From Corallococcus soli (GTDB lineage: Bacteria > Myxococcota > Myxococcia > Myxococcales > Myxococcaceae), in assembly GCF_014930455.1 (NCBI RefSeq), contig NZ_JAAIYO010000003.1, forward strand, positions 682,001 to 746,000: DNA of 64,000 bases, given 5' to 3'. The position numbers and the translations under genes are program-made. Below are positions 1 to 64,000 of the stretch, in pieces. The notes below the pieces were generated by a model. The model did not search any database, was not told the origin of the DNA, and saw only the letters and a list, made by a program, of their open reading frames with translations. The stretch's first letter is position 1. The number at the start of each line of letters is the position of its first letter.

Positions 1-1051
1 CCTTGCCGGTGCCCGTCTCGCCGGTGATGAGCACGGAGATGTCCGTGGGCGCGATCTTGTCGATGCGCTTGTACACGTCCCGCATGCCCTGGCACGCGCC
101 CACGATGTCGCCGTAGCGCTGGTCCTCCAGCTTGCGGCGCAGCTCCGTGTTGTCCAGTTTCAGGTCGTTGACGAGCAGCGCGTTCTGCAACAGCAGGGAC
201 GCCTGCGCCGCGAACACCGTGAGCATGTCCAGGCTCTTGGGTTCGAAGCGGTTCACCAGCCGGTCATTGCCCACGTAGAGCACGCCGAACAGGTCGCCCT
301 TGTGCATGACGGGCACGCACATGACGGAGTGGACCTTGAGGTTCACCACCGACTCGCTGGCCTTGAACTCCGGCGCGTCCAGCGCGTCCGCGACGATGAT
401 GGCGCGCTGGTCCTTCACCACCTTGGCGATGATGGAGTCGGACAGCTTCTCCACCGCGTCCTCGATGTTCTCCCGCGCCACGTTGCGCGCGGCCTTCACG
501 CGCGGCTCGCCGCTCTCCATCAGGATGAGGAAGCCCTTGTCGGCGCGCGTCACCTCGATGGCCTCGTCCAGCAGGCTCTCCAGGATGCGGTCCACGTCGT
601 AGGTGCCGGACAGCCGCTCGCTGAAGGCGGTCAGCCGCTTGAGCAGCACCAGCTCCCGGCCCGCCACGCCGGGCAGCTCGGACGTGTGCGAATCCGACGA
701 CTGGGCGGAGGCCGCGGAGAGGGACACCTCGCGCTCGGGGACTTCACGGCGCACGGATTCGCGCGGGGCGTCCTCGCGGGAGAAGGTGAGCTCCGTGCCG
801 CCCACCTTGACCACGTCGCCGGTGGACAGCGCGTGGTTGTCGCGCCGCTTGCCGTTGACGTGGAAGGTGGCGCCCAGGCTGCCCACCTCGTAGCGGGTGC
901 CGTCGTAGGTGACGTGCAGCGCGTTGGGAGGAACGGCGGAGTCCTCCAGGGGCACGTCGTTGTCGGGTCCCCGCCCCAGGCTGGTGATGCGCTTGAGCAG
1001 GGAGACCGTGCGGACCTTTCCATCGGGGGTGCGGACGGTGAGGCTGGCCAT
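1..1051 (-). CDS. FHA-GAF sigma-54-dependent activator (3' part missing)
   Basis: This is an enhancer-binding transcriptional activator whose C-terminal part lies outside the window; about 350 residues are present. An FHA domain (residues about 10-85, with the GRGPDND and LHVTYDG stretches) should bind phosphothreonine. A GAF domain follows (about 150-300), and then the start of an AAA+ domain whose Walker A motif GETGTGK sits at the window edge. The start is ATG at 1051, 20 bp after the preceding gene on the same strand; no clear Shine-Dalgarno precedes it. FHA-type activators in myxobacteria are usually coupled to Ser/Thr kinases. Here Pkn4 lies two genes upstream, so a functional link is plausible but unproven. 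The DNA-binding domain is not visible. Confidence 0.9.
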   Translation of the reverse strand, partial: MASLTVRTPDGKVRTVSLLKRITSLGRGPDNDVPLEDSAVPPNALHVTYDGTRYEVGSLGATFHVNGKRRDNHALSTGDVVKVGGTELTFSREDAPRESVRREVPEREVSLSAASAQSSDSHTSELPGVAGRELVLLKRLTAFSERLSGTYDVDRILESLLDEAIEVTRADKGFLILMESGEPRVKAARNVARENIEDAVEKLSDSIIAKVVKDQRAIIVADALDAPEFKASESVVNLKVHSVMCVPVMHKGDLFGVLYVGNDRLVNRFEPKSLDMLTVFAAQASLLLQNALLVNDLKLDNTELRRKLEDQRYGDIVGACQGMRDVYKRIDKIAPTDISVLITGETGTGK

Positions 1052-1071
1052 GGGCGGGAGGGTGTCCGGGG

Positions 1072-2061
1072 CTAGAACGTGAGGGTGAGGCCGGCGCCCA
1101 GCCCACCGCGGGTGGAGTAGAGCCGCAGGCGCGGGGGCGGGACCATGGAGACGGCGGGAGGCTTCGGTTCGGGGCGGGATTCCACGGTGGTGCTGGTCAC
1201 CACCTGATCCTCGTGGTGGTAGACGGCGTCCACCACGCCCAGCGTGTACACGGTGTAGAAGCCGGTGGCGGACGCCAGCTTCAGCAACTGCCAGGTGTCC
1301 GCCTGCCGGGCGCGGTCGGTGGGGATGAAGCGCACCGGGATGGAGGCGCGGCCGTCCTCATCCAGGACGTTGTCCAGCGTGATGAACCGCTCCTCGAAGA
1401 GCGAGTCGTACGCGAAGAACGCGATGATGCTGGTGATGGCGAGCGCGCCCTCGGTGGCCGCGAAGACGATGCCCATGCTGTTGCGGCCCTGCTGGAACTG
1501 ACCCGCGCCGAACGGGACGAAGTTGACCAGGAAGTTGCGCTTCTCCACGGTGCGCACCGTGACCTGGCGGGCCAGCTCCTCCGCGCGGCGGCGCTGGGTC
1601 TCCAGGGCGACGCGCTCCTGCTCGCGGCGCTCGGCCTCCGCCTTCTCGCGCTCCAGGCGCAGGCGCTGCTCCTGGCGGAGGAACTCGCGCTCGCCGGCCA
1701 TCTGGTTCTTCAGGTCCTCGAAGAAGGCGACGGCCGGGGGCGGGACGACGAAGGGGTCCAGGCTGAAGTCGGGATCCAGGCGGAGCACGGCGCGCAGGTG
1801 GCGCTCGGCTTCCTCGGTGCGGTTCAGGTTGAAGGCGGACAGGCCCGCGAGCTTGTGCAGCTCCACGAGGTCCTCCTCCGGCAGGTCGCCCCGGTCGATG
1901 CGCTGTCCCGCGCGCTCCAGCACCTCCGCGTACTTGCCGTATTCGAAGGACGAGCGCAGGGCGGCGACCTCCGGATCCGCGCTGGGCGCCTGCGCGCGCG
2001 CGAAGGCGGGACCCAGCAGGGCCAGCACGAGCAGCAGGATGCGCAGCGGGCCACGGCTCAT
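1072..2061 (-). CDS. secreted TPR-like protein with C-terminal membrane segment
   Basis: The 329-residue product starts with a clear signal peptide (MSRGPLRILLLVLALLGPAFARA, cleavage near residue 24). A TPR-like helical region (about 28-105) includes a repeat with LRLDPDF. A charged coiled coil rich in Glu/Arg (about 115-170) comes next, then a conserved-looking NFVPFGAGQFQQG segment and one or two hydrophobic stretches (about 195-220). The PFGAGQFQ-type motif recalls small membrane proteins of the DUF5683 kind, but I do not assign the family. Its ATG overlaps the pkn4 stop codon by 4 bp, so the two genes are translationally coupled. It probably assembles at the envelope together with the periplasmic tail of the kinase. 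Confidence 0.85.
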   Translation of the reverse strand: MSRGPLRILLLVLALLGPAFARAQAPSADPEVAALRSSFEYGKYAEVLERAGQRIDRGDLPEEDLVELHKLAGLSAFNLNRTEEAERHLRAVLRLDPDFSLDPFVVPPPAVAFFEDLKNQMAGEREFLRQEQRLRLEREKAEAERREQERVALETQRRRAEELARQVTVRTVEKRNFLVNFVPFGAGQFQQGRNSMGIVFAATEGALAITSIIAFFAYDSLFEERFITLDNVLDEDGRASIPVRFIPTDRARQADTWQLLKLASATGFYTVYTLGVVDAVYHHEDQVVTSTTVESRPEPKPPAVSMVPPPRLRLYSTRGGLGAGLTLTF

Positions 2062-4130
2062 TCGGGCGCCAGGCTCCCACGAAGGGTGGTGGGCTTGCCC
2101 GGCTCCAGCAGCACGACGCGCTTCTCCGTCCTGTACCCGGGCGAGGAGATCTCCACCTCCACGCGGTGCTGGAAGCTGGCGGGGCCCCGGGGGGAGCGGA
2201 CGTCGAAGGGCTGCTGGACGCTGTCGCGCGCGGTCTTCTCCTCGTCGCCCACGCGCACGATGGCGTCCGGCGGCTGGTAGTCCAGGGTGAGCTGCGAGGG
2301 CTTGAGCAGGGCGCGCAGGCGGAAGACGTTCTCGCCCTCCGCCTTCACGTCGATGGTCTCCGTCGAGTCCTCGCAGTAGCTACAGGAGACGATGATGGTG
2401 TGCGGCCCCGGCGCCACGAGCACGTCGTGCTGCGCGAGCTGCTGGGGGCTGGCCGGGCCTCCGTCCACGCGGATGGAGCCGTAGGGGCGCACGAGGATGG
2501 ACACCGGGAGCCGACCCGCGCGGGCGCTCTTCGCCGCGGTGTCGTCCGTGGCGTCGAGGCTCGCGACCAGGGGCTGGCGCGGACTTCGCTCGGTGGAGGA
2601 GGGGAGCGTACCGGTGGGGCGCTCCGCGACGGCGGCGCCGTTCGGCGCGCGGGGCGTGGAATCCGGAGGGGACGGAGCGACGGCGTCGCGTCCCGGTGTC
2701 GCCGGAGCGTTCGGGTCCCGCGCTTCGCCAGTCCTGCCCGTGAGGTCCGACCCCGGTAGAGGGCCGGTGGGGCCGCCTCCGGCCTGCGCACCGCTGGGAG
2801 CACCCGCGGGGCCGCCCGCGACCCGCGATCCGCCGGGTGCGTTCGGGCCGCCCGCGACCTGCTGAGAACCGTCAGACGCGCCCGCTCCGGCAGCACCGTT
2901 GGGCGTGCCAGACGCACCGCCCGCGACGACTCCTCCAGTGCCCGCGTGCTCGGCCGGGGCCCGTGCACCGGCCTCCTGTCGCGCGCGGTTCCACTGCCAC
3001 CCGCCCAGGCCCAGCGCGATCACCAGGCCCACCCCGATGCCCGCTCTCAGCCCCCGCCGCCGCCACGTCCGCCGCCGCTGCTGGCGCTGGATGCCCTTGA
3101 GCAGCCCCAGGGCCCGCTCGTTCGTCGCGTCCAGCGCGAGCACGTGGTTGAGGCACGCCAGCGCGCGAGGCGTCCGCTTCTCCTGGAGCTGCCGCTCCCC
3201 GCGCTCCAGCAGCGCCGCGACGATGCGCTGGCGCGCGAGCCGCTGGTACGACGGCGGATCCGCGAAGAAGGAGATCAGCTCCTCGCCCACGCGGGAGAAC
3301 CCCAGCCCCGCCAGCGCGTCCGCCAGCGCGTCGCGCAGCTTGCCCGCGTTGGGGTAGCGCCGCTGCGGATCCCGCTGGAGGCACGTCGCGCAGATCTCCG
3401 CCAGCTCGTCCGACAGCGCGGGCACGCGGCGGCGCGGATCCTCGTATGTCCCGTCCAGGATGCGCTTGAGCGTCGCGGTGGTGTTGGACGCGGTGAACGG
3501 CAGCCGGCCCGTCATCAGCGCGTAGAACATGATGCCCAGGCTGAAGACGTCCGCCTCCGGCCCGGCCTCCAGGCCTTCGATGATCTCCGGCGACATGTGC
3601 GCGGGCGAGCCCACCAGCGCGCCCGTCACCGTCATCCGGTCCTCGATGTCCAGGAGCCGCGCGATGCCGAAGTCCATGAGCTTGAGGACCCCGTCCTCGC
3701 GCACCATGACGTTCTCCGGCTTGAGGTCGCGGTGGATGACGCCCGCTTCGTGCGCGTGCGCCAGCGCCGCCGCCAGCTCGTGGATGATCATCGCCGCCAG
3801 CTCCGGCGGCTCCATGGGACCGTCATCCAGGTACGTCTTGAGCGTGCGGCCCCGGATGTACTCCGTGACGATGAAGGCGTCGTGCGCCTCCGCCGACGAG
3901 AAGTCGAAGACCTCCAGGATGTTCGGATGGTGCAGCTTCGCGACGGCGCGCGCCTCGCGGGCAAGCCTGCGCCGGGACTCGTCCTTGCCGGCCAGGTGCG
4001 GGTGCAGCACCTTCACCGCGACCTCGCGGTCCAGGGCGGTGTCGAGCCCCTTGTACACGACGCTCATGCCCCCGGAGCCCAGCTCCTCCAGGATGCGATA
4101 GCGACCGATATGGCGGCCGACGAGCGACAT
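2058..4130 (-). CDS. pkn4: membrane Ser/Thr protein kinase Pkn4
   Basis: A Hanks-type kinase of 690 residues. The P-loop LGSGGMSVVYKG is at residues 17-28, the ATP-binding Lys at 40, the HRDLKPEN catalytic loop at 133-140 (Asp135) and DFG at 153-155. The kinase domain is followed by a short TPR-like region, one transmembrane helix (about 363-382), a Pro/Gly/Ala-rich linker and a beta-rich PEGA-like tail in the periplasm. I chose ATG 4130 over the upstream start because it gives the canonical kinase N-terminus and has a GGGAGGAAG ribosome site. It lies 20 bp after pfk. In Myxococcus xanthus, Pkn4 is encoded directly downstream of pfk and phosphorylates and activates phosphofructokinase, and this arrangement matches. 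Confidence 0.93.
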   Translation of the reverse strand: MSLVGRHIGRYRILEELGSGGMSVVYKGLDTALDREVAVKVLHPHLAGKDESRRRLAREARAVAKLHHPNILEVFDFSSAEAHDAFIVTEYIRGRTLKTYLDDGPMEPPELAAMIIHELAAALAHAHEAGVIHRDLKPENVMVREDGVLKLMDFGIARLLDIEDRMTVTGALVGSPAHMSPEIIEGLEAGPEADVFSLGIMFYALMTGRLPFTASNTTATLKRILDGTYEDPRRRVPALSDELAEICATCLQRDPQRRYPNAGKLRDALADALAGLGFSRVGEELISFFADPPSYQRLARQRIVAALLERGERQLQEKRTPRALACLNHVLALDATNERALGLLKGIQRQQRRRTWRRRGLRAGIGVGLVIALGLGGWQWNRARQEAGARAPAEHAGTGGVVAGGASGTPNGAAGAGASDGSQQVAGGPNAPGGSRVAGGPAGAPSGAQAGGGPTGPLPGSDLTGRTGEARDPNAPATPGRDAVAPSPPDSTPRAPNGAAVAERPTGTLPSSTERSPRQPLVASLDATDDTAAKSARAGRLPVSILVRPYGSIRVDGGPASPQQLAQHDVLVAPGPHTIIVSCSYCEDSTETIDVKAEGENVFRLRALLKPSQLTLDYQPPDAIVRVGDEEKTARDSVQQPFDVRSPRGPASFQHRVEVEISSPGYRTEKRVVLLEPGKPTTLRGSLAPE

Positions 4131-4150
4131 GGCGTGGTGCGCTTCCTCCC

Positions 4151-5248
4151 TCAGTCCCCGAAACCGATGCCCATGCTCCGCGCGAAACGCACCAGGTCCC
4201 CCTGGGGATCCACCCGGCGCTCCTTGCGCGACTCGCTCAAGGGAACGCTGACGATGTCGTTGTTCCTGAGCGCCACCATGTGCCCCCAATCACCATCCCG
4301 CACCAGATCCAACACCTTGCAGCCGTAGCGCGTCGCCAGCACGCGGTCCGCCGCGCTCGGGCTGCCACCGCGCTGCAGGTGGCCGAGCACCGTGACACGA
4401 ATCTCCGCGTCGATGTGGCTGGCGAGCAGATCCGCGCACACCTTGCCGGAGCCGCCCAGTCGCACCACGCCCCGGCCCGGGATGTCCGCCGCCTGCGCCA
4501 CCACCGACAGCACGCCGCCCTCCGGGTAGGCCCCCTCGGAGATGGCGATGATGGAGAAGCTGCGGCGGCGCGTGGCCCGGCGGCGCAGCGTCTCCAGCAC
4601 CGCCTCCACGCGGTATGGAATCTCCGGGATGAGGATGAGGTCCGCGCCGCCCGCGATGCCGCTCTCCAGCGTGAGGAAGCCCGCGTGCCGGCCCATGATC
4701 TCCACCACCATCACGCGGTCGTGGGACTCCGCGGTGGAGTGCAGTCGGTCCAGCGCCTCCGTGACGATGAGCCGCGCGGTGTCGAACCCGAACGTCTGAT
4801 CCGTGCCGGACAGATCATTGTCGATGGTCTTCGGACACCCGACGACCTTCAGCCCCTTCTCCGACAGCCGGTGCGCGATGGACAGCGTGCCGTCACCGCC
4901 AATGGCGATGAGTCCGTCCAGCGCCAGCTCCTGGCAGCGGCGCACCGCGTGGTCCGACAAGTCCCGCTCCACCCAGGCCGCGCCCTCACGCACCGGGTAG
5001 GCGAACGGGTTCGCCTTGTTGGACGTGCCCAGGATGGTGCCGCCCTTGGGCAGGATGCCGCGCGTGTCCTCCACGCCCAGCGGGCGGACGAGCTCCGGCT
5101 CCATCAGCCCCATGAAGCCGTTCTCGATGCCGACGAACGAGTGGCCGAATTCGTGGGCGCCCCGTCGGACGAGGCCCCGGATGAGCGCATTGAGTCCCGG
5201 GCAGTCGCCACCGCCGGTGAGGACTCCGAGTCGAAGAGGTCGGGTCAT
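4151..5248 (-). CDS. pfk: ATP-dependent 6-phosphofructokinase
   Basis: Phosphorylates fructose 6-phosphate to fructose 1,6-bisphosphate, the committing step of glycolysis. It has 365 residues. Diagnostic motifs are TGGGDCPGLN (11-20), GGTILGTSNKANPF (69-82), IGGDGT (116-121) and PKTIDND (139-145, catalytic Asp143). Gly120 and Lys140 correspond to E. coli positions 104 and 124. Gly at 104 indicates ATP as phosphoryl donor, while Lys at 124 is the variant seen in the actinobacterial/mixed-substrate clade and in PPi enzymes. It is the first gene of the pfk-pkn4 pair and has its own 154-bp upstream region. In M. xanthus the enzyme is activated by Pkn4 phosphorylation, linking glycogen use to development. 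Confidence 0.95.
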   Translation of the reverse strand: MTRPLRLGVLTGGGDCPGLNALIRGLVRRGAHEFGHSFVGIENGFMGLMEPELVRPLGVEDTRGILPKGGTILGTSNKANPFAYPVREGAAWVERDLSDHAVRRCQELALDGLIAIGGDGTLSIAHRLSEKGLKVVGCPKTIDNDLSGTDQTFGFDTARLIVTEALDRLHSTAESHDRVMVVEIMGRHAGFLTLESGIAGGADLILIPEIPYRVEAVLETLRRRATRRRSFSIIAISEGAYPEGGVLSVVAQAADIPGRGVVRLGGSGKVCADLLASHIDAEIRVTVLGHLQRGGSPSAADRVLATRYGCKVLDLVRDGDWGHMVALRNNDIVSVPLSESRKERRVDPQGDLVRFARSMGIGFGD

Positions 5249-5402
5249 AGGGCCAGGAAAAGTCGGACGTGGGTGTCAGTAGGGGCGGGCGACACTATGA
5301 CAGCAACGTCGGTGCGGATAGTAGGTGCCACCTCCAGGGTGCGCAACGCACGAATCACGCGCGGCGTCGGATCTCCGCTCGCAGGGACGAGGGGGACGCC
5401 CC

Positions 5403-5882
5403 TCAGTCGCGCTTGAGGCGCCGGCGGGAGGCCAGCCGGTCCAGGAGGGCCTGGAGCCGGTCCTCCTTCTGGGGCGGCAGGGCCTTGTCCGTGGGGGACT
5501 GCACCGGCATCTCGCGGGCCATGCGGTACAGCTCTCCCAGACGTTCCTGGACCAGTTCATTGCCCGGACGTTCCTGGAGCGCGCGGCGGTAGGCGGCGGC
5601 GGCGCCCACGTAGTCGCCCAGGGTGAAGAGTCGCTCGCCCTCCTGCATGGCGGACGGCGGCCCCAGCGGGAGCCGCTGGGGCTCGCGCACGCGGTTGCGC
5701 AGGTGCTGCAGCTCCTGGGGCTGGAGGGATTCGCGCAGGTGGGCGAGCTTCAGGGCCAGGGCCTCTTCGTGGGGGAAGGCGCGCGAGAGGTCCTCGAACA
5801 GCTCGAAGGCTTCCACCAGCTCACCCCGGCGCAGGGCGCGGTCGGCACGTGCTTCCATGTCGGCCCGGACGGCAGGAGTCAT
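5403..5882 (-). CDS. TPR-repeat protein, function unknown
   Basis: A 159-residue, Ala/Leu/Glu/Arg-rich helical protein without signal peptide. Two TPR-like units can be seen: ARADRALRRGELVEAFELF (about 11-29) and GERLFTLGDYVGAAAAYRRA (about 82-101), the second followed by LQERPGN. It ends in a basic RRRLKRD tail. TPR units are protein-protein interaction modules, and no enzyme motif is present. It is on the same strand as pfk but separated from it by 154 bp, so co-transcription is uncertain. It is divergent from the membrane protein that begins near 6034. Confidence 0.8.
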   Translation of the reverse strand: MTPAVRADMEARADRALRRGELVEAFELFEDLSRAFPHEEALALKLAHLRESLQPQELQHLRNRVREPQRLPLGPPSAMQEGERLFTLGDYVGAAAAYRRALQERPGNELVQERLGELYRMAREMPVQSPTDKALPPQKEDRLQALLDRLASRRRLKRD

Positions 5883-6033
5883 CTCGCGGCCGAGCGTAGC
5901 CGGTGCCCGCCCGGGATGTCACACGTTGAAACCAGAGCGCTCGGCGGGCCGCACGGTCCCACGCCCCGCGCGGGTGCGCACCGGCTTCGCATGGGGGACC
6001 GCGACGCGGGCGCTTCACGGTATCCTGGCCTCC

Positions 6034-6702
6034 GTGCTCCTGCCCGTCCTCACCGGTGTCTGGCTGTCGCTGTCCGGAGCGCTGGGCACGGAGCTGCGGC
6101 GGGATGGCTACAGCTTCCGTCCCCCGGACACGTTCCGGATGACGCGCTGGGAGCGCTACGCCGGCTCCCACGCGGGCGCGGTGTCGGAGGACGTCACGCG
6201 CACGCGGGCGCTGTCCGCGGCGCTGACGGATGGAGAGGGGCCGGACGCGGCCACGTTCCTCATCGCCGTGGTGGACGGTGGCTTCTCCGCCAGCCCGTCG
6301 GAGCGGGACGCGTTCTCCACCGCCGTGGTGCAGCACTTCCAGCGCGAGCTGGGCGTGGCGCTGACGCCCGAACGGGTGGACCGCGTGGGCGGGCCGGTGC
6401 CCCGGGTGGAGGTGCTGGGCACGCTGCGCGAGGCGGGGCAGGTGCGCACGGTGCTGGTGACGGGGCTCGCGTCGGAGGGGCGCCACGCCGTGGTGACGGT
6501 CAGCGCGCCGGCCGCCCGCTGGGACGCCATGGCCCCCCGGGTGCGCGCCTCGCTGGAGACCTTCCGGATGGAGGCCCCGGTGACGGGCGTCATCTCCAAG
6601 CGGCTCGCCGGAGCGCTGGCGGGCGCCCTGGCCGGGGCGCTGCTCGTCTCCTATACCGCCTGGCGCCGCCGTCGGCAGGAGGAAGGTCCGACCTCCGCGT
6701 AG
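6034..6702 (+). CDS. secreted/membrane-anchored protein of unknown function
   Basis: I do not recognise this family. The 222-residue product from GTG 6034 begins with a hydrophobic signal-like segment (LLPVLTGVWLSLSGALG). An alpha/beta region of about 170 residues follows (RRDGYSFRPPDTFRM onward, with repeated VTVS and VEVLGTLREAG strands), and it closes with a C-terminal hydrophobic helix GALAGALAGALLVSYTAW and an RRRR stop-transfer tail. That topology suggests an anchored periplasmic protein. The start is uncertain: an in-frame GTG at 5974 is possible and neither has a strong ribosome site. Composition resembles periplasmic stress-sensing or DUF-type proteins, but no function is claimed. 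Confidence 0.65.
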   Translation: MLLPVLTGVWLSLSGALGTELRRDGYSFRPPDTFRMTRWERYAGSHAGAVSEDVTRTRALSAALTDGEGPDAATFLIAVVDGGFSASPSERDAFSTAVVQHFQRELGVALTPERVDRVGGPVPRVEVLGTLREAGQVRTVLVTGLASEGRHAVVTVSAPAARWDAMAPRVRASLETFRMEAPVTGVISKRLAGALAGALAGALLVSYTAWRRRRQEEGPTSA

Positions 6703-6755
6703 GCCGCGCGACGCTCCCCCCGGCGCGGCTCGCGCTGGGATACGGTGCCGCGCCC

Positions 6756-8084
6756 ATGTTCTCCCTCCTTCTTGTCGCCGTGCTCGCGCAGGGGCCCCTG
6801 ACGCCCCCGGGCCCGCCGACCTCCCCCGCGCCGGATGCCGGCGTCGCGGACGCGGTGGTGCCGCCCCTGCCGGTGGCGTCGCTGCCGCCCGCCACCCACG
6901 ACCTGTTCCGCCGCATCCAGGGCCGTGTCTCGCAGGTGCGCATCATCGAGCGCCGCTCCGGCACCAAGTCCTCCATCGGCTCCGCGTTCTTCGTGAGCGA
7001 GAAGGGCCACGCGCTCACGAACTACCACGTCGTCTCCGACGTGGTGCTCCACCCGGAGGACTACACGGCGGAGCTGGACCGGGGCGACGCGACGGTGCCG
7101 GTGCGCCTGCTCGCCGTGGACGTGGCCAGCGACCTGGCCATCATCCAGGTGGAGGCCCCCGTCGCGGACTTCTTCCGCCTGGAGGATCGCGAACCGCCGC
7201 AGGGCACGCGCCTGTTCGCCATGGGCAACCCGCGCGACCTGGGCACCACCATCGTGGAGGGCACCTACAACGGCCTCGTGCGCGATGCCCTCTACGAGCG
7301 CGTGCACTTCTCCGGCGCCATCAACCCCGGCATGAGCGGCGGGCCCACGCTCAGCGGCGAGGGCAACGTGGTGGGCGTCAACGTGGCCACCATGGGCAAC
7401 CAGGTGGGCTTCCTCGTCCCGGTGACCAAGGCGCGGCAGTTGCTGGATCGCACCCTGGCGCTCCCGGCCCCGCCGGACGCCGCCGCGCTGCGCAAGTCCG
7501 TGGGCGAGCAGCTGATGGCCAACCAGCAGCGCATCACCGACCGGCTGATGGCCACGGAGCTGCCGAAGCAGGTGCTGGGCGACTACCGCGTCCCGGGCCG
7601 CTGGAGCCCGTTCCTCAAGTGCTGGGGCGACACGCCGCATGATCCGGAGACGCCCTACACGGTGACCAGCTACCAGTGCTCCTCCGAGGAGGACATCTTC
7701 CTGTCCTCCAGCCACCGCACGGGCGTCGTCACCTACCTGCACCAGCACGTGACGAGCCAGAAGCTGGGCGCGATGCGCTTCTCCGCGCTCTACAGCACGC
7801 TCTTCTCCCAGGATCCGGATCCGGTGCCGGCCACGCGCGAGGACGTCACCAACTTCCGCTGCAAGTCTGAGTTCGTGGACGTGAAGGGCCTCACGGTGCG
7901 CGCCGCCATCTGCCTGCGCGCCTACCGCCGCTTCCCGGGCCTCTATGATCTGGTGCTGCGCGCGGCCACGCTGAACGCCTCCACGCACGGGGTGGACACC
8001 AGCCTCACGCTGGGCGGCTTCTCCGCGGACAACGCGCGCAAGCTGGCGCGGCGCTACCTGGAGGGCCTGTCGTGGACGAAGTGA
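6756..8084 (+). CDS. secreted trypsin-like serine protease (S1C-type)
   Basis: The 442-residue precursor has a short signal peptide (MFSLLLVAVLAQG) and a Pro-rich linker. A chymotrypsin-fold protease domain follows, with His91 in TNYHVV, Asp126 in ASDLAII and Ser194 in GAINPGMSGGPT, the order and spacing of HtrA/DegP-like enzymes. No PDZ domain is evident. Instead, a C-terminal region of about 200 residues with several cysteines (KCWGD, YQCSSEED, FRCKSEF, ICLRAYR) follows and has no family I can name. The gene overlaps the next one by 13 bp, implying coupled translation with the FHA membrane protein. It is probably periplasmic or secreted. Confidence 0.9.
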   Translation: MFSLLLVAVLAQGPLTPPGPPTSPAPDAGVADAVVPPLPVASLPPATHDLFRRIQGRVSQVRIIERRSGTKSSIGSAFFVSEKGHALTNYHVVSDVVLHPEDYTAELDRGDATVPVRLLAVDVASDLAIIQVEAPVADFFRLEDREPPQGTRLFAMGNPRDLGTTIVEGTYNGLVRDALYERVHFSGAINPGMSGGPTLSGEGNVVGVNVATMGNQVGFLVPVTKARQLLDRTLALPAPPDAAALRKSVGEQLMANQQRITDRLMATELPKQVLGDYRVPGRWSPFLKCWGDTPHDPETPYTVTSYQCSSEEDIFLSSSHRTGVVTYLHQHVTSQKLGAMRFSALYSTLFSQDPDPVPATREDVTNFRCKSEFVDVKGLTVRAAICLRAYRRFPGLYDLVLRAATLNASTHGVDTSLTLGGFSADNARKLARRYLEGLSWTK

Positions 8085-9040
8085 TCTTCCTGGAGGTGTT
8101 GGAGGGCGACGCCGTCCAGGCCCGCCACCGGCTGGAGACGTGGCCCGTGACGGTGGGGCGCGGCTACGGCAACGACGTCATCCTGGACGACCCCAAGGTG
8201 TCCGCCGAGCACCTGCGCCTGGAGCGGCGCGAGGACGGCGCGGTGCTCCTGCGCGACGTGGGCAGCGTCAACGGCACCTTCCGCGTGACGCCCTGGACCC
8301 CCGTGCATGAGCTGGTGCTCACGCCGGACGCGCGCGTGTCCGTGGGGGACACGGTGCTGCGCTTCCGCCCGCGCTCCTTCGCGGTGGAGGCCACCGTCGT
8401 CAACGAAGCCGCGGACGCCCCCAGCGAGCGGCTCTTCGAGCGTCCCCGGGCCTTCGCGCTGACGATGCAGGCGCTGGTCGCCACGTCCTTCATCTCCGAG
8501 CGGCTGGTCCAGTTCCAGAAGACGGACTGGGGGGACCTGCTGCTCTCCAGCGTGCTGCCCCTAGGGCTGACGTTGCTGTGGGCGGGAGGCTGGTCGCTGG
8601 CCAGCCGCATCGCGCGGCGGAGCTTCCACTTCCGCGTGCACGCCACCATCGGCGGGATGGTGCTGATGGGCTTCGCGCTGGTGCCGCCGCTGTTCGCGCT
8701 CGTGGGCTTCAGCTTCTCGCTGGGCGCGTGGCTGGGCTTCGTGCGGACGCTGGCCGTCCTGGCCCTGGTGGGGTGGGGGCTGTACTGGCACCTGCGCTAC
8801 GTGACGCGGTGGAGCGGCCGGCGCGTGGTGCGCGGGCTCGCCGTCGCGTCGGTGGGCGTGCTGGTGCTGACGAACGTCCCGCAGTTGTTGGGCAACGAGG
8901 GCTTCAGCGAGGCGCTGGAGTTCCCCCGCTCGCTGCTGCCGCCCGCGCTGCGCCTCGCGCCAGCGCACTCCATGGACACGTTCTTCGAGGAGGTCCGTCC
9001 GCTGGAGAAGAAGGTGGACACGCTCGCGAAGGAGGACTGA
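8072..9040 (+). CDS. FHA-domain integral membrane protein
   Basis: A 322-residue protein starting at GTG 8072 inside the end of the protease gene. Residues about 20-95 form an FHA domain with the hallmark residues GRGYGND, SAEHLRLE and GSVNGTF, so it should recognise phosphothreonine on the cytoplasmic side. After a linker come about four hydrophobic segments (near LLLSSVLPLGLTLLWAGG, MVLMGFALVPPLFALVGF, TLAVLALVGWGLYW and VASVGVLVLTNV) and a charged C-terminal tail. The pairing of a phospho-reader membrane protein with an exported protease suggests regulated proteolysis or secretion controlled by Ser/Thr phosphorylation; this is inference from overlap and domains only. Confidence 0.85.
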   Translation: MDEVIFLEVLEGDAVQARHRLETWPVTVGRGYGNDVILDDPKVSAEHLRLERREDGAVLLRDVGSVNGTFRVTPWTPVHELVLTPDARVSVGDTVLRFRPRSFAVEATVVNEAADAPSERLFERPRAFALTMQALVATSFISERLVQFQKTDWGDLLLSSVLPLGLTLLWAGGWSLASRIARRSFHFRVHATIGGMVLMGFALVPPLFALVGFSFSLGAWLGFVRTLAVLALVGWGLYWHLRYVTRWSGRRVVRGLAVASVGVLVLTNVPQLLGNEGFSEALEFPRSLLPPALRLAPAHSMDTFFEEVRPLEKKVDTLAKED

Positions 9041-9073
9041 GCGGGCGGGGCCACCTTCTTGCCGCGACGGGCC

Positions 9074-10054
9074 CTACATCCCGCGCACCTCGTGCGGCTT
9101 GTAGGGGGCCTCCAGCGCCTTGATCTCCTCGGGCGCGAGCTTGAGCGTCACCGCCTTCACCGCGTCCTCCAGGTGCTCGGGCTTCGTCGCGCCGATGATG
9201 GGCGCGGTGACGACGGGCTTGGACAGCAGCCACGCCAGGGCCACCTGCGCGGGCGGGGCCTTGCGCGCCTCCGCCACCTTCTTCACCGCCTCCACCACGT
9301 CCCAGTCCCCGGCCTGGTTGTAGAGCACCGGCGACAGCGTGTCGGAGCCCGCGCGCGTCGTGGCCTCGCGGTCGTCCAGCGACTTGCGCGAGCCGGTGAG
9401 CAGCCCCCGGGCCAGCGGCGACCAGGGGATGACGCCGATGCCCTCCGCCTCGCACAAGGGGAGCATCTCCCGCTCCTCCTCGCGGTAGACGAGGTTGTAG
9501 TGGTCCTGCATGGACACGAACTTCGCCCAGCCGTTGCGCTCGGACACGCCGAGCGCGCGCGCGAACTGCCACGCGTACGACGAGCTGGCGCCCAGGTAGC
9601 GCACCTTGCCCTGGCGCACGAGTTGGTCGAGCGCGGACAGCGTCTCCTCGATGGGCGTGTTCCGGTCCATGCGGTGAATCTGGTACAGGTCGATGGTCTC
9701 CACCCCCAGCCGCTTGAGGCTCGCCTCGCACGCCTGGGTGATGTTCTTGCGCGACAGGCCCCGCTCGTTCTGTCCGCTGCCGGTGGGGAAGTAGACCTTC
9801 GTCGCCAGCACCACCTCGTCCATGTTCGCGTAGCGGCGCAGCGCGCGGCCCGTCACCTCCTCGCTGACGCCGTCCGAGTACATGTTCGCGGTGTCGAAGA
9901 AGGTGACGCCCAGCTCCACCGCGCGGCGGAAGAAGGGCTGCGACGCCTCCTCATCCAGCACCCACGGGCGCCACTTCGGCGTGCCGTAGCTCATGCAGCC
10001 CAGGCAGATGCGGGAGACCCGCAGGCCCGTGTGACCCAGGTTGGCGTACTTCAT
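9074..10054 (-). CDS. aldo/keto reductase
   Basis: An NADPH-dependent oxidoreductase of 326 residues. It has the conserved catalytic tetrad of the family: Asp54 (TFFDTANMYS), Tyr59, Lys86 (VVLATKV) and His127 (YQIHRMD). The C-terminal cofactor segment is represented by APIIGATKPEHLEDA. Length and the MKYANLGHTGLRVSRICLG start match the YajO/IolS-like subfamily, whose substrates vary, so no substrate is assigned. The ATG is preceded by GAGGGAG at a good distance. It converges on the FHA gene (33 bp apart) and diverges from the P450 gene across 87 bp; the two oxidoreductases could share that control region. Confidence 0.93.
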   Translation of the reverse strand: MKYANLGHTGLRVSRICLGCMSYGTPKWRPWVLDEEASQPFFRRAVELGVTFFDTANMYSDGVSEEVTGRALRRYANMDEVVLATKVYFPTGSGQNERGLSRKNITQACEASLKRLGVETIDLYQIHRMDRNTPIEETLSALDQLVRQGKVRYLGASSSYAWQFARALGVSERNGWAKFVSMQDHYNLVYREEEREMLPLCEAEGIGVIPWSPLARGLLTGSRKSLDDREATTRAGSDTLSPVLYNQAGDWDVVEAVKKVAEARKAPPAQVALAWLLSKPVVTAPIIGATKPEHLEDAVKAVTLKLAPEEIKALEAPYKPHEVRGM

Positions 10055-10141
10055 GGTGCGCTCCCTCGTCCGTGGTGGAGGCCCCGTCCCGGGGGCCCAC
10101 CGTGAGTGCCAGTGCAGCGTGCTGCTTGCGTATGACCCACC

Positions 10142-11341
10142 ATGAGCGAGCGCTTCAACCTCTTGTCACCCGAAGTGAGGGCCAACCCCTATCCCACCTA
10201 TGCCCGCATGCGCCGCGACGCGCCCGTGTGCCAGGTGGACCCGGGCGGGATGTGGGCGGTGTCGCGCCATGACGACGTGCTGCGCGTCCTCAAGGATCCC
10301 CAGCGCTTCTCCTCCCAGGGCTTCCGTCAGGTCACCAACCCGCCCTGGCTGGGAGGCAATCCCTTCGCGGAGTCCATGCTCGTGATGGACCCGCCCCAGC
10401 ACGGCCGCCTGCGGGGCCTGGTGCAGAAGGCCTTCGGCGCGGCCGCCATGGCGCGGCTGGAGCCCCGGGTGCGGGAGCTGTGTCGGCAGGCGGTGGCGGA
10501 GCTGCCCCGGGGCCGCCCGGTGGACATGATGGCCCCCTTCGCCCTGCGCATCCCGGCCGCCGTCATCAGCGAGCTGCTGGGCCTGGACCCCCGTCACGCC
10601 GCGCGCCTGAAGCAGTGGGCGGACCTCATCACCGGCGGCGTCAGCACCGTCCGCCCGGAGGAGGAGGACCGCAAGCAGCGGGCGCGCGACGCGGTGGCGG
10701 AGGTTCGCGCCTACTTCGGCGACGTGCTGGAGGCCCGAGCGCGCGAGCCCGCGGGCACGGACGTGCTCAGCGAGCTGCGACAGGCCCGCGTGGACGGCGA
10801 GGCCCTGACGAAGGACGAGCTCATCGCCTTCATGGCCCTGCTGCTGGTGGGCGGCATCGAGACGGTGGTGCACCTGCTGGGCTCGTCCCTCGTCGTGCTG
10901 CGGGAGCACCCGGAGGTGTGGGCCCAGCTCCGGGCGGATCGCTCGCGCATCCCCGCCTTCATCGAGGAGGTGCTGCGCTACGAACCGCCCGCCCAGGCCG
11001 CCCCGCGCCTCACCACCGAGGAGGTGGAGCTGGGCGGCGTGAAGCTCCCCAGGGGCGCCCCGGTGCTGGTGCTCCTGGCCTCCGCCGCGCACGACGAGGC
11101 CCACTTCCCGGACGGCGACCGCTTCAACCTGTCCCGCGCCGGCCCGCAGAACCTGCCCTTCGGGCACGGCATCCACTTCTGTCTGGGCGCGCAGTTGGCG
11201 CGCATGGAAGGGCGGCTGGCCCTGGAGGCCCTGCTGGACGCCTTCCGCCACCTGGAGGCCGGCCCGGAGCCCATGACATGGCACCGCACGCTGGTGGTGC
11301 GCGGGCCCGCCACGCTGCCGCTGGTCCTCCACCCGGCCTGA
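10142..11341 (+). CDS. cytochrome P450 (CYP107-like, bacterial class I)
   Basis: A soluble 399-residue monooxygenase. The heme ligand loop is FGHGIHFCLGAQLARME with Cys347, the I-helix oxygen-activation motif is GGIET (Glu240-Thr241), and the K-helix ExxR motif is EEVLR (before YEPP). Length and motifs fit bacterial hydroxylases that take electrons from a separate ferredoxin/ferredoxin reductase. No redox partner is encoded nearby, so it must use partners from elsewhere. The I-helix has Glu rather than the more usual Asp before Thr, a tolerated variant. Substrate is unknown, since no biosynthetic cluster surrounds it. The start at ATG 10142 gives the standard N-terminus, although no strong ribosome site is visible. 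Confidence 0.95.
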   Translation: MSERFNLLSPEVRANPYPTYARMRRDAPVCQVDPGGMWAVSRHDDVLRVLKDPQRFSSQGFRQVTNPPWLGGNPFAESMLVMDPPQHGRLRGLVQKAFGAAAMARLEPRVRELCRQAVAELPRGRPVDMMAPFALRIPAAVISELLGLDPRHAARLKQWADLITGGVSTVRPEEEDRKQRARDAVAEVRAYFGDVLEARAREPAGTDVLSELRQARVDGEALTKDELIAFMALLLVGGIETVVHLLGSSLVVLREHPEVWAQLRADRSRIPAFIEEVLRYEPPAQAAPRLTTEEVELGGVKLPRGAPVLVLLASAAHDEAHFPDGDRFNLSRAGPQNLPFGHGIHFCLGAQLARMEGRLALEALLDAFRHLEAGPEPMTWHRTLVVRGPATLPLVLHPA

Positions 11342-11378
11342 GCCGCGGCAGGGCAGGGCAGGGGCCGGAAAAGACGAC

Positions 11379-11409
11379 GGGCAGGCTCCCTAAGGAAGGG
11401 AACCTGCCC
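11379..11409 (-). terminator. Rho-independent terminator of lon
   Basis: A hairpin with arms GGGCAGG-CTCCC and GGGA-ACCTGCCC surrounds a short AAGGA-containing loop. Read on the minus strand it is followed by GTCGTCTTTTCC, giving the T-run expected for termination of the lon transcript. It lies between the convergent P450 and lon genes and may also stop the P450 message. Confidence 0.65.
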
Positions 11410-11448
11410 GCGTCACTTCAAGACTTCAGGACCGCGAGCAACCGCTCG

Positions 11449-13908
11449 CTACGCCCGGACCTCGGCCGCCGGCGTCTCCGGCGTGGTGGCGGGCAGCGCT
11501 GCGCCCTCCTTGAACGGAGACGTCTCCAGCGCGGCCTTGAGGACCTCATCCATGTGCGTGGCGAAGATGAACTCCAGCTCGTTCTTCGCCTGATCCGGCA
11601 CGTCGATCAGGTCCTTGCGGCAACGCTCCGGCAGGATGACGCGCTTGATGCCCGCGCGGTGCGCCGCCAGGACCTTCTCCTTGATGCCACCCACCGGCAG
11701 GACCAGGCCGCGCAGCGTGGCCTCGCCCGTCATCGCCGTGTCGTGCCGCACCCGGATGCCCGTCAGCAGGCTGGTGAGCGCGGTGAGGATGGTGACGCCG
11801 GCGGAGGGACCATCCTTGGGGATGGAGCCCGCCGGGAAGTGCAGGTGCAGGTCCGTCTTCTCCAGGAAGTTCGGGCTGATGCCGAGCGACTCCGCCTTGC
11901 TGCGCAGGTAGCTCAGCGCCGCCGTGGCGCTCTCCTTCATCACGTCACCCAGCTGGCCGGTGAGCGTCATGCCGCCCTTGCCCGCCATCTTGGTGGCTTC
12001 AATGAAGAGCAGATCGCCGCCCGCCGCGGTCCACGCGAGGCCCGTCGCCACACCGGGGACCTCCGTGCGCTCCGCGACCTCCGAGTAGAACATCTCAGGC
12101 CCGAGGATCTCCTTCACGCGCTCCGAACCGATGGTCTGCTTCTCCATCTTCCCACCGGCCACCTCCACCGCCACCGCGCGGCAGATGTCCGCGATGCGGC
12201 GCTCCAGGTTGCGCACGCCGGCTTCACGCGTGTACGAGGTCGTCAGGATGAGCAGCGCGTCATCCAGGATCTCGATGTGGTCGCCCGACAGGCCGTGCTC
12301 CTTGAGCTGCTTGGGCACGAGGTGGATGCGGGCGATGGCCTGCTTCTCCTCGAACGTGTAGCCCGTCAGCTCGATGATCTCCATGCGGTCGCGCAACGGA
12401 CCGGGGATGGGATCCAGCTGGTTCGCCGTGGCGACGAACATGACCTTCGACAGGTCGAACGCCACGTCCAGGTAGTGGTCGCTGAACGTGCTGTTCTGCT
12501 CCGGGTCCAGCACCTCCAGCAGCGCCGCGCTCGGGTCGCCGCGGAAGTCCGCGCCCAGCTTGTCGATCTCGTCCAGCATCATGACCGGGTTCTTCGTCCC
12601 GGCCTTCTTCATGCTCTGGATGAAGCGGCCCGGCAGCGCGCCCACGTAGGTGCGCCGGTGGCCCCGGATCTCCGCCTCGTCACGCACGCCGCCCAGCGAC
12701 AGGCGCACGAACTTGCGGCCCGTGGCCTTGGCCACGCTCTGGCCCAGCGACGTCTTGCCGACGCCCGGGGGACCGACGAGGCACAGGATGGGCCCGCGCA
12801 TGTCGTTCTTCAGCTTGCGGACGGCCAGGTACTCCAGGATGCGCTTCTTCACCTTCTTGATGCCGAAGTGATCCTTGTCCAGCTGCTGGCGCGCGTTCTC
12901 GATGTCGAGGTTGTCCTCGCTGATCTTCGACCACGGCAGGTCCGCGATCCAGTCCAGGTAGGTGCGCGCGACGGTGTACTCGCTGGAGGCCGCCGGGATC
13001 GTCTTCAGGCGGTTGAGCTCCTTCTGGGCGACCTTCTCCACTTCCGGGGGAAGGGCGGCCTTCTTCAGGCGCTCCTGCAGCTCGTCCAGCTCCTCCTCCT
13101 CCTCACCCATCTCCCCGAGCTCTTCCTTGATCGCCTTGAGCTGCTGGCGCAGGTAGTACTCGCGCTGGGTCTTCGACATCTCGCCCTTCACGGCGGAGTC
13201 GATCTTGTTGGAGAGCTTGAGGATCTCGCGCTTGCGGTTGAGCAGCTCCAGCACGAGCTTCATGCGCGCCTTGAGGTCGACCGTCTCCAGCACGGCCTGC
13301 TTCTCCTCGATGGGCACGTCCACGTTCGCGGCGATGAGGTCCGCCAGGTGGCCCGGGTGGGTGATGCTCTCCACCAGCTCCGTGGCGGCCGCGGGCAGCT
13401 CGGGCATCAGCTCGATGACCTCGCGCGCCAGCTTCTTCAGGTTGATGCCCAGGGCCTCCACTTCGACGTTCTCCGAGGACGTCTTGTCCTCCACGGCGTC
13501 GACGCGGGCCTTGAGGTAGGGCGCTTCCTGGACCAGCTCCATCACGCGGAAGCGCGCGAGGCCCTGGACCACGAGCGAGTAGTTGTCCTCGCCCATCTTC
13601 AACAGCTTCACGATGCGGGCGACGGTGCCCATCGTGTACAGGTCGGACGCGCCCGGATCCTCTTCCTCGGCGCGGCGCTGCGTGACGACACCAATGACCT
13701 GGTCGTCGCGAACGGCGTCCTTGATCAGCGCGATCGTCTTCTGGCGGCCGACGGCCAGGGGCAGCACGCCCCCGGGGAAGAACACACTGTTGCGCAGCGG
13801 CAGGATGGGCAGCACCTGCGGGATGTCTTCCTTGTTGATGAGCCCCGGAGGGGCCATCGCGGTGGGCATGGCGCTGGCCGCGGTGCCCTTCTTCTTCTCG
13901 TCAGACAT
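11449..13908 (-). CDS. lonD: ATP-dependent Lon protease, LonD/BsgA type
   Basis: An 819-residue cytoplasmic AAA+ protease. Order of domains: LON substrate-binding domain (about 30-230, VLPILPLRNSVFFPGG), long coiled coil, AAA+ module (Walker A GPPGVGKTS, Walker B MMLDEIDK) and protease domain with Ser702 (PKDGPSAGVTI) and Lys745 (GGIKEKVLAAH). ATG 13908 (MSDEKKKG) is preferred over an upstream in-frame start because it matches my recollection of the M. xanthus developmental Lon (BsgA/LonD), which is required for fruiting-body development, rather than the viability enzyme LonV. A purine-rich AAGGAAGAG lies upstream. Transcription is monocistronic and divergent from the VWA lipoprotein. Confidence 0.93.
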   Translation of the reverse strand: MSDEKKKGTAASAMPTAMAPPGLINKEDIPQVLPILPLRNSVFFPGGVLPLAVGRQKTIALIKDAVRDDQVIGVVTQRRAEEEDPGASDLYTMGTVARIVKLLKMGEDNYSLVVQGLARFRVMELVQEAPYLKARVDAVEDKTSSENVEVEALGINLKKLAREVIELMPELPAAATELVESITHPGHLADLIAANVDVPIEEKQAVLETVDLKARMKLVLELLNRKREILKLSNKIDSAVKGEMSKTQREYYLRQQLKAIKEELGEMGEEEEELDELQERLKKAALPPEVEKVAQKELNRLKTIPAASSEYTVARTYLDWIADLPWSKISEDNLDIENARQQLDKDHFGIKKVKKRILEYLAVRKLKNDMRGPILCLVGPPGVGKTSLGQSVAKATGRKFVRLSLGGVRDEAEIRGHRRTYVGALPGRFIQSMKKAGTKNPVMMLDEIDKLGADFRGDPSAALLEVLDPEQNSTFSDHYLDVAFDLSKVMFVATANQLDPIPGPLRDRMEIIELTGYTFEEKQAIARIHLVPKQLKEHGLSGDHIEILDDALLILTTSYTREAGVRNLERRIADICRAVAVEVAGGKMEKQTIGSERVKEILGPEMFYSEVAERTEVPGVATGLAWTAAGGDLLFIEATKMAGKGGMTLTGQLGDVMKESATAALSYLRSKAESLGISPNFLEKTDLHLHFPAGSIPKDGPSAGVTILTALTSLLTGIRVRHDTAMTGEATLRGLVLPVGGIKEKVLAAHRAGIKRVILPERCRKDLIDVPDQAKNELEFIFATHMDEVLKAALETSPFKEGAALPATTPETPAAEVRA

Positions 13909-14173
13909 GGAGTTCGGCCTCTTCCTTGCTTGAACCCGGTCAGCAAGCGGCCGGGCCGGTGAACCATCCGGTTGATTTTCGCGACGGATGAACCAACGTA
14001 ACAACCAAACCGGACATGGCAAACGCGATGTGCGTTATTTCCGTGCCTCGTCGGCTGCACGACGCTCCTCTACTAACGGCCCAGAAGTCTCGCGTCCGGC
14101 GGAGGGGTGGGGCATGCTTGCCCCCTCTCTGCTTGATGCGGTGCGCGGGTGCGCCTCCGCACTGGAGGCCGAC
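13909..14173. promoter_or_regulatory. divergent control region between lon and VWA lipoprotein gene
   Basis: A 265-bp gap separating two divergent genes; it is distinctly richer in A/T than the flanking coding DNA around 13970-14060. It contains a perfect 6-bp hairpin with a TGCT loop (GGGGCA-TGCT-TGCCCC, 14109-14124) just upstream of the lipoprotein gene. No confident -35/-10 or sigma-54 site could be assigned by eye. Confidence 0.35.
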
Positions 14174-15391
14174 GTGAAGGTCCACACTTGTGCCCACCTG
14201 CTGACGCTGTCCGCGCTGCTGGCGGTCGGCTGTCACTCGCCCGTCGACGACGCGGGCTCCACGGTGCCGGAGACCTGTGAGGCGACCCCTCCCGTGGTCG
14301 CGCCGCAGAAGACGGACATCCTCTTCGTCATCGACAATTCGAACTCCATGCAGGAGGAGCAGCAGGGCATCGCGACGGAGCTGCCCGCCTTCGTGTCCGC
14401 GCTCAAGGCGGGCAGCGGGGTGGCGCAGGAGTTCCGCGTGGGTGTCATCACCACCTCCGTGTATCAGCGCCTCACCATCACGAACGGGCCGGACAGCATC
14501 CGCTCGTTCCCGGATCAGGAAGGGCGCCTCCAGCCGGTGAAGGACGAGGCCGGGCAGCCCACCGCGGAGCGCTTCATCGAAAGCACGGACCCCCTGCTCC
14601 TGGACAAGTTCCAGCGGCTGGTGGCCCAGGGCACCACCGGCAGCGGGCAGGAGACGCCCTTCGAGGCTGTGCGGCTGGCGGTCGCCTCGCCCCTGGCCCA
14701 GCAGCCGCTGGAAGAGGGCGGCAACGCGGGTTTCCTGCGGGACGGGGCCCGCCTGCTGGTGGTGGTGGTGTCGGACGAGGAGGACTGCAGCTCCATGCAG
14801 CGGCCGCCCCCGGTGTCGCTGGTCCAGGATACGTCGGTGGATGCGTGCAACCGGGACGCGGACAAGCTCACGCCCGTGGAGGACTACTACAAGGCCTTCC
14901 AGGGGCTGTATGACGGGCGGGGCGCGTCGCGCGAGGTGCTGTGGGCGACCATCGGGCCGGTGGCGCTGTCGGACAAGCGCGCGGAGCAGGTGACGGACAC
15001 GTCGGGCGGGAAGCCCGCCGTGCGCAACGCCGACTGCCCGACGTCCTACGGGGCGGGCTTCCGGCAGAGCGCCCTGGCGCAGGCGTTCGACTCGACGCGG
15101 GCGAACCTGGATTCCATCTGCAGGAGCGACTACCAGCAGACGCTGCTCGGCATCGCGGAGCTGGCCACGGTGGCCCAGAGCGTGGACGTGGTGAACCTGC
15201 CGGATCCGCGCCTGGCCGTCGTGGAGGTGACGCGGGCGAACGGGTCGGTGCAGACGTGCACCGTGGCCAATGGCGACATCCGTTACGAGCCGTCCGGCGA
15301 GGACCGCTCCGCGCGCCTGTTCTTCCTGGGCCCGTGCCTGCGCCGCGTGGGTGACACGAAGGTGGAGGTGAAGGTGCTGTGCGCCGGGTAG
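14174..15391 (+). CDS. lipoprotein with von Willebrand factor A-like domain
   Basis: A 405-residue exported lipoprotein starting at GTG 14174, chosen because GGAGG lies just upstream and because the signal peptide ends in a lipobox LLAVGC (Cys20). The VWA-like domain begins with ILFVIDNSNSMQEEQ, whose DNSNS residues form a metal-ion-dependent adhesion site (DxSxS). The later VVVVSDEEDCSS strand fits the second metal loop. Cysteines in DEEDCSS, DACNRDADK, ADCPTSYG and ICRSDYQ suggest disulfides. Such proteins are abundant in myxobacteria and are thought to mediate adhesion or surface binding; ligand unknown. A strong terminator follows. Confidence 0.85.
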   Translation: MKVHTCAHLLTLSALLAVGCHSPVDDAGSTVPETCEATPPVVAPQKTDILFVIDNSNSMQEEQQGIATELPAFVSALKAGSGVAQEFRVGVITTSVYQRLTITNGPDSIRSFPDQEGRLQPVKDEAGQPTAERFIESTDPLLLDKFQRLVAQGTTGSGQETPFEAVRLAVASPLAQQPLEEGGNAGFLRDGARLLVVVVSDEEDCSSMQRPPPVSLVQDTSVDACNRDADKLTPVEDYYKAFQGLYDGRGASREVLWATIGPVALSDKRAEQVTDTSGGKPAVRNADCPTSYGAGFRQSALAQAFDSTRANLDSICRSDYQQTLLGIAELATVAQSVDVVNLPDPRLAVVEVTRANGSVQTCTVANGDIRYEPSGEDRSARLFFLGPCLRRVGDTKVEVKVLCAG

Positions 15392-15431
15392 TCGTCGGCT
15401 GAGGACAGCGCCCCCACGGCGCGTTCGTGCG

Positions 15432-15468
15432 AAGGGCCTCGCGGCGGAAAGCGCGGGGCCCTTTTTTC
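15432..15468 (+). terminator. Rho-independent terminator
   Basis: A GC-rich hairpin (AAGGGCC-CGCG paired with CGCG-GGGCCCTT around a GCGGAAAG loop) is followed immediately by a run of six T residues. It ends the VWA lipoprotein transcript and insulates imuA, which begins 200 bp further on. Confidence 0.85.
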
Positions 15469-15664
15469 GTGGGCGGACGGGAGGGTGACCCACCATGTCC
15501 GGTGACGCGAAGAGCGGCCGCGCGCTGATCTTTTTTTCCGCCGAGTGGAGCACCCGACCCGTCAGGTTGGAGCGGCCATCAAACCTCGCTTTCGCGTGTC
15601 AGATCGCTTCGCATACTGGCCCGACACCCGCACGGACTGCGGGCGGGCCTGCGAGGGAGGCGAC

Positions 15665-16537
15665 ATGGGCGCGGCGGTGGAGCGGTCGTCGTTGGGGGTG
15701 GTGGAGGAGCTGCGCGAACGGATCCGTCAGCTCCAGGCCGCGCCCCGGCGCGCGCTCTCCGTGCTGCGCACGGGCGTGGACGCGGTGGACGCGCTGCTGC
15801 CCATGGGCGGGCTCCCCCTGGGGCACTCCGTGGAGCTGTGCGGCGAGGCGGCGTCGGGGCGGACCAGCCTGGCGCTGCGCGCGGTGGCGTCCGCGCACCG
15901 GGAGCAGCGCCTGTGCGCGTGGGTGGATGGCCCCCAGGAGCTCTATCCGCCCGCGGCGTCCGCGCTGGGCGTGGACCTGGAGCGGCTGCTCGTCGTGCGG
16001 CCCCGGCTCTTCGCGCAGCGGGTGTGGTCCACCGTGCAGCTCGCGCGCAGCGGGGCCTTCACCTGCGTGGTGCTGGACCTGACGCATGGCGTGGGCGCGG
16101 CGGGCCGGCCGGAGCGGCTGTCGCTGCCAGAGGCCCGGAAGCTCGCGGACGCGGCGGCGCGGGGCGGGACGCTGGTGCTGCTGCTGACGTCTCCCGAAGC
16201 CCCCGCGGATGGGCTGGCGCGGCTGCGGCTGGAGGCCCAGGGCGTCCAGGGCTGGGCCGTGGAGCTGGAGCGCAGCCGGGGCGGTGGCGTGGGGACGCGC
16301 GTCGTGAGCCCCTGGCAGGCGCTGTACCCGGAGGTGGGGCTGGACGCTGGCGCCCGGCGGCTGGACGTGGACGACGTGGACGCCCCCGCGAACCCCGGCA
16401 CCGCGGGGCCGGGCTTCTACCGCGAGCCGGGCGACAGCGTGCGCAACGGCTGCGGCATCCTGGGCCAGCGCCCCGGACGCGACGCGCCCATGCCCCCGCT
16501 GCGCGAGGGCCTGCCGCGGTCGTCGGGCACCTGCTGA
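15665..16537 (+). CDS. imuA: ImuA-like RecA-superfamily mutasome protein
   Basis: A 290-residue protein starting at ATG 15665 after GAGGGAGG. It has a RecA-like core: a LRTGVDAVDALLPMGGLPLG entry sequence, a degenerate P-loop GEAASGRTS (Arg replaces the usual Lys) and a VVLDLTHG Walker-B-like strand. It lies 9 bp upstream of imuB, the typical imuA-imuB order. With ImuB and DnaE2 it forms the translesion mutasome responsible for damage-induced mutagenesis in many bacteria lacking UmuDC. The altered P-loop suggests weak or no ATP turnover. No LexA-box-like sequence was found in its 270-bp upstream region. Confidence 0.85.
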   Translation: MGAAVERSSLGVVEELRERIRQLQAAPRRALSVLRTGVDAVDALLPMGGLPLGHSVELCGEAASGRTSLALRAVASAHREQRLCAWVDGPQELYPPAASALGVDLERLLVVRPRLFAQRVWSTVQLARSGAFTCVVLDLTHGVGAAGRPERLSLPEARKLADAAARGGTLVLLLTSPEAPADGLARLRLEAQGVQGWAVELERSRGGGVGTRVVSPWQALYPEVGLDAGARRLDVDDVDAPANPGTAGPGFYREPGDSVRNGCGILGQRPGRDAPMPPLREGLPRSSGTC

Positions 16538-16546
16538 GGGCATGTC

Positions 16547-18061
16547 ATGCGGAGGGGCTACCTGCACGTCACGCGCTTCCCGGTGCAGCGCAAGGTCATC
16601 GAATCGCCGGGGCTCGCGGGGCAGCCCTTCGCGCTGGTGGAGGAGGTGCGCGGACAGCGCCGGGTGGCCTTCGCGTCCTCGCGCGCGCTGAAGGTCGGCG
16701 TGCGGCCGGGGATGACGCTCACGGCGGCCACCGCGCTGGAGCCCGAACTGCGGCACTTCCCCTACCGCCCCCAGGACGAGGCGCAGGCGCTGCGCGCGCT
16801 GGGTGAGTCGCTCCTGGGCCTGTGCCCGGGCTTCCAGCGCAGCGCCCCGGACGGCCTGTGGTTCGACGCGAGCGCCGCGCACCTGGTGGGGGGCGAGCCG
16901 GAGCTGGGCTCGCGCGTGCTGGAGGTCTGCGCGGAGCAGGGCTACCGGGGGCACGTGACGGTGGCCTCGGAGGCGTTCACCTCGCGGGTGCTCGCGCGGC
17001 ATGGCAGCCGGCGGGTGGAGGTGGTGCCGGAAGGGCAGGGCGCCCGGGCGCTCGCGCCGCTGCCGCTGGGGGCGCTGGAGGACGGCACGGCGCGGGCCTT
17101 CACGGTGCTGGGGCTGTCCACGCTGGGGGAGGTGGCGGCGCTGCCGGCCGGGGCGGTGGTGGCGCGCGGGGGCGCGCCCGCGGCCTGGGCGCACGCGAGG
17201 TGCCGGGGGGTGGACGACACGCCCTTCAATCCCGAGCCGCTGGAGCAGGCGCTGGAGGACCGCGTGGTGCTGGACGCGCCCGCGGACTCCTTCGAACCCG
17301 TGCAGTTCGCGCTCAAGACGCTGTTGGATCGGCTGGGCGCGCGGCTCTCCGGGCGGCAGCGGGCGGCGGTGCGGCTCACCTTCGTGCTGCGCCTGGACCC
17401 CACCGGGGAGGCGTCGGTGCCGCTGCTGCTGGCGCGGCCCACCGCGCGGGCGAAGCTGCTGCTGGAGCTGGCGCGGCACCGGCTGGGAGAGCTGCGGCTG
17501 GAGCGCCCGGTGGCGGAGGTCGCGGTGCGGGTGGACGCGCACGACGAGGACCTGGGCCAGCAACTGGCGCTGGGGGACGCGCCGGAGGGGGACGCGGCCC
17601 TGGAGGGGGTCCTGTCGCGGCTGGCGACGACGCTGGGGGAGGAGGCGCTGTTCTCCGCCTCCCTGGAGCCGGCGCACCGGCCGGAGGCCGCGCACGCGCC
17701 CCGGGCGTTCCATCCCCCGGAGGCGCGGCGCGGGCTCTTGTCCACGGCGGAGCCCGCGGGCCCCGTCACCGTGTGGCGCGAGGCGGGGGCAGCCCGGGAG
17801 CGGCCGTCGCGGCTGCTGGCCCGGCCGGCCCGGCTGGAGGCGGAGCTGGCGGCATCCGGGGCGCTGCTCGCGGCGCGGCTGGGGGGCAGGCGGCACCGGG
17901 TGACGGCGATGGCGGGCCCGGAGCGGCTGGGGGGCGAGTGGTGGTCGGACACGCCCTACCAGCGGGACTACTACCGCGTGCACTTCGAGGGCCTGGGGCC
18001 CGCCTGGGTGTTCCGGGACGGACGGGACGGGGGCTTCTACCTGCAGGGGTTGTTCGATTGA
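16547..18061 (+). CDS. imuB: ImuB, Y-family polymerase-like protein, catalytically degenerate
   Basis: A 504-residue Y-family polymerase fold protein. In active members the first motif has an invariant Asp (YxDMDxF); here the equivalent N-terminal segment reads YLHVTRFPVQ, with no acidic residue. The second motif (SxDE) is LWFDASAAH, lacking the Glu. The palm, little-finger and C-terminal tail regions are otherwise of normal length. This matches ImuB of other bacteria, which does not polymerise but bridges ImuA, DnaE2 and the sliding clamp. The C-terminal residues YLQGLFD end in a segment resembling a clamp-interaction tail, though I cannot confirm a clamp motif. Confidence 0.88.
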   Translation: MRRGYLHVTRFPVQRKVIESPGLAGQPFALVEEVRGQRRVAFASSRALKVGVRPGMTLTAATALEPELRHFPYRPQDEAQALRALGESLLGLCPGFQRSAPDGLWFDASAAHLVGGEPELGSRVLEVCAEQGYRGHVTVASEAFTSRVLARHGSRRVEVVPEGQGARALAPLPLGALEDGTARAFTVLGLSTLGEVAALPAGAVVARGGAPAAWAHARCRGVDDTPFNPEPLEQALEDRVVLDAPADSFEPVQFALKTLLDRLGARLSGRQRAAVRLTFVLRLDPTGEASVPLLLARPTARAKLLLELARHRLGELRLERPVAEVAVRVDAHDEDLGQQLALGDAPEGDAALEGVLSRLATTLGEEALFSASLEPAHRPEAAHAPRAFHPPEARRGLLSTAEPAGPVTVWREAGAARERPSRLLARPARLEAELAASGALLAARLGGRRHRVTAMAGPERLGGEWWSDTPYQRDYYRVHFEGLGPAWVFRDGRDGGFYLQGLFD

Positions 18062-18119
18062 GGGGCAGGCCTGCGCGGTCCCGGTGGAGGCCCTGACGCT
18101 TGTGGCCTAGCGTGAGGGC

Positions 18120-18653
18120 ATGCGCACCGCCCGAATCCTTCCGGCCCTCGTCCTGTCGCTCGTCCTCACGGCCTGCGCCGCCCCCCAGGTGCGCCCGGCG
18201 GGGAGCATCCGCAAGGTGGTGGTGGTGGCGGGCTCGCGCGTGGACGTGCTGCCCACCGGTTCATTCCGCCAGGACCTGATGGGAGAGCGCAACCCGCGCA
18301 CGGTCATCGCGCGGCAGGCCGAAGCGGTGCTCGCCGAGCGCGGCTTCGAGGTGGTGGCCACGCGCCAGTCCCAGGCCCCGGTGCCGCTCACCGACGAGGT
18401 GTCGTCCTTCATCCAGCAGAACAAGGCCGAGGCGGGCGTGGTCGTCATCCTGGACTGGCTGGACACGTCGGGCGCCGCGGTGATGGGCCGGGTGGACGTG
18501 GTGCTGCGCCTGGGCGTGGTGGACCCCAGCGGGCAGGTGCTGTGGACGGACACCTTCCGCTCCTCGCCGGTCGTCAGCATGTATCAGGCCCAGGGGGACT
18601 GGAACTCGTTCCTGCGCCGGGCCGTCATCGACGCGGTGCAGGTGGTGCCGTGA
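18120..18653 (+). CDS. small lipoprotein, function unknown
   Basis: A 177-residue product with a signal peptide ending in lipobox LTAC (Cys19). The mature part is an alpha/beta domain with strands KVVVVAG, VVVILDWL and VDVVLRLGVVD and helices between them. The pattern resembles the small LPS-assembly or peptidoglycan-associated lipoproteins that bind an outer-membrane partner, but no specific family is recognised. It is 58 bp downstream of imuB on the same strand and may be read through from it. A CDS for an epimerase begins 43 bp later. Confidence 0.75.
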   Translation: MRTARILPALVLSLVLTACAAPQVRPAGSIRKVVVVAGSRVDVLPTGSFRQDLMGERNPRTVIARQAEAVLAERGFEVVATRQSQAPVPLTDEVSSFIQQNKAEAGVVVILDWLDTSGAAVMGRVDVVLRLGVVDPSGQVLWTDTFRSSPVVSMYQAQGDWNSFLRRAVIDAVQVVP

Positions 18654-18696
18654 GCCCCGGCCTCACGAGCGGCTCCCCGCGCGCGAAGAGGGGGGC

Positions 18697-19677
18697 ATGC
18701 GGATCCTGGTGACGGGGGCCGCGGGCTTCATCGGCGCCCACGTCTGCGAAAAGCTGCTCGCGCGCGGTGACACGGTGGTGGGGCTGGATGCGCTGGACCT
18801 GGCGCCGGGGGACGTGGCGCTGCGGCGCTCGCGCCTCGCCAGGCTGTCCGGCGCGCGCGGCTTCACCTTCCTCCCGGGGGACGTCACCGACGCGGCCCGG
18901 CTGCGCGAGGCGTTCACGGTCGCGCGCCCGGAGGGCGTGGTGCACCTGGCGGCGCGCGTGGGCGTGCGCGCTCCGGACGCGGAGGCCCCGGCGTACGCGG
19001 ACACCAACGTGACGGGCTTCGTGCGCGTGCTGGAGGGCTGCCGCGAGGCGAAGGTCGCGCACCTCGTCTATGCCTCCTCCAGCTCCGTGTACGGCGCGAC
19101 CACGCCGGCCCCGTTCCGCGAGGACGCGCCCGTGGATCAGCCGCTCAACCTCTACGGCGCCACCAAGCGCGCCAACGAGCTGATGGCGCACGCGTACAGC
19201 CACCTGCACCGGCTGCCCACCAGCGGCCTGCGCTTCTTCACGGTGTATGGGCCCTGGGGACGCCCGGACATGGCGCCGCTGCTGTTCCTGCGCGCGCTTT
19301 CGCGGGGTGAACCGCTGGTGTTGCACGGCGATGGGCGGATGCGGCGCGACTTCACCTTCGTGGACGACGTGGCGGAGGCGGTGGTGCGGGTGCTGGACAG
19401 GCCTCCGGAAGGCAGCCCGCCCCAGCGACTCCTCAACGTGGGCCATGGCGAGCCGGTGGTGCTGGGGGACTTCGTGGCCCTGCTGGAGCGGCACTGGGGC
19501 GCGCGCGCCCGCGTGACGTCCGTGCCCGCGCAGGCGGCGGAGATGGCCTCCACCTGGGCGGACACCTCCCGCCTGGAACAGGCGACGGGCTTCCGGCCCC
19601 GCGTGTCCGTGGACGAGGGCGTCCGCCGGCTGGTGGCCTGGTACCGCGCGTGGGTGGACGCGAACGCCGGGCGCTGA
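18697..19677 (+). CDS. NAD-dependent nucleotide-sugar epimerase (GAE/UDP-glucuronate 4-epimerase-like)
   Basis: A 326-residue extended short-chain dehydrogenase. The NAD-binding Rossmann motif is GAAGFIG (7-13), the catalytic serine stretch is YASSSSVYG, and the Tyr-Lys pair is YGATK (Tyr153, Lys157). The sequence LRFFTVYGPWGRPDMA is characteristic of UDP-glucuronate 4-epimerases, which interconvert UDP-GlcA and UDP-GalA for capsule or LPS. Substrate is inferred from that signature only. No glycosyltransferase is adjacent, so it likely supplies a precursor to a distant polysaccharide locus. The 88-bp convergent gap to the next gene holds a short CCGTCG/CGACGG hairpin without a T-run. Confidence 0.9.
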   Translation: MRILVTGAAGFIGAHVCEKLLARGDTVVGLDALDLAPGDVALRRSRLARLSGARGFTFLPGDVTDAARLREAFTVARPEGVVHLAARVGVRAPDAEAPAYADTNVTGFVRVLEGCREAKVAHLVYASSSSVYGATTPAPFREDAPVDQPLNLYGATKRANELMAHAYSHLHRLPTSGLRFFTVYGPWGRPDMAPLLFLRALSRGEPLVLHGDGRMRRDFTFVDDVAEAVVRVLDRPPEGSPPQRLLNVGHGEPVVLGDFVALLERHWGARARVTSVPAQAAEMASTWADTSRLEQATGFRPRVSVDEGVRRLVAWYRAWVDANAGR

Positions 19678-19765
19678 AAACGAGAGGGGCGCCGTCCGGA
19701 GCACCTGATGGCCCCGGCCGACGCCCGCTCCCACGACACGACGCCCTACCGTCGGCGCGCGACGG

Positions 19766-22700
19766 CTACGGCATCACCGCGAGGAAGCCCTGCGCGAAGG
19801 CGTTGTTGTCCTCGCGCAGCTCCACCACCGACCGCTGCGAGTCCACGATGGCGCCGATGTAGAACAGCCCGGAGCCCGACGAACCGGGCGGCGGGATGGC
19901 GCGGGTGCTGAGCTGGCGCGTCGTGCACTGCTGGGGCTGCAGCGTGCCCAGGTTCACGGAGCCCAGGGACACCTGGGGCGAACCCGGGGTGATGTCCTGC
20001 GGGAACGCCAGGACGGCGCTGTTGGACAGGATCAGCTCCAGCTGGCCCGCGCTGGTGCCCGCCGTGGCGGTGCCCTGGTTGCAGACCTTCACGGTGGTGG
20101 TGAACAGGTCGTTGTTGCGCACGGTGAACGGCGCGGTGACCTGCGTGATGACCAGGTCCGGCGCGTTGCCCACGCCGATGCGGCCGCGCACGAACGTGTT
20201 GTTGTCCGTGCGCAGCTCCTGGCCCTCGTAGGGCACGGGCAGGATCGCGCCCAGGAAGAAGGGCGACTCCGGCAGGGTGGCCGCCAGCGGCAGGGTGACG
20301 GAGACGGGCTCGTCCACCAGGGCGCACGCCTGCGGCTGCAACGGGGGAACCTGCATCATCCCCAGCCGGGACAGGGTGGGGAACTGCTCCATGCCGTACG
20401 GCGAAGGCACCGGCTCTGGCAGCACGGACTCGATGGAGAGGACGATCTCCACGGGCTGGGGCTGGGAGGGCTCCGTGCCCTGGTTGCAGACGGTGACGGG
20501 CGCCCGCAGCGTCCCGTTGGACGTGACGCTGGCCGGTCCACCCAGGGAGGTGATGACGAGGTCCGGCCGGTAGCCCACGCCGATGCGCGCACCGACGAAG
20601 GTGTTGTTGTCCTCGCGCAGCTCCTGGAGGTTCCAGTCCGTGTCGACGGCGGCGCCCAGATGGAACGTCTGGGTCTCCGGGTTGCTGGCGACATACAGGT
20701 CCCCTTCCACCGGGAGCGACACGCAGGCCCCTGCCTCCAACGGATCCACCTGGGTCCAGCCCGACGGCTCCTGGTAGGACGAGCCGTACTGCGACGGCAT
20801 GGACAGCATGGGCGCGCCCAGCACGTAGAGATTCACGCGCGACGGGGAGAAGGTGTCCTGCGTTCCCTGGTTGCAGACGGTGACGGTGGCGCTGAAGGTC
20901 TGCCACGGCTGGGCGTTGGTGGGGCCCGTCACGTCCGTGACGACCAGGTCGGGGCCATGGCCCACGCCGATCCGCCCGAGCACGAAGACGTTGTTGTCCT
21001 CGCGCAGCTCGAACAGGTTCTGGAAGCGATCCACGGTGGCGCCCACGTACACCGGCTGGGCCTGCGGTCCCCACCCTCCGTAGGCGGAGAGCGTCGCGGA
21101 CGGCGTCGCGCACTGGCCGGGCTCCAGCCGGGGAACCGACAGGGTGCCGAACTCCTCCTGGTCGGCGGCGTTCGGGGGCGGCCCCCAGACCGGAGGCGAA
21201 CTCCAGAGGTCGTCCTGGGACAGCAGGAGCGCCACGCTGGAGGGGGACGAAGGCTCAGTGCCCACGTTGCAGACGCGCGCGGAAGCGTAGAACGGCGTGC
21301 CGGGCTCGAAGCTGGCAGGCGCGTCCATCGCGGTGACGATCAGATCCGGTCCGGAGCCCAGGCTGATAAGCCCCGCTATGAGGGTGTTGTTGTCGCGGCG
21401 CAGCTCCTGCTGGCCGTACCCGCTTCCCGGATTGACCAGGGCCCCCACGTACAACGGCTGCTGGTAGCTGGCGCTGGAGGGCCGCCAGGCCGGACCGGTG
21501 ACGTCCCGCGTGATGCACGCCCCGGCGCCCAGCGAGGGCACCGGTACGCTGTTGACGAGCTCCTGGGTGGGCGTCGGCCCGCTCGGGCCGTAGGGCGAGG
21601 GCACGAACAGCGAGGGTTCGGAGGACAGGTACACCTCCACGAGGGTGCCGCTCGACAGGTCGTTGCCCACGTTGCAGACCCGCACGGAGGTGGTGAAGGG
21701 GCTGCCGTCCCGCGTGCTGGTGGGGGCCTTGATCTCGGTGATGGTGAGGTCCGGCTGCCACGATCCCAGGCCCACGCGTCCCGCGGCGAAGCCGTTGTTG
21801 TCCCGCCGCAGCTCGGGGTACGTCGTCTCGACGACGGCGCTCAGGTACACCGGCTGCCCGGGCGGGAGCGGCGGGCCATGGGCGGAGAAGGTCGCCCGCT
21901 GCGCGATGCACTGGCCTTCGAGCAGTGAGGCGCCCGAATTCGCGCGGCCCAGCAGGAAGTAGCCGGGAGTCGGGGGCTGATACCAGGGAGACATCCAGGG
22001 CTGGGGCTCCGGGGCCGTGCTGTGCGTGGACAGGTACAGCGAGACCTCGAAGCCAGGGATGCTGTTCATGCCCGCGTTGCAGACCGTGTAGGTCGCGGTG
22101 AAGGACTGTCCGTCCCACAGGTTCGCCGGGACCTTCAGGTCGCGCAGGACCAGGTCCGGGCCGTCCCCCACGCCCAGCTTCCCGAGCGTGAAGACGTTGT
22201 TGTCCTCACGCACCTCCATGTTGTAGCGCTGCGAATCGATGACGGCGCCCACCGTCAGGACGTGATTCGAACCCGGGCTCGAAGTGGCCTCGTAGGGCAG
22301 CTGGACCATCCCCTGCACGTGGCGGATCACACACGCCCCCGGGAACATGGGCCTCACGTCCACGGAGCCCACCGGCACCTGGGTCCGCATGGAGAGGGGG
22401 CCGTTCAGGGCCGGAAACACCACCGCGTCCTCCGTGGACAGGAACAGCTCCAGGCGGGCGGAGGAGGACGGCTCGGTGCCCACGTTGCAGACCTTCGCCT
22501 CGGCGAGGAAGGACCCGGTGGCCCCCACGGCGTCAGGGACCTTCAGCGAGCGGATCACCAGATCCGGGCCATGGCCCACGCCGATGAGCCCCTTCACGAA
22601 GGTGTTGTTGTCCTCGCGCAGCTCCTGGACGTTCTGCGTCCCGTCCACGCGCGCGCCCACGTAGAGCGGCGCATCCGGCACGGCGGCCGGAGGCACGCTC

Positions 22701-23893
22701 ACGGAGCCCTGCACCGACAGCGTGGCGCACCGTCCGGCCTCCAGTCCCCAGGCCTGCGCCGAGCCGATGACCGACTCCGTCATGGAGCCGGGGATGAAGG
22801 GCCCCGACAGCGTGGGCAGCGTGGACACGAGCACGTCCACCATCACGCTGCTGCTCCACTCGGTGCCCACGTTGCACACCCGCGCGGACGCATTGACCCA
22901 ACCGTAGGGGAACAGGTTGTCCACGCCCGTCACGTCGGTGACCACGAGGTCGGGCTGGTTGCCCATGCCCAGCCGGCCCGCGACGCGCGCGTTGTTGTCC
23001 TCGCGCAGCTCCTGCCGGGTGCCCTCCGGATCCACGATGGCGCCGAAGTACAGCGGCTGTCCGGGCGTGGCCGCCTCCGGGAACTCGAAGGCCGCATCCG
23101 TCTGGAGCGTGAGGCAGACGCCCGCCTCCATCGACGGCACGTACATGTTCCCCACCTGGCGCTGGGTCGGGGATGAGGGCGAACCGGGAGCCGGCAGGGA
23201 CAGCGTGTCCTGGGTGGAGACGTAGAGCGCCACGCTGCTGCCGCCCAGGTAGGAGTTGCCCGCGTTGCACACGCGCAGCTCCACGGGACGGTACTCCCCG
23301 GACCGCGCGCTCGCGGGGGCCTTCAGCTCCGACACCACGAGGTCCGCGAGGTCACCCACGCCCATCAGGCCGCGGACGAAGCCGTTGTTGAGCTCGTTCA
23401 CCTCCGCCACGGACTGCTGCGTGTCGATGAGCGCTCCCAGGTAGAAGGCGCCATCCCCCGTCGCGGCGGGAGGCGGGGTGGCCGCGACCGTCAGGGTGCG
23501 CGTGATGCACTCCCCGGGCTCAAGGGCCGGCCCCATGCTCACCTCCGCCAGCACCACCTGCTGGGAGGAGGGAGGGGTTGAGGGCGGCAGGGGCTGCTGG
23601 GTGGGCGTCGTGGACAGCAGGAACTGGAGCGTCACCGGGCCGCCGTCGGGGTGGGCGGGCTCCGTGCCCTGGTTGCAGACCCGGGCGGAGGCGAAGAAGG
23701 GGTCGCCCACGCGCGCGTTGGCGGGCCCCTTCACGTCGGTGATGACCAGATCCGGTCCCTCGGTGAGGGATTGGGACTGGCGCTTCGCGGAGGCATCGTC
23801 GGATGAGGCGACGTTGCTTCCGCAGCCGTTGAACACCAGGGTGCCTGCGATGAGCAGACACACACGTCTCCATGACGGCGTGGGCCGTGACAT
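19766..23893 (-). CDS. giant lipoprotein with ten CARDB repeats
   Basis: A 1375-residue exported lipoprotein. The signal peptide CLLIAGTLVFNGCGS carries the lipobox FNGC. Ten repeats of about 130 residues follow, each opening with a variant of GPDLVITDVKGP and a VCNxGT strand and closing with ELREDNNxFVRGRIGVG. These are the marks of the CARDB (cell-adhesion-related, bacterial) Ig-like fold. At the DNA level the ELREDNN codons recur about every 390-400 bp. A good ribosome site (AAAGGAG) precedes ATG 23893. It is one of a tandem pair with the next gene. Likely a long surface fibre for adhesion or matrix binding; ligand unknown. Confidence 0.9.
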   Translation of the reverse strand: MSRPTPSWRRVCLLIAGTLVFNGCGSNVASSDDASAKRQSQSLTEGPDLVITDVKGPANARVGDPFFASARVCNQGTEPAHPDGGPVTLQFLLSTTPTQQPLPPSTPPSSQQVVLAEVSMGPALEPGECITRTLTVAATPPPAATGDGAFYLGALIDTQQSVAEVNELNNGFVRGLMGVGDLADLVVSELKAPASARSGEYRPVELRVCNAGNSYLGGSSVALYVSTQDTLSLPAPGSPSSPTQRQVGNMYVPSMEAGVCLTLQTDAAFEFPEAATPGQPLYFGAIVDPEGTRQELREDNNARVAGRLGMGNQPDLVVTDVTGVDNLFPYGWVNASARVCNVGTEWSSSVMVDVLVSTLPTLSGPFIPGSMTESVIGSAQAWGLEAGRCATLSVQGSVSVPPAAVPDAPLYVGARVDGTQNVQELREDNNTFVKGLIGVGHGPDLVIRSLKVPDAVGATGSFLAEAKVCNVGTEPSSSARLELFLSTEDAVVFPALNGPLSMRTQVPVGSVDVRPMFPGACVIRHVQGMVQLPYEATSSPGSNHVLTVGAVIDSQRYNMEVREDNNVFTLGKLGVGDGPDLVLRDLKVPANLWDGQSFTATYTVCNAGMNSIPGFEVSLYLSTHSTAPEPQPWMSPWYQPPTPGYFLLGRANSGASLLEGQCIAQRATFSAHGPPLPPGQPVYLSAVVETTYPELRRDNNGFAAGRVGLGSWQPDLTITEIKAPTSTRDGSPFTTSVRVCNVGNDLSSGTLVEVYLSSEPSLFVPSPYGPSGPTPTQELVNSVPVPSLGAGACITRDVTGPAWRPSSASYQQPLYVGALVNPGSGYGQQELRRDNNTLIAGLISLGSGPDLIVTAMDAPASFEPGTPFYASARVCNVGTEPSSPSSVALLLSQDDLWSSPPVWGPPPNAADQEEFGTLSVPRLEPGQCATPSATLSAYGGWGPQAQPVYVGATVDRFQNLFELREDNNVFVLGRIGVGHGPDLVVTDVTGPTNAQPWQTFSATVTVCNQGTQDTFSPSRVNLYVLGAPMLSMPSQYGSSYQEPSGWTQVDPLEAGACVSLPVEGDLYVASNPETQTFHLGAAVDTDWNLQELREDNNTFVGARIGVGYRPDLVITSLGGPASVTSNGTLRAPVTVCNQGTEPSQPQPVEIVLSIESVLPEPVPSPYGMEQFPTLSRLGMMQVPPLQPQACALVDEPVSVTLPLAATLPESPFFLGAILPVPYEGQELRTDNNTFVRGRIGVGNAPDLVITQVTAPFTVRNNDLFTTTVKVCNQGTATAGTSAGQLELILSNSAVLAFPQDITPGSPQVSLGSVNLGTLQPQQCTTRQLSTRAIPPPGSSGSGLFYIGAIVDSQRSVVELREDNNAFAQGFLAVMP

Positions 23894-24034
23894 GAGTACT
23901 CCTTTGGGGGTGGGCTGCTGGGAATAAACTCAAACAATCCCAACCGAAAACGGAATCCGGCCTTTTCCACTCCCTGGGAAACAGGGGTGTCCGCATGTCC
24001 CCCTGGCCCTGGATGACAAATCACCCAGGGGCGC

Positions 24035-24062
24035 CGCCCGGGGCTCGTGTGGGCCCCGGGCG
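24035..24062 (-). terminator. putative terminator of the second CARDB gene
   Basis: Near-perfect inverted repeat CGCCCGGGGC / GCCCCGGGCG just downstream of the stop codon at 24079 on the minus strand, with a second weaker hairpin (CCCTGG/CCAGGG) immediately beyond. There is no long T-run, so termination strength is uncertain. Confidence 0.5.
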
Positions 24063-24078
24063 ACGCGGGTGTCTCAGG

Positions 24079-26991
24079 TCAGTACGGCAGCAACACGAAC
24101 ACGTTGCCGGTGAGGCTGTTGTTGTCCGTGCGCAGCTCCGCTCCGGGGGCGCCCGTCATGAAGGAGGCGCTCAGGTACAGGAGCTGGTCCTGGCTGGCGC
24201 CCGAGGGACGCGAAGCCACCGCGGGCACCGGGGTGGTGAGGCACTGGCCCACGCCCAGGGCGGGCACCTGGAGCTGTCCGACGCTGTGTTGGAGCTGCGT
24301 CGTGGGGTTCGGTATGACGTGGGTGGGTGCCAGCGGCGTGGGCTCCGTGGACAGGATGAGCTGGAGCTGGGCGGGCCCGTTCGAGGGGGCGGTGCCCTCG
24401 TTGCACACCGTCACCTGCGCGGAGAACGCGGAGCCCTGACGGGCGAGGAACGGAGCCACCAGGTCACGGACCACCAGGTCCACGCCGTTCCCGACGCCGA
24501 CGGGGGCGCCGATGAAGACGTTGTTGTCCACGCGCAGCTCCGCGGGGGAGCCCAGGGACTTCACGCGCGCGGCCAGGCGCAGCGGCGTGCCCGGGAACTC
24601 GGAGGTGACATTGGGCGCGTTCGCGCTCCCCTGGGCCGACACCGAGCGGCACTCTCCCGCCAGCAGCGTCTCCACGGGCGTCGCGCCGAAGGGGACCGTC
24701 GTGAAGGGATTGAGGTCGTTGGGGGAGGAGGACGGTGCCGGAAGTTCGGACTCCGCCGTGATGACCAGCTCCAGATTGCCGTTGAAGGCGGTCGAGGAGC
24801 CCACGTTGCACACCGTGGCGCTCAGCGAGTTCTGGGCGGCCGAGGCCAGATTCGAGGGGCCGCTCAGCGCGGTGACGATCAGGTCCGGACCGGAACCCAC
24901 GCCAAGGAGTCCGCTGACGAAGGTGTTGTTGTCCTCGCGCAGCTCCTGGACGGAGGAGGGCATATCGACGAAGGCCCCCAGGTAAAGGGTCTGCCCCGGC
25001 TGGGCCGAGGAGGGGGTGACGGCATTTGCCTGCGCGCTGAGCGTCAAGCACTGCCCCGCCGACAACTCCGACACGGGGACCTCACCGATCCAGGACTGCG
25101 TGGGGAGGGGTGCCGGGCCCGGGGTCGGGATCACCGTGTCCGTCGTGGACAGGGCGAACTGTACCCGCGTCGGGTACGAGGACCCGGTGCCCACGTTGCA
25201 GACGCGAGCGGACAGGGAGATGGGCCCGCCCTGCTGCGTGCTGGCCGGCCCCGTCACGTTCGTGACGATGAGGTCCGGGCCCTGGCCCATGCCCACGCGG
25301 CCCGCGACGCGCGCGTTGTTGTCCTCGCGCAGCTCCAGCGTCGAGCCTTGCGGATCGGCGTAGGCCCCCAGGTACACGGGGGTGCCGGGAGCCGAGGCGT
25401 CCAGGGGCAGGTCGGCGGAGGTGCTGAGGCCGCGGGTGAAGCACTCGCCCGGGCTCAGCGGGGGAACGGGCTCCGCGCCGAGCGGACGCTGCGTGGAGGG
25501 CGGCGTGGAGGACGGCGCTCCCAGGGTGGGCGTGGTGGCGAGGAACAACCGCACCTGGCTCGCTGCCGAGGGCATCGTGCCCACGTTGCACACCCGGGCC
25601 TGGGCGGTGAACGTCTGGCCGGACACCAGGGACGCGGGAGCCTGGAGCGACGCGACCACGAGGTCCGGGCCGGAGCCCACGCCCCGGAGGCCCTCCACCC
25701 GGGTGTTGTTGTCCTCGCGCAGTTCCTGCTGCTGCTGCGAGGGGTCCACCACGGCGCCCACGTACAGGGGCTGGTTCTGCGTGGCGGCCTGCGGCTCATG
25801 GACACTGGCGGCGACCCGGACGGTGGCGCACCGCCCGCCCGCCAGGGCCGGCACGGACTGGGTGCCCGCCTGCCGCTGCGTGGCGGAGGGCGTGCCAGCA
25901 GGCATCGTCAGCGAGGGGACCGTGGAGAGGAAGACGGCCACCTGGGTGGGGGCTGCCTCCGAGGTGCCCACGTTGCACACCTCCACCAGGGGGGTGAAGT
26001 GCCCACCCGGGCGAAGGGTCTCCGGCGCCGTGACGCTCCGCACGACGAGGTCGGGCCGGAGGCCCACGCCCACCAGGCCGGACACGAACAGGTTGTTGTC
26101 CTGCCGCAGCTCCTGGGTGCTCAGGGTGGGGTTGATGGCGGCGCCCAGGTACAGCGGCTCATCAGGGAGCGCGGCCTGGGGCCGCAGGGCCTGTCCGCTC
26201 ACGGCCGCCACGGTGCACTGCCCCGGCTCCAGGTTGCCGTAGGGGGTGGCGCTGCCCACCAGGGACTGCGTGGGAGGCAGCGGAGCCCCCGGGCCCGGGG
26301 AGGGCAGCACGAGCGCGGCGGTGGTGGACAGGTACAGCTCCACGGAGGGCAGGTTGGTGGGAGTGGTGCCCTGGTTGCACACGGTCGCGGTGGCGGTGAA
26401 GGACTGGCCCGGCATCAGGCTGGCCGGTGCGTCCAGGCGGGTGATGACCAGGTCGGGCCGGGAGCCCACGCCCATGAGGCCGGAGACGAAGCCGTTGTTC
26501 GTCTCGTCCGTCTCCGCCTCCTGGAGCTCCGTGTCGATGAACGCGCCCAGGTGGTAGGCGCCGTCCGGGCCAGGGCCTGGTGGCATCGCGTGGGCCTGGA
26601 CGTCCTGGATGACGCATGCCCCTGCATCCAGCCATCCCACGTTCGCGCGGCCCAGCTCCTGCTGGTCGGTGGGCGGGGGCGTGTTCGGCGAGGGGAACTG
26701 CTGGGTGGCCCCTTGCGACAGGTAGAGCCGCAGCGAATGGTAGTAATTGGCCGTGGGTGCCGGGCCCGTATTGCAGACGGTCACCTTCGCGGTGAAAGCG
26801 CTTCCATGCCTGAGGGCCGAAGGCGCCTGGATCCGGGTGACGACAAGGTCCGGTCCATTGACGAGGGAGCGGGCCTCGCTGTGGGCAGGGACCTCCTCCG
26901 GGGCGGACGCGCCGCTGCCGCAGCCGGTGAACACCAGGGTGCCTGCGATGAGCAGACACGAATGCCTCCATGCCGGCGATTGCCGTGACAT
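24079..26991 (-). CDS. large lipoprotein with seven CARDB repeats (paralogue)
   Basis: A 970-residue lipoprotein paralogous to the preceding CARDB protein. ATG 26991 is chosen over an in-frame start 39 bp upstream because it gives the same leader as the paralogue (CLLIAGTLVFTGCGS, lipobox FTGC) and the same GAGTACTC just before ATG. Seven repeats of about 130 residues start with GPDLVV-type motifs and end with LREDNN. The last repeat ends abruptly (ELRTDNN, then a short hydrophobic tail), as in its paralogue. The nearly identical signal sequence but diverged repeats points to tandem duplication followed by repeat loss or gain. Role as for the paralogue. Confidence 0.88.
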   Translation of the reverse strand: MSRQSPAWRHSCLLIAGTLVFTGCGSGASAPEEVPAHSEARSLVNGPDLVVTRIQAPSALRHGSAFTAKVTVCNTGPAPTANYYHSLRLYLSQGATQQFPSPNTPPPTDQQELGRANVGWLDAGACVIQDVQAHAMPPGPGPDGAYHLGAFIDTELQEAETDETNNGFVSGLMGVGSRPDLVITRLDAPASLMPGQSFTATATVCNQGTTPTNLPSVELYLSTTAALVLPSPGPGAPLPPTQSLVGSATPYGNLEPGQCTVAAVSGQALRPQAALPDEPLYLGAAINPTLSTQELRQDNNLFVSGLVGVGLRPDLVVRSVTAPETLRPGGHFTPLVEVCNVGTSEAAPTQVAVFLSTVPSLTMPAGTPSATQRQAGTQSVPALAGGRCATVRVAASVHEPQAATQNQPLYVGAVVDPSQQQQELREDNNTRVEGLRGVGSGPDLVVASLQAPASLVSGQTFTAQARVCNVGTMPSAASQVRLFLATTPTLGAPSSTPPSTQRPLGAEPVPPLSPGECFTRGLSTSADLPLDASAPGTPVYLGAYADPQGSTLELREDNNARVAGRVGMGQGPDLIVTNVTGPASTQQGGPISLSARVCNVGTGSSYPTRVQFALSTTDTVIPTPGPAPLPTQSWIGEVPVSELSAGQCLTLSAQANAVTPSSAQPGQTLYLGAFVDMPSSVQELREDNNTFVSGLLGVGSGPDLIVTALSGPSNLASAAQNSLSATVCNVGSSTAFNGNLELVITAESELPAPSSSPNDLNPFTTVPFGATPVETLLAGECRSVSAQGSANAPNVTSEFPGTPLRLAARVKSLGSPAELRVDNNVFIGAPVGVGNGVDLVVRDLVAPFLARQGSAFSAQVTVCNEGTAPSNGPAQLQLILSTEPTPLAPTHVIPNPTTQLQHSVGQLQVPALGVGQCLTTPVPAVASRPSGASQDQLLYLSASFMTGAPGAELRTDNNSLTGNVFVLLPY

Positions 26992-27130
26992 GAGTACTCT
27001 CTTTGTTGTGGGTGGGGACTTCGACTTCAAGCGCGCCGTCAGCCGGGCCCTGGGCGGCGCACCTGAGAGGCCAGAAGGTTCCCTTGAACGGGACAGGTGA
27101 GTAAAAATTCATCCTGGCCCGAACGACTCG

Positions 27131-28633
27131 TCATTCCACCAGGACCTGCCCGTTCGCGACGAGCCACCGCGTGGTGGTGCACGCGCGGGCGAAGGGGGCG
27201 TCATGGGTGACGAGCAGCAGCGCGCCCGGGTAGTCGTGCAGCGCCGCCTCCAGCCGTTCAATGGACGGCAGGTCCAGGTGGTTGGTGGGCTCGTCCATGA
27301 CCAGGGCCCAGGCGTGCTGGCCCAGGCCTCGCGCGATGAACAGCTTGCGCGCTTCGCCCGGTGACGGCTGTTCGGACGCGAGCAGCCGGTGCGGATCCAC
27401 GCCCAGCGCGGCCACCAATGACAGCACACGCCCGCGCTCCTCCGGCGGAAGGGCTCGCACCGCGTCCAGCGTGTCGCGGGCCTCCGCCTCGCCCAGGTCC
27501 TGCGGCAGGTACAAGAGCTTCTCGCGGGGCACGCGGGACTGCTCCAGCAGGGCCTTCAGGAGCGTCGTCTTGCCGGCGCCGTTGGGGCCCTCGATGCGGA
27601 TGCGCGCCTCGCGGTCCACGTCCAGGTGCGTGGGCCCCAGCACCTCCACGTCGCCGGCCTTCAGCCCCGGCGTGTCGAACGTGAAGAGCCACGGGTTGGG
27701 TGAACGCACGTAGTCCACGAACACGGAGCGGCCCACGGTCTTGTCCACGGTGAAGCTGCCCACCGCGGCCTCGGCGCGCTCCAGCTCGCGGCGCTTCACG
27801 GTGACCTGATGGCCCAGGCGGGCCTCCGCCCAGCTCGCCACGGTGGAGGCCCCCAGGGTGCGCGCGTCGCTGTCGTACTTGTTCTTCATCCGCCGGCCGG
27901 TGCTGCGCGACAGGGTGGCCCCTTCGTGCTCGCGCCGCGTCCGGTCCAACTGCTGCGCCGCGCGATCCCTCTCCGCCTTCGTCTGCTGGTGGGCGGCGAC
28001 CTCCGCCTCGCGCTCCGCCTCCCAGTGTCCGCGCGCGGCGGAGTAGGCGCCGGGGTACAGGTGCGCGCCCCCGCCGTGCACGCGCAGGGTGGCGTGCGTG
28101 AGCGTCTCCAGCAGCTCCCGATCATGGGACACGACGACGCCGAAGCCCCGGAAGCGGCGCAGCGCGGACACCAGCCACGCCCTCCCTTCGGCATCCAGGT
28201 GGTTGGTGGGCTCGTCCAGCAGGAGCACGTCCGGCTCCCGCGCGAGCGCCGCGCCCACCTGCCACCGCTTGCGCTCGCCCGGGGACAGCGTGGGCCAGCG
28301 CGACAGCGCGGTGACGTCCAGCCCCAGTTGTCCCTGGAGCCTGCGCGCCAGCGCGTCATACGCGTCCGCGAACGCGGCGATGTCGGGCGTGAGCGCCTCC
28401 ACGCCCTGGGGACACAGACACACCAGGGGCGAGGACGGCTCGAACGCGAGCTGTCCCTCCGTGGGCGTCAGCTCCCCGGACAGCAGGCGCAAGAGGGTGG
28501 ACTTGCCGGCGCCGTTGGGGCCGACGAGGCCCGTCCAGCCGGAGGTGAGGTGGAACTCCACGTCGGTGAGGACGGGGATGGCGTCGGTGAAGGAAAAGCA
28601 GACGCGCTGCGCGCGCAGGGAGGGCGAAGGCAT
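27131..28633 (-). CDS. ABC-F family ATPase
   Basis: A 500-residue protein with two ABC nucleotide-binding domains in one chain and no transmembrane segment. Each has a Walker A GPNGAGKS/TT, a signature (LSPGERKR; PSPGEARK) and Walker B plus DEPTNHLD, with a charged linker (about residues 190-260) between them. That arrangement defines ABC-F proteins, which act on the ribosome as translation factors or confer resistance to ribosome-targeting drugs. The start ATG 28633 is preferred to an upstream in-frame ATG because of CAGGAGTCG nine bases before it. The 270-bp leader contains a strong hairpin that might attenuate transcription. Confidence 0.9.
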   Translation of the reverse strand: MPSPSLRAQRVCFSFTDAIPVLTDVEFHLTSGWTGLVGPNGAGKSTLLRLLSGELTPTEGQLAFEPSSPLVCLCPQGVEALTPDIAAFADAYDALARRLQGQLGLDVTALSRWPTLSPGERKRWQVGAALAREPDVLLLDEPTNHLDAEGRAWLVSALRRFRGFGVVVSHDRELLETLTHATLRVHGGGAHLYPGAYSAARGHWEAEREAEVAAHQQTKAERDRAAQQLDRTRREHEGATLSRSTGRRMKNKYDSDARTLGASTVASWAEARLGHQVTVKRRELERAEAAVGSFTVDKTVGRSVFVDYVRSPNPWLFTFDTPGLKAGDVEVLGPTHLDVDREARIRIEGPNGAGKTTLLKALLEQSRVPREKLLYLPQDLGEAEARDTLDAVRALPPEERGRVLSLVAALGVDPHRLLASEQPSPGEARKLFIARGLGQHAWALVMDEPTNHLDLPSIERLEAALHDYPGALLLVTHDAPFARACTTTRWLVANGQVLVE

Positions 28634-28754
28634 GTGAAGCGACTCCTGAATCCGGAAGCCAGCGCACACGCCTCTCAGGGCGCGCGGCGGCGGGGTACTG
28701 CCAGGGACCGGGGTTTCAGGCGTGCAGCTTCAAGGGTGGAGCGACCTCGTGCAG

Positions 28755-28777
28755 GGGAGGACCTGTGACGTCCTCCC
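28755..28777. promoter_or_regulatory. perfect 8-bp hairpin in the leader of the ABC-F gene
   Basis: An inverted repeat GGGAGGAC-CTGTGAC-GTCCTCCC lies 122 bp upstream of the ABC-F start and 127 bp downstream of the SPFH stop, all on the minus strand. It may terminate the NfeD-SPFH message or act in a leader attenuator as known for some ABC-F resistance genes. No long T-run follows on the minus strand. Confidence 0.4.
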
Positions 28778-28903
28778 GCGTGGACAGCGAACGGCAAAAC
28801 CATGATGCGGCGCGACCCGGGCGGAGTGCAAGCCCTGCCCGCGCCCGGGACGCGGGCACCGACGTGGAAACCGTCGGCGCCCTGACGATGATTCCCGTGC
28901 GGC

Positions 28904-30004
28904 CTATTCGTCCGAGGACGAGGGCGGCTGCACGCGGCGGGTGGCCGGCATGGGGGCCGTGGCGGCCGCGGCGGCGTTGCGGGCGAGCGCCTGGGCACTC
29001 AGCGCGGCGGCGGACGGGGCGCGCGCGGGGAGCCGAGGCGCTTCCGGCGCGGGGGCCGGGGCGCCTTCGCGGCCGAAGACGTCCTTGAGCATGGACAGGG
29101 TGCCCAGGGCGGCGGTGGCCTCGTAGGGGACGAACATCTTGTTCTCGCCCTTGCCCAGCTCCTGGAGGGTCTCCAGGTAGCGCAGCGCGAGCACCTCCGG
29201 GGTGGCGCGGCCGGTGTGGATGGCCTCGAAGGTGAGGCGCGTGGCCTCCGCCTTGCCTTCCGCCTCCAGCATGACGGCGCGCTTGTGGCCTTCGGCGCGA
29301 GCGACCTCCGCGTCGCGCTCCGCCTCGGCGCGCAGGATGCGGGAGATCTTCTCGCCCTCGGCCTGGAGGATGGCGGCGGACTTGTCGCCCTCGGCCTTGG
29401 TGACCTCGGCGCGGCGCTCGCGCTCGGCGGTCATCTGCTTGGCCATGGCGGCCTTGATGGCCTGGGGCGGTTCAATCTCGCGCAGCTCCACGCGGGTGAC
29501 CTTGACGCCCCACTTCTCCGTGGCCTCGTCCAGCACCATGCGCAGCTTGGTGTTGACCGTCTCGCGGCTCGTCAGCGTCTGGTCCAGGGTGAGGCCGCCC
29601 ATGACGTTGCGCAGGTTCGTCATGGTGAGCTGCTCGATGGCGAGCGCCAGGTTCTCCACCTGGTAGAGGGCGCGGCCCGGATCGACGATCTGGTAGTAGA
29701 TGACCGAGCCGACCTCCATGTTGACGTTGTCATGGGTGATGACCTGGACGGTCTCGAACCCCATGACCTGCTCGCGCAGGTCCACCAGCGTGTTGCGCGT
29801 GATGCGCGTGCCGCTGCGCATCTCCATGGCGCGGGGGCTGTCCATGAAGGGGATGAGGATGTTGAGGCCGCTGGAGGCCACGTGGTGGAACTTGCCCAGC
29901 CGCTCCACGACCATGACCTTGGCCTGGGGGACGATGCGCACACCGGTGATGAGCCCGAACGCGACGGCGGCCGCCGCGAGGATCAGAACAATGGTCAATC
30001 CCAT
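28904..30004 (-). CDS. SPFH/stomatin-family membrane protein (QmcA-like)
   Basis: A 366-residue protein with one N-terminal transmembrane helix (GLTIVLILAAAAVAFGLI) and an SPFH/band-7 domain (VRIVPQAKVMVVERLGKFH through ELREIEPPQAIK). A long coiled coil of AEGxKxAxILxAEGE repeats follows, with a C-terminal Ala/Pro-rich tail. Start ATG 30004 overlaps the NfeD gene by 10 bp; the ORF extends upstream in frame but without a membrane anchor. Such proteins organise membrane microdomains and multimerise into rings. Coupling with NfeD is the classical pairing of this family. Confidence 0.9.
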   Translation of the reverse strand: MGLTIVLILAAAAVAFGLITGVRIVPQAKVMVVERLGKFHHVASSGLNILIPFMDSPRAMEMRSGTRITRNTLVDLREQVMGFETVQVITHDNVNMEVGSVIYYQIVDPGRALYQVENLALAIEQLTMTNLRNVMGGLTLDQTLTSRETVNTKLRMVLDEATEKWGVKVTRVELREIEPPQAIKAAMAKQMTAERERRAEVTKAEGDKSAAILQAEGEKISRILRAEAERDAEVARAEGHKRAVMLEAEGKAEATRLTFEAIHTGRATPEVLALRYLETLQELGKGENKMFVPYEATAALGTLSMLKDVFGREGAPAPAPEAPRLPARAPSAAALSAQALARNAAAAATAPMPATRRVQPPSSSDE

Positions 30005-30492
30005 CCTGCGTTCTCCTTCTTGGGCCGCGGCGCCTGCAGCGCGACCTCGTGGGACGCCGACGGGCGTCGCACCCACAACTTGAGTCCTTCGATCTGCTCC
30101 ACGGTGACGCGCTCGCCCTCGGGCAGGGGGCCCGACAGCGAGCGGGCCATCCACAGCTCGCCGTTGATGCGCACGGTGCCCCCGTGCGGGTCGGACAGCG
30201 CCTCCGTCACCACGGCCTCCTGGCCCATCATCGCCTCGACGCCCGTCTTCAAACGCACGGCGTCGCGCATGAAAACGTGTTTGAAGATCGTGCGGGACGC
30301 GCCGAAGAGGCCGGCGGACACCAGGGTGAAGATGATGAGCTGACCGTCGAAGCCCAGGCCCGCGCCGGCCGTCAGGGACGCCAGCAGGGCGCCCGCGGCG
30401 AACCAGAGCGTCACGAAGCCGGAGAGCTTGATTTCGAGCGCCCCCAGGACGATCGCGGCCATCAGCCAGAGCTGCCAGGCAGGGGTGTCCAT
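29995..30492 (-). CDS. NfeD-family membrane protein
   Basis: A 165-residue protein with three or four hydrophobic helices in the first about 75 residues (WLMAAIVLGALEIKLSGFVTLW, ALLASLTAGAG, QLIIFTLVSAGLFG). A C-terminal OB-fold-like NfeD domain follows (GQEAVVTEALSDPHGGTVRI through EGERVTVEQIEGLKLWVR). It is the first gene of the pair with the SPFH protein, and together they form the usual NfeD-SPFH operon implicated in membrane-domain organisation. Divergent from the alpha/beta hydrolase gene across 123 bp. Confidence 0.92.
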   Translation of the reverse strand: MDTPAWQLWLMAAIVLGALEIKLSGFVTLWFAAGALLASLTAGAGLGFDGQLIIFTLVSAGLFGASRTIFKHVFMRDAVRLKTGVEAMMGQEAVVTEALSDPHGGTVRINGELWMARSLSGPLPEGERVTVEQIEGLKLWVRRPSASHEVALQAPRPKKENAGWD

Positions 30493-30615
30493 GGGGTCCT
30501 TGTTTGGCAGCCGCTTCGGCCTCCTGTCAAACCGGGCGGCCGGGCGTCAGGAAACAATCGTCAGGGAGGGGGAGTTTGGGGCGAGGACCTCCGGGTCCGT
30601 TCCGGGGGAGAGCCC

Positions 30616-31470
30616 ATGCCCTATCTGTCCATCCGTGGCGCCCGACTGTACTACGAAGACACCGGCGGGCCGGGAGAGCCCGTGCTCTTCAGCCATGGAC
30701 TCCTCTGGGACTCCCGGCTCTTCCGCGAGCAGGTTGAGGCCCTCAAGGGGCGCTACCGCTGCATCGTGTACGACCACCGGGGGCAGGGGCACAGCGAGCC
30801 CCCGCCTGGCGGCTCGGCCATCGACCTGCGCACGGTGTACGAGGACGCGGTGGCCGTCATCCAGGCCCTGGGGCTGGCGCCCTGCCACTTCGTGGGCCAG
30901 TCGATGGGGGGCTTCGTGGGCCTGCGGGTGGCCGCGCGGCACCCGGAGCTGCTGCGCTCGCTGGCGCTGCTGGACTCGTCCGCGGCGGCGGAGCTGCCCC
31001 TGACGCTGGCGCGCTACCGGCTGCTCACGACGCTGACGCACTGGCTGGGCCTGCGGCCGGTGGTGGACCCCATCATGTCGCTCTACTTCGGGCGCACCTT
31101 CATGCGGGATCCGGACCGCGCGGCGGAGCGGGCCCTGTTGCGTCGGCAGCTCGCGGACAACCCCCGCGAGGTGTGGCGCGCGATGCAGGGGGTCATCCAC
31201 CGCCGCAGCGTGGAGGGGGAGCTGCACCGCATCGTGACGCCGACGCTGGTGATGGTGGGCGACGAGGACCTGGTGACGGTGCCGGAGCGGGCGGAGCGGC
31301 TGCACCAGCGCATCCAGGGCTCACGGCTCGTGCGGCTGCCCTGTGGCGGACACATGTGCATCCTGGAGCAGCCGGAGGCGGTCAACGCCGCGCTGCGCGA
31401 CTTCCTGGAGACCGCGGAGCCCGCCTCCCAGGCGAGCCCCTGGGAGGTGGAGATCCGGGGGGTGGGGTGA
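30616..31470 (+). CDS. alpha/beta hydrolase
   Basis: A 284-residue cytoplasmic hydrolase. It has the HG oxyanion motif (FSHGLLWD), the nucleophile elbow GQSMGG (Ser96), the acid residue Asp218 in GDEDLVTVP and His246 in CGGHMCI, giving a complete triad. The sequence is of the 3-oxoadipate enol-lactonase/haloperoxidase-like group, but the substrate cannot be inferred. ATG 30616 is chosen over the much longer ORF because GGGGGAGAG lies upstream and the domain starts immediately. The mRNA likely ends at the hairpin at 31492-31530. Confidence 0.9.
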   Translation: MPYLSIRGARLYYEDTGGPGEPVLFSHGLLWDSRLFREQVEALKGRYRCIVYDHRGQGHSEPPPGGSAIDLRTVYEDAVAVIQALGLAPCHFVGQSMGGFVGLRVAARHPELLRSLALLDSSAAAELPLTLARYRLLTTLTHWLGLRPVVDPIMSLYFGRTFMRDPDRAAERALLRRQLADNPREVWRAMQGVIHRRSVEGELHRIVTPTLVMVGDEDLVTVPERAERLHQRIQGSRLVRLPCGGHMCILEQPEAVNAALRDFLETAEPASQASPWEVEIRGVG

Positions 31471-31491
31471 GAGGGATTGGCGTCCGCCAGG

Positions 31492-31530
31492 ACCTCCTGG
31501 AGACGGTGCGGACAGACCGCTCCAGGAGGT
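31492..31530. terminator. strong hairpin between convergent genes
   Basis: A near-perfect stem with arms ACCTCCTGGAG and CTCCAGGAGGT, extended inward by CGGT/ACCG around a GCGGACAG loop with one bulged A. It sits between the convergent alpha/beta hydrolase and Cys-rich peptide genes and probably terminates transcription from both sides; no long T-run follows. Confidence 0.65.
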
Positions 31531-31546
31531 GTCTTGCGGCGGGAGC

Positions 31547-31825
31547 CTAACCCCGGGCCTGGGCGGAGGGAGCGCGGCAGACGAGCTCCGCGTCCTGCAC
31601 GGGCTGCGCGGCCGCCTGCGGCTCGGACGGCTCGGCCTGGAGCGCGCCCCCGCAGACGCCGATGTCACCGCAACGGACGTAGTCGCCGCCGTTGTCGCAG
31701 AGCAGGCTGCAGGAGCCGTTGTACGTGCACACCTCCTCACAGGGGTTGGGGCCCGCGACGGCGGTCATCGGCGCGATGAAGAGGGCGGCGATGCTGGCGA
31801 AGACGGTCTTCGAGATCAGCTTCAT
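31547..31825 (-). CDS. small cysteine-rich secreted protein
   Basis: A 92-residue precursor with a clear signal peptide (MKLISKTVFASIAALFIAPMTAVA, cleaved after AVA). The mature protein of about 68 residues has seven cysteines arranged in NPCEEVC, GSCSLLC, RCGDIGVCGG and ELVCRA, suggesting a compact disulfide fold. No known family was recognised. Its good ribosome site (GGAGTCACTCC before ATG) supports a real gene. It is monocistronic and divergent from dnaE2. Myxobacteria encode many such small secreted peptides, some with predation or developmental roles, but nothing here identifies the target. Confidence 0.75.
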   Translation of the reverse strand: MKLISKTVFASIAALFIAPMTAVAGPNPCEEVCTYNGSCSLLCDNGGDYVRCGDIGVCGGALQAEPSEPQAAAQPVQDAELVCRAPSAQARG

Positions 31826-32087
31826 GGAGTGACTCCGATGTGGGGTTGAGCAGCGTCCTGCACGAATTCATACGAAATGCCCCGCGCGGGCTGGTCGTGG
31901 ACTCACGACAAAAAATGTCTTCCTGTTCTGCATCTGGTTTTGACGGGTAAGGACAGACACCCATGCATTGCCTTCTCGCGCACAGGCCGCGCGCATGGGC
32001 GGGCGCGGGACAACCCATGAAGTCACCCGCTCGAAACACGAAGATCCAATCTAGCGCCTGAACGCCCGCTCAGTATCCTGATCCGGC
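31826..32087. promoter_or_regulatory. divergent control region of the Cys-rich peptide gene and dnaE2
   Basis: A 262-bp gap with an A/T-rich core around 31900-31960 (containing ACAAAAAATGTCTT). Its dnaE2-proximal end contains the LexA-box-like site listed separately. The central part probably carries the promoters of both genes, but no -35/-10 pair can be assigned confidently by eye. Confidence 0.4.
32057..32073 (+). promoter_or_regulatory. LexA-box-like site upstream of dnaE2
   Basis: The 17-bp sequence CCTGAACGCCCGCTCAG lies 15 bp before the dnaE2 start. Compared with the reverse complement of the M. xanthus LexA consensus as I recall it (CTRHAMRYBYGTTCAGS) it agrees at 15 of 17 positions, including the whole CTGAAC half. 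Occupation by LexA would block dnaE2 expression until DNA damage. Confidence 0.55.
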
Positions 32088-35000
32088 GTGAGCTACGCCG
32101 AGCTGGTCTGCCGATCCCACTTCTCCTTCCTGCGCGGAGCGTCCCACCCGGAGGAGCTGGTGGCCGAGGCGGCGCGGCTGGGCCTGTCCGCGCTGGCGCT
32201 GACGGATCAGGACGGGCTGTACGGCGTGGTGAAGGCGCACCTCGCGGCGAAGGAGCACGGGGTGAAGCTGCTCCTGGGCGCGGAGCTGACGCTGGAGGAC
32301 GGCCCGCCGGTGGTGGTGTACGCCCGGGACGCGGGCGGGTATGCGAACCTGTGCCGGCTGGTGTCCCACAGTCGGATGACGCACCCCAAGGGCGAGGCGG
32401 GCCTGCCCTGGCGCAAGCTGGCGGAGCACGCGTCGGGGCTGCTCGCGCTCCTGCCGGGGCCCGCGCCGCTGGAGGCGGTGGCGCCGCTGGCGGAGGCCTT
32501 TCCGGGCGCGTTCCACGTCGGCCTGAGCCGCTCGCTGTCGGCGGGGGACGGCGTCCGGGAGGCCCGGGCGGAGGCCCTGGCCCGGGCGCTGGGCGCGCCG
32601 CTGGTGGTCCACAATGACGTGCACACGCACCACCGGGAGCGGCAGCCGCTGCAGGACGTTCTCACGTCCATCCGCCATGGGGTGACGGTGGATCAGGCGG
32701 GCACGCGGCTGTTCCCGAACGGGGAGCGGACGCTGAAGTCCCCCGGGCAGATGGCGCGGCTGTTCGCGGACCGGCCGGAGGCGCTGGCGCGGACGGTGGA
32801 GCTGGCCTCGCGCTGTGAGGCCTCGCTGGACGCGCTGCACTACCACTTCCCGGAGGAGGACCTGCCCCAGGGCCACACGGCGGACAGCCACTTGAGGACG
32901 CTGACGGAGGTGGGCCTGCGCACGCGCTACCCGGCGGGCGTGCCTCCGGAGGTGACGCGGCAGATCGAGCACGAGCTGCGGCTCATCGCGGCGCTGGAGT
33001 TCGCGGGGTACTTCCTGGCGCTGTGGGACATCGTGATGTTCGCGCGGGGACGGGGCATCCTCTGTCAGGGGCGGGGCAGCGCGGCGAACTCGGCGGTCTG
33101 CTACGCGCTGGGCATCACCGCCATCGATCCGGTGCGGATGGGGCTGCTGTTCGAGCGCTTCCTCAGCATGGAGCGCCGGGAGCCGCCGGACATCGACGTG
33201 GACTTCGAGCACGAGCGCCGCGAGGAGGTGCTCCAGTACGTCTACCAGAAGCACGGCCGGCACAAGGCGGGCATGGTGTGCGAGGTCATCTGCTACCGGG
33301 GCCGGCTGGCGCTCCGGGAGGCGGGCAAGTCGCTGGGGCTGTCGTTGGATCAGGTGGACCGGCTGTCGCGGGTCGCCTCATCGCATGGCTTCCAGGTGAC
33401 GCCGGAGGTGCTGCGGGAGGCGGGCCTTTCGCCCACGGACGGGAGGGTGCTCCGGACGCTGTCGGTGGCGAAGGAGCTGGAGGGAGTGCCCCGGCACCTG
33501 TCCATCCACGTGGGCGGCTTCGTGATGACGCGCGAGCCGCTGGTGGACCTGGTGCCGGTGGAGAACGCGGCCATGCCGGGGCGCACGGTCATCCAGTGGG
33601 AGAAGGACGACATCAACGCGGTGGGCCTGTTGAAGGTGGACCTGCTGGCGCTGGGCATGTTGACGGCGCTGTCCCGGTGCTTCGCGTTGATCCACGAGCA
33701 CCACGGCCGTGAGCTGTCCCTGGCGACGGTGCCGCCGGAGGATCCGAAGGTCTACGACATGCTGTGCGAAGCGGACACGGTGGGGGTGTTCCAGATTGAG
33801 AGCCGCGCGCAGATGAACATGCTGCCCCGGCTGCGGCCCCGGGAGTTCTACGACCTGGTGGTGCAGATCGCCCTCATCCGTCCGGGGCCCATCGTGGGCA
33901 ACATGGTGCACCCGTACCTGCGCCGCCGGAACGGCCAGGAGCCGGTGACGTACCCGAGCGAGGCGGTGCGGGGCATCCTCCAGAAGACGCTGGGCGTGCC
34001 GCTCTTCCAGGAGCAGGCGATGCGGCTGGCGATGGTGGCGGCGGGGTTCAGCGCGGGGGAGGCGGACGGGCTGCGCAGGGCGCTGAGCCACAAGCACGCG
34101 GACGAGCGGATCCTCCCGTACCGGGGCCGGTTCGTGGAGGGCTGCGAGGCGCGCGGCTACACGCGTCCGCAGGCGGAGGAGTGGTTCAACCACTTCCGGG
34201 GCTTCGCGCACTACGGGTTCCCGGAGAGCCACTCCGCGAGCTTCGCGTTGATCGCGTATGCGTCCAGTTGGCTGAAGTGTCACTACCCGGCGGCGTTCAC
34301 GGCGGCGCTGCTCAACTCCCAGCCGATGGGGTTCTACGCGCCGCACACGCTGGTGGCGGACGTGCAGCGGCACGGCGTGGAGGTGAGGCCGGTGGACGTG
34401 CGCCGCTCCAGTTGGGACTGCACGTTGGAGGATGGGGCGCTCCGGCTGGGGCTCCGGATGGTGCGGGGGCTGGGCGAGTCCGCGGGCCGGGCGGTGGTGT
34501 CCTCCCGGAACGGGGACTACGCGAGCGTGGGGGACCTGGCGCGCCGGGCGCGCATTCCCAGACACGAGCTGACGCGGCTGGCGCTGGCCGGGGCGCTGAC
34601 GTCGCTGTGCGGCGCGCGCAGGCAGGCGCTGTGGGAGATTCAGGCGCTGGGGCCGCTGGACGCGGACGACCTGTTCTTCGGGATGGCGATGGACGGTACG
34701 GCGGTGGAGTTGCCGCCCATGGGGGTCTACGAGCGGGTCTGCGCGGATTACGACACGGTGGGGCTGTCGTTGGAGAAGCACCCGCTGGAACTGCTGCGGC
34801 CGACGCTGAAGCGGATGGGGGCGGTGACGGCGGAGGGGTTGAAGCAGGTGTCCGCGGGGCGGCGGGTGAAGGTGGGAGGGATGATGATCTGCCGGCAGAT
34901 GCCTCCCACGGCGAAGGGGATCTGCTTCATCTCGCTGGAGGACGAGACGGGGATCGCGAACCTGGTCGTCCCCTCGGAGGTGTATGCGCAGTGCCGCAAG

Positions 35001-35102
35001 GAGATCCACGGCGCGCTGTTCCTGGTGGGGGAGGGAATGCTGGAGCGTTCGGGAAAGGTGACGAACGTGAAGACGCGCAGCGTGGTGTCGGTGCGTCAGT
35101 GA
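32088..35102 (+). CDS. dnaE2: error-prone DNA polymerase III alpha subunit DnaE2
   Basis: A 1004-residue C-family polymerase starting at GTG 32088. It begins with a PHP domain (YAELVCRSHFSFLRG). The palm has the catalytic PDIDVDFEHERR segment. The remainder shows the fingers (LFQEQAMRLAM), a helix-hairpin-helix region, and an OB fold near the C-terminus (KVGGMMICRQMPPTAKG). The length, near 1,000 rather than 1,160, identifies DnaE2 rather than the replicative DnaE. It works with ImuA and ImuB, encoded 14 kb away in this window rather than adjacent. The last codons and stop lie inside a 28-bp sequence repeated 1 kb downstream. Confidence 0.94.
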   Translation: MSYAELVCRSHFSFLRGASHPEELVAEAARLGLSALALTDQDGLYGVVKAHLAAKEHGVKLLLGAELTLEDGPPVVVYARDAGGYANLCRLVSHSRMTHPKGEAGLPWRKLAEHASGLLALLPGPAPLEAVAPLAEAFPGAFHVGLSRSLSAGDGVREARAEALARALGAPLVVHNDVHTHHRERQPLQDVLTSIRHGVTVDQAGTRLFPNGERTLKSPGQMARLFADRPEALARTVELASRCEASLDALHYHFPEEDLPQGHTADSHLRTLTEVGLRTRYPAGVPPEVTRQIEHELRLIAALEFAGYFLALWDIVMFARGRGILCQGRGSAANSAVCYALGITAIDPVRMGLLFERFLSMERREPPDIDVDFEHERREEVLQYVYQKHGRHKAGMVCEVICYRGRLALREAGKSLGLSLDQVDRLSRVASSHGFQVTPEVLREAGLSPTDGRVLRTLSVAKELEGVPRHLSIHVGGFVMTREPLVDLVPVENAAMPGRTVIQWEKDDINAVGLLKVDLLALGMLTALSRCFALIHEHHGRELSLATVPPEDPKVYDMLCEADTVGVFQIESRAQMNMLPRLRPREFYDLVVQIALIRPGPIVGNMVHPYLRRRNGQEPVTYPSEAVRGILQKTLGVPLFQEQAMRLAMVAAGFSAGEADGLRRALSHKHADERILPYRGRFVEGCEARGYTRPQAEEWFNHFRGFAHYGFPESHSASFALIAYASSWLKCHYPAAFTAALLNSQPMGFYAPHTLVADVQRHGVEVRPVDVRRSSWDCTLEDGALRLGLRMVRGLGESAGRAVVSSRNGDYASVGDLARRARIPRHELTRLALAGALTSLCGARRQALWEIQALGPLDADDLFFGMAMDGTAVELPPMGVYERVCADYDTVGLSLEKHPLELLRPTLKRMGAVTAEGLKQVSAGRRVKVGGMMICRQMPPTAKGICFISLEDETGIANLVVPSEVYAQCRKEIHGALFLVGEGMLERSGKVTNVKTRSVVSVRQ

Positions 35103-35109
35103 AGCGCTG
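35082..35109. repeat. 28-bp direct repeat, copy 1 (3' end of dnaE2)
   Basis: This copy holds the last six dnaE2 codons (V V S V R Q), its TGA stop and nine further bases. The same 28 bases occur exactly at 36118-36145 in the same orientation. It also supplies the stop codon of the minus-strand lipoprotein gene 35096-35632. Confidence 0.9.
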
Positions 35110-35632
35110 CCCCTGCATCGGGCACGTCCGGGGGACGGAGTACGCGAGCCGTGATGGTGACCGCCGGGGTCGGAGGCTTCGGGTGGAAGGTGAGGGTGAC
35201 ATCAATGCAGTCCGGTCCCGGCTTGCCGTTGAGCTGTTCATCGAACAGTGGGAAGTCGACCTCTGCCCCAAACCAGTATCCGGGGGCCAATTGGAGGAGG
35301 TCTTCTTTGCGGGAAGGCGGCGGGAATCGATCCGCGATCAGGAACTCCAGCGGCTGTGCTGTCGCGCAGTCCAGGACCGCGACGATGTCCAACGTGCTGG
35401 ACTCCACGAACCGTCGATCCAGTGTGAGGGTCCCTTCTTCGGAGCCGACGAGGACGCGTCCGGAGAGCCCGTTGCCGTCGTATCGCGGAGATTGAAGTTC
35501 CATGAGCGGCCGCGCGACGACCGTTGCTTCCACGGGTGTTGCTGTCGGGGTATCCCCTTGAGGGACGACGCGACGGCAGGCGGGAGCGAAGAGCAGTGAC
35601 GTCGCCAGGAAGACAAGGGTCAAGTGGCTCAT
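35096..35632 (-). CDS. putative lipoprotein in the cassette
   Basis: A 178-residue product from ATG 35632, preferred over an upstream in-frame start because the signal peptide MSHLTLVFLATSLLFAPAC ends in a lipobox-like APAC. The mature part is acidic and beta-strand-rich (GRVLVGSEEGTLTLD, DIVAVLDC, CIDVTLTF, VTITARVL). No family is recognised. Its ATG overlaps the stop of the upstream gene by 4 bp, so the pair is co-translated. Its stop falls inside the first direct repeat and overlaps the end of dnaE2 by 7 bp. GC content is lower than in neighbouring genes. Partner or immunity protein of the metzincin-like protein is one possibility. Confidence 0.7.
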   Translation of the reverse strand: MSHLTLVFLATSLLFAPACRRVVPQGDTPTATPVEATVVARPLMELQSPRYDGNGLSGRVLVGSEEGTLTLDRRFVESSTLDIVAVLDCATAQPLEFLIADRFPPPSRKEDLLQLAPGYWFGAEVDFPLFDEQLNGKPGPDCIDVTLTFHPKPPTPAVTITARVLRPPDVPDAGAALH

Positions 35633-36096
35633 CTGCACCTGAGTTCTCCGTGGTTGCCGGGGACGCCATGGCCATCGCCGTGCTGCCACCCGCAGGAATG
35701 TGCCAGCTCATGGACCATGGCTTGGGCTCGGCACTTCTCGGTCAGGGGGAGCTCGCACCAGTAAAGCTCCGGCTTGGGTTTGCGACAGGTCTGGGTGCCC
35801 TGGAAGACGAACCCTCCGATGGCGCCCTTGCCTCTCTTGCCATCATCCCGGCACTTTTGCTGGATGTAGTCACTGCACTTCACGAGCACACCACTGCATT
35901 GGAGCTGAACGCATTCCCGGAGGCAGGTGTCGTTGATGTCCTCCGCCGCCGCATGACAGTCCTCGATCGTTGGGACTGCTCGGCACTGGGTGTGGCGCAT
36001 GGGCGTGCCGGGTGGTCGCGTGGTCGCGCAGGCAGGCAGCAGCAACAGGGCAAGCCCGATGCCGGCGACTCGGTGGGAAGTGGGTGCCAGGCGCAA
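35629..36096 (-). CDS. small lipoprotein with metzincin-type zinc motif
   Basis: A 155-residue protein whose TTG start at 36096 has GGAG seven bases upstream. The signal peptide ends in a lipobox LPAC (Cys23). The mature part contains about nine further cysteines (QCRAV, DCHAA, CLRECVQLQC, KCSD, KCRD, TCRK, WCEL, KCRA). Near its end is HELAHSCGWQHGDGHG, an exact HExxHxxGxxH zinc-protease signature (metzincin-type spacing), near the C-terminal end rather than mid-domain. The domain is far shorter than a typical metzincin, so it may be a minimal protease, an inactive zinc protein, or a dedicated effector. It precedes the lipoprotein gene with a 4-bp overlap. Confidence 0.75.
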   Translation of the reverse strand: MRLAPTSHRVAGIGLALLLLPACATTRPPGTPMRHTQCRAVPTIEDCHAAAEDINDTCLRECVQLQCSGVLVKCSDYIQQKCRDDGKRGKGAIGGFVFQGTQTCRKPKPELYWCELPLTEKCRAQAMVHELAHSCGWQHGDGHGVPGNHGELRCR

Positions 36097-36117
36097 GACT
36101 CGGCTCCGTCCTTCTGG

Positions 36118-36145
36118 GTGGTGTCGGTGCGTCAGTGAAGCGCTG
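36118..36145. repeat. 28-bp direct repeat, copy 2
   Basis: Exact copy of 35082-35109 in the same orientation. It would encode the dnaE2 terminus VVSVRQ and stop, but here it is not attached to any reading frame of dnaE2. It lies upstream of the minus-strand metzincin-like gene. If the cassette were removed by recombination between the repeats, dnaE2 would keep its present end. Confidence 0.9.
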
Positions 36146-36311
36146 GATCAAGGCGCTACATCTGCACGTCTGTTCCCGTGAATGCGTGACGGAGCCGGGT
36201 GCGAAGCGCCAGGGATACCCACGAGGGCATGGAAGAACCCGTATTGCTGGCGATATAGGTGGCGTCCGTCTGGAGTGTAGTAGCGTGGATCAGAACGGGA
36301 GGGTTCTCCAA

Positions 36312-37079
36312 GTGCGCAACAGTCTTCAGTGGTTGGGGTCGCTGCTCGATCGCGTGGGCCTCAAGGAAGCAGTGGAAGAGGCGAGCGATTGGGTGCGGTA
36401 CTACGCGCAGGGGAAGCCGCCCGCGAGTGAGCCGCAGCCGACCCGTGTTTCCCGTCCCATGCACTCCGAGCCGCCGCGTGCCTCCGTGCACGAGGTGATG
36501 GCGTCCATGCGGAACGCCATGCCCGAGCGGCAGGTGGACGGGACGGTGGTGGAGATTCCGTTCGAGGGGCGGATGGAGCTGGTGCCCTCGGCCCTGCGCA
36601 AGCGGGCGCCCAAGGCGAAGAAGGCTCCTGCGAAGAAGGCCGCCGCCAAGAAAGCCCCCGCGAAGAAGGCCGCCGCGAAGAAGGCAGCCGCCAAGAAGGC
36701 TCCTGCGAAGAAGGCCGCCGCCAAGAAGGCTCCCGCGAGGAAGTCCGCGGCGCAGCCCGCGAGCGAAGACGCGGTGGGGATGCTGGAAGCGGCCCTGCGA
36801 GGTCACGCGCGCCAGAAGGACCTGGTCTCCGCCGGCAAGGAGAAGGACCAGCTCCTGCGCTCGCTCATCCCGCTGTACCTGGCGAAGTCGCTGGACGTGG
36901 AGGTCACGTCGGGCACCACGTCGCGCTTCTGGAGCGGCCTGGGCGTCACGTACGCCGCGCCGAACGCCGCCAAGGCGCTGCGCCTGCACGCCGGCTACGC
37001 CCAGGACACCAAGAAGGGCAAGGCCATCACGGCCAAGGGCGTCCGGTACGTGGAAGACGCGCTGAGCGGTCAGGGCTGA
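36312..37079 (+). CDS. histone H1-like Lys/Ala-rich DNA-binding protein
   Basis: A 255-residue protein from GTG 36312, chosen because GGGAGG stands upstream at normal spacing; GTG 36285 is an in-frame alternative. The N-terminus (about 1-40) is a helical, partly acidic domain (LQWLGSLLDRVGLKEAVEEA). Residues about 96-147 form an uninterrupted KKAAAKKAPAKK repeat like eukaryotic H1 tails and chlamydial HctB. The C-terminal domain (about 150-255) is a compact alpha/beta fold (DAVGMLEAALRGHARQKDLVS). The basic tail should bind DNA non-specifically; the terminal domain suggests a partner or a winged-helix-like role. Likely nucleoid compaction or regulation in development. Confidence 0.8.
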   Translation: MRNSLQWLGSLLDRVGLKEAVEEASDWVRYYAQGKPPASEPQPTRVSRPMHSEPPRASVHEVMASMRNAMPERQVDGTVVEIPFEGRMELVPSALRKRAPKAKKAPAKKAAAKKAPAKKAAAKKAAAKKAPAKKAAAKKAPARKSAAQPASEDAVGMLEAALRGHARQKDLVSAGKEKDQLLRSLIPLYLAKSLDVEVTSGTTSRFWSGLGVTYAAPNAAKALRLHAGYAQDTKKGKAITAKGVRYVEDALSGQG

Positions 37080-37101
37080 AGAGGCAGGCCAGTTGAACGG
37101 C

Positions 37102-37545
37102 ATGTCGCGGCTCCGCTGCCCACCCCAACGCGGTCTGCTTCGCGTTTGGGCATGGGCAGCGATCGCTGCCGCAGTGGGGTGTGCAGCCTCGGGGAGACGG
37201 ACGGGCCCTGTTGAAAGCGGCCCTGACTCCAGCGGCATTGAATGGCCAGAGCATCTGCAGCCCATGGCGACCCTGGATGGCCCCGCCATTCTGGCCTCCT
37301 ACGCCGCCCTCCAGGATGTCGTGAGCCGCTTCCCGAAGTCCCGCCGGGGGGAGTGCATCTTCACGGCCCGGGCTCTGGATGTGGTCGTAGGGAAGGGGAA
37401 GGGCGTCTACATCGTTCGCGTGAATCGTCGAGTCGACCGCTGCGAAGGGATTGGCCCCGGTGGCAACTTTGAGTTCGATTGGTTCGAACTCTATGCCGTC
37501 TCTCCCGAGGGCAAGATCATCGAGCGGTATCAATACATGCCCTGA
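37102..37545 (+). CDS. small lipoprotein, function unknown
   Basis: A 147-residue product. ATG 37102 is used; a TTG at 37093 in the same frame is also possible. The leader ends with a lipobox-like AVGC (Cys about 26). The mature part is mixed alpha/beta with FPKSRRGECIFTARALDVVVG and VNRRVDRCEGIGPGG, and has two cysteines that may pair. No family is recognised. It follows the H1-like gene by 22 bp and may share its transcript, and converges on the PhyH gene 18 bp away. Confidence 0.65.
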   Translation: MSRLRCPPQRGLLRVWAWAAIAAAVGCAASGRRTGPVESGPDSSGIEWPEHLQPMATLDGPAILASYAALQDVVSRFPKSRRGECIFTARALDVVVGKGKGVYIVRVNRRVDRCEGIGPGGNFEFDWFELYAVSPEGKIIERYQYMP

Positions 37546-37563
37546 GCCGCCCGATGTCTGCTG

Positions 37564-38313
37564 TCAGTCCTGCTGCGCCGACCGTGAACCGGGAATGGGC
37601 AGGTTGTCAGTCTTCCGGTACGTGGCCACCACCGAGTACTTCGTGTCCGTCGTGTGGTTCCGGCTCGCCGAGTGGAACAGCCGCGCGTGGAAGAGCAGCA
37701 CGTCCCCTGGCGCCAGTCGCACGTACTGAGCATCCGCGATGAGCGCCGCGTTCTCCGGCAGCTCCGGCCGCAAGAACAGACGGTCGTCGTAGCGCTCTGG
37801 CGCGAAGGCCATCCGGTGTGTCCCGGGCAATACCTTGAGTCCGCCGTTCTCCGGCGTCTCCACGCCCAATGCCAACCAGGTGGAGATCAACTCCGGCCGG
37901 GTGAAGGACCAGTAGCGCACGTCCTGGTGCCACCCCGTGTCCGACGAGAAGCGCGGCTGCTTGGTCATGACGCAGTTGTGGTGTGCCCGGGCCTGCACCA
38001 CCGGGCCTTCCAGCAACTGCCCCAGGGCCTCCCGCATCCGCGCGTCGTCGAACCACGCCGCGAAGAGAGGGGAGCGCTCGTAGGCACGCAGCAACCGGCG
38101 CACCGTCCGGCCTCCTTCCACGGTCAGGCTGGCCGGGGAGCCCGGATAGGCCACATCGGCCTCGTACTCCACCGGGCCTTCTCCGGAGGCGAGCTGCTCC
38201 TGGATGGAGGCCCGCATCCGGGCGCACGTCCCGCCGTCCACGAAGGACGGCAGGATGATGTACCCATCGGCGGCGAAGCGCTGGCACTGCTCGGGACTCA
38301 GGACGGAGGACAT
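37564..38313 (-). CDS. phytanoyl-CoA dioxygenase (PhyH) family protein
   Basis: A 249-residue Fe(II)/2-oxoglutarate-dependent oxygenase. Its facial triad is His129 and Asp131 in GWHQD plus a distal His in FHARLFHSASRN; the Arg of the 2-oxoglutarate site could be in the following strand (YSVVATYRKTD). Substrate is not inferable from sequence alone. It follows an acyl-CoA dehydrogenase gene by 56 bp on the same strand, suggesting hydroxylation and oxidation of an acyl-CoA or lipid in a common pathway. The family hydroxylates many substrates besides phytanoyl-CoA, for example in natural product synthesis. A second PhyH gene lies 4.5 kb away. Confidence 0.9.
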   Translation of the reverse strand: MSSVLSPEQCQRFAADGYIILPSFVDGGTCARMRASIQEQLASGEGPVEYEADVAYPGSPASLTVEGGRTVRRLLRAYERSPLFAAWFDDARMREALGQLLEGPVVQARAHHNCVMTKQPRFSSDTGWHQDVRYWSFTRPELISTWLALGVETPENGGLKVLPGTHRMAFAPERYDDRLFLRPELPENAALIADAQYVRLAPGDVLLFHARLFHSASRNHTTDTKYSVVATYRKTDNLPIPGSRSAQQD

Positions 38314-38369
38314 GGCGCCCGCTTCTTAATGGGCGCGCCCTCCAAGTGCACCTGTCCCGCGTACTCCGC

Positions 38370-40031
38370 TCACCCCAGCAGCCGCGAATCATCCAGGTCG
38401 ATCTCATCCTGGATGAGGTCCACGCCGTTCTGCCGGAACCGCCGCGCCGCCGCGCGCGTGCGCGGCCCGTGCCCGTGGTCCAGGCACCACTGCGCGTGCT
38501 CGCTCAAGAGCGCCAGCTCCAGCGTGCGCCCCAGCGTCAGGGAGAAGCGCCGTGCCCCTGCCTCCATCGTCGTCGGGTTCGCCATCGCGCCGGACACCCA
38601 GGCCCGCGCGTGCTCCAGCGCGTCGTGCGCCGTCTTCACGCACGGGCGCAGGCCCACGTCCGTCACCTTCGACAGCCGCCCCTCCACCTCGTGGAAGTAC
38701 GCCTCCAGCGTGCCTTCCTTCGCCAGCGCCCGCAGCGCGTCCAGCGACAGCACGTTCGTCGTGCCCTCCCAGATGGACAGCACCTGCGCGTCCGCCTGGA
38801 TGCGCGGCAGGCCCGTGTCCTCCACGTAGCCCGCGCCGCCGAAGGACTCCGTCACCTCCGACGTCACGTGCACCACCTGCCGGCCCGTCGTCAGCTTCGC
38901 CAGCGGCGTCACCAGCCGCTGCAACAGCTGCTCCTGCTCCGTCGCCGTGCGCGTCTCCAGCTTGCCCAGCAGCTCCACGCCCCGGAACGCCAGCAGGAAG
39001 CCCGCCTGGAACTCCGCCTCCAGCCCGGCCAGCGTGTCCACATGCAGCGGCTTCTCCGACAGCGGCGCGCCGAACTGCACCCGGCGCTTCGCGTAGTCGT
39101 GCGCCAGCGCCAGCGCGCGCCGCATGCTCCACGTCGCGCCCATCGCGTTCCAGGTGCGCGTCACGTTCAGCATCATCGCCATGTTGCGGATGCCGTCCGT
39201 CAGCCCCGCCACCGGCGTCGCGATCGTCCCGTCCAGCGTCAGCTCCGCCGTGGGCACCTTGCGCGTTCCCAGCTTGTCCTTCAGCCGGTTGATCTGGAGG
39301 TGATTGAGTTTGCCGGCCGCGTCCCGCGTCTCCACGAAGAAGAGCGCCAGGCCCTTGCCGCCGGGGCCGTTGCCCTGCGGCCGCGCCAGCGTCAGCGCCA
39401 TCTGCGCCGTCGTCGCGGACGTGAACCACTTCGTCCCGTACAGCCGCCAGCCCTCGGGGGACTGGCGCGCCTCCGTCAGCGTCAGGCCCACGTCCGAGCC
39501 GCCCGTGCGCTCCGTCATCCACTGGCCGGACGTCCAGAACGTCGCCGGGTCGCGCGACGTCAGGTGGGGCAGGGCGTGGTCGATGAGCTGCTGGTTGCCC
39601 AGCGACAGCAGCGAGCGCGCCGCGCCGTCCGTCATCGCCAGCGGACACGAATAGACATCCAACGACGGCTGCACCACGTAGTTCAGCGCGAACTGGTGCA
39701 CGCGGCTGAGCGCGCCACTCTTCTGCTCGTAGGCCACCGCTACCAGGCCCTTCTTCGCCGTCAGCGCCTCCGCCTCCTTCCACAGCGGCGTCACCTCGAT
39801 GTGGTCGATGCGCTGCCCCCACGCGTCCCACTGCGTCAGCACGGGCTCGTTCAGCCGGTCCCGGAGCTGGAACTCGTAGAAGTGCTTGCCGCCCAGCTCT
39901 CCCAGCTCCCGGAGGTCGTCGGTGATCGAACGATGAAGGTCTTCCGGCAGGGTCCGGGCGAGGTAGCCCTGCAGGAACGCGTCGTCGTCGTACTGGTTGC
40001 CAAGTCCGGGGGGTGCCTGGAAGAAGCTCAT
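38370..40031 (-). CDS. acyl-CoA dehydrogenase (AidB-like)
   Basis: A 553-residue flavoprotein. The catalytic-base region, flavin-binding segments (TSGQWMTERTGGSDVGLT, TGTKWFTS-type run YGTKWFTSATTAQM) and adenine-binding arms are seen in order. The TERTGGSDV loop and the long N-terminal extension are typical of the AidB/isovaleryl-type branch rather than short-chain enzymes. It should oxidise acyl-CoA esters using FAD and an electron-transfer flavoprotein; AidB-like members may instead act in the alkylation response. It lies 56 bp upstream of a PhyH gene on the same strand and diverges from the AAA+ ATPase gene over 65 bp. Confidence 0.9.
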   Translation of the reverse strand: MSFFQAPPGLGNQYDDDAFLQGYLARTLPEDLHRSITDDLRELGELGGKHFYEFQLRDRLNEPVLTQWDAWGQRIDHIEVTPLWKEAEALTAKKGLVAVAYEQKSGALSRVHQFALNYVVQPSLDVYSCPLAMTDGAARSLLSLGNQQLIDHALPHLTSRDPATFWTSGQWMTERTGGSDVGLTLTEARQSPEGWRLYGTKWFTSATTAQMALTLARPQGNGPGGKGLALFFVETRDAAGKLNHLQINRLKDKLGTRKVPTAELTLDGTIATPVAGLTDGIRNMAMMLNVTRTWNAMGATWSMRRALALAHDYAKRRVQFGAPLSEKPLHVDTLAGLEAEFQAGFLLAFRGVELLGKLETRTATEQEQLLQRLVTPLAKLTTGRQVVHVTSEVTESFGGAGYVEDTGLPRIQADAQVLSIWEGTTNVLSLDALRALAKEGTLEAYFHEVEGRLSKVTDVGLRPCVKTAHDALEHARAWVSGAMANPTTMEAGARRFSLTLGRTLELALLSEHAQWCLDHGHGPRTRAAARRFRQNGVDLIQDEIDLDDSRLLG

Positions 40032-40096
40032 GCCCCGAAGTTAACACCCCGCTGCGGGCGGTGGGGTAGAGTGACCTCCCCTCTGCCGGAGCCGTG

Positions 40097-42019
40097 ATGA
40101 CCGACTTCTTCCGCAGGCCCCCTCCTGGCGCGGGCCCAGCCTCCCCGGACGCCGAGCAGGATCCGAACCGCAGCGTCACCCCCCTGGAGACGCCCGCCGC
40201 GCCGGTGAGCCCCATCCTGGCGCCGCCGCCCCGTCCGCGCGTGCCCACCACCGCGATTCCGGCAGCCCCGCCGCCGCCCGCGGAGGCGTTCGCCAAGCCC
40301 CGCCCGCCGCCGCCCGCGCCGCTGCCGTCCGTCATCTTCGACCCGATGCCGCGCCCCCGCCTGCCTGCGCCGGGGACCGGCGTGGCCCCCCCGGGTGCGC
40401 CGCCGCCCTTCCACGACGACCTGGTGGACGTGCAGACCGAGCGGCGCACCGCGCCCCCGGGTCCTCCCGCGGACCCGGACCGTCGCGGTGGCGTGGCCCC
40501 CGACTTCGACCGTCGCGGGGGCGGGCCTCCGGCGGAGGGCGACCGTCGCGGCGCTGCCCCGCAGGGAGACGGGGAGCGGCGGGGGTCTGCCGCGGACCGT
40601 CGCGGGGGCGGCTCGCAGCAGCCCTACACGGGCCCCGACCGTCGCGGCACGGTGCCCCCCCAGTCGTACTCCGGCCCGGACCGCCGCGGCTCCCGTCGCG
40701 AAGCCTCCGAGGCCCCGACCCCCAACCGCTTCTGGCCCGTGCAGCCGCGCAACCTCCAGGAGTGCGGACTCAACGCCACGTTCGTGGAGGAGCTGGTCCT
40801 CAAGGCCATCTTCTTCGCGGGCGAGATGCGCGGCATGGACGTGGCCGCCCGCCTGCAACTGCCCACCACCCTGGTGGATGAGATCATCGAAGGCCTGCGC
40901 CGGCAGAAGTACATCGACATCCGCGGCGGTGGCGGCTCCGGCGTGGGCCGCTCCACGATGATCTACCAGCTCACCACATTCGTGACGGAGGTGCTGCGGC
41001 AGATCCTGGACCGCAACCGCTACAACGGTCCGGCGCCGGTGCCCTTCAACGAATGGGTCGCCGCCGTGAAGCAGCAGACCGTGCGCGGCAACCGCATCAC
41101 CCGGCAGCGGATGCAGGACAAGTTCGGCGACCTCATCATCCGCGACTACATCTTCGACGGCATCGGCCCGGCGATGAACTCCGGCCGCGCCATCTTCTTC
41201 TACGGCCCCCCGGGCAACGGCAAGACGGCCATCTGCCAGGGCATGGTGAACTGCTACGACGGGGACATCTTCATCCCGCACGCGCTGCTCATCGACGACT
41301 TCGTCGTGAAGATGTTCGACGCCAACATCCACAAGGCGGTGGAGGACGAACCCGGCGCGCCCGCGTACGACCGCCGCTGGGTGCGCTGCCGCCGGCCGCT
41401 GGTGGTGGTGGGCGGTGAGCTGACGCTGGAGATGCTCGACCTCGTCTACACGCCGGAGGTGAAGTACTACGAGGCCCCGTTCCAGATGAAGGCGAGCAAC
41501 GGCATGCTCCTCATCGACGACTTCGGCCGCCAGAAGGTGTCCCCCAAGGACCTGCTCAACCGGTGGATCGTCCCGCTGGAGAGCGACATCGACATCCTCA
41601 CGCTGCACACGGGCAAGAAGCTCCAGGTGCCCTTCGACGTGTTCGCCGCCTTCTCCACCAACCTGGATCCCAGCGACCTCGTGGACGACGCCTTCCTGCG
41701 CCGCGTCCGCTACAAGCTGGAGGTGCAGCGCCCGGACGAACAGCAGTTCCATGAGATCTTCCAGATGATGTGCAAGAAGCGCGGCGTCCCCTACGACGCG
41801 CGCGCCATCGACTATCTCATCGACGAGCACTACAAGCCGACGCGCCGGCCCTTCGCCGCGTGCCAGCCTCGTGACCTGTTGGATCAGGTCATCGACATGG
41901 CCAACTACCAGGGCAGCTCCCCGCGCCTGGAACCCTCGCTGCTGGACGCCGCCGTGCGCAGCTACTTCGTGCGCTTCGACAAGCCTCCGTCCGGGCCCAC
42001 CTCCGCGTCCGCTCGCTGA
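40097..42019 (+). CDS. AAA+ ATPase with long disordered DRRG-rich N-terminus
   Basis: A 640-residue protein; ATG 40097 is preferred to the adjacent GTG because GGAG lies five bases ahead. Residues 1 to about 205 are Pro/Arg-rich and disordered, with repeated DRRG units (for example PDRRG, FDRRG, ADRRG). A winged-helix-like segment (about 220-270, LVLKAIFFAGEMRGMD) precedes an AAA+ module. In it, Walker A is GPPGNGKT with Lys376 and Walker B is LLIDDFG with Asp474-475. Related myxobacterial ATPases of this type have no assigned role to my knowledge. The fold suggests a remodelling ATPase; the tail likely binds a partner or nucleic acid. Convergent with the WbqC gene, overlapping by 58 bp. Confidence 0.85.
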   Translation: MTDFFRRPPPGAGPASPDAEQDPNRSVTPLETPAAPVSPILAPPPRPRVPTTAIPAAPPPPAEAFAKPRPPPPAPLPSVIFDPMPRPRLPAPGTGVAPPGAPPPFHDDLVDVQTERRTAPPGPPADPDRRGGVAPDFDRRGGGPPAEGDRRGAAPQGDGERRGSAADRRGGGSQQPYTGPDRRGTVPPQSYSGPDRRGSRREASEAPTPNRFWPVQPRNLQECGLNATFVEELVLKAIFFAGEMRGMDVAARLQLPTTLVDEIIEGLRRQKYIDIRGGGGSGVGRSTMIYQLTTFVTEVLRQILDRNRYNGPAPVPFNEWVAAVKQQTVRGNRITRQRMQDKFGDLIIRDYIFDGIGPAMNSGRAIFFYGPPGNGKTAICQGMVNCYDGDIFIPHALLIDDFVVKMFDANIHKAVEDEPGAPAYDRRWVRCRRPLVVVGGELTLEMLDLVYTPEVKYYEAPFQMKASNGMLLIDDFGRQKVSPKDLLNRWIVPLESDIDILTLHTGKKLQVPFDVFAAFSTNLDPSDLVDDAFLRRVRYKLEVQRPDEQQFHEIFQMMCKKRGVPYDARAIDYLIDEHYKPTRRPFAACQPRDLLDQVIDMANYQGSSPRLEPSLLDAAVRSYFVRFDKPPSGPTSASAR

Positions 42020-42807
42020 AGCGGCTGGGGGCCGTCCCCCGCGAACGGCCCCCACGGCGACGGCTGGAGCCACGCGCGCACCGTCTCCAGCGGCACGTTG
42101 GCCAGCACGTCCACCACCGACAGCCCCGTCACGAAGCGGCCCTCGCGCCCCTGCGCGTAGTCCGGGTGACGGAAGCGCTGCCACAAGAGGCGCACGTCCA
42201 CCGCGCGGAATCGCTCCGGCTTCAGGTACAGCGTGGAGCCCGTCCCCGAGTAGTACGTGTGCGCCCCCGTCTGCAGGCAGTACTCCACCAGCCGCTGCGT
42301 CTTGTCCTCGCCCCGGCGCTCCAGCGTGGACGCGCACACGAGGTTCGGCGCGAGGCCCAGCGGCTCGTAGAAGAGCGCCATGCTGGACAGCAGCACGCGC
42401 AGCAGGGACCCCGGCCCGGACTCGCGCGCCGCCGCGTCGTAGAAGGGCTCCAGGCGCGGCAGCACCTGCGCGCGGAAGAAGGGGCGCCCGCCGTAGAGCG
42501 TCACCAGCGTCTGGAGGTGCTTGCGCGCCCACGGCTGGCGCGCGTCCACGGCGAGGTCGCGGATGCGCGTGTCGCGGTGCGGATCCTCCAGCGGAATGGA
42601 CATCCACTGGAAGCCCGGCTCGGTGGGTGGTGGCGTGGGCACGCCCAGGGGCAGGGCCACGCGCGTGCGGCGCTGCCAGCCCCGGCGCAGCCACTGCACG
42701 TCGTCCAGCACCACCAGCGTGCCGGCGCGGGCCACCTGCTCGTAGAAGTCCACCCACGGCAGGTAGTGGGGCTGCTCGGCGACAAGGACTCCCGGGTGTC
42801 CGGACAC
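41962..42807 (-). CDS. WbqC family protein
   Basis: A 281-residue protein from GTG 42807. It opens with the WbqC hallmark VLVAEQPHYLPWVDFYEQ and contains VLDDVQWLRRGWQRR and the later YYSGTGSTLYL motif, all typical of the WbqC family. Family members occur in polysaccharide and O-antigen loci; biochemical role is not settled. It sits 20 bp downstream of a PhyH gene on the same strand, a likely two-gene operon. Its 3' end runs 58 bp into the convergent ATPase gene, so the two messages are antisense there. Confidence 0.85.
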   Translation of the reverse strand: MSGHPGVLVAEQPHYLPWVDFYEQVARAGTLVVLDDVQWLRRGWQRRTRVALPLGVPTPPPTEPGFQWMSIPLEDPHRDTRIRDLAVDARQPWARKHLQTLVTLYGGRPFFRAQVLPRLEPFYDAAARESGPGSLLRVLLSSMALFYEPLGLAPNLVCASTLERRGEDKTQRLVEYCLQTGAHTYYSGTGSTLYLKPERFRAVDVRLLWQRFRHPDYAQGREGRFVTGLSVVDVLANVPLETVRAWLQPSPWGPFAGDGPQPLQRADAEVGPDGGLSKRTK

Positions 42808-42827
42808 GCTCCGGATGATAGGGCCTT

Positions 42828-43625
42828 TCAGCCGCCGCGCACCGGGTGACGGAACACCGGAGGAAAGACGCGCGGGGCCTTCTTCTTGCGCACGCAGGTG
42901 GTGTCCGCGCTCATGTAGCAGGCGGAGAACGCGCGCCGCCGCTGCCCGGGACGGCCGCGGCCGGAGCGGTGCCAGACGTGGTTGTGGACGAGCAGCGCCT
43001 CTCCGGCCCGCACCGGCAGGGGCACCACGCGCGCCTCGGCGTCCTCGGCCGCCACGCGGTCCGGGGGAATCACGCCCCCCAGCGCCGTCACGAGCCCCGC
43101 CCGGTGGCTGCCCGGGACGACCTCCAGGCAGCCGCCTCCCTCCGGCGCGTCGTCGAGCGCGGTCCAGATCTGCAGGTCGGGCTCCCGCGTGAGGCCCCAC
43201 AGCTTCCCGCCGTCCTGATGAAAGGGCAGGTTGCTGCCGCCCGCCTGCCCCTTGTGGAAGAGGATGGCCCGGTACAGGACGATGTCGCCCGGGATGCGGG
43301 CGCGCGCGATCCGTTCGAACAGCGGGTTCTCCAGCCACGCAAGGAAGCGCGGATCCTTCTCCAGCTTCTCCAGCTTGCGGTAGTCCAGCGACGGCCCCTG
43401 CCAGCCCAGCCCCAGCGGCGCGTCCTCGTAGCGTCCGGAGGGCGCGTCCGGCTGGAAGAACAGGCCCGGGTACACCACGCGGCCCAGCATCAGGTCGTCC
43501 GCCCGCTCGCGCAGGGACTCCACGCCCGCGTCGTCCAGGACGCGGCCCAGCCGTGCGAAGCCGTGCGCCTCGTAGTGGGCGAGCACGGCCGCCACGTCCA
43601 ACCCTTCGGCCTCCACGCTGACCAT
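42828..43625 (-). CDS. phytanoyl-CoA dioxygenase (PhyH) family protein
   Basis: A 265-residue Fe(II)/2-oxoglutarate oxygenase. The facial triad is His136 and Asp138 in FHQDGG plus a distal His in HNHVWHRSG; a basic GQRRRAF stretch after it suits 2-oxoglutarate binding. It does not closely resemble the other PhyH protein in the window except in these motifs. It precedes the WbqC gene by 20 bp, implying joint expression and possibly modification of a sugar or lipid building block of surface polysaccharide. Divergent from the next alpha/beta hydrolase across 130 bp. Confidence 0.88.
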   Translation of the reverse strand: MVSVEAEGLDVAAVLAHYEAHGFARLGRVLDDAGVESLRERADDLMLGRVVYPGLFFQPDAPSGRYEDAPLGLGWQGPSLDYRKLEKLEKDPRFLAWLENPLFERIARARIPGDIVLYRAILFHKGQAGGSNLPFHQDGGKLWGLTREPDLQIWTALDDAPEGGGCLEVVPGSHRAGLVTALGGVIPPDRVAAEDAEARVVPLPVRAGEALLVHNHVWHRSGRGRPGQRRRAFSACYMSADTTCVRKKKAPRVFPPVFRHPVRGG

Positions 43626-43755
43626 TCGCGGACACGATCTCCTGGCGGCGGGCGCGCGTCCAGCCTCGTGCGCTCCCCGGCTCGGGCGTCTTCAGGGCGG
43701 GGGAGGGGCGGGGAACCCTTGCACCCGCGCCAGCCCGGCCGCATGGTGGGCGGGA

Positions 43756-44697
43756 ATGCCCTACCGTTGCTCGACGCACTTCGTCTCCGCCCCGGATGGC
43801 ACCCGGGTGGCGGTCCACAACCACGGCGCGGGCCTGCCGGAAGCGGCGCGGGAGCGGACGCTCGCGGGCCGGCCGCCGGTGCTGCTGACCAACGGCATCG
43901 GGACGTCGGAGAACTTCTGGCGCCACATCGTCGGAAACCTGGAGCAGGACCACCGCGTGGTGCACTGGGACTACCGGGGCCACGGCCGCAGCGACGAGTC
44001 CAGCGACGGCGACTACCGCGTGAAGGTGCACGTGGACGACCTGGAGCGCGTCACCGAGGAGACGATGGTGCGCGGCAACGGCCGGCCACCGCACCACATC
44101 GCCTTCTCCATGGGCGTGCGCATCCTCCTGGAGCTGTACCGGCGCCGCCCGGAGCTGGTGCCGTCCATGACGCTCATCGCCGGGACGCCCGGGGTGCCGG
44201 GCGCGGGGGATCCGCGCTGGGGCTCGAAGCTGGCGCTGTCCGCCACGCGCCAGGCCCTGCGCGCCGGGACGCCCTGGGTGCCGGTGGTGGCGCCCGCGGT
44301 GAAGGCCGTCATCGCCAGCCGCTTCGCGGATCCGCTCGCCCGGGCCGTGGGCGCGCTGCGGGCCCGGGCGCCGCGCGAGGACATCGCCGAGTTCCTGGAC
44401 GCGCTCTACCGCATGAGCCCCCAGGCCTACTGGCACACCCTGCGCGGGCTCACGGAGGGCCACGCCTGGGACGTGGTGCCCACCGTGCGCGTGCCCGTGA
44501 TGATCATCGCCGCCCGCGATGACGTGCTCGTGCCGCTGAGCGAGGTCCAGCGGCTGCACCGCGCGCTGCCCCAGGCCGACTGGCTCCAGGTGGACGACGC
44601 CGGCCACGCGGGTCTGCTGGAGGCCGGGACGGAGATCTCCGAGGCCGTCCGGCGCTTCCTGCTGATCCACGGCCTGGAGGCGCCAGCCCCCCGCTAA
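43756..44697 (+). CDS. alpha/beta hydrolase
   Basis: A 313-residue hydrolase. It shows the oxyanion-hole region TNGIGTSENFW, the nucleophile elbow AFSMG (Ala rather than Gly at the first position of the usual GxSxG), the acid in AARDDVLVP and the His in DDAGHAGLL. That is a complete triad. The start is an ATG with GGTGGGCGG upstream. It is unrelated in detail to the alpha/beta hydrolase at 30616. Substrate unknown. Likely stands alone, since 179 bp separate it from the next gene. Confidence 0.85.
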   Translation: MPYRCSTHFVSAPDGTRVAVHNHGAGLPEAARERTLAGRPPVLLTNGIGTSENFWRHIVGNLEQDHRVVHWDYRGHGRSDESSDGDYRVKVHVDDLERVTEETMVRGNGRPPHHIAFSMGVRILLELYRRRPELVPSMTLIAGTPGVPGAGDPRWGSKLALSATRQALRAGTPWVPVVAPAVKAVIASRFADPLARAVGALRARAPREDIAEFLDALYRMSPQAYWHTLRGLTEGHAWDVVPTVRVPVMIIAARDDVLVPLSEVQRLHRALPQADWLQVDDAGHAGLLEAGTEISEAVRRFLLIHGLEAPAPR

Positions 44698-44876
44698 ACC
44701 CCCGTCATTCCAGGTGGGAGTGACACCCGGGAAGGCACCTCTCCAGGGTTGTCAGGTTTTGAGAAGGCGAAGGCCCGTTTCGTCAAGAAAATGGGGGCGG
44801 AAAGTGCCGGGCCGGATTTGCGTCGGCCTGTAATTTTGTGGTTTGGAAGAGGCTCTGTACTCAACACGGAGTCTCC

Positions 44877-46676
44877 ATGTCCTTGTCTTTCCGGCACCTG
44901 CTGGCCCCTATGTCAGCGGTGCTGTTGCTGTTGTCCGCGTGCGGTGGTGATGACCCGAAGGATCCCGTCTGTGGCAACGGCATCGTCGAGAGCGGTGAAG
45001 CGTGCGACGACGGCAATCGCACCGAAGGCGATCGCTGCAACAACAGCTGCCAGATCACGACCCCGACGGTCGATGCAGGCACTGACGCCGGCGTGATCCC
45101 CGGCGACGATGCCGGCACCGACGCGGGCACCGAGACGGACGCCGGCACGGAGACGGACGCGGGCACGGAGACGGACGCGGGCACGGTCGACGCAGGCACC
45201 GGGACGGACGCGGGCACGGAGACGGACGCGGGCACGGAGACGGACGCGGGCACGGAGACGGACGCCGGCACGACGGTGGACGCGGGCACGGTCGACGCGG
45301 GCACCGGGACGGACGCGGGCACGGAGACGGACGCGGGCACGGAGACGGACGCCGGCACGGAGACGGATGCCGGCACGGATGCTGGCACCGAGACGGACGC
45401 GGGCACGGACGCCGGTACGGAGACGGACGGCGGCATCGACGCGGGTCCTGCTCCGGATGCGGGCACGGAGACGGATGGCGGCACGACGGACGCGGGCCCC
45501 GTGACGCTCACCGCGCTGGAGCCGGCCGCGACCTTCGCGCGCTCGGGCACCACGGGTGAGACGATTCCGGAGTCCCTGGAAGTGACGCTGAGCACCTCGT
45601 CCGACACGGCCGTGGTGGTGCAGGTCACCTCGTCCAGCCCCTCGGTCACCGTGGCCAACAACGGCCAGGTGGTGGTCCCGGCGGGTGCTCGTTCGGCGGC
45701 GGTCATCGTGACGGCGGACGCGGCGGCCGGTGCGGCCAAGGCGACGCTGACGGCCACGCTGGGCGCGGAGGTTCGCGCGGCCACGGTGCGCGTCCTCGGC
45801 GAGACGGAGGCGGCCTCGCTGGCGCTCCTGTCGCCGGAGACGGTGGAAGTGGCCCCGGGCAAGACGGTCAACCTCACCGTGACGCTCGACGTGCCGCCCG
45901 CGGCGGACACGATCATCACGCTCTCCACGACGGGTGACGTGGGCACGGTGCCCACGTCCGTGACGGTGCCGGCCAACGAGATCTCCGCGAAGTTCGCCCT
46001 CACGGGCGGCACGGCCGGAGCGACGGGCACGGTGGTCGCCACTCTCGGTGCCCAGTCCGTCTCCGCGCAGGCGAAGGTCACCTCCGAGCCCACGACGAAC
46101 CACATCGTCATCAGCGAGGTCGCGGCGGGCGGCACCGGAGGCGCGAACGACGAGTTCGTCGAGCTCTACAACCCGACGAACGCGGAAGTGAACATCGGTG
46201 GCTGGAGGATCCAGTACAAGAGCGCCACGGGTACCAGCTACACCGGCAACTTCGTTCTGCCGGCGAGCGCCCGCATCGCGGCCCACGGCTTCTACCTGGT
46301 GGCCAATGGCAGCTACGCGGGCACCGTCACCCCGGACGCGAACTGGGCCGGGGCCATCTCCATGGGCGCCAATGGTGGGCACGTGCGAGTGGGCCCCGCG
46401 AACCTCACCACCAGCACCACGGATGCGAACGCCGTGGACACGCTGGGCTGGGGCACCACGGCGAACGCGGCGGAGGGCAGCCCCATCCTCAGCATTCCCG
46501 CCACGGCCGGCAGCTTCGAGCGCATTGCCAACGCCGGGGCCTCCGCCGCCACCATGGAGAGCGGCGCGGACGCGGCGAAGGGCAACAGCTACGACACGAA
46601 CGTGAACAGCGCGGACTTCATCATCCGCACCACGCGCGGGCCGCAGAACAAGGCGAGCGGCACCGAACAGCCGTGA
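44877..46676 (+). CDS. lipoprotein with DAGT linker and lamin-tail domain
   Basis: A 599-residue lipoprotein; ATG 44877 is chosen over an upstream in-frame ATG because it gives the signal peptide (SLSFRHLLAPMSAVLLLLSAC, Cys20 lipobox LSAC). Order: a Cys-rich motif (CGNGIVESGEACDDGN, a myxobacterial Cys-rich repeat), a long low-complexity DAGTETDAGT linker (DNA 45080-45500), two or so beta-rich Ig-like domains (SLEVTLSTSSD, VTLDVPPAAD), and a C-terminal lamin-tail domain (ISEVAAGGTGG-NDEFVELYNP). The last suggests a secreted adhesin or nuclease-associated domain. The linker codes for a tandem repeat of about 18 bp. Confidence 0.85.
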   Translation: MSLSFRHLLAPMSAVLLLLSACGGDDPKDPVCGNGIVESGEACDDGNRTEGDRCNNSCQITTPTVDAGTDAGVIPGDDAGTDAGTETDAGTETDAGTETDAGTVDAGTGTDAGTETDAGTETDAGTETDAGTTVDAGTVDAGTGTDAGTETDAGTETDAGTETDAGTDAGTETDAGTDAGTETDGGIDAGPAPDAGTETDGGTTDAGPVTLTALEPAATFARSGTTGETIPESLEVTLSTSSDTAVVVQVTSSSPSVTVANNGQVVVPAGARSAAVIVTADAAAGAAKATLTATLGAEVRAATVRVLGETEAASLALLSPETVEVAPGKTVNLTVTLDVPPAADTIITLSTTGDVGTVPTSVTVPANEISAKFALTGGTAGATGTVVATLGAQSVSAQAKVTSEPTTNHIVISEVAAGGTGGANDEFVELYNPTNAEVNIGGWRIQYKSATGTSYTGNFVLPASARIAAHGFYLVANGSYAGTVTPDANWAGAISMGANGGHVRVGPANLTTSTTDANAVDTLGWGTTANAAEGSPILSIPATAGSFERIANAGASAATMESGADAAKGNSYDTNVNSADFIIRTTRGPQNKASGTEQP

Positions 46677-46693
46677 CGCACTGAGTAGGACCG

Positions 46694-46725
46694 GCCCCCA
46701 TCGCCCCTCCAGGGACGGTGGGGGC
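46694..46725 (+). terminator. hairpin terminator after the lamin-tail lipoprotein gene
   Basis: Arms GCCCCCA and TGGGGGC pair perfectly across an 18-base loop, 17 bp beyond the stop codon. It is not followed by a T-run (TGGAAATAC), so it may act as a processing or weak termination site before xthA. Confidence 0.55.
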
Positions 46726-46761
46726 TGGAAATACCCGCGCGCTTTCGCCATAAGCGGGGGC

Positions 46762-47547
46762 GTGCGAGTCGTCTCCTGGAACGTCAACGGTCTGCGCTCC
46801 ATCCACCGCAAGGGGTTCCTCCCGTGGCTGTCCAAGGCCCGGGCGGACATCGTGGGGCTGCAGGAGGTCCGTGCCCGCGTGGAGCAGCTCCCCGCCGAGG
46901 TGCGCTCCCCCCGCCGTTGGAAGACCCACTTCGTGGCCGCGGAGCGCCCTGGCTACAGCGGCGTGGGCCTCTTCAGCCGCCATGAACCGGACGACCTGGA
47001 CACCCTCCTGGGTGCCCCCGCCATGGACGCGGAGGGGCGCCTCCAGTTCGCCCGCTTCGGCAAGCTCACCGTGGTCAACGGCTACTTCCCCAACGGCAAC
47101 GGGAAGGACCGGGACCTGAGCCGCATCCCCTTCAAGCTGGACTTCTACCAGCGCCTCTTCGCCCGGCTGGAGAAGCCGCTGCGCGACGGCGAGCGCGTGC
47201 TCGTGATGGGTGACTTCAACACGGCGCACCGCGACGTTGACCTGGCGCGCCCGCGCGAGAACCGCGAGACGAGCGGCTTCCGCCCGGAGGAGCGCGAGGA
47301 GTTCGACCGGTGGATCCGCTCAGGCTGGGTGGACACCTTCCGGCACTTCCACGCCGCGGGCGGCCACTACTCCTGGTGGAGCCAGCGGGCCGGCGTGCGA
47401 GAGAAGAACATCGGCTGGCGCATCGACTACGTGCTGGCGACACCGGCGGCGCTCGGCTACGTGCGCAAGGCGGCGGTGCACCCGGAAGTCCACGGGTCGG
47501 ACCACTGCCCCGTGAGCGTGGACCTGGATCCGGCCGTCCTTACCTGA
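46762..47547 (+). CDS. xthA: exodeoxyribonuclease III
   Basis: A 261-residue DNA repair nuclease of the AP-endonuclease/exonuclease III family. It begins at GTG 46762 with WNVNGLRS, then GLQEVR (metal ligand Glu), GDFNTAHRDVDL and the SDHCPVSVDL motif with the catalytic Asp-His. Full family length. It cleaves 5' of abasic sites and acts in base excision repair. It has its own short region and is followed 29 bp later by an acyltransferase gene. Confidence 0.93.
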   Translation: MRVVSWNVNGLRSIHRKGFLPWLSKARADIVGLQEVRARVEQLPAEVRSPRRWKTHFVAAERPGYSGVGLFSRHEPDDLDTLLGAPAMDAEGRLQFARFGKLTVVNGYFPNGNGKDRDLSRIPFKLDFYQRLFARLEKPLRDGERVLVMGDFNTAHRDVDLARPRENRETSGFRPEEREEFDRWIRSGWVDTFRHFHAAGGHYSWWSQRAGVREKNIGWRIDYVLATPAALGYVRKAAVHPEVHGSDHCPVSVDLDPAVLT

Positions 47548-47576
47548 AACCCCAACGTGCCCAAGGGATCTCCATC

Positions 47577-48356
47577 ATGAACGCACTGCTCTCCATCTGG
47601 ACCTGGGTCGAGGTGGGCCTCGTGGCCCTGGCGGGCTTCTTCGTCCAGCTCACCCTGTTCATCTTCACCGCCCTGTTCGACAAGCGCCGCTACGTCGCGG
47701 GGCGGTGCTTCCGGCTGGTGGGCTTCACCGCCGCGAAGCTCACGCCCTTCTGGCGCTTCGGCACGCACGGCGTCATCCCGGATGGAATCGCGCCCAACAC
47801 GGTGGTGGTGAGCAACCACGAGTCCAACGCGGATCCGTTCCTCATCTCCCACCTGCCGTGGGAGATGAAGTGGCTGGGCAAGAAGAGCCTCTTCCGGGTG
47901 CCCGTGGTGGGCTGGATGATGAGCATGGCGGGGGACATCCCCGTGGAGCGCGGCGACCGCGACTCGGCCACCGGCGCCATGGGGCGCTGCAAGGCGTGGC
48001 TCGCCAAGGGGATGCCGGTGATGATCTTCCCGGAAGGCACCCGCTCCAAGACGGAGGAGCTGCTGCCCTTCAAGGACGGCGCCTTCCGGCTCGCCATCGA
48101 GGCGCAGGCGGACGTGCTGCCCCTGGCGGTGAGCGGCACGCGGCTCGCGCTGCCCAAGCACTCGTGGCGGTTCGCCACGTCGCGCGGGCTGGTGACGGTG
48201 GGCACGCCCATCTCCACGAAGGGGATGACCCTGGCCGACGTGGAGACGCTGAAGGATCAGGCGCGCGCCCAGATTGAAGCGCTGCGCGCGGCGCTCAAGC
48301 CGCTGACGGGCAGCGGGGCTCCGGCTCCGGCGCCAGCCCCCAACGTCGCCCGGTAG
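47577..48356 (+). CDS. plsC: 1-acyl-sn-glycerol-3-phosphate acyltransferase
   Basis: A 259-residue membrane-bound acyltransferase of phospholipid synthesis, forming phosphatidic acid from lysophosphatidate. An N-terminal hydrophobic helix (LVALAGFFVQLTLFIFTALF) precedes the catalytic motif NHESNAD (His and Asp of HX4D) and the glycerol-phosphate-binding FPEGTRS motif, in the expected order. ATG 47577 follows GGGATCTCC. Its C-terminal tail is Pro/Ala-rich. It lies 29 bp after xthA and is possibly co-transcribed. Confidence 0.92.
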   Translation: MNALLSIWTWVEVGLVALAGFFVQLTLFIFTALFDKRRYVAGRCFRLVGFTAAKLTPFWRFGTHGVIPDGIAPNTVVVSNHESNADPFLISHLPWEMKWLGKKSLFRVPVVGWMMSMAGDIPVERGDRDSATGAMGRCKAWLAKGMPVMIFPEGTRSKTEELLPFKDGAFRLAIEAQADVLPLAVSGTRLALPKHSWRFATSRGLVTVGTPISTKGMTLADVETLKDQARAQIEALRAALKPLTGSGAPAPAPAPNVAR

Positions 48357-48499
48357 GCGACCGGCGGATCGGTGCATGCTGTTGGGCACTGAGCGATTCC
48401 TAGATTGTTGCTCCTTTCAAATGTGACTGGACTATGGAGTCCCCAGGACCGGCATCCACGGCCCTGACCGGCGCGTGACGCCCAGGAAGGAAGCATGTG

Positions 48500-50062
48500 A
48501 TGGGTCTGGAAGGTCCACGTGACGAGCAGCGGGTGGCCACCGGCATCCCTGGGCTCGACACGGTGCTTTGTGGCGGCCTGCGCAAGGGGCGCATGTACAT
48601 GGTCCTGGGGCTGCCGGGCGCGGGGAAGACCATCCTCGCCAACCAGGTCTGCTTCCACCAGGCGACCCAGGGCTGCCGGATCCTCTACCTCACGCTCCTG
48701 GCTGAATCGCACACGGAGCTGGTGCGCAACCTCCAGACGCTGTCCTTCTTCGACCCGGCCTGCGTGCCCGGGAGCATCAGCTACCTGAGCGCCTTCACCA
48801 CCCTGGAGCAGGGGGGCCTGGACGCGCTCGCGGAGCTGATCCGCAAGGAGATCAAGGCGCACAAGGCCTCGCTGCTGGTGCTGGACGGCCTGCTGGCCGC
48901 GGAGGAGCTGGCCCCGTCGCGCCAAGCGCTCAAGAAGTTCATCCACGGCCTCCAGGTGGTGACCAGCCTCATCGGCTGCACCACGCTGGTGCTCACCACC
49001 GGGGGCGAGAAGGGCCTGCGCGCCGAGCACACGATGGTGGATGGGCTCATCCTGCTCCAGCAGCGCACCTTCGGCGTGCGCACCCTGCGCGAGCTGAGCG
49101 TGCGCAAGTTCCGGGGCAGCGCCTACAAGATGGGCCAGCACGGCTTTGAGATCACCGGCGACGGGCTCATCGTCTATCCCCGCCTGGAGTCCATGGTGGA
49201 CGGGCACCTGGTGCCCGGCGCGGGGACGCGCGAGCGGGATGCCTTCGGGGTGCCCGGCCTGGACACGATGCTGCTGGGCGGCGTGCCCGCGGGCTCCACC
49301 ACCATCCTCCTGGGCCCTCCCGGCAGTGGAAAGACCCTGCTGGGCCTGAGCTTCCTGGCGGAAGGGGCCCGTCGGGGTGAGCGCGGCCACTACTTCGCCT
49401 TCTATGACGCGCCGGAGCGCATGCTCGCCCAGGCGGCGGGCGTGGGCCTGCACTTGCAGCCCCTGATGGAGCGGGGCGACCTGGAGGTGAGCTTCCGGCC
49501 GCCCACGGAGAACGTCCTCGACAAGCTGGGCACGGAGCTGCTCACCACCATCCGCAGCGGGAGGGTGCGCCGCATCTTCCTGGATGGGTATGAGGCGCTG
49601 CGTCGCGCGTCGACCCGCCACACCCGGGTGGCGCGCTTCCTGGCGGCGCTCGTCAACGAGTGCCGGGTGCGCGAGGTGACGCTCGTCTACACGGCCGAGT
49701 CCACCAGCGCCTTCGGTCCGGAGGTGAAGTTCCCGCTCAAGGGCATCTCCATGGTGGCGGAGAACATCCTGTTCCTGCGCCTGGTGGAGTTGCACGCCGG
49801 GCTGCGCCGCTTCGTCACGGTGCTGAAGGTGCGCAACAGCGACTACGACCCTTCGCTGCGGGAGTTGCACATCACGGGCAAGGGGCTCCGGGTGGGCAAG
49901 CCCTTCGCGGAGGGCCAGATGTTGATGACGGGCCTCGCGCGCACGCGCACGCCGGAAACGACGTCCCCTCCGAAGCCGCGCCGGAGCGTCCGCAAGCGCG
50001 CGGCGACCCAGGCAGCCCCCTCGAAGCCACGCCGGAACGTCAGCAAGCGCCGAGGGACCTGA
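48500..50062 (+). CDS. double KaiC-domain ATPase
   Basis: A 520-residue protein with two RecA/KaiC-type domains. ATG 48500 follows GGAAGGAAG. Domain 1: Walker A GLPGAGKT (37-44), Walker B LLVLDG (125-130). Domain 2: Walker A GPPGSGKT (272-279). The domain ends contain the KaiC-type stretch YKMGQHGFEITGDG. A basic, Pro/Ala-rich tail closes the protein (KPRRSVRKRAA and KPRRNVSKR). No KaiA or KaiB is present, so it is a KaiC-like signalling or RecA-like ATPase of unknown role rather than a clock. It is followed 2 bp later by a stand-alone response-regulator receiver gene, suggesting phosphosignal control. Confidence 0.88.
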   Translation: MGLEGPRDEQRVATGIPGLDTVLCGGLRKGRMYMVLGLPGAGKTILANQVCFHQATQGCRILYLTLLAESHTELVRNLQTLSFFDPACVPGSISYLSAFTTLEQGGLDALAELIRKEIKAHKASLLVLDGLLAAEELAPSRQALKKFIHGLQVVTSLIGCTTLVLTTGGEKGLRAEHTMVDGLILLQQRTFGVRTLRELSVRKFRGSAYKMGQHGFEITGDGLIVYPRLESMVDGHLVPGAGTRERDAFGVPGLDTMLLGGVPAGSTTILLGPPGSGKTLLGLSFLAEGARRGERGHYFAFYDAPERMLAQAAGVGLHLQPLMERGDLEVSFRPPTENVLDKLGTELLTTIRSGRVRRIFLDGYEALRRASTRHTRVARFLAALVNECRVREVTLVYTAESTSAFGPEVKFPLKGISMVAENILFLRLVELHAGLRRFVTVLKVRNSDYDPSLRELHITGKGLRVGKPFAEGQMLMTGLARTRTPETTSPPKPRRSVRKRAATQAAPSKPRRNVSKRRGT

Positions 50063-50064
50063 CC

Positions 50065-50430
50065 ATGGGTCCCGTCCTCATCGTCGACGACGAGTTCGGC
50101 ATCGTGGAGGCCGTCCGCGACCTGTTATCGGACGAGGGCTACCGCGTCGCCACCGCCCTCAACGGCCGAGAGGCCCTGGAGCGGATGGCGCGGGAGCGCC
50201 CGTCGATGGTGCTGCTGGACTACATGATGCCGCTGCTCAACGGCCCGGGCGTGCTGGAGGCGATGCAGCGCGACCCCGTCCTGCGGGATGTCCCGGTCGT
50301 GATGATGAGCGCCAGTCCCCCGGAGTTCTGGCAGCACCTGCCGTGCGCGGGCTTCCTGCCCAAGCCCTTCGACATCGACCAGCTGCTCGCCACGGTCCGC
50401 CAGATCGTCGGCGGCCCGCCGCTGCACTGA
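50065..50430 (+). CDS. single-domain response regulator
   Basis: A 121-residue CheY-like receiver: acid pocket Asp8-Asp9, phosphoacceptor Asp52 in LLDYMMP, Ser82 (MMSASP) and Lys100 in LPKPFD. It has no output domain. It begins 2 bp after the KaiC-like gene, so the two are co-translated; it may gate the ATPase or take its signal to another partner. A histidine kinase is not encoded nearby. Confidence 0.92.
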   Translation: MGPVLIVDDEFGIVEAVRDLLSDEGYRVATALNGREALERMARERPSMVLLDYMMPLLNGPGVLEAMQRDPVLRDVPVVMMSASPPEFWQHLPCAGFLPKPFDIDQLLATVRQIVGGPPLH

Positions 50431-50553
50431 CGCCCGTCCGGGCTCGCCTGCGTGCCCACGCGTGAGGGCCGGCGGTACCTGGCCGTCGTGCTTCACCGCG
50501 AGTGACCTTGGTGTGGTCCCTGATATCCTCTTCCGCCGGCCTTGAGGTGGGGG

Positions 50554-50934
50554 ATGCGAGCCTTGTTGCTTCCGTGGGGCAACGTGAAGACCCGGTTCCT
50601 TGCGCTGGTCCTCGTGACCCTGGCGGGCTTCAGCGTGGGTGTCTGGACGGACCATCTGACGGGAGGCGTCGAACTCGAGCCCGGACTCGTACTGCTTTCG
50701 CTCATGTTCTCCCCTGTCATGGTGCCCTTTGCTGGAAGGGGATTGGTCCTGGAGCAAGAGCAGCTCAGGCTGTTCTTCGTCATCAGTGGCCTGCTGTTCT
50801 GGCCCGTCTACGCGCTGCTCGCGTCGCGTTGGATGAAGAATGGGCGGATCTGGATGATCTGGGCCCTCGTGGGGTGGTGCGCGCTGGGCTTCTTCCAGGT
50901 GGTCCACAAGTTTGAAGCCGCGATGTCGGTCTAG
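50554..50934 (+). CDS. small membrane protein, function unknown
   Basis: A 126-residue protein from ATG 50554 (the in-frame TTG 50542 is an alternative; GAGGTGGGG before the ATG favours it). It has about three to four hydrophobic helices: TRFLALVLVTLAGFSVGV, GLVLLSLMFSPVMVPF, LRLFFVISGLLFWPVYALL and IWMIWALVGWCALGFFQ. No family recognised. Confidence 0.65.
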   Translation: MRALLLPWGNVKTRFLALVLVTLAGFSVGVWTDHLTGGVELEPGLVLLSLMFSPVMVPFAGRGLVLEQEQLRLFFVISGLLFWPVYALLASRWMKNGRIWMIWALVGWCALGFFQVVHKFEAAMSV

Positions 50935-51346
50935 TTTGCAAGGCCGGGGCGTCCCTCACCGAGGCCCCCTGCTTCCGCAGGCGTGAGCGCCTCCTGGCTC
51001 GCCGGCACCTGGCGCCGGGCCGCTTGAAGACCCTCCGCACGCCGCAGCGCGGCAGATGCGTCTACCCGGTTTACCGGGTGCACGGATCCGTCGCGCGCTT
51101 GCAAACCAGTGAACGGGGCTGGTATTCCTTCGGCCATCGAACGAACTCGCATGTGTTCGCGATGGGCGGGGACGCGGGACGGCTCCATGCGGCAGGGGCC
51201 CGGGGTGACAGGGGAGGGATCTTCTCCTCTGACGCGCGGCGGCGGATGTAACGCAGCGCGGCGCGCGAACAGCGACTTCCAACAACGACTGATTTCTTCG
51301 CCGTAAGAACGAAGTCATCCCAGCAAGACAACGAGAAGGGGATCGC
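50935..51346 (+). promoter_or_regulatory. 412-bp gene-free region upstream of the glucan locus
   Basis: It contains no plausible CDS. It has a hairpin AGGCG-TGAG-CGCCT (50979-50992), a perfect palindrome (51064-51079), and a stretch around 51270-51330 that is poorer in GC, just before the lipoprotein gene, where its promoter would be expected. A CTTCG/CGAAG inverted repeat (about 51297-51315) precedes the start codon. Confidence 0.4.
51064..51079. promoter_or_regulatory. palindromic operator candidate
   Basis: ACCCGGTTTACCGGGT is an 8-bp inverted repeat without mismatch. It lies about 270 bp upstream of the locus's first gene and may be bound by the ROK repressor encoded downstream or by another dimeric regulator. 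No second copy was found by eye in front of the ROK gene. Confidence 0.35.
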
Positions 51347-52108
51347 ATGAATCGCAACAAGCGTTTCGCGTGGACGTGGGCGGCTGCCGGAGTTTTCGCG
51401 GTCGCGGGGCTCATTGGCGCATGTGACCCGGAAGAGACGGACAAGCCGACGCCCACGGCCGACGCCGGGACCCAGGCGGACGCTGGCAGCACCGCCGACG
51501 CGGGCGGCAACACGGACGCGGGCGGCACCACCGACGCGGGCTCCACGACGGATGCCGGCACGCAGGTGGATGCCGGCACGGACGCGGGCACGGAGACGGA
51601 CGCGGGCGTCGACGCGGGTCCGCAGTCCGCGTTCCCCCTGGCCGTGGACGGCAACTGGGCGCCCAGTGGGTACATGGGTGACGGCGACGGCATCACGACC
51701 GAGCCCACCTGCCACACGCCGCGTCCTGGCGCGGGGCTGGGCGCTTGCCACAAGTTCACCCTGACCAAGAAGGCCCAGGGCTGGGGCGGCGTCTACTGGC
51801 ACTTCCCGGAAGGCAACTGGGGCGACAAGGAAGGCTTCGCTGTCCCGGCGGGCGCGAAGTCGGTGTCCTTCTATGCCTGGGGCGCCGAGGGCGGAGAGGC
51901 CATCGGCTTCTTCGTGGGCAACGGCCAGAAGACCTTGGACAAGTTCAAGATCGAGACGGGCGACATCGTCCTGAACGCGGTGCCCACGCGCTACACGATC
52001 GACATCAGCATCATCAACTACGGCAATGTCAGCGGAGGCTTCGGCTGGTCGGCGGCCGGCAAGGACGTGCCGGTCGTGTTCTTCCTCGACGACATCCAGT
52101 GGCACTGA
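51347..52108 (+). CDS. lipoprotein with DAGT linker and beta-sandwich carbohydrate-binding-like domain
   Basis: A 253-residue lipoprotein. Signal peptide ends in a lipobox-like IGAC (Cys26). Residues about 30-90 are a TDAGT-rich flexible linker. The mature globular part (about 95-253) is beta-rich and aromatic, with two cysteines and the WHFPEGNWGDKEGFAVPAG and VVFFLDDIQWH stretches. It resembles carbohydrate-binding modules of the CBM11-like kind, ending in a DDIQ-type strand. It precedes the ROK regulator by 53 bp and probably tethers glucan at the outer membrane for the following enzymes. Confidence 0.75.
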   Translation: MNRNKRFAWTWAAAGVFAVAGLIGACDPEETDKPTPTADAGTQADAGSTADAGGNTDAGGTTDAGSTTDAGTQVDAGTDAGTETDAGVDAGPQSAFPLAVDGNWAPSGYMGDGDGITTEPTCHTPRPGAGLGACHKFTLTKKAQGWGGVYWHFPEGNWGDKEGFAVPAGAKSVSFYAWGAEGGEAIGFFVGNGQKTLDKFKIETGDIVLNAVPTRYTIDISIINYGNVSGGFGWSAAGKDVPVVFFLDDIQWH

Positions 52109-52161
52109 CGCCCCAACGCGCCTGAAGGGCGCGCACTCCAGACACAGAACGTGAGCGGACG

Positions 52162-53388
52162 ATGAAAGCGGGAATGGCGGTACTGACGGTCGATGCGGCG
52201 GGCATGCGCGCGCAGAACAGCGGCCTGCTGCTGAACATGATCTGGCGCGAGCGTCAGATCTCCCGGGCGGAGATTGCCCGGCGCACGGAGCTCAGTCCGT
52301 CGACCGTCTCCGCCATCGTCGCGGACCTGGAGCAGGCGGGCCTGGTGCGCAGCATTGGCGCCGGGGTCTCCCGCGGGGGCCGCCGTCCCACCCTCATCGG
52401 CTTCTGTGACGAGGCCTTCAGCCTGGTGGGCGTCGAACTGGGCGCCTCCCACGTCACGGTCGTCCTCACGGACCTCCGCGGCCGCGTGCGCACGCAGAGC
52501 AAGGCGAGCCACGCGGTGCGCGGCGATCCGGAAGGGTCGCTGCAGAAGGCGAAGGAGCTGGTGCAGGAGTGCCTGGACGCCGAACGCGTGCCCCGGCGCT
52601 CCGTGGTCGGCATGGGGGTGGCGGTGCCCAGCCCCGTGCACCCGGCCTCGCCCGGGAAGATGTCCCCCCTCATCCTGCCCGCCTGGAAGCACGTGGACGT
52701 GAAGGAGTGGTTCGAGACCGCCTTCGACATGCCGGTGTTCGTGGACAACGACGCGAACCTCGGCGCGCTGTCGGAGTGCTTCTGGGGCGCCGGCTCCGGG
52801 GGCGAGGACCTGACGTACATCAAGCTGGCCACCGGCATCGGCGCCGGCCACATCATCCACGGCGACGTGTACCGGGGCGCGGGCGGCACGGCCGGTGAAA
52901 TCGGTCACATCGCGGTGGACTCCAACGGGCCGCTCTGCGTGTGCGGCCTGCGCGGTTGCCTCGTCACGCTCATCGGCTCCACGGCGCTCACCGAGCGCGC
53001 GCGCGAGCTCATGGGCACCCGTGGCCGCAAGGGGCCCACGGTGCGCGACCTGGTGGACGGCGCCCGCGCGGGCGACGCCGCCGCGAAGACGATCATCGAC
53101 GGCATGGGCGCTTACCTGGGCATCGCGGTGGGCGGCCTGCTGAACCTGTTGAACCCCGCCATCGTCGTCCTGGGCGGAGAGATCTCATCGGTCGGGGAGA
53201 TGCTGCTGGACCCCTTGCGCGCGTCGGTGCGCCAGCGCGCCCTGTCCGTGTCCATGGCGGAGACGCGCATCGTCACGTCGGCGCTGGGGGAGCGAGCCAT
53301 CGCCGTGGGCGCGGCCACCCTGGTGCTTCAAGCGGCCCTGCGGGATCGCTCCCTCTTTCCCACGCAGCACGTCGGGAGGTCCGCATGA
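52162..53388 (+). CDS. ROK-family transcriptional regulator
   Basis: A 408-residue ROK protein. The N-terminal helix-turn-helix (about 33-62, ISRAEIARRTELSPSTVSAI) identifies it as a repressor rather than a sugar kinase. The ROK body has VDNDANLGAL and the zinc-binding motif CVCGLRGC. Members such as NagC/XylR/Mlc bind sugars or their derivatives and release DNA. It overlaps the GH16 gene by 4 bp and so is the first gene of the glucan operon. Predicted ligand: a glucan-derived sugar; predicted operator: unknown, see palindrome at 51064. Confidence 0.92.
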   Translation: MKAGMAVLTVDAAGMRAQNSGLLLNMIWRERQISRAEIARRTELSPSTVSAIVADLEQAGLVRSIGAGVSRGGRRPTLIGFCDEAFSLVGVELGASHVTVVLTDLRGRVRTQSKASHAVRGDPEGSLQKAKELVQECLDAERVPRRSVVGMGVAVPSPVHPASPGKMSPLILPAWKHVDVKEWFETAFDMPVFVDNDANLGALSECFWGAGSGGEDLTYIKLATGIGAGHIIHGDVYRGAGGTAGEIGHIAVDSNGPLCVCGLRGCLVTLIGSTALTERARELMGTRGRKGPTVRDLVDGARAGDAAAKTIIDGMGAYLGIAVGGLLNLLNPAIVVLGGEISSVGEMLLDPLRASVRQRALSVSMAETRIVTSALGERAIAVGAATLVLQAALRDRSLFPTQHVGRSA

Positions 53389-54245
53389 CGTCGCGTCGCC
53401 TCATTGTCGCCCTGGCCCTGTCGGGCCTGGGCCTGATGTCGTGTGATCCCGCCGCCGGGGCGGTCAACAAGCCGCAGACGCCGAAGCCCGACACGGAGCT
53501 CCCCGGCACCGGCTGGGAACTCGTCTGGTCGGACGAGTTCGACGGCCCCGCCGGCACGCTGCCCTCCAGCGAGAAGTGGAACCCGGAGGTGGGCGGGGGC
53601 GGGTTCGGCAACGGCCAGTTCGAACACAACACCGCGCGCGCGGAGAACGCGTCCCTGGACGGCGAGGGCAACCTGGCCATCACCGCGCGCAAGGAGCGCT
53701 ACCAGGGCAACGACTACACGTCCGCGCGCCTGACGACGAAGGGCCGCTTCACGCACACCTACGGCCGCTTCGAGGCGCGCATCAAGCTGCCCGCGGGCCG
53801 GGGCATCTGGCCGGCGTTCTGGCTGCTGGGCGCGGACATCGACCAGGTGGACTGGCCCGCCTGCGGCGAGGTCGACATCATGGAGCACCGCGGGCAGATC
53901 CCCTCCATCACCCGGGGCTCGCTGCACGGGCCGGGCTACTCCGGCGGACAGAACATCGGCCGCGAGCACGCCGTCGGCGGGGGCACGCTCCAGTCGGACT
54001 TCCACCTCTACGCGGTGGAGATCGAACCGGAGCGCGTGCGCTTCATCCTGGACGACACCGTCTTCTTCGAAGCCACGCCCGCCAACCTGCCCTCCGGCGC
54101 GAAGTGGGTCTACGACCATCCGTTCTTCATCATCCTCAACGTCGCGGTGGGCGGCTCGTTCGTGGGGCCGCCGGACTCCAAGACGGTGTTCCCGCAGACG
54201 ATGAAGGTGGACTACGTGCGCGTCTACGCGAGGCCCGCGCCGTGA
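53385..54245 (+). CDS. GH16 family beta-glucanase, lipoprotein
   Basis: A 286-residue glycosidase. Signal peptide ends in lipobox LMSC (Cys20), so it is a membrane-anchored enzyme. The GH16 active site is GEVDIMEH with Glu162 (nucleophile), Asp164 and Glu167 (acid/base). Additional substrate-contact residues: the first motif WSDEFDG and the RGIWPAFWLLG segment. GH16 laminarinases and lichenases cut beta-1,3 or mixed beta-1,3/1,4-glucans internally. Its ATG overlaps the ROK stop; the next gene starts inside its own stop codon. This suggests the locus targets a beta-1,3-glucan such as laminarin or fungal wall. Confidence 0.93.
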   Translation: MTSRRLIVALALSGLGLMSCDPAAGAVNKPQTPKPDTELPGTGWELVWSDEFDGPAGTLPSSEKWNPEVGGGGFGNGQFEHNTARAENASLDGEGNLAITARKERYQGNDYTSARLTTKGRFTHTYGRFEARIKLPAGRGIWPAFWLLGADIDQVDWPACGEVDIMEHRGQIPSITRGSLHGPGYSGGQNIGREHAVGGGTLQSDFHLYAVEIEPERVRFILDDTVFFEATPANLPSGAKWVYDHPFFIILNVAVGGSFVGPPDSKTVFPQTMKVDYVRVYARPAP

Positions 54246-55885
54246 AGTTCGCCCGCGTGTTGCTGCCGCTGGTGCTGCTGCTGGCGTGCTCCTCGGAGCC
54301 CCGCCCGCGTCCGCCCGGCGTGCTCTTCGTCTCCGTGGAGCAGCAGAGCGCGTGGGTGCGCAACTTCAACCCGTTGTTCGCGGGCGCCGGTGCGCGCTGG
54401 CCCACCCGGGCCGGCGTCTACGAGTGCATGCAGATCTTCAGCTCCGCGCAGGGCAGATGGGTGCCGTGGCTGGCCACCCAGCACGCGTGGACGGAGGACC
54501 AGAAGACGCTGCGCTTCACCCTGCGCGAGAACGTCCGCTGGTCCGACGGCAAGCCCTTCACCGCGGAGGACGTCGCCTTCACCTTCGGCCTCCTGAAGAA
54601 GCACCCGGCGCTGGACGCCGGCGGCGTGTGGCGCTTCATCACCGACGTGAAGGTGGAGGGGCCGCGCGCCGTGGCCTTCACCTTCTCCCGCGTGTACCTG
54701 CCGGGCTTCGCGGACCTCGCGCACCAGATCATCGTGCCCCGCCACGTCTGGGAGCACGTCGCGGATCCGGTGACGTTCACCAACCCGGAGCCGGTGGCCA
54801 CCGGGCCCTTCACGCAGGTGACGCTGTTCCGCAACCAGGTGTACGAGCTGGGCCGCAACCCGCACTACTGGATGCCCGGCAAGCCCGCGGTCTCCGCGCT
54901 GCGCTTCCTGGCGTTCCCCACCAACGACCAGGCCAACATGGCGCTCGTGGAAGGGGAGGTGGACTGGGCGGGCAACTTCGTCCCGGCGGTGGACCGCACC
55001 TTCGTCTCCCGCGATCCCGTACACCACCACCGCTGGTTCCCGCTCTACGGCAGCACCGTCTTCCTGTACCCCAACACCACGCGCCCCCCCATGGACGACG
55101 TGCGCGTGCGCAAGGCGCTGAGCATGGCGCTGGACCGCGCCCGGCTGGTGGAGGTGGCCATGTACGGCTACACCCGCCCCGCGGACGCCACCGCCCTCAA
55201 CGACGCGTACACGGCCTGGAAGGACCCGGAGGTCGCGAAGGATTCCTGGACGCACCACGACCTGGCGCGGGCCAACCAGCTCCTGGACGAGGTGGGCCTC
55301 GTGCGCGGCGCGGACGGCCTGCGCCGCCTGCCGGACGGCAAGCCCTTCGCGGTGGACCTGGAGGTGGTGAGCGGGTGGTCGGACTGGGTGCGGGCCGGGC
55401 AGGTGGTGAGCCGCGACCTGCGCAAGCTGGGCATCGCCGTGCAGCTCAAGACGTACGAGTTCGGCACCTGGTTCACGCGCCTGCAGAAGGGCGAGTTCCA
55501 GCTGGCCATCTCCTGGTCGCTGGACGGGCCCACGCCCTACAACTTCTACAAGTGGCTGCTGTCCCCGCGCACGGTGCGTCCGGTGGGCGAGGTGGCGGCG
55601 GCCAACTGGCACCGCCTGGGGGACGCGGAGGCGGATGAGCTGCTCATCCGCTTCGAGCGCGCCGGCACGCCGGAGGAGCAGCGCGCGCTGATGTCCGCGG
55701 TGCAGCGGCGCTTCTCCGCGCTGGCGCCCGCCATCCCGCTGTTCCCCAACCCGTCGTGGGGCGAGTCCAATTCGCTGCGCTTCACGGGCTTCCCCACGGA
55801 GCAGAACCCCTACGCGCGGCTGGCGCCGCACGCGGAGCCGGACAGCCTGCTGGTGCTGACGGAGCTCACCCCGAGGGAGCGCTGA
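54242..55885 (+). CDS. ABC-type oligosaccharide/oligopeptide substrate-binding lipoprotein (DppA-like)
   Basis: A 547-residue SBP_bac_5 protein starting at GTG 54242 that overlaps the GH16 stop. Signal peptide ends in lipobox LLAC. The LRFTLRENVRWSDGKPFTAEDV motif is typical of this family, and the length fits. SBP_bac_5 proteins bind oligopeptides or, in some organisms, beta-glucan oligosaccharides (cellobiose, laminaribiose). The surrounding glycosidases favour oligosaccharides here, by analogy with cellulose- and laminarin-oligomer-binding proteins in hyperthermophiles. Confidence 0.92.
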   Translation: MKFARVLLPLVLLLACSSEPRPRPPGVLFVSVEQQSAWVRNFNPLFAGAGARWPTRAGVYECMQIFSSAQGRWVPWLATQHAWTEDQKTLRFTLRENVRWSDGKPFTAEDVAFTFGLLKKHPALDAGGVWRFITDVKVEGPRAVAFTFSRVYLPGFADLAHQIIVPRHVWEHVADPVTFTNPEPVATGPFTQVTLFRNQVYELGRNPHYWMPGKPAVSALRFLAFPTNDQANMALVEGEVDWAGNFVPAVDRTFVSRDPVHHHRWFPLYGSTVFLYPNTTRPPMDDVRVRKALSMALDRARLVEVAMYGYTRPADATALNDAYTAWKDPEVAKDSWTHHDLARANQLLDEVGLVRGADGLRRLPDGKPFAVDLEVVSGWSDWVRAGQVVSRDLRKLGIAVQLKTYEFGTWFTRLQKGEFQLAISWSLDGPTPYNFYKWLLSPRTVRPVGEVAAANWHRLGDAEADELLIRFERAGTPEEQRALMSAVQRRFSALAPAIPLFPNPSWGESNSLRFTGFPTEQNPYARLAPHAEPDSLLVLTELTPRER

Positions 55886-55887
55886 CC

Positions 55888-56871
55888 ATGGGTCGCTACA
55901 TCCTCCGGCGCCTGGGGTTCTACCTCATCGCCGCGTGGGCCTCGCTCACGCTCAACTTCGTGATCCCGCGGCTCGCGCCCGGCGACCCGGCCGCCGCCAT
56001 GTTCGCGCGCTTCGAGGGCAAGGTGGCCCCGGAGGCCATGGGCGCGCTGAAGGCCGCCTTCGGCTTCACGGACGCGCCGCTGTATGCCCAGTACTTCACC
56101 TACCTGAAGCACCTGGTGCAGGGCGACCTGGGCATGTCGTACGCCTACTTCCCGTCCCAGGTGACGGAGGTGATTGGCACCGGGCTGATGTGGACGGTGG
56201 CGCTGGCGGGCGTGGCGGTCATCATCAGCTTCACGCTGGGCTCCTTCCTGGGCGTGCTGGCCGCGTGGAACCGGGGAGGGTGGCTGGACTCCGGCCTGTC
56301 CCCCGCGCTCGCGTTCCTGGGCGCCTTTCCGTACTTCTGGCTGGCGATGCTGGCGCTCTACCTCTTCGGCTTCGTGCTGGGGTGGTTCCCGCTGCGCCAC
56401 GCGTACGGGCACGACATGGAGCCGGGGCTGAGCTTCGCGTTCGCCGCGGACGTGGCCCGGCACGCGGTGCTGCCCGCGGCGTCCATCGTCGTGGCCACGC
56501 TGGGCGGGTGGATGCTCGGCATGCGCAACACGATGGTGGCCACGCTGGGCACGGACTCCATCCGGCTGGCGCACGCGCGGGGCCTCCCGCCCCGGCAGGT
56601 GATGCTGCGGTACGCGGCGCGCAACGCGCTGTTGCCCAACGTCACCAGCTTCGGCATGGCGGTGGGCTTCGTGCTCTCCGGTTCGCTGCTCACGGAGATC
56701 GTCTTCTCCTATCCGGGCACGGGCTACCTGCTCATCCTCGCCGTGCGCAACCAGGACTACCCGCTGATGCAGGGGCTGTTCCTGGTCATCACCCTGGCGG
56801 TGCTCGCGGCGAACTTCGCCGTGGACCTGCTCTGCCTCTGGCTGGACCCGAGGACCCGCGCCCATGCGTGA
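55888..56871 (+). CDS. ABC transporter permease (DppB-type)
   Basis: A 327-residue inner-membrane permease. Six transmembrane helices are seen: YLIAAWASLTLNFVIPRLA, LMWTVALAGVAVIISFTLGS, AFLGAFPYFWLAMLALYLFG, RHAVLPAASIVVATLGGWML, FGMAVGFVLSGSLLTEIVF and LMQGLFLVITLAVLAANFAV. The EAA-like loop IRLAHARGLPPRQVML, including the Gly, contacts the ATPase. ATG 55888 lies 2 bp after the binding-protein gene. It overlaps the next gene by 8 bp. Confidence 0.93.
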   Translation: MGRYILRRLGFYLIAAWASLTLNFVIPRLAPGDPAAAMFARFEGKVAPEAMGALKAAFGFTDAPLYAQYFTYLKHLVQGDLGMSYAYFPSQVTEVIGTGLMWTVALAGVAVIISFTLGSFLGVLAAWNRGGWLDSGLSPALAFLGAFPYFWLAMLALYLFGFVLGWFPLRHAYGHDMEPGLSFAFAADVARHAVLPAASIVVATLGGWMLGMRNTMVATLGTDSIRLAHARGLPPRQVMLRYAARNALLPNVTSFGMAVGFVLSGSLLTEIVFSYPGTGYLLILAVRNQDYPLMQGLFLVITLAVLAANFAVDLLCLWLDPRTRAHA

Positions 56872-58633
56872 ATCCCTGCGAAGGCTCCTCCGCCACCGGA
56901 AGGCGGCGGTGGGCGGCAGCCTGCTCTTGTTCTTCCTGCTGCTCGCCCTGGTGGGCCCCTGGTTCGTGATGGATCCGACGGAGCTCGTCGGCCGCCCGCA
57001 CCAGCCGCCCTCGTCGGCGCACTGGTTCGGGACCACGGGGCAGGGGCAGGACGTGCTCGCCCAGACGGTGGTGGGCGCGCGGGAGACGCTGGCGGTGGGC
57101 TTCGCCGTGGGCGCGCTCGTGACGCTGGTGGGCGCGCTCATGGGCGTGACGGCGGGCTACCTGGGCCGCCGCGTGGACGACGTGCTGTCGCTCACCACCA
57201 ACGTGTTCCTGGTCATCCCTGGCATGCCGCTGGCCATCGTGCTGGGCGCCTACCTGCCGTCCGGCCCCCTGCGCATGGTGGCCGTGCTGACGGTGGCGGG
57301 CTGGGCCTGGAACGCGCGCGTCTTCCGCGCGGAGTCGCTGGCGCTGCGCGGGCGCGACTTCGTGTCCGCCGCCGTGGTGACGGGGGAGAGCCACGCGCGC
57401 ATCGTGTCGCGGGAGCTGCTGCCCAACATGGCGTCGCTCCTGGGCTCGTCCTTCATCGGAAACACGCTCTACGCGGTGGGCGCGCAGGTGGGCCTGGAGT
57501 TCCTGGGCCTGGGCGACGTCAGCGCGGTGACGTGGGGCACGAACCTGTACTGGGCCGCCAACGACGCGGCGCTGCTCACGCGCTCGTGGTGGATCTTCGT
57601 CCCCACGGGCCTGTGCATCGCGCTGGTCGGCTTCGCGCTCACGCTGGTGAGCTCCGCCATCGACGAGCTGACCAACCCCGCGCTGCGCGTGCACAAGCCC
57701 GCGCCGCTGCCCAGGGGCACCGTGGCGCCGGTGCACGTGGACCGGCCCGCGCCGGGCGTGCTGCTGAGCGTGCAGGACCTGTGCATCGACTACGCGACGG
57801 AGAAGGGCGCCTCCCGCGTGGTGGACACGGTGTCCTTCGACCTGGCGCCCGGAGAGGTGTTCGGCCTGGCGGGCGAGTCCGGCAGCGGCAAGTCCACCAT
57901 CGGCTCGGCGCTGCTGGGCCTGCTGCCGTCCTCCGCGCGCGTGACGCAGGGGCGCATCCTCTTCAACGGCATGGACGTCACCGCGCTGGAGGGCGCCGGG
58001 CTGCGCGCCTTCCGCTGGCGCCAGGTGTCCATGGTGTTCCAGAGCGCGATGAGCGCGCTCAACCCGGTGCTCACGCTGGGCGAGCAGTTCCACGACACGC
58101 TGGCGGCGCACGGCCGCGTGTCCCGCGCCACGTCCTACGCCCGCGCGCGGGAGCTGCTGGGCATGGTGGGCCTGTCGCCGGACCTGGTGACGGCGTATCC
58201 CCACCAGCTCTCCGGCGGCATGCGGCAGCGCGTGGGCATCGCGCTGGCGCTGGCCCTGGAGCCCCGGCTGGTCATCATGGACGAGCCCACCACGGCGCTG
58301 GACGTCGTGGTGCAGAAGGAGCTGCTCCAGCGCATGGTGGAGCTCAAGCAGCGCCTGGGCTTCGCCATCCTCTTCATCACGCACGACCTGCCGCTGCTGC
58401 TCGCGCTGGCGGACCGCGTGGGCGTCCTCCAGGGCGGCAAGCTGGTGGAGGTGAACACCTCCGCGGGGCTTCGCGCCGGGGCGCGCCACCCGTACACGCA
58501 GCTGCTGCTGTCCTCGTTCCCGCACCTCATCGCGGGGGACGTGTCCGTCACGTCGCACGCGCCAGCGGCACCGGAGCTGTCGGTGTCCCGGCCGTCCACG
58601 CGCATTGCCGCCATCCCCGGAGGTCACCGATGA
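56864..58633 (+). CDS. fused ABC permease (DppC-type) and ATPase (DppD-type)
   Basis: A 589-residue natural fusion. The N-terminal part (about 1-275) is a DppC-like permease with five or six membrane helices and an EAA-like loop (FRAESLALRGRDFVSAA). After a linker rich in Pro, the C-terminal part (about 290-560) is an ABC ATPase: Walker A GESGSGKST, signature LSGGMRQR, Walker B LVIMDEPTTALD. Each half is of full length, so this is not a truncation. It overlaps its neighbours on both sides (8 and 4 bp). The partner ATPase is in the next gene. Confidence 0.93.
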   Translation: MRESLRRLLRHRKAAVGGSLLLFFLLLALVGPWFVMDPTELVGRPHQPPSSAHWFGTTGQGQDVLAQTVVGARETLAVGFAVGALVTLVGALMGVTAGYLGRRVDDVLSLTTNVFLVIPGMPLAIVLGAYLPSGPLRMVAVLTVAGWAWNARVFRAESLALRGRDFVSAAVVTGESHARIVSRELLPNMASLLGSSFIGNTLYAVGAQVGLEFLGLGDVSAVTWGTNLYWAANDAALLTRSWWIFVPTGLCIALVGFALTLVSSAIDELTNPALRVHKPAPLPRGTVAPVHVDRPAPGVLLSVQDLCIDYATEKGASRVVDTVSFDLAPGEVFGLAGESGSGKSTIGSALLGLLPSSARVTQGRILFNGMDVTALEGAGLRAFRWRQVSMVFQSAMSALNPVLTLGEQFHDTLAAHGRVSRATSYARARELLGMVGLSPDLVTAYPHQLSGGMRQRVGIALALALEPRLVIMDEPTTALDVVVQKELLQRMVELKQRLGFAILFITHDLPLLLALADRVGVLQGGKLVEVNTSAGLRAGARHPYTQLLLSSFPHLIAGDVSVTSHAPAAPELSVSRPSTRIAAIPGGHR

Positions 58634-59625
58634 GCGCGCCCCTGCTGGAGGCCGAAGGGCTCACCCGCAGCTTTACCGTGGGCGGCTTCTTCTCCCGCGA
58701 GCGCCGCCCCATCCTGAAGGGCGTGTCCTTCTCCCTCCAGCCCGGGGAGATCGTCGCGCTGGTGGGCGAGTCCGGCAGCGGCAAGAGCACCCTGGCCCGG
58801 CTGCTGGCCCGGCTGGACATGCCGGACGCGGGGCACCTGCGGCTCGCGGGCCGGGACGTGCTGGCGGACGGGGGCGCCCAGGCGTCGCTCGACTACCGCG
58901 GGCGCGTGCAGATGGTGTTCCAGGATCCGTTCGCCTCGCTCAACCCCGTGCACACGGTGGCGTACCACCTGGAGCGGCCGCTGCTGCGCCACGGCCGGGT
59001 GGCGAAGTCGGGCCTGCGCACCAAGGTGCTGTCGCTGCTGGAGTCGGTGGGCCTGACGCCCGCGGAGCACTTCGCGAAGCGCTTCCCGCATGAGCTGTCC
59101 GGCGGCCAGCGCCAGCGCGTGGCGGTGGCGCGCGCCCTGGCGGTGGAGCCGCAGGTCATCATCGCGGACGAGCCCACGTCGATGCTGGACGTGTCCACGC
59201 GCAAGGGCGTGCTGCAACTGCTGCGCGGCCTCACGCAGGAGCGCGGCATCGGCATCCTGTTCATCACCCACGACCTGGCGAGCGCGCGGCACCTGGCCGA
59301 CCGCATCCTCGTGCTCTACGCGGGCACGGTGGTGGAGGCGGGCCGCGCCGAACAGGTGCTGGGCCAGCCGCGCCACCCGTACACGAAGCTGTTGCTGTCG
59401 GCCGTGCCGGATGGCGTGGACTTCCTCCAGGCCGCGCTCCCGGTGCGCCCCGCCACGGGCCTGCCTCCGCTCGTGGGTTGCCCCTTCGCCCCGCGCTGCC
59501 CTGTCTCAGAGCCGCGCTGCTCCACGCTTCCTCCCCCCGACGTCCTGCCGGTCGCGAACCACCTGGTCCGCTGCCACCTTGAAGCTTCGAAAGGAGTTAC
59601 CGCCGATGCGTCAGTTTCCTCCTGA
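58630..59625 (+). CDS. ABC transporter ATPase (DppF-type)
   Basis: A 331-residue ATPase: Walker A GESGSGKST, Q-loop FQDPFASLNP, signature LSGGQRQRVA and Walker B VIIADEPTSMLD. The C-terminal oligopeptide-transporter domain has the family's Cys cluster (CPFAPRCP, EPRC, RCHL) thought to bind an iron-sulfur cluster. Its ATG overlaps the stop of the fused permease-ATPase, and it forms the second nucleotide-binding subunit of the importer. Confidence 0.94.
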   Translation: MSAPLLEAEGLTRSFTVGGFFSRERRPILKGVSFSLQPGEIVALVGESGSGKSTLARLLARLDMPDAGHLRLAGRDVLADGGAQASLDYRGRVQMVFQDPFASLNPVHTVAYHLERPLLRHGRVAKSGLRTKVLSLLESVGLTPAEHFAKRFPHELSGGQRQRVAVARALAVEPQVIIADEPTSMLDVSTRKGVLQLLRGLTQERGIGILFITHDLASARHLADRILVLYAGTVVEAGRAEQVLGQPRHPYTKLLLSAVPDGVDFLQAALPVRPATGLPPLVGCPFAPRCPVSEPRCSTLPPPDVLPVANHLVRCHLEASKGVTADASVSS

Positions 59626-60976
59626 CTTCCTCTGGGGTGTGGCCACCTCCGCGTATCAGATTGAAGGCGCCACCACGGTCGACGGTCGTGGCGAGTCCAT
59701 CTGGGACCGCTTCGCCGCCACGCCCGGGAAGATCAACGACAAGTCCGACGGCTCGGTGGCCTGTGAGCACTACCGCCGCTGGCCGGAGGACATCGAACTG
59801 ATGCGCTGGATGGGGCTGAAGTCCTACCGCTTCTCCATCGCGTGGCCGCGCATCATCCCCACCGGCCGGGGCCAGGTGAACACCGCGGGCGTGGACTTCT
59901 ACTCCAAGCTGGTGGACTCGCTGCTGGGCGCGGGCATCGAACCCTTCGTCACGCTCTACCACTGGGACCTGCCGCAGGTGCTGGAGGACCAGGGCGGCTG
60001 GCCGGCGCGCGCCACCGGCGACGCGTTCGTGGAGTACGCGGACGTGATGAGCCGCGCGCTGGGGGACCGCGTGAAGCGGTGGATCACCCACAACGAGCCC
60101 TGGTGCATCAGCGTGCTGGGCTACGGCAACGGCGAGCACGCGCCCGGCCACAAGGACTGGTCCAAGGCCCTGGCCGCGTCGCACCAGCTGCTGGTGTCCC
60201 ACGGCAAGTCCGTGCAGGTCATCCGCTCCAACGTGAAGAACGCGGAGGTGGGCATCACCCTCAACCTCACGCCCGGCGAGCCCGCGTCGCCCAGCCCCGA
60301 GGACGCGGACGCGTGCCGCGACTTCGACGGCGGCTTCAACCGCTGGTTCCTGGAGCCCCTCTACGGCCGGGGCTACCCGCTGGACGTCGTGGAGGACCAC
60401 GTCAAGGCGGGCCGCATCCCGTCCGCGAAGCTGGACTTCATCCAGGACGGCGACATGAAGCTCATCGCCGAGCCCACCGACTTCCTGGGCGTGAACTACT
60501 ACTCGCGCGCCGTGCTGCGCAGCAACCGCATCCCGGAGGAGCAGAACGCGCCCCGCACGGTGCACGTCAACCCGGCCAAGACGGACATGGACTGGGAGGT
60601 CTATCCCAAGGGCCTCACGACGCTGCTGGTGCACCTGCACACCGAATACAAGGCGGGCCCCCTCTACATCACGGAGAACGGCTGCGCGTACTCCACGGGC
60701 CTGAGCGCGGACGGGCGCGTGCACGACACCCAGCGCGTGGACTACCTGCGCACGCACCTGGACGCGTGCGCGGAGGCCATCGCGCAGGGCGTGAACCTGG
60801 CGGGCTACTTCGCCTGGTCCCTGCTGGACAACTTCGAATGGGCCTACGGCTACGAGAAGCGCTTCGGCCTGGTCTACGTGGACTACGCCACCCAGCAGCG
60901 CGTCCCGAAGGACAGCGCCCACCTCTACCGTGACGTCGTGGCCCAGAACGGCCTGGACGTGGAGCAGGCCGCTTGA
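59606..60976 (+). CDS. bglA: GH1 family beta-glucosidase
   Basis: A 456-residue cytoplasmic glycosidase, no signal peptide. Acid/base Glu164 in THNEPW and nucleophile Glu357 in ITENG, both in the classic GH1 motifs; the N-terminal FPPDFLWGVATSAYQIEG is family-typical. It hydrolyses imported beta-glucosides to glucose. ATG 59606 has AAGGAG nine bases ahead and is used in preference to a much longer upstream ORF that would overlap the ATPase gene. Its start overlaps the end of that gene by 20 bp. Confidence 0.95.
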   Translation: MRQFPPDFLWGVATSAYQIEGATTVDGRGESIWDRFAATPGKINDKSDGSVACEHYRRWPEDIELMRWMGLKSYRFSIAWPRIIPTGRGQVNTAGVDFYSKLVDSLLGAGIEPFVTLYHWDLPQVLEDQGGWPARATGDAFVEYADVMSRALGDRVKRWITHNEPWCISVLGYGNGEHAPGHKDWSKALAASHQLLVSHGKSVQVIRSNVKNAEVGITLNLTPGEPASPSPEDADACRDFDGGFNRWFLEPLYGRGYPLDVVEDHVKAGRIPSAKLDFIQDGDMKLIAEPTDFLGVNYYSRAVLRSNRIPEEQNAPRTVHVNPAKTDMDWEVYPKGLTTLLVHLHTEYKAGPLYITENGCAYSTGLSADGRVHDTQRVDYLRTHLDACAEAIAQGVNLAGYFAWSLLDNFEWAYGYEKRFGLVYVDYATQQRVPKDSAHLYRDVVAQNGLDVEQAA

Positions 60977-63900
60977 AAAAGCTCTTCCTGACGACGTGTC
61001 TGGCGTTGTGCGGCGCGCAGGCCGTGGCGCAGCAGCCCGGGGCAGGGGCCCCCGTCCAGGCTCCGGCCGCCAGCCAGCCGCCCTCCGCCGGTCCCGTGGA
61101 TGCCGCCGTGACGCCGGGGACCCCGGTGGAGACGGCCCCGGCCACGCCCGCGCCCCAGGCCGCTCCGGCGCCCCCGCCCGTGGTCGCCGCGCCCTCCGAC
61201 GCCCGGCGGACGACGGTGACGCGGGTGATCCACGACGAGCGCGGCTTCAAGCTCCAGGTGGATGGGAAGGACTTCGCCATCCACGGCATCAACTGGGGCT
61301 ACACGCCCATCGGTGAGAACTACCGGTACTCGCTCTGGAACCAGCCGGAGGACTTCATCAAGCAGGTGCTGGCCAAGGAGATGGGCCTGCTGCGCGACGC
61401 GGGCATCAACGCCATCCGCCAGTTCGACGACATCCCGCCCCTGTGGGTCGAGTACATCTACCGGAACTACGGCATCTACACGATGCTCAACCCGCTGATG
61501 GGCCGCTACGGCCACGCCGTCAACGGGGTGATGGTCCCCAACATCGACTATTCCAACGCCGCGCACCGCAAGGCCATCCTCGACGCGCTGGCGGAGAAGG
61601 TCGAAGTCTACCGGGACGTGCCCGGCGTGCTGATGTGGCTGCTGGGCAACGAGAACAACTACGGCCTGCACTGGACGTCGTTTGAAATCGAGGCGCTGCC
61701 CGGCCACGAGGACGCCGCGCGCGCGGAGTCGCTCTACACGCTCTACGGTGAGGCGACCCGCACGGTGAAGAGGCGGGACACGAACCACCCGGTGTCCATC
61801 GCCAACGGCGACCTCCAGTACATCGACCTCATCGCGAAGCACTGTCAGGACATGGACGTGCTGGGCACGAACGTCTACCGCGGCGCCACCGCGCGCGACC
61901 TGTTCGCGGAGGTGAAGCAGAAGCTCAACAAGCCGGTGTTCTTCTCCGAGTTCGGCGCGGACGCGTACGACGCCAAGGCGGGCCGCGAGGACCACGTCGC
62001 GCAGGCGGAGTACCTGCGCACGCAGTGGGAGCAGATCTACCTGGAGAGCTACGGCCAGGGCCTGTCGGGCACGGCCGTGGGCGGCTTCGTGTTCCAGTGG
62101 GTGGACGGCTGGTGGAAGATGGGCCAGGAGGCCAACCTCTCCATCCACGACACCACCGCGTCCTGGCCCAACGGGGGCTACACGTCCGACTTCGTCCCCG
62201 GCCAGAACAACATGAACGAGGAGTGGTTCGGCATCGCGGCCCTGGGCCCGCCGGACGAGAACGGCATCAGCGGCATCCAGCCGCGCACCGCCTACTACGT
62301 GCTCCAGGCCGCCTTCCGGTTGGACCCCTACGCGCCCACGACGAACCCGGACACCATCCGCCAGTTCTTCGCGGGCATCCGGCCCTCCGCGCTCACCAGC
62401 AGCTACACGTCGTCGGTGGCGCTGGCGCGCACGGACGAGCTGAGCGCGGTGCGGGTGTCCAACCTGCGGCTGCTGCTGGACAGCTCCCTGTCGCGCGGCA
62501 GCATCGCGACGGTGCGGCCCAACCAGAACTCCGCGGACCACACCCAGTCCGTCTACTTCGACCTGGCGGTGCAGCCGACCAGCGGCGTCTACGGCCGCGC
62601 GTCGTTCAACGTCGTGGGCAACGTGGCGCAGAACCGGCTCAACAACCTGTTCTACGAGAACCGCGGCGCGCGCTCCGCGCCGGGCGTGGGCACGGACATC
62701 CCCACGAGCCCCGGCTCACCGCCGACGTCCAACAACCCGCTGGACAGGCTGGCGCTCTACCAGGCGGAGTTCAAGGTGGACCGGGCGGACTTCGCGCTCG
62801 AAGGCTACTACCGCACCGGCCACTACCACTGGGGCGAGGAGGGTGACTTCTTCGGCATCTACCGCGAGGCCAACTACGGGCCGAACCTGGACATCTACAA
62901 CGGCAACGCGCCCTTCGGCGTGGTGTTCAGCGGCAAGCGCAACCTGGAGGGCCTGAAGGTGGCGGTGGGCCCGGAGCTGTACTGGGGCGCCAACCCGTCC
63001 GCAGTGGCCAAGTACCGCAACAACGTGGGCCCGGTGAACATCACCCTGGTGCACCAGGAGGACCTGGCGCAGGGCGCTTCGTCCAACACCGCCTCCGTGG
63101 TGCGTGAGCGCATCGCGCGCAGGACGGCGCTGAACTTCCAGTATGCCACCGGCAAGCTGGTCCTGGACGTGGGCGGCCTGCTCTCCGCGCCCCAGCGCAT
63201 CGGGGAGACGTTCACCTATACGCGCCAGGCGGCGGCGGACGCGCCCAGCTACCTCAACAGCGGCTACGACGTGCTCCAGGATCAGGTGCAGTTCCTGGAC
63301 ACGCTGGGCGCCAAGGCGCGGCTCACCTACGACATGGGCATGGTGCGCTGGCTGGTCCAGTCCTCCATCCGCGGGCTCGTGGCGGACAGCGGGCCGGACC
63401 AGGGCAACATCATCACCGGCTGGAGCCTGCGCGAGAGCGGCCGAGGCAACCACTACGCGGGCCAGCTGGGCGCGGCGCTCCAGTTCGGCACGCTCCAGGT
63501 GTCGCCGAACGTGCTCTACCAGAAGCCCCTCGTCGGGCCGAACCCGACCATCGGGGACGCGTTCGATCCCGCCACCGGCCGGTACTTCGCGGGCGTGCGT
63601 CCGCGCAACGTGCTGGTGGATGCGTTCACGGTGTTGGACAACCGCGAGACGCTGGGCGCGGAGCTGCTCATCACCTTCGACCCCACGCCCGGCACCTGGT
63701 TCTGGGCCTGGGACCGGGACCTGCGCGAGGACGCGCCGTTCGCCGCGGGCCTGGACATCGTCTACCGCCACCAGCCCACGTCGCGTGACGCGGGCATCGC
63801 CATCCTCGCGGATGGCAGCACCGTCGCCTTCGGCCGCTCGCCAGTGGCCCGCGACGAGTGGGAGACGACGCTGCGCATGGTGGGCAACCCCAGCCAGCGC

Positions 63901-64000
63901 CTGCGCCTGTTCGGCACGGCGTTCGTGGGCAGCAACCAGTCCTCCGGCGAGGACGACCGGCAGATCCACCGCTTCGGCCTGGACGGCTCCGTGCTCTACG
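60973..64000 (+). CDS. secreted TIM-barrel glycosidase fused to a beta-barrel-like region (3' end beyond window)
   Basis: TTG 60973 overlaps the GH1 stop (TTGA) and has GGAG upstream. At least 1009 codons are open to the window end. A signal peptide (KKLFLTTCLALCGAQAVA) and a Pro/Ala linker precede a TIM-barrel glycosidase (about 80-450) of the GH-A clan. Acid/base is Glu227 (LLGNENNYG), nucleophile Glu326 (FSEFGAD). After about residue 470 comes a long stretch of alternating strands rich in Tyr, Trp, Asn and Gly (SVYFDLAVQPTSGVYGR, LYQAEFKVDRADFALEGYYR), resembling an outer-membrane beta-barrel. A fused enzyme-barrel that hydrolyses glucan at the surface and admits products would be unusual; the closure cannot be seen. 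Confidence 0.8.
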   Translation, partial: MKKLFLTTCLALCGAQAVAQQPGAGAPVQAPAASQPPSAGPVDAAVTPGTPVETAPATPAPQAAPAPPPVVAAPSDARRTTVTRVIHDERGFKLQVDGKDFAIHGINWGYTPIGENYRYSLWNQPEDFIKQVLAKEMGLLRDAGINAIRQFDDIPPLWVEYIYRNYGIYTMLNPLMGRYGHAVNGVMVPNIDYSNAAHRKAILDALAEKVEVYRDVPGVLMWLLGNENNYGLHWTSFEIEALPGHEDAARAESLYTLYGEATRTVKRRDTNHPVSIANGDLQYIDLIAKHCQDMDVLGTNVYRGATARDLFAEVKQKLNKPVFFSEFGADAYDAKAGREDHVAQAEYLRTQWEQIYLESYGQGLSGTAVGGFVFQWVDGWWKMGQEANLSIHDTTASWPNGGYTSDFVPGQNNMNEEWFGIAALGPPDENGISGIQPRTAYYVLQAAFRLDPYAPTTNPDTIRQFFAGIRPSALTSSYTSSVALARTDELSAVRVSNLRLLLDSSLSRGSIATVRPNQNSADHTQSVYFDLAVQPTSGVYGRASFNVVGNVAQNRLNNLFYENRGARSAPGVGTDIPTSPGSPPTSNNPLDRLALYQAEFKVDRADFALEGYYRTGHYHWGEEGDFFGIYREANYGPNLDIYNGNAPFGVVFSGKRNLEGLKVAVGPELYWGANPSAVAKYRNNVGPVNITLVHQEDLAQGASSNTASVVRERIARRTALNFQYATGKLVLDVGGLLSAPQRIGETFTYTRQAAADAPSYLNSGYDVLQDQVQFLDTLGAKARLTYDMGMVRWLVQSSIRGLVADSGPDQGNIITGWSLRESGRGNHYAGQLGAALQFGTLQVSPNVLYQKPLVGPNPTIGDAFDPATGRYFAGVRPRNVLVDAFTVLDNRETLGAELLITFDPTPGTWFWAWDRDLREDAPFAAGLDIVYRHQPTSRDAGIAILADGSTVAFGRSPVARDEWETTLRMVGNPSQRLRLFGTAFVGSNQSSGEDDRQIHRFGLDGSVLY

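Follow-up and report, generated by a model that had tools for sequence, protein, structure and literature searches.

What is the role of a double-domain KaiC homolog whose immediate neighbor is a stand-alone receiver (REC)? KaiC homologs are spread through bacteria without a known clock. The question is raised by a kaiC-like gene and a receiver gene of Corallococcus soli, located in a window of 64,000 nucleotides (the whole stretch of DNA that was analysed). The initial annotation had read the two genes as a signaling switch outside of any clock, in which the receiver gates the state of the ATPase, with a possible link to the timing of development. The features of the pair are collected in Table 1.

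Table 1. Features of the kaiC-REC pair, in window coordinates
Feature	Position	Strand	Evidence
kaiC-like gene, two KaiC/RecA ATPase domains, 520 aa	48500..50062	+	ORF; PF06745 in two stretches; AlphaFold model
CI domain, residues 12-229	48533..49186	+	PF06745 match
CI Walker A GLPGAGKT, residues 37-44	48608..48631	+	Alignment
CI motif TLLAESH, residues 65-71, place of KaiC Glu77/Glu78	48692..48712	+	Alignment
CII domain, residues 250-467	49247..49900	+	PF06745 match
CII Walker A GPPGSGKT, residues 272-279	49313..49336	+	Alignment
CII Tyr302-Asp303, place of KaiC Glu318-Glu319	49403..49408	+	Alignment
Ser417-Met418, place of KaiC phospho-sites Ser431-Thr432	49748..49753	+	Alignment
Basic C-terminal tail, residues 486-520, net charge +11	49955..50059	+	Charge; genus comparison; model
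Gap, kaiC stop to REC ATG, 2 bp	50063..50064	+	ORF coordinates
Stand-alone receiver (REC) gene, 121 aa	50065..50430	+	PF00072; conserved D8 D9, S82, K100
REC phospho-acceptor Asp52	50218..50220	+	Asp in 177/177 aligned paired RECs

The kaiC-like reading frame runs from the ATG at 48500 to a stop codon ending at 50062, with an alternative GTG start at 48497. According to Pfam, its product matches PF06745 (KaiC ATPase) in two stretches, encoded at C3:730533-731186 and C3:731247-731900 in contig coordinates (200.7 bits against a cut-off of 26.6), and the Walker A lysine and Walker B aspartate present in both domains place it among the double-domain KaiC-like ATPases. Within the CI Walker A motif, G37, P39, G40, G42, K43, and T44 are invariant in 14 aligned rows. 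Further along CI, the second glutamate (Glu78 place) is kept and the first (Glu77 place) is an alanine by alignment, the exact register of Glu77 being uncertain because the window protein has one inserted residue. The CII domain has lost the kinase base (Tyr302) and kept the metal-binding acid (Asp303). An AlphaFold model based on a 39-row alignment (pLDDT 85.6, pTM 0.81) has KaiC chains as its best PDB matches in the Foldseek list, for instance 8zn5_F (Z 36.0, rmsd 3.9 over 421 residues) and 8db3_A (Z 35.8, rmsd 3.1 over 415 residues); as modeled, the window protein has the KaiC fold.

The downstream protein matches PF00072 (Response_reg) over residues 4-111 of 121, with 75.5 bits against a cut-off of 30.2, and an output domain is absent, making it a single-domain response regulator. 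Its phosphorylation residues are intact (the acidic pair D8 D9, D52, S82, and K100). Across the paired receivers aligned, Asp9, Glu10, Asp52, and Lys100 are kept in 177/177, position 82 is Ser or Thr in 175/177, and the protein ends no more than 10 residues past the REC domain in 175/177; because the paired receivers stop so close after this domain, their output must be protein-protein. A two-domain KaiC-like ATPase (PF06745 in two stretches) and a stand-alone receiver (PF00072) are thus encoded as first annotated, both on the + strand, and the gap of 2 bp reported then is exact, with kaiC ending at 50062 and REC beginning at 50065. Fifteen of the 16 genus members have this 2-bp gap, and the last one has 3 bp. 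Among 177 pairs, with start codons picked by script, a 4-bp overlap occurs in 50, a gap of 2 bp in 47, and a spacing of at most 35 bp in 173. Such tight spacing suggests coupled translation.

The genome has four double KaiCs, one in the window pair on contig C3 and the others on C1, C10, and C17, and all four are followed by a REC or a REC-histidine-kinase gene. The C1 and C10 KaiCs have a REC gene next, the latter with a REC-histidine-kinase gene just upstream as well, and the C17 KaiC has a REC-histidine-kinase gene after it. Receiver matches in this genome number at least 150. When it was searched with a profile of KaiC-linked receivers, the three KaiC-linked RECs ranked first, a ranking that is no independent evidence as these three were members of the profile. 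The best match after them (147.8 bits) is a receiver at C1:157909-158262 (locus L262); its 3.4-kb locus shows no KaiC, and it is perhaps an orphaned partner. The C10 cluster at L040:4691-8575 is made up of REC-histidine kinase, kaiC, REC, and, beyond these, a divergent receiver-like protein (4691-5077) in which the usual acceptor motif is absent at first sight. In C1-type loci, a third gene of about 273 aa follows kaiC-REC (L041:8273-9091 in this genome). Its products are 272-273 aa long with only a sub-threshold DUF7309 match, and it is found in 17 loci with REC. One neighbor gene product at the C1 locus of this genome is 91.6% identical to that of a Corallococcus praedator locus.

A KaiC relative at E ≤ 1e-20 occurs in 94/145 genomes of the order, and in the 30 best relatives, one per genome, a receiver adjoins kaiC in all. 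A scan of named species with two motifs, taken as the best 80 of 363 confirmed loci and therefore favoring close relatives, found REC directly downstream in 80/80, which belong to Myxococcota as well as to the alpha-, beta-, and gammaproteobacteria. Both sets together give 148/148 KaiC frames with REC, copies included and the REC-histidine kinase of C17 counted. The sample was then extended by lower-scoring relatives and further paralogs, the loci being chosen by KaiC similarity, never by neighbor, and the paralogs hand-picked among the matches listed. From 218 loci, 215 KaiC frames passed (L206, L208, and L213, with partial or split matches, were left out), and removal of 12 identical copies left 203 distinct double-KaiC genes. 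REC follows in 178 (Myxococcota and Pseudomonadota), which amount to 84 effective sequences at 80% identity for the KaiC-REC set. Among the other 25, the C17 gene precedes a REC-kinase and 24 precede neither, with a histidine kinase downstream in 12 and nothing by the distance rule in 12, including L214, which is counted as having none by this rule though a kinase frame is present there. L190 was relabeled by hand from none to REC, as the KaiC frame of this locus extends across an evident REC frame, and was omitted from the mirror-tree and REC-residue counts, which leaves 177.

The surroundings of the pair are far less constant. In the same-genus genome G059, the neighborhood is mostly kept (10/11 window queries). 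Outside the genus, nine orthologous loci of 17-18 kb, taken from four genera, have kaiC and REC together in 9/9, and not one of nine flanking window genes remains next to them; two acyltransferase matches (38-40%) lie more than 5 kb off. Mere regional synteny was therefore rejected, since in other genera kaiC-REC stays but the flanking genes do not, and chance adjacency was rejected on the 178/203 genes with REC and the nine loci of other genera. With these counts, the functional linkage proposed at the outset is very strongly supported by co-occurrence in related genomes. In the window itself, the region is flanked within 6 kb by two lipoprotein-like genes (44838-46676 and 51347-52108), both carrying long low-complexity repeats of the TDAG type.

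Receivers also keep to their own KaiC paralog. In a mirror-tree of 63 paralogs from 21 genomes, KaiC and REC distances correlate with r 0.88, and shuffles within genomes averaged 0.11 and peaked at 0.37, with 0/2000 as high as the observed value. Tight linkage alone can give both co-inheritance and a coefficient of this size. When distances are compared only inside individual genomes, those of KaiC and REC show a weak correlation (Spearman 0.19, p 0.12, 70 pairs). A single KaiC-REC fusion frame was considered and rejected, as no frame matched both domains in two locus class lists; the KaiC frame of L196, outside the REC-linked branch described below, has a weak REC match of 26 bits. Two of the 12 genes with nothing downstream by the distance rule are of the REC-branch type, namely L234, placed inside the branch by the tree below, and L247, which has the same residues and gene order. 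These loci are without REC and keep the third gene of their locus type, so that REC is dispensable.

A quick tree was built from 79 representatives (clustered at 72% identity) and a designed KaiC, and it carried long-branch warnings. A single branch (SH-aLRT 98) holds all 58 REC-linked representatives, C17 included; L234 lies within it and represents a loss. The REC label needs 2 changes on this tree vs 18.8 when shuffled, and the presence or absence of an acid at the Glu318 place also needs 2. The C17 gene, with its REC-kinase partner, splits off first on a long branch that makes its placement unsure; such an order would agree with a stepwise path, with KaiC-HK first, KaiC-REC-HK next, and KaiC-REC last. 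Since REC linkage and base loss map to about one and the same branch, their correlation amounts to a single event.

In Synechococcus elongatus KaiC, E318 is described as activating Thr432 and Ser431, and E319 as contributing to Mg binding (PMC2777353). The E318A protein was without phosphoryl transfer, as judged from gels, and E318A and E318D were both arhythmic (PMC2777353). An acid at this place is found in 0/178 REC-linked KaiCs, which have Tyr in 156, Phe in 7, Met in 4, His, Gln, and Val in 2 each, and Trp, Asn, Ser, Ala, and Thr in one each; the Glu319 place is always acidic (Glu 137, Asp 41). Outside the branch, Asp or Glu occupies the Glu318 place in 21/22 KaiCs, or 21/24 with the partial genes L206 and L213. 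The sole exception among the 22, L207, has Gln, as do the dropped partial genes L206, L208, and L213. According to the alignment, this CII change alone marks the branch, yet it is not wholly private, given the Gln of L206, L207, and L213. These three histidine-kinase-linked genes outside the branch may have lost the base independently; a receiver frame lies upstream of kaiC in L206 and L207. Loss of the first CI glutamate was rejected as a mark of the branch, since Ser, Gly, or Leu stands there in outside relatives too. The branch differs from its relatives at N48, H71, S97, G106, G130, E230, and other positions, which formed no interpretable surface when compared without coordinates. In the REC-linked genes, both domains retain the Lys of Walker A and the Asp of Walker B, apart from one row gapped at the CI Lys. 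Because catalytic residues are substituted, the ATPase turnover of the window KaiC appears in doubt; the CI site may still hydrolyse ATP. In S. elongatus, an E77Q/E78Q double mutant has 22% of its ATPase left (PMC5007536).

From two adjacent genes that are inherited together, a CII domain without its base, and an intact receiver, all read from sequence, and from the KaiC fold of the model, we propose with moderate confidence a dedicated two-protein switch, in which phosphorylated REC would dock on a KaiC ring and set its state. The KaiC-like protein would form a KaiC-type double ring that binds ATP at each of its two Walker A motifs; having lost the CII general base, this ring would not run a clock-type Ser/Thr autokinase cycle, and the phosphorylation input would be placed on Asp52 of the partner receiver. 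Asp52 would be charged by a histidine kinase, encoded beside the pair in some relatives and presumably elsewhere in this genome. Phospho-REC could then dock on the ring and select a nucleotide or conformational state, which the ring with its basic tail would relay to a target. The hexamer, the direct docking, the direction of signaling, the kinase, and the target are putative parts of this scheme. As the base is lost in 178/178 KaiCs and the acceptor aspartate kept in 177/177 receivers, the site of the phospho-switch seems to have shifted from KaiC to the receiver. For an ATP-binding ring without a kinase base and a near-constant, phosphorylatable receiver without output domain, a switch bound by phospho-REC would be the simplest account, and gating by the receiver is plausible. 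A precedent by analogy for a REC acting on a partner protein is found in Myxococcus xanthus, in which the phosphorylated single-domain receiver EpsW has a stimulating effect on the enzyme EpsZ, apparently through a direct interaction (PMC12802240).

The receiver could also be the output instead of the input. A histidine kinase gene stands directly upstream of 50/178 pairs (gammaproteobacterial 16/37, alphaproteobacterial 11/27, betaproteobacterial 0/1, other Pseudomonadota 1/1, myxobacterial 22/112), a count that is rough and probably low, as kinases were detected with two myxobacterial kinase queries and overlapping frames were allowed. Outside the branch, 12/22 KaiCs are followed by a histidine kinase gene without a stand-alone REC, and these kinases are partly hybrid, the kinase frames of L210 and L215-L218 having a REC match of 31-48 bits. 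The partial loci are similar, with kinase and receiver frames near L206, a kinase at L213, and a REC-histidine-kinase gene downstream of kaiC at L208. Because of these kinases upstream of the pairs and downstream of the outside relatives, the main rival of a receiver-gated switch is the reverse arrow, whereby KaiC as a scaffold or allosteric regulator would tune the phosphorylation of REC by a histidine kinase and REC would carry the output. Clock KaiC acts through SasA on RpaA. The REC-histidine kinase after the C17 KaiC, the deepest branch member in the genome, is also consistent with this arrangement. Against it, the receiver has no output domain, and no same-strand kinase lies directly upstream of the window pair or of the window-type loci compared, one of which, L046, carries a kinase gene some 0.8 kb off on the opposite strand. 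The co-occurrence search for a cognate histidine kinase, suggested at the outset, thus gave a directly upstream kinase gene in 50/178 related pairs and in none of the window-type loci compared. Overall, the reverse arrow is possible, if somewhat unlikely.

A further candidate function comes from the tail of the window KaiC, whose 35 residues carry a net charge of +11 and are modeled with low confidence (block pLDDT 45-51). A basic tail is found in 16/16 genus members and, as a long one, in the C10 paralog, and with the RecA superfamily membership of KaiC this could point to a nucleic-acid or nucleoid-associated ATPase that binds DNA or RNA through its tail, with REC governing its loading. The tails are, however, much shorter in the alignment of four window-type orthologs from other genera, and the last 35 residues of REC-linked genes have a median net charge of only +1, so that a long basic tail was rejected as a feature of the whole branch. 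No DNA-binding domain was found by Pfam either, and we regard this function as quite improbable.

The fold could also recall a timer. Searches of the whole assembly (9.44 Mb, 68 contigs) for KaiB (PF07689) and KaiA (PF07688) gave no match at E ≤ 0.001, with the Synechococcus elongatus control positive in both; the absence of KaiA and KaiB first remarked at the locus therefore holds across the assembly, and the partner proteins of a KaiABC or KaiBC clock or hourglass are thus undetected. The window KaiC scores 115.4 bits against the circadian clock KaiC equivalog TIGR02655 (cut-off 546.25) and 206.1 bits against PRK09302 (cut-off 408), and the catalytic and phospho-sites of clock KaiC are replaced in part, by Tyr302 for Glu318 and by Ser417/Met418 for Ser431/Thr432. 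A clock reading was rejected on the absence of KaiA and KaiB from the assembly and the loss of the CII base, and a clock role for the pair is unlikely, which bears out the non-clock character originally proposed. A reduced timer, that is, a slow hourglass of KaiC phosphorylation or ATPase, entrained by REC in place of KaiA/KaiB and perhaps timing fruiting, would draw on the predicted KaiC fold, on Ser417 at the Ser431 place, and on a possible time-measuring mechanism proposed in PMC11832031 from the rhythmic fruiting rings of M. macrosporus. It is very unlikely in view of the CII base missing in 178/178, the Met at the Thr432 place, the undetected KaiA and KaiB, and scores far below the KaiC equivalog cut-offs. 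The suggested link to developmental timing found no support, as nothing found near the pair points to development.

Least probable of all are co-transcribed neighbors without direct contact, with REC as, for example, a phosphate sink for distant kinases, for which the two loci that keep KaiC without REC would speak, and against which stands a pair that spans two phyla and is the only conserved unit in the other-genus loci compared.

The receiver-gated switch thus leads the readings considered here. An evolutionary extension of it is offered tentatively and is rather unlikely as a whole: one ancestral KaiC lineage would have outsourced its phospho-switch, with a receiver fixed beside it and the CII autokinase base lost, so that aspartyl phosphorylation of REC replaced Ser/Thr phosphorylation together with KaiA/KaiB. 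If this extension holds, a phosphorylatable receiver would be a third kind of ligand of the KaiC ring, besides KaiB/SasA and KaiA. The branch would offer a direct, testable input for KaiC proteins and link two-component signaling with the ring that they form. A further prediction from the branch is which KaiC homologs not to interpret as clocks, in annotation and in rhythm studies of myxobacteria and pseudomonads.

Compared with the cyanobacterial KaiABC clock (TIGR02655/PRK09302), the window protein shares the double RecA-like architecture, the fold, and Walker A and B motifs in both domains. It differs in that KaiA and KaiB are undetected, the CII base and Thr432 are absent, and the partner is a phosphorylatable receiver. 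KaiA and CikA are reported to carry pseudo-receivers (PMC12632262), which, were the evolutionary extension above correct, would echo this wiring. Like the pair described here, KaiC-REC fusions of Methanosarcinaceae couple a KaiC ATPase to a REC domain; these are described as confined to six archaeal genera (PMC5847659), whereas here the genes are separate and bacterial. EpsW-EpsZ of M. xanthus shares the single-domain REC and its post-translational action on a partner enzyme, but EpsZ is a phosphoglycosyl transferase unrelated to KaiC (PMC12802240).

Closer relatives are known. The myxobacterial KaiC homologs treated in PMC11832031 belong to the same family and order as the window KaiC; they are described as having no kaiA, few kaiB, partly missing phospho-sites, and no KaiB-binding loop. 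In the main text of that paper the word "receiver" is absent and "response regulator" occurs twice, and none of 12 of its 15 passages ties one to kaiC. KaiC-like proteins of Pseudomonas, cited for roles in stress resistance and biofilm (Terrettaz et al., 2023), possibly belong to the same branch, as the P. putida loci L154 and L157 are kaiC-REC. A statement of a single REC-coupled branch, or of its CII base loss, was not found in the literature searched, a scope that ends short of Terrettaz et al. (2023) and the archaeal hub paper.

A frequent receiver gene downstream of kaiC has been on record since 2011, when the genome paper of Ramlibacter tataouinensis reported it for one kaiC group (PMC3164672). 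The window kaiC, with a receiver gene next, kaiB undetected, and at most one phospho-site, falls in the third kaiC context of that paper and not in the second, kaiC-HK, as REC rather than a histidine kinase follows. The third context, or "black group," likewise has a receiver gene after kaiC and mostly no more than one phospho-site, in a less conserved context, and was described as more diverse, from a limited set (PMC3164672). Relative to this group, the present analysis resolves one REC-coupled branch across two phyla, its loss of the CII base, and its histidine-kinase and REC-histidine-kinase arrangements.
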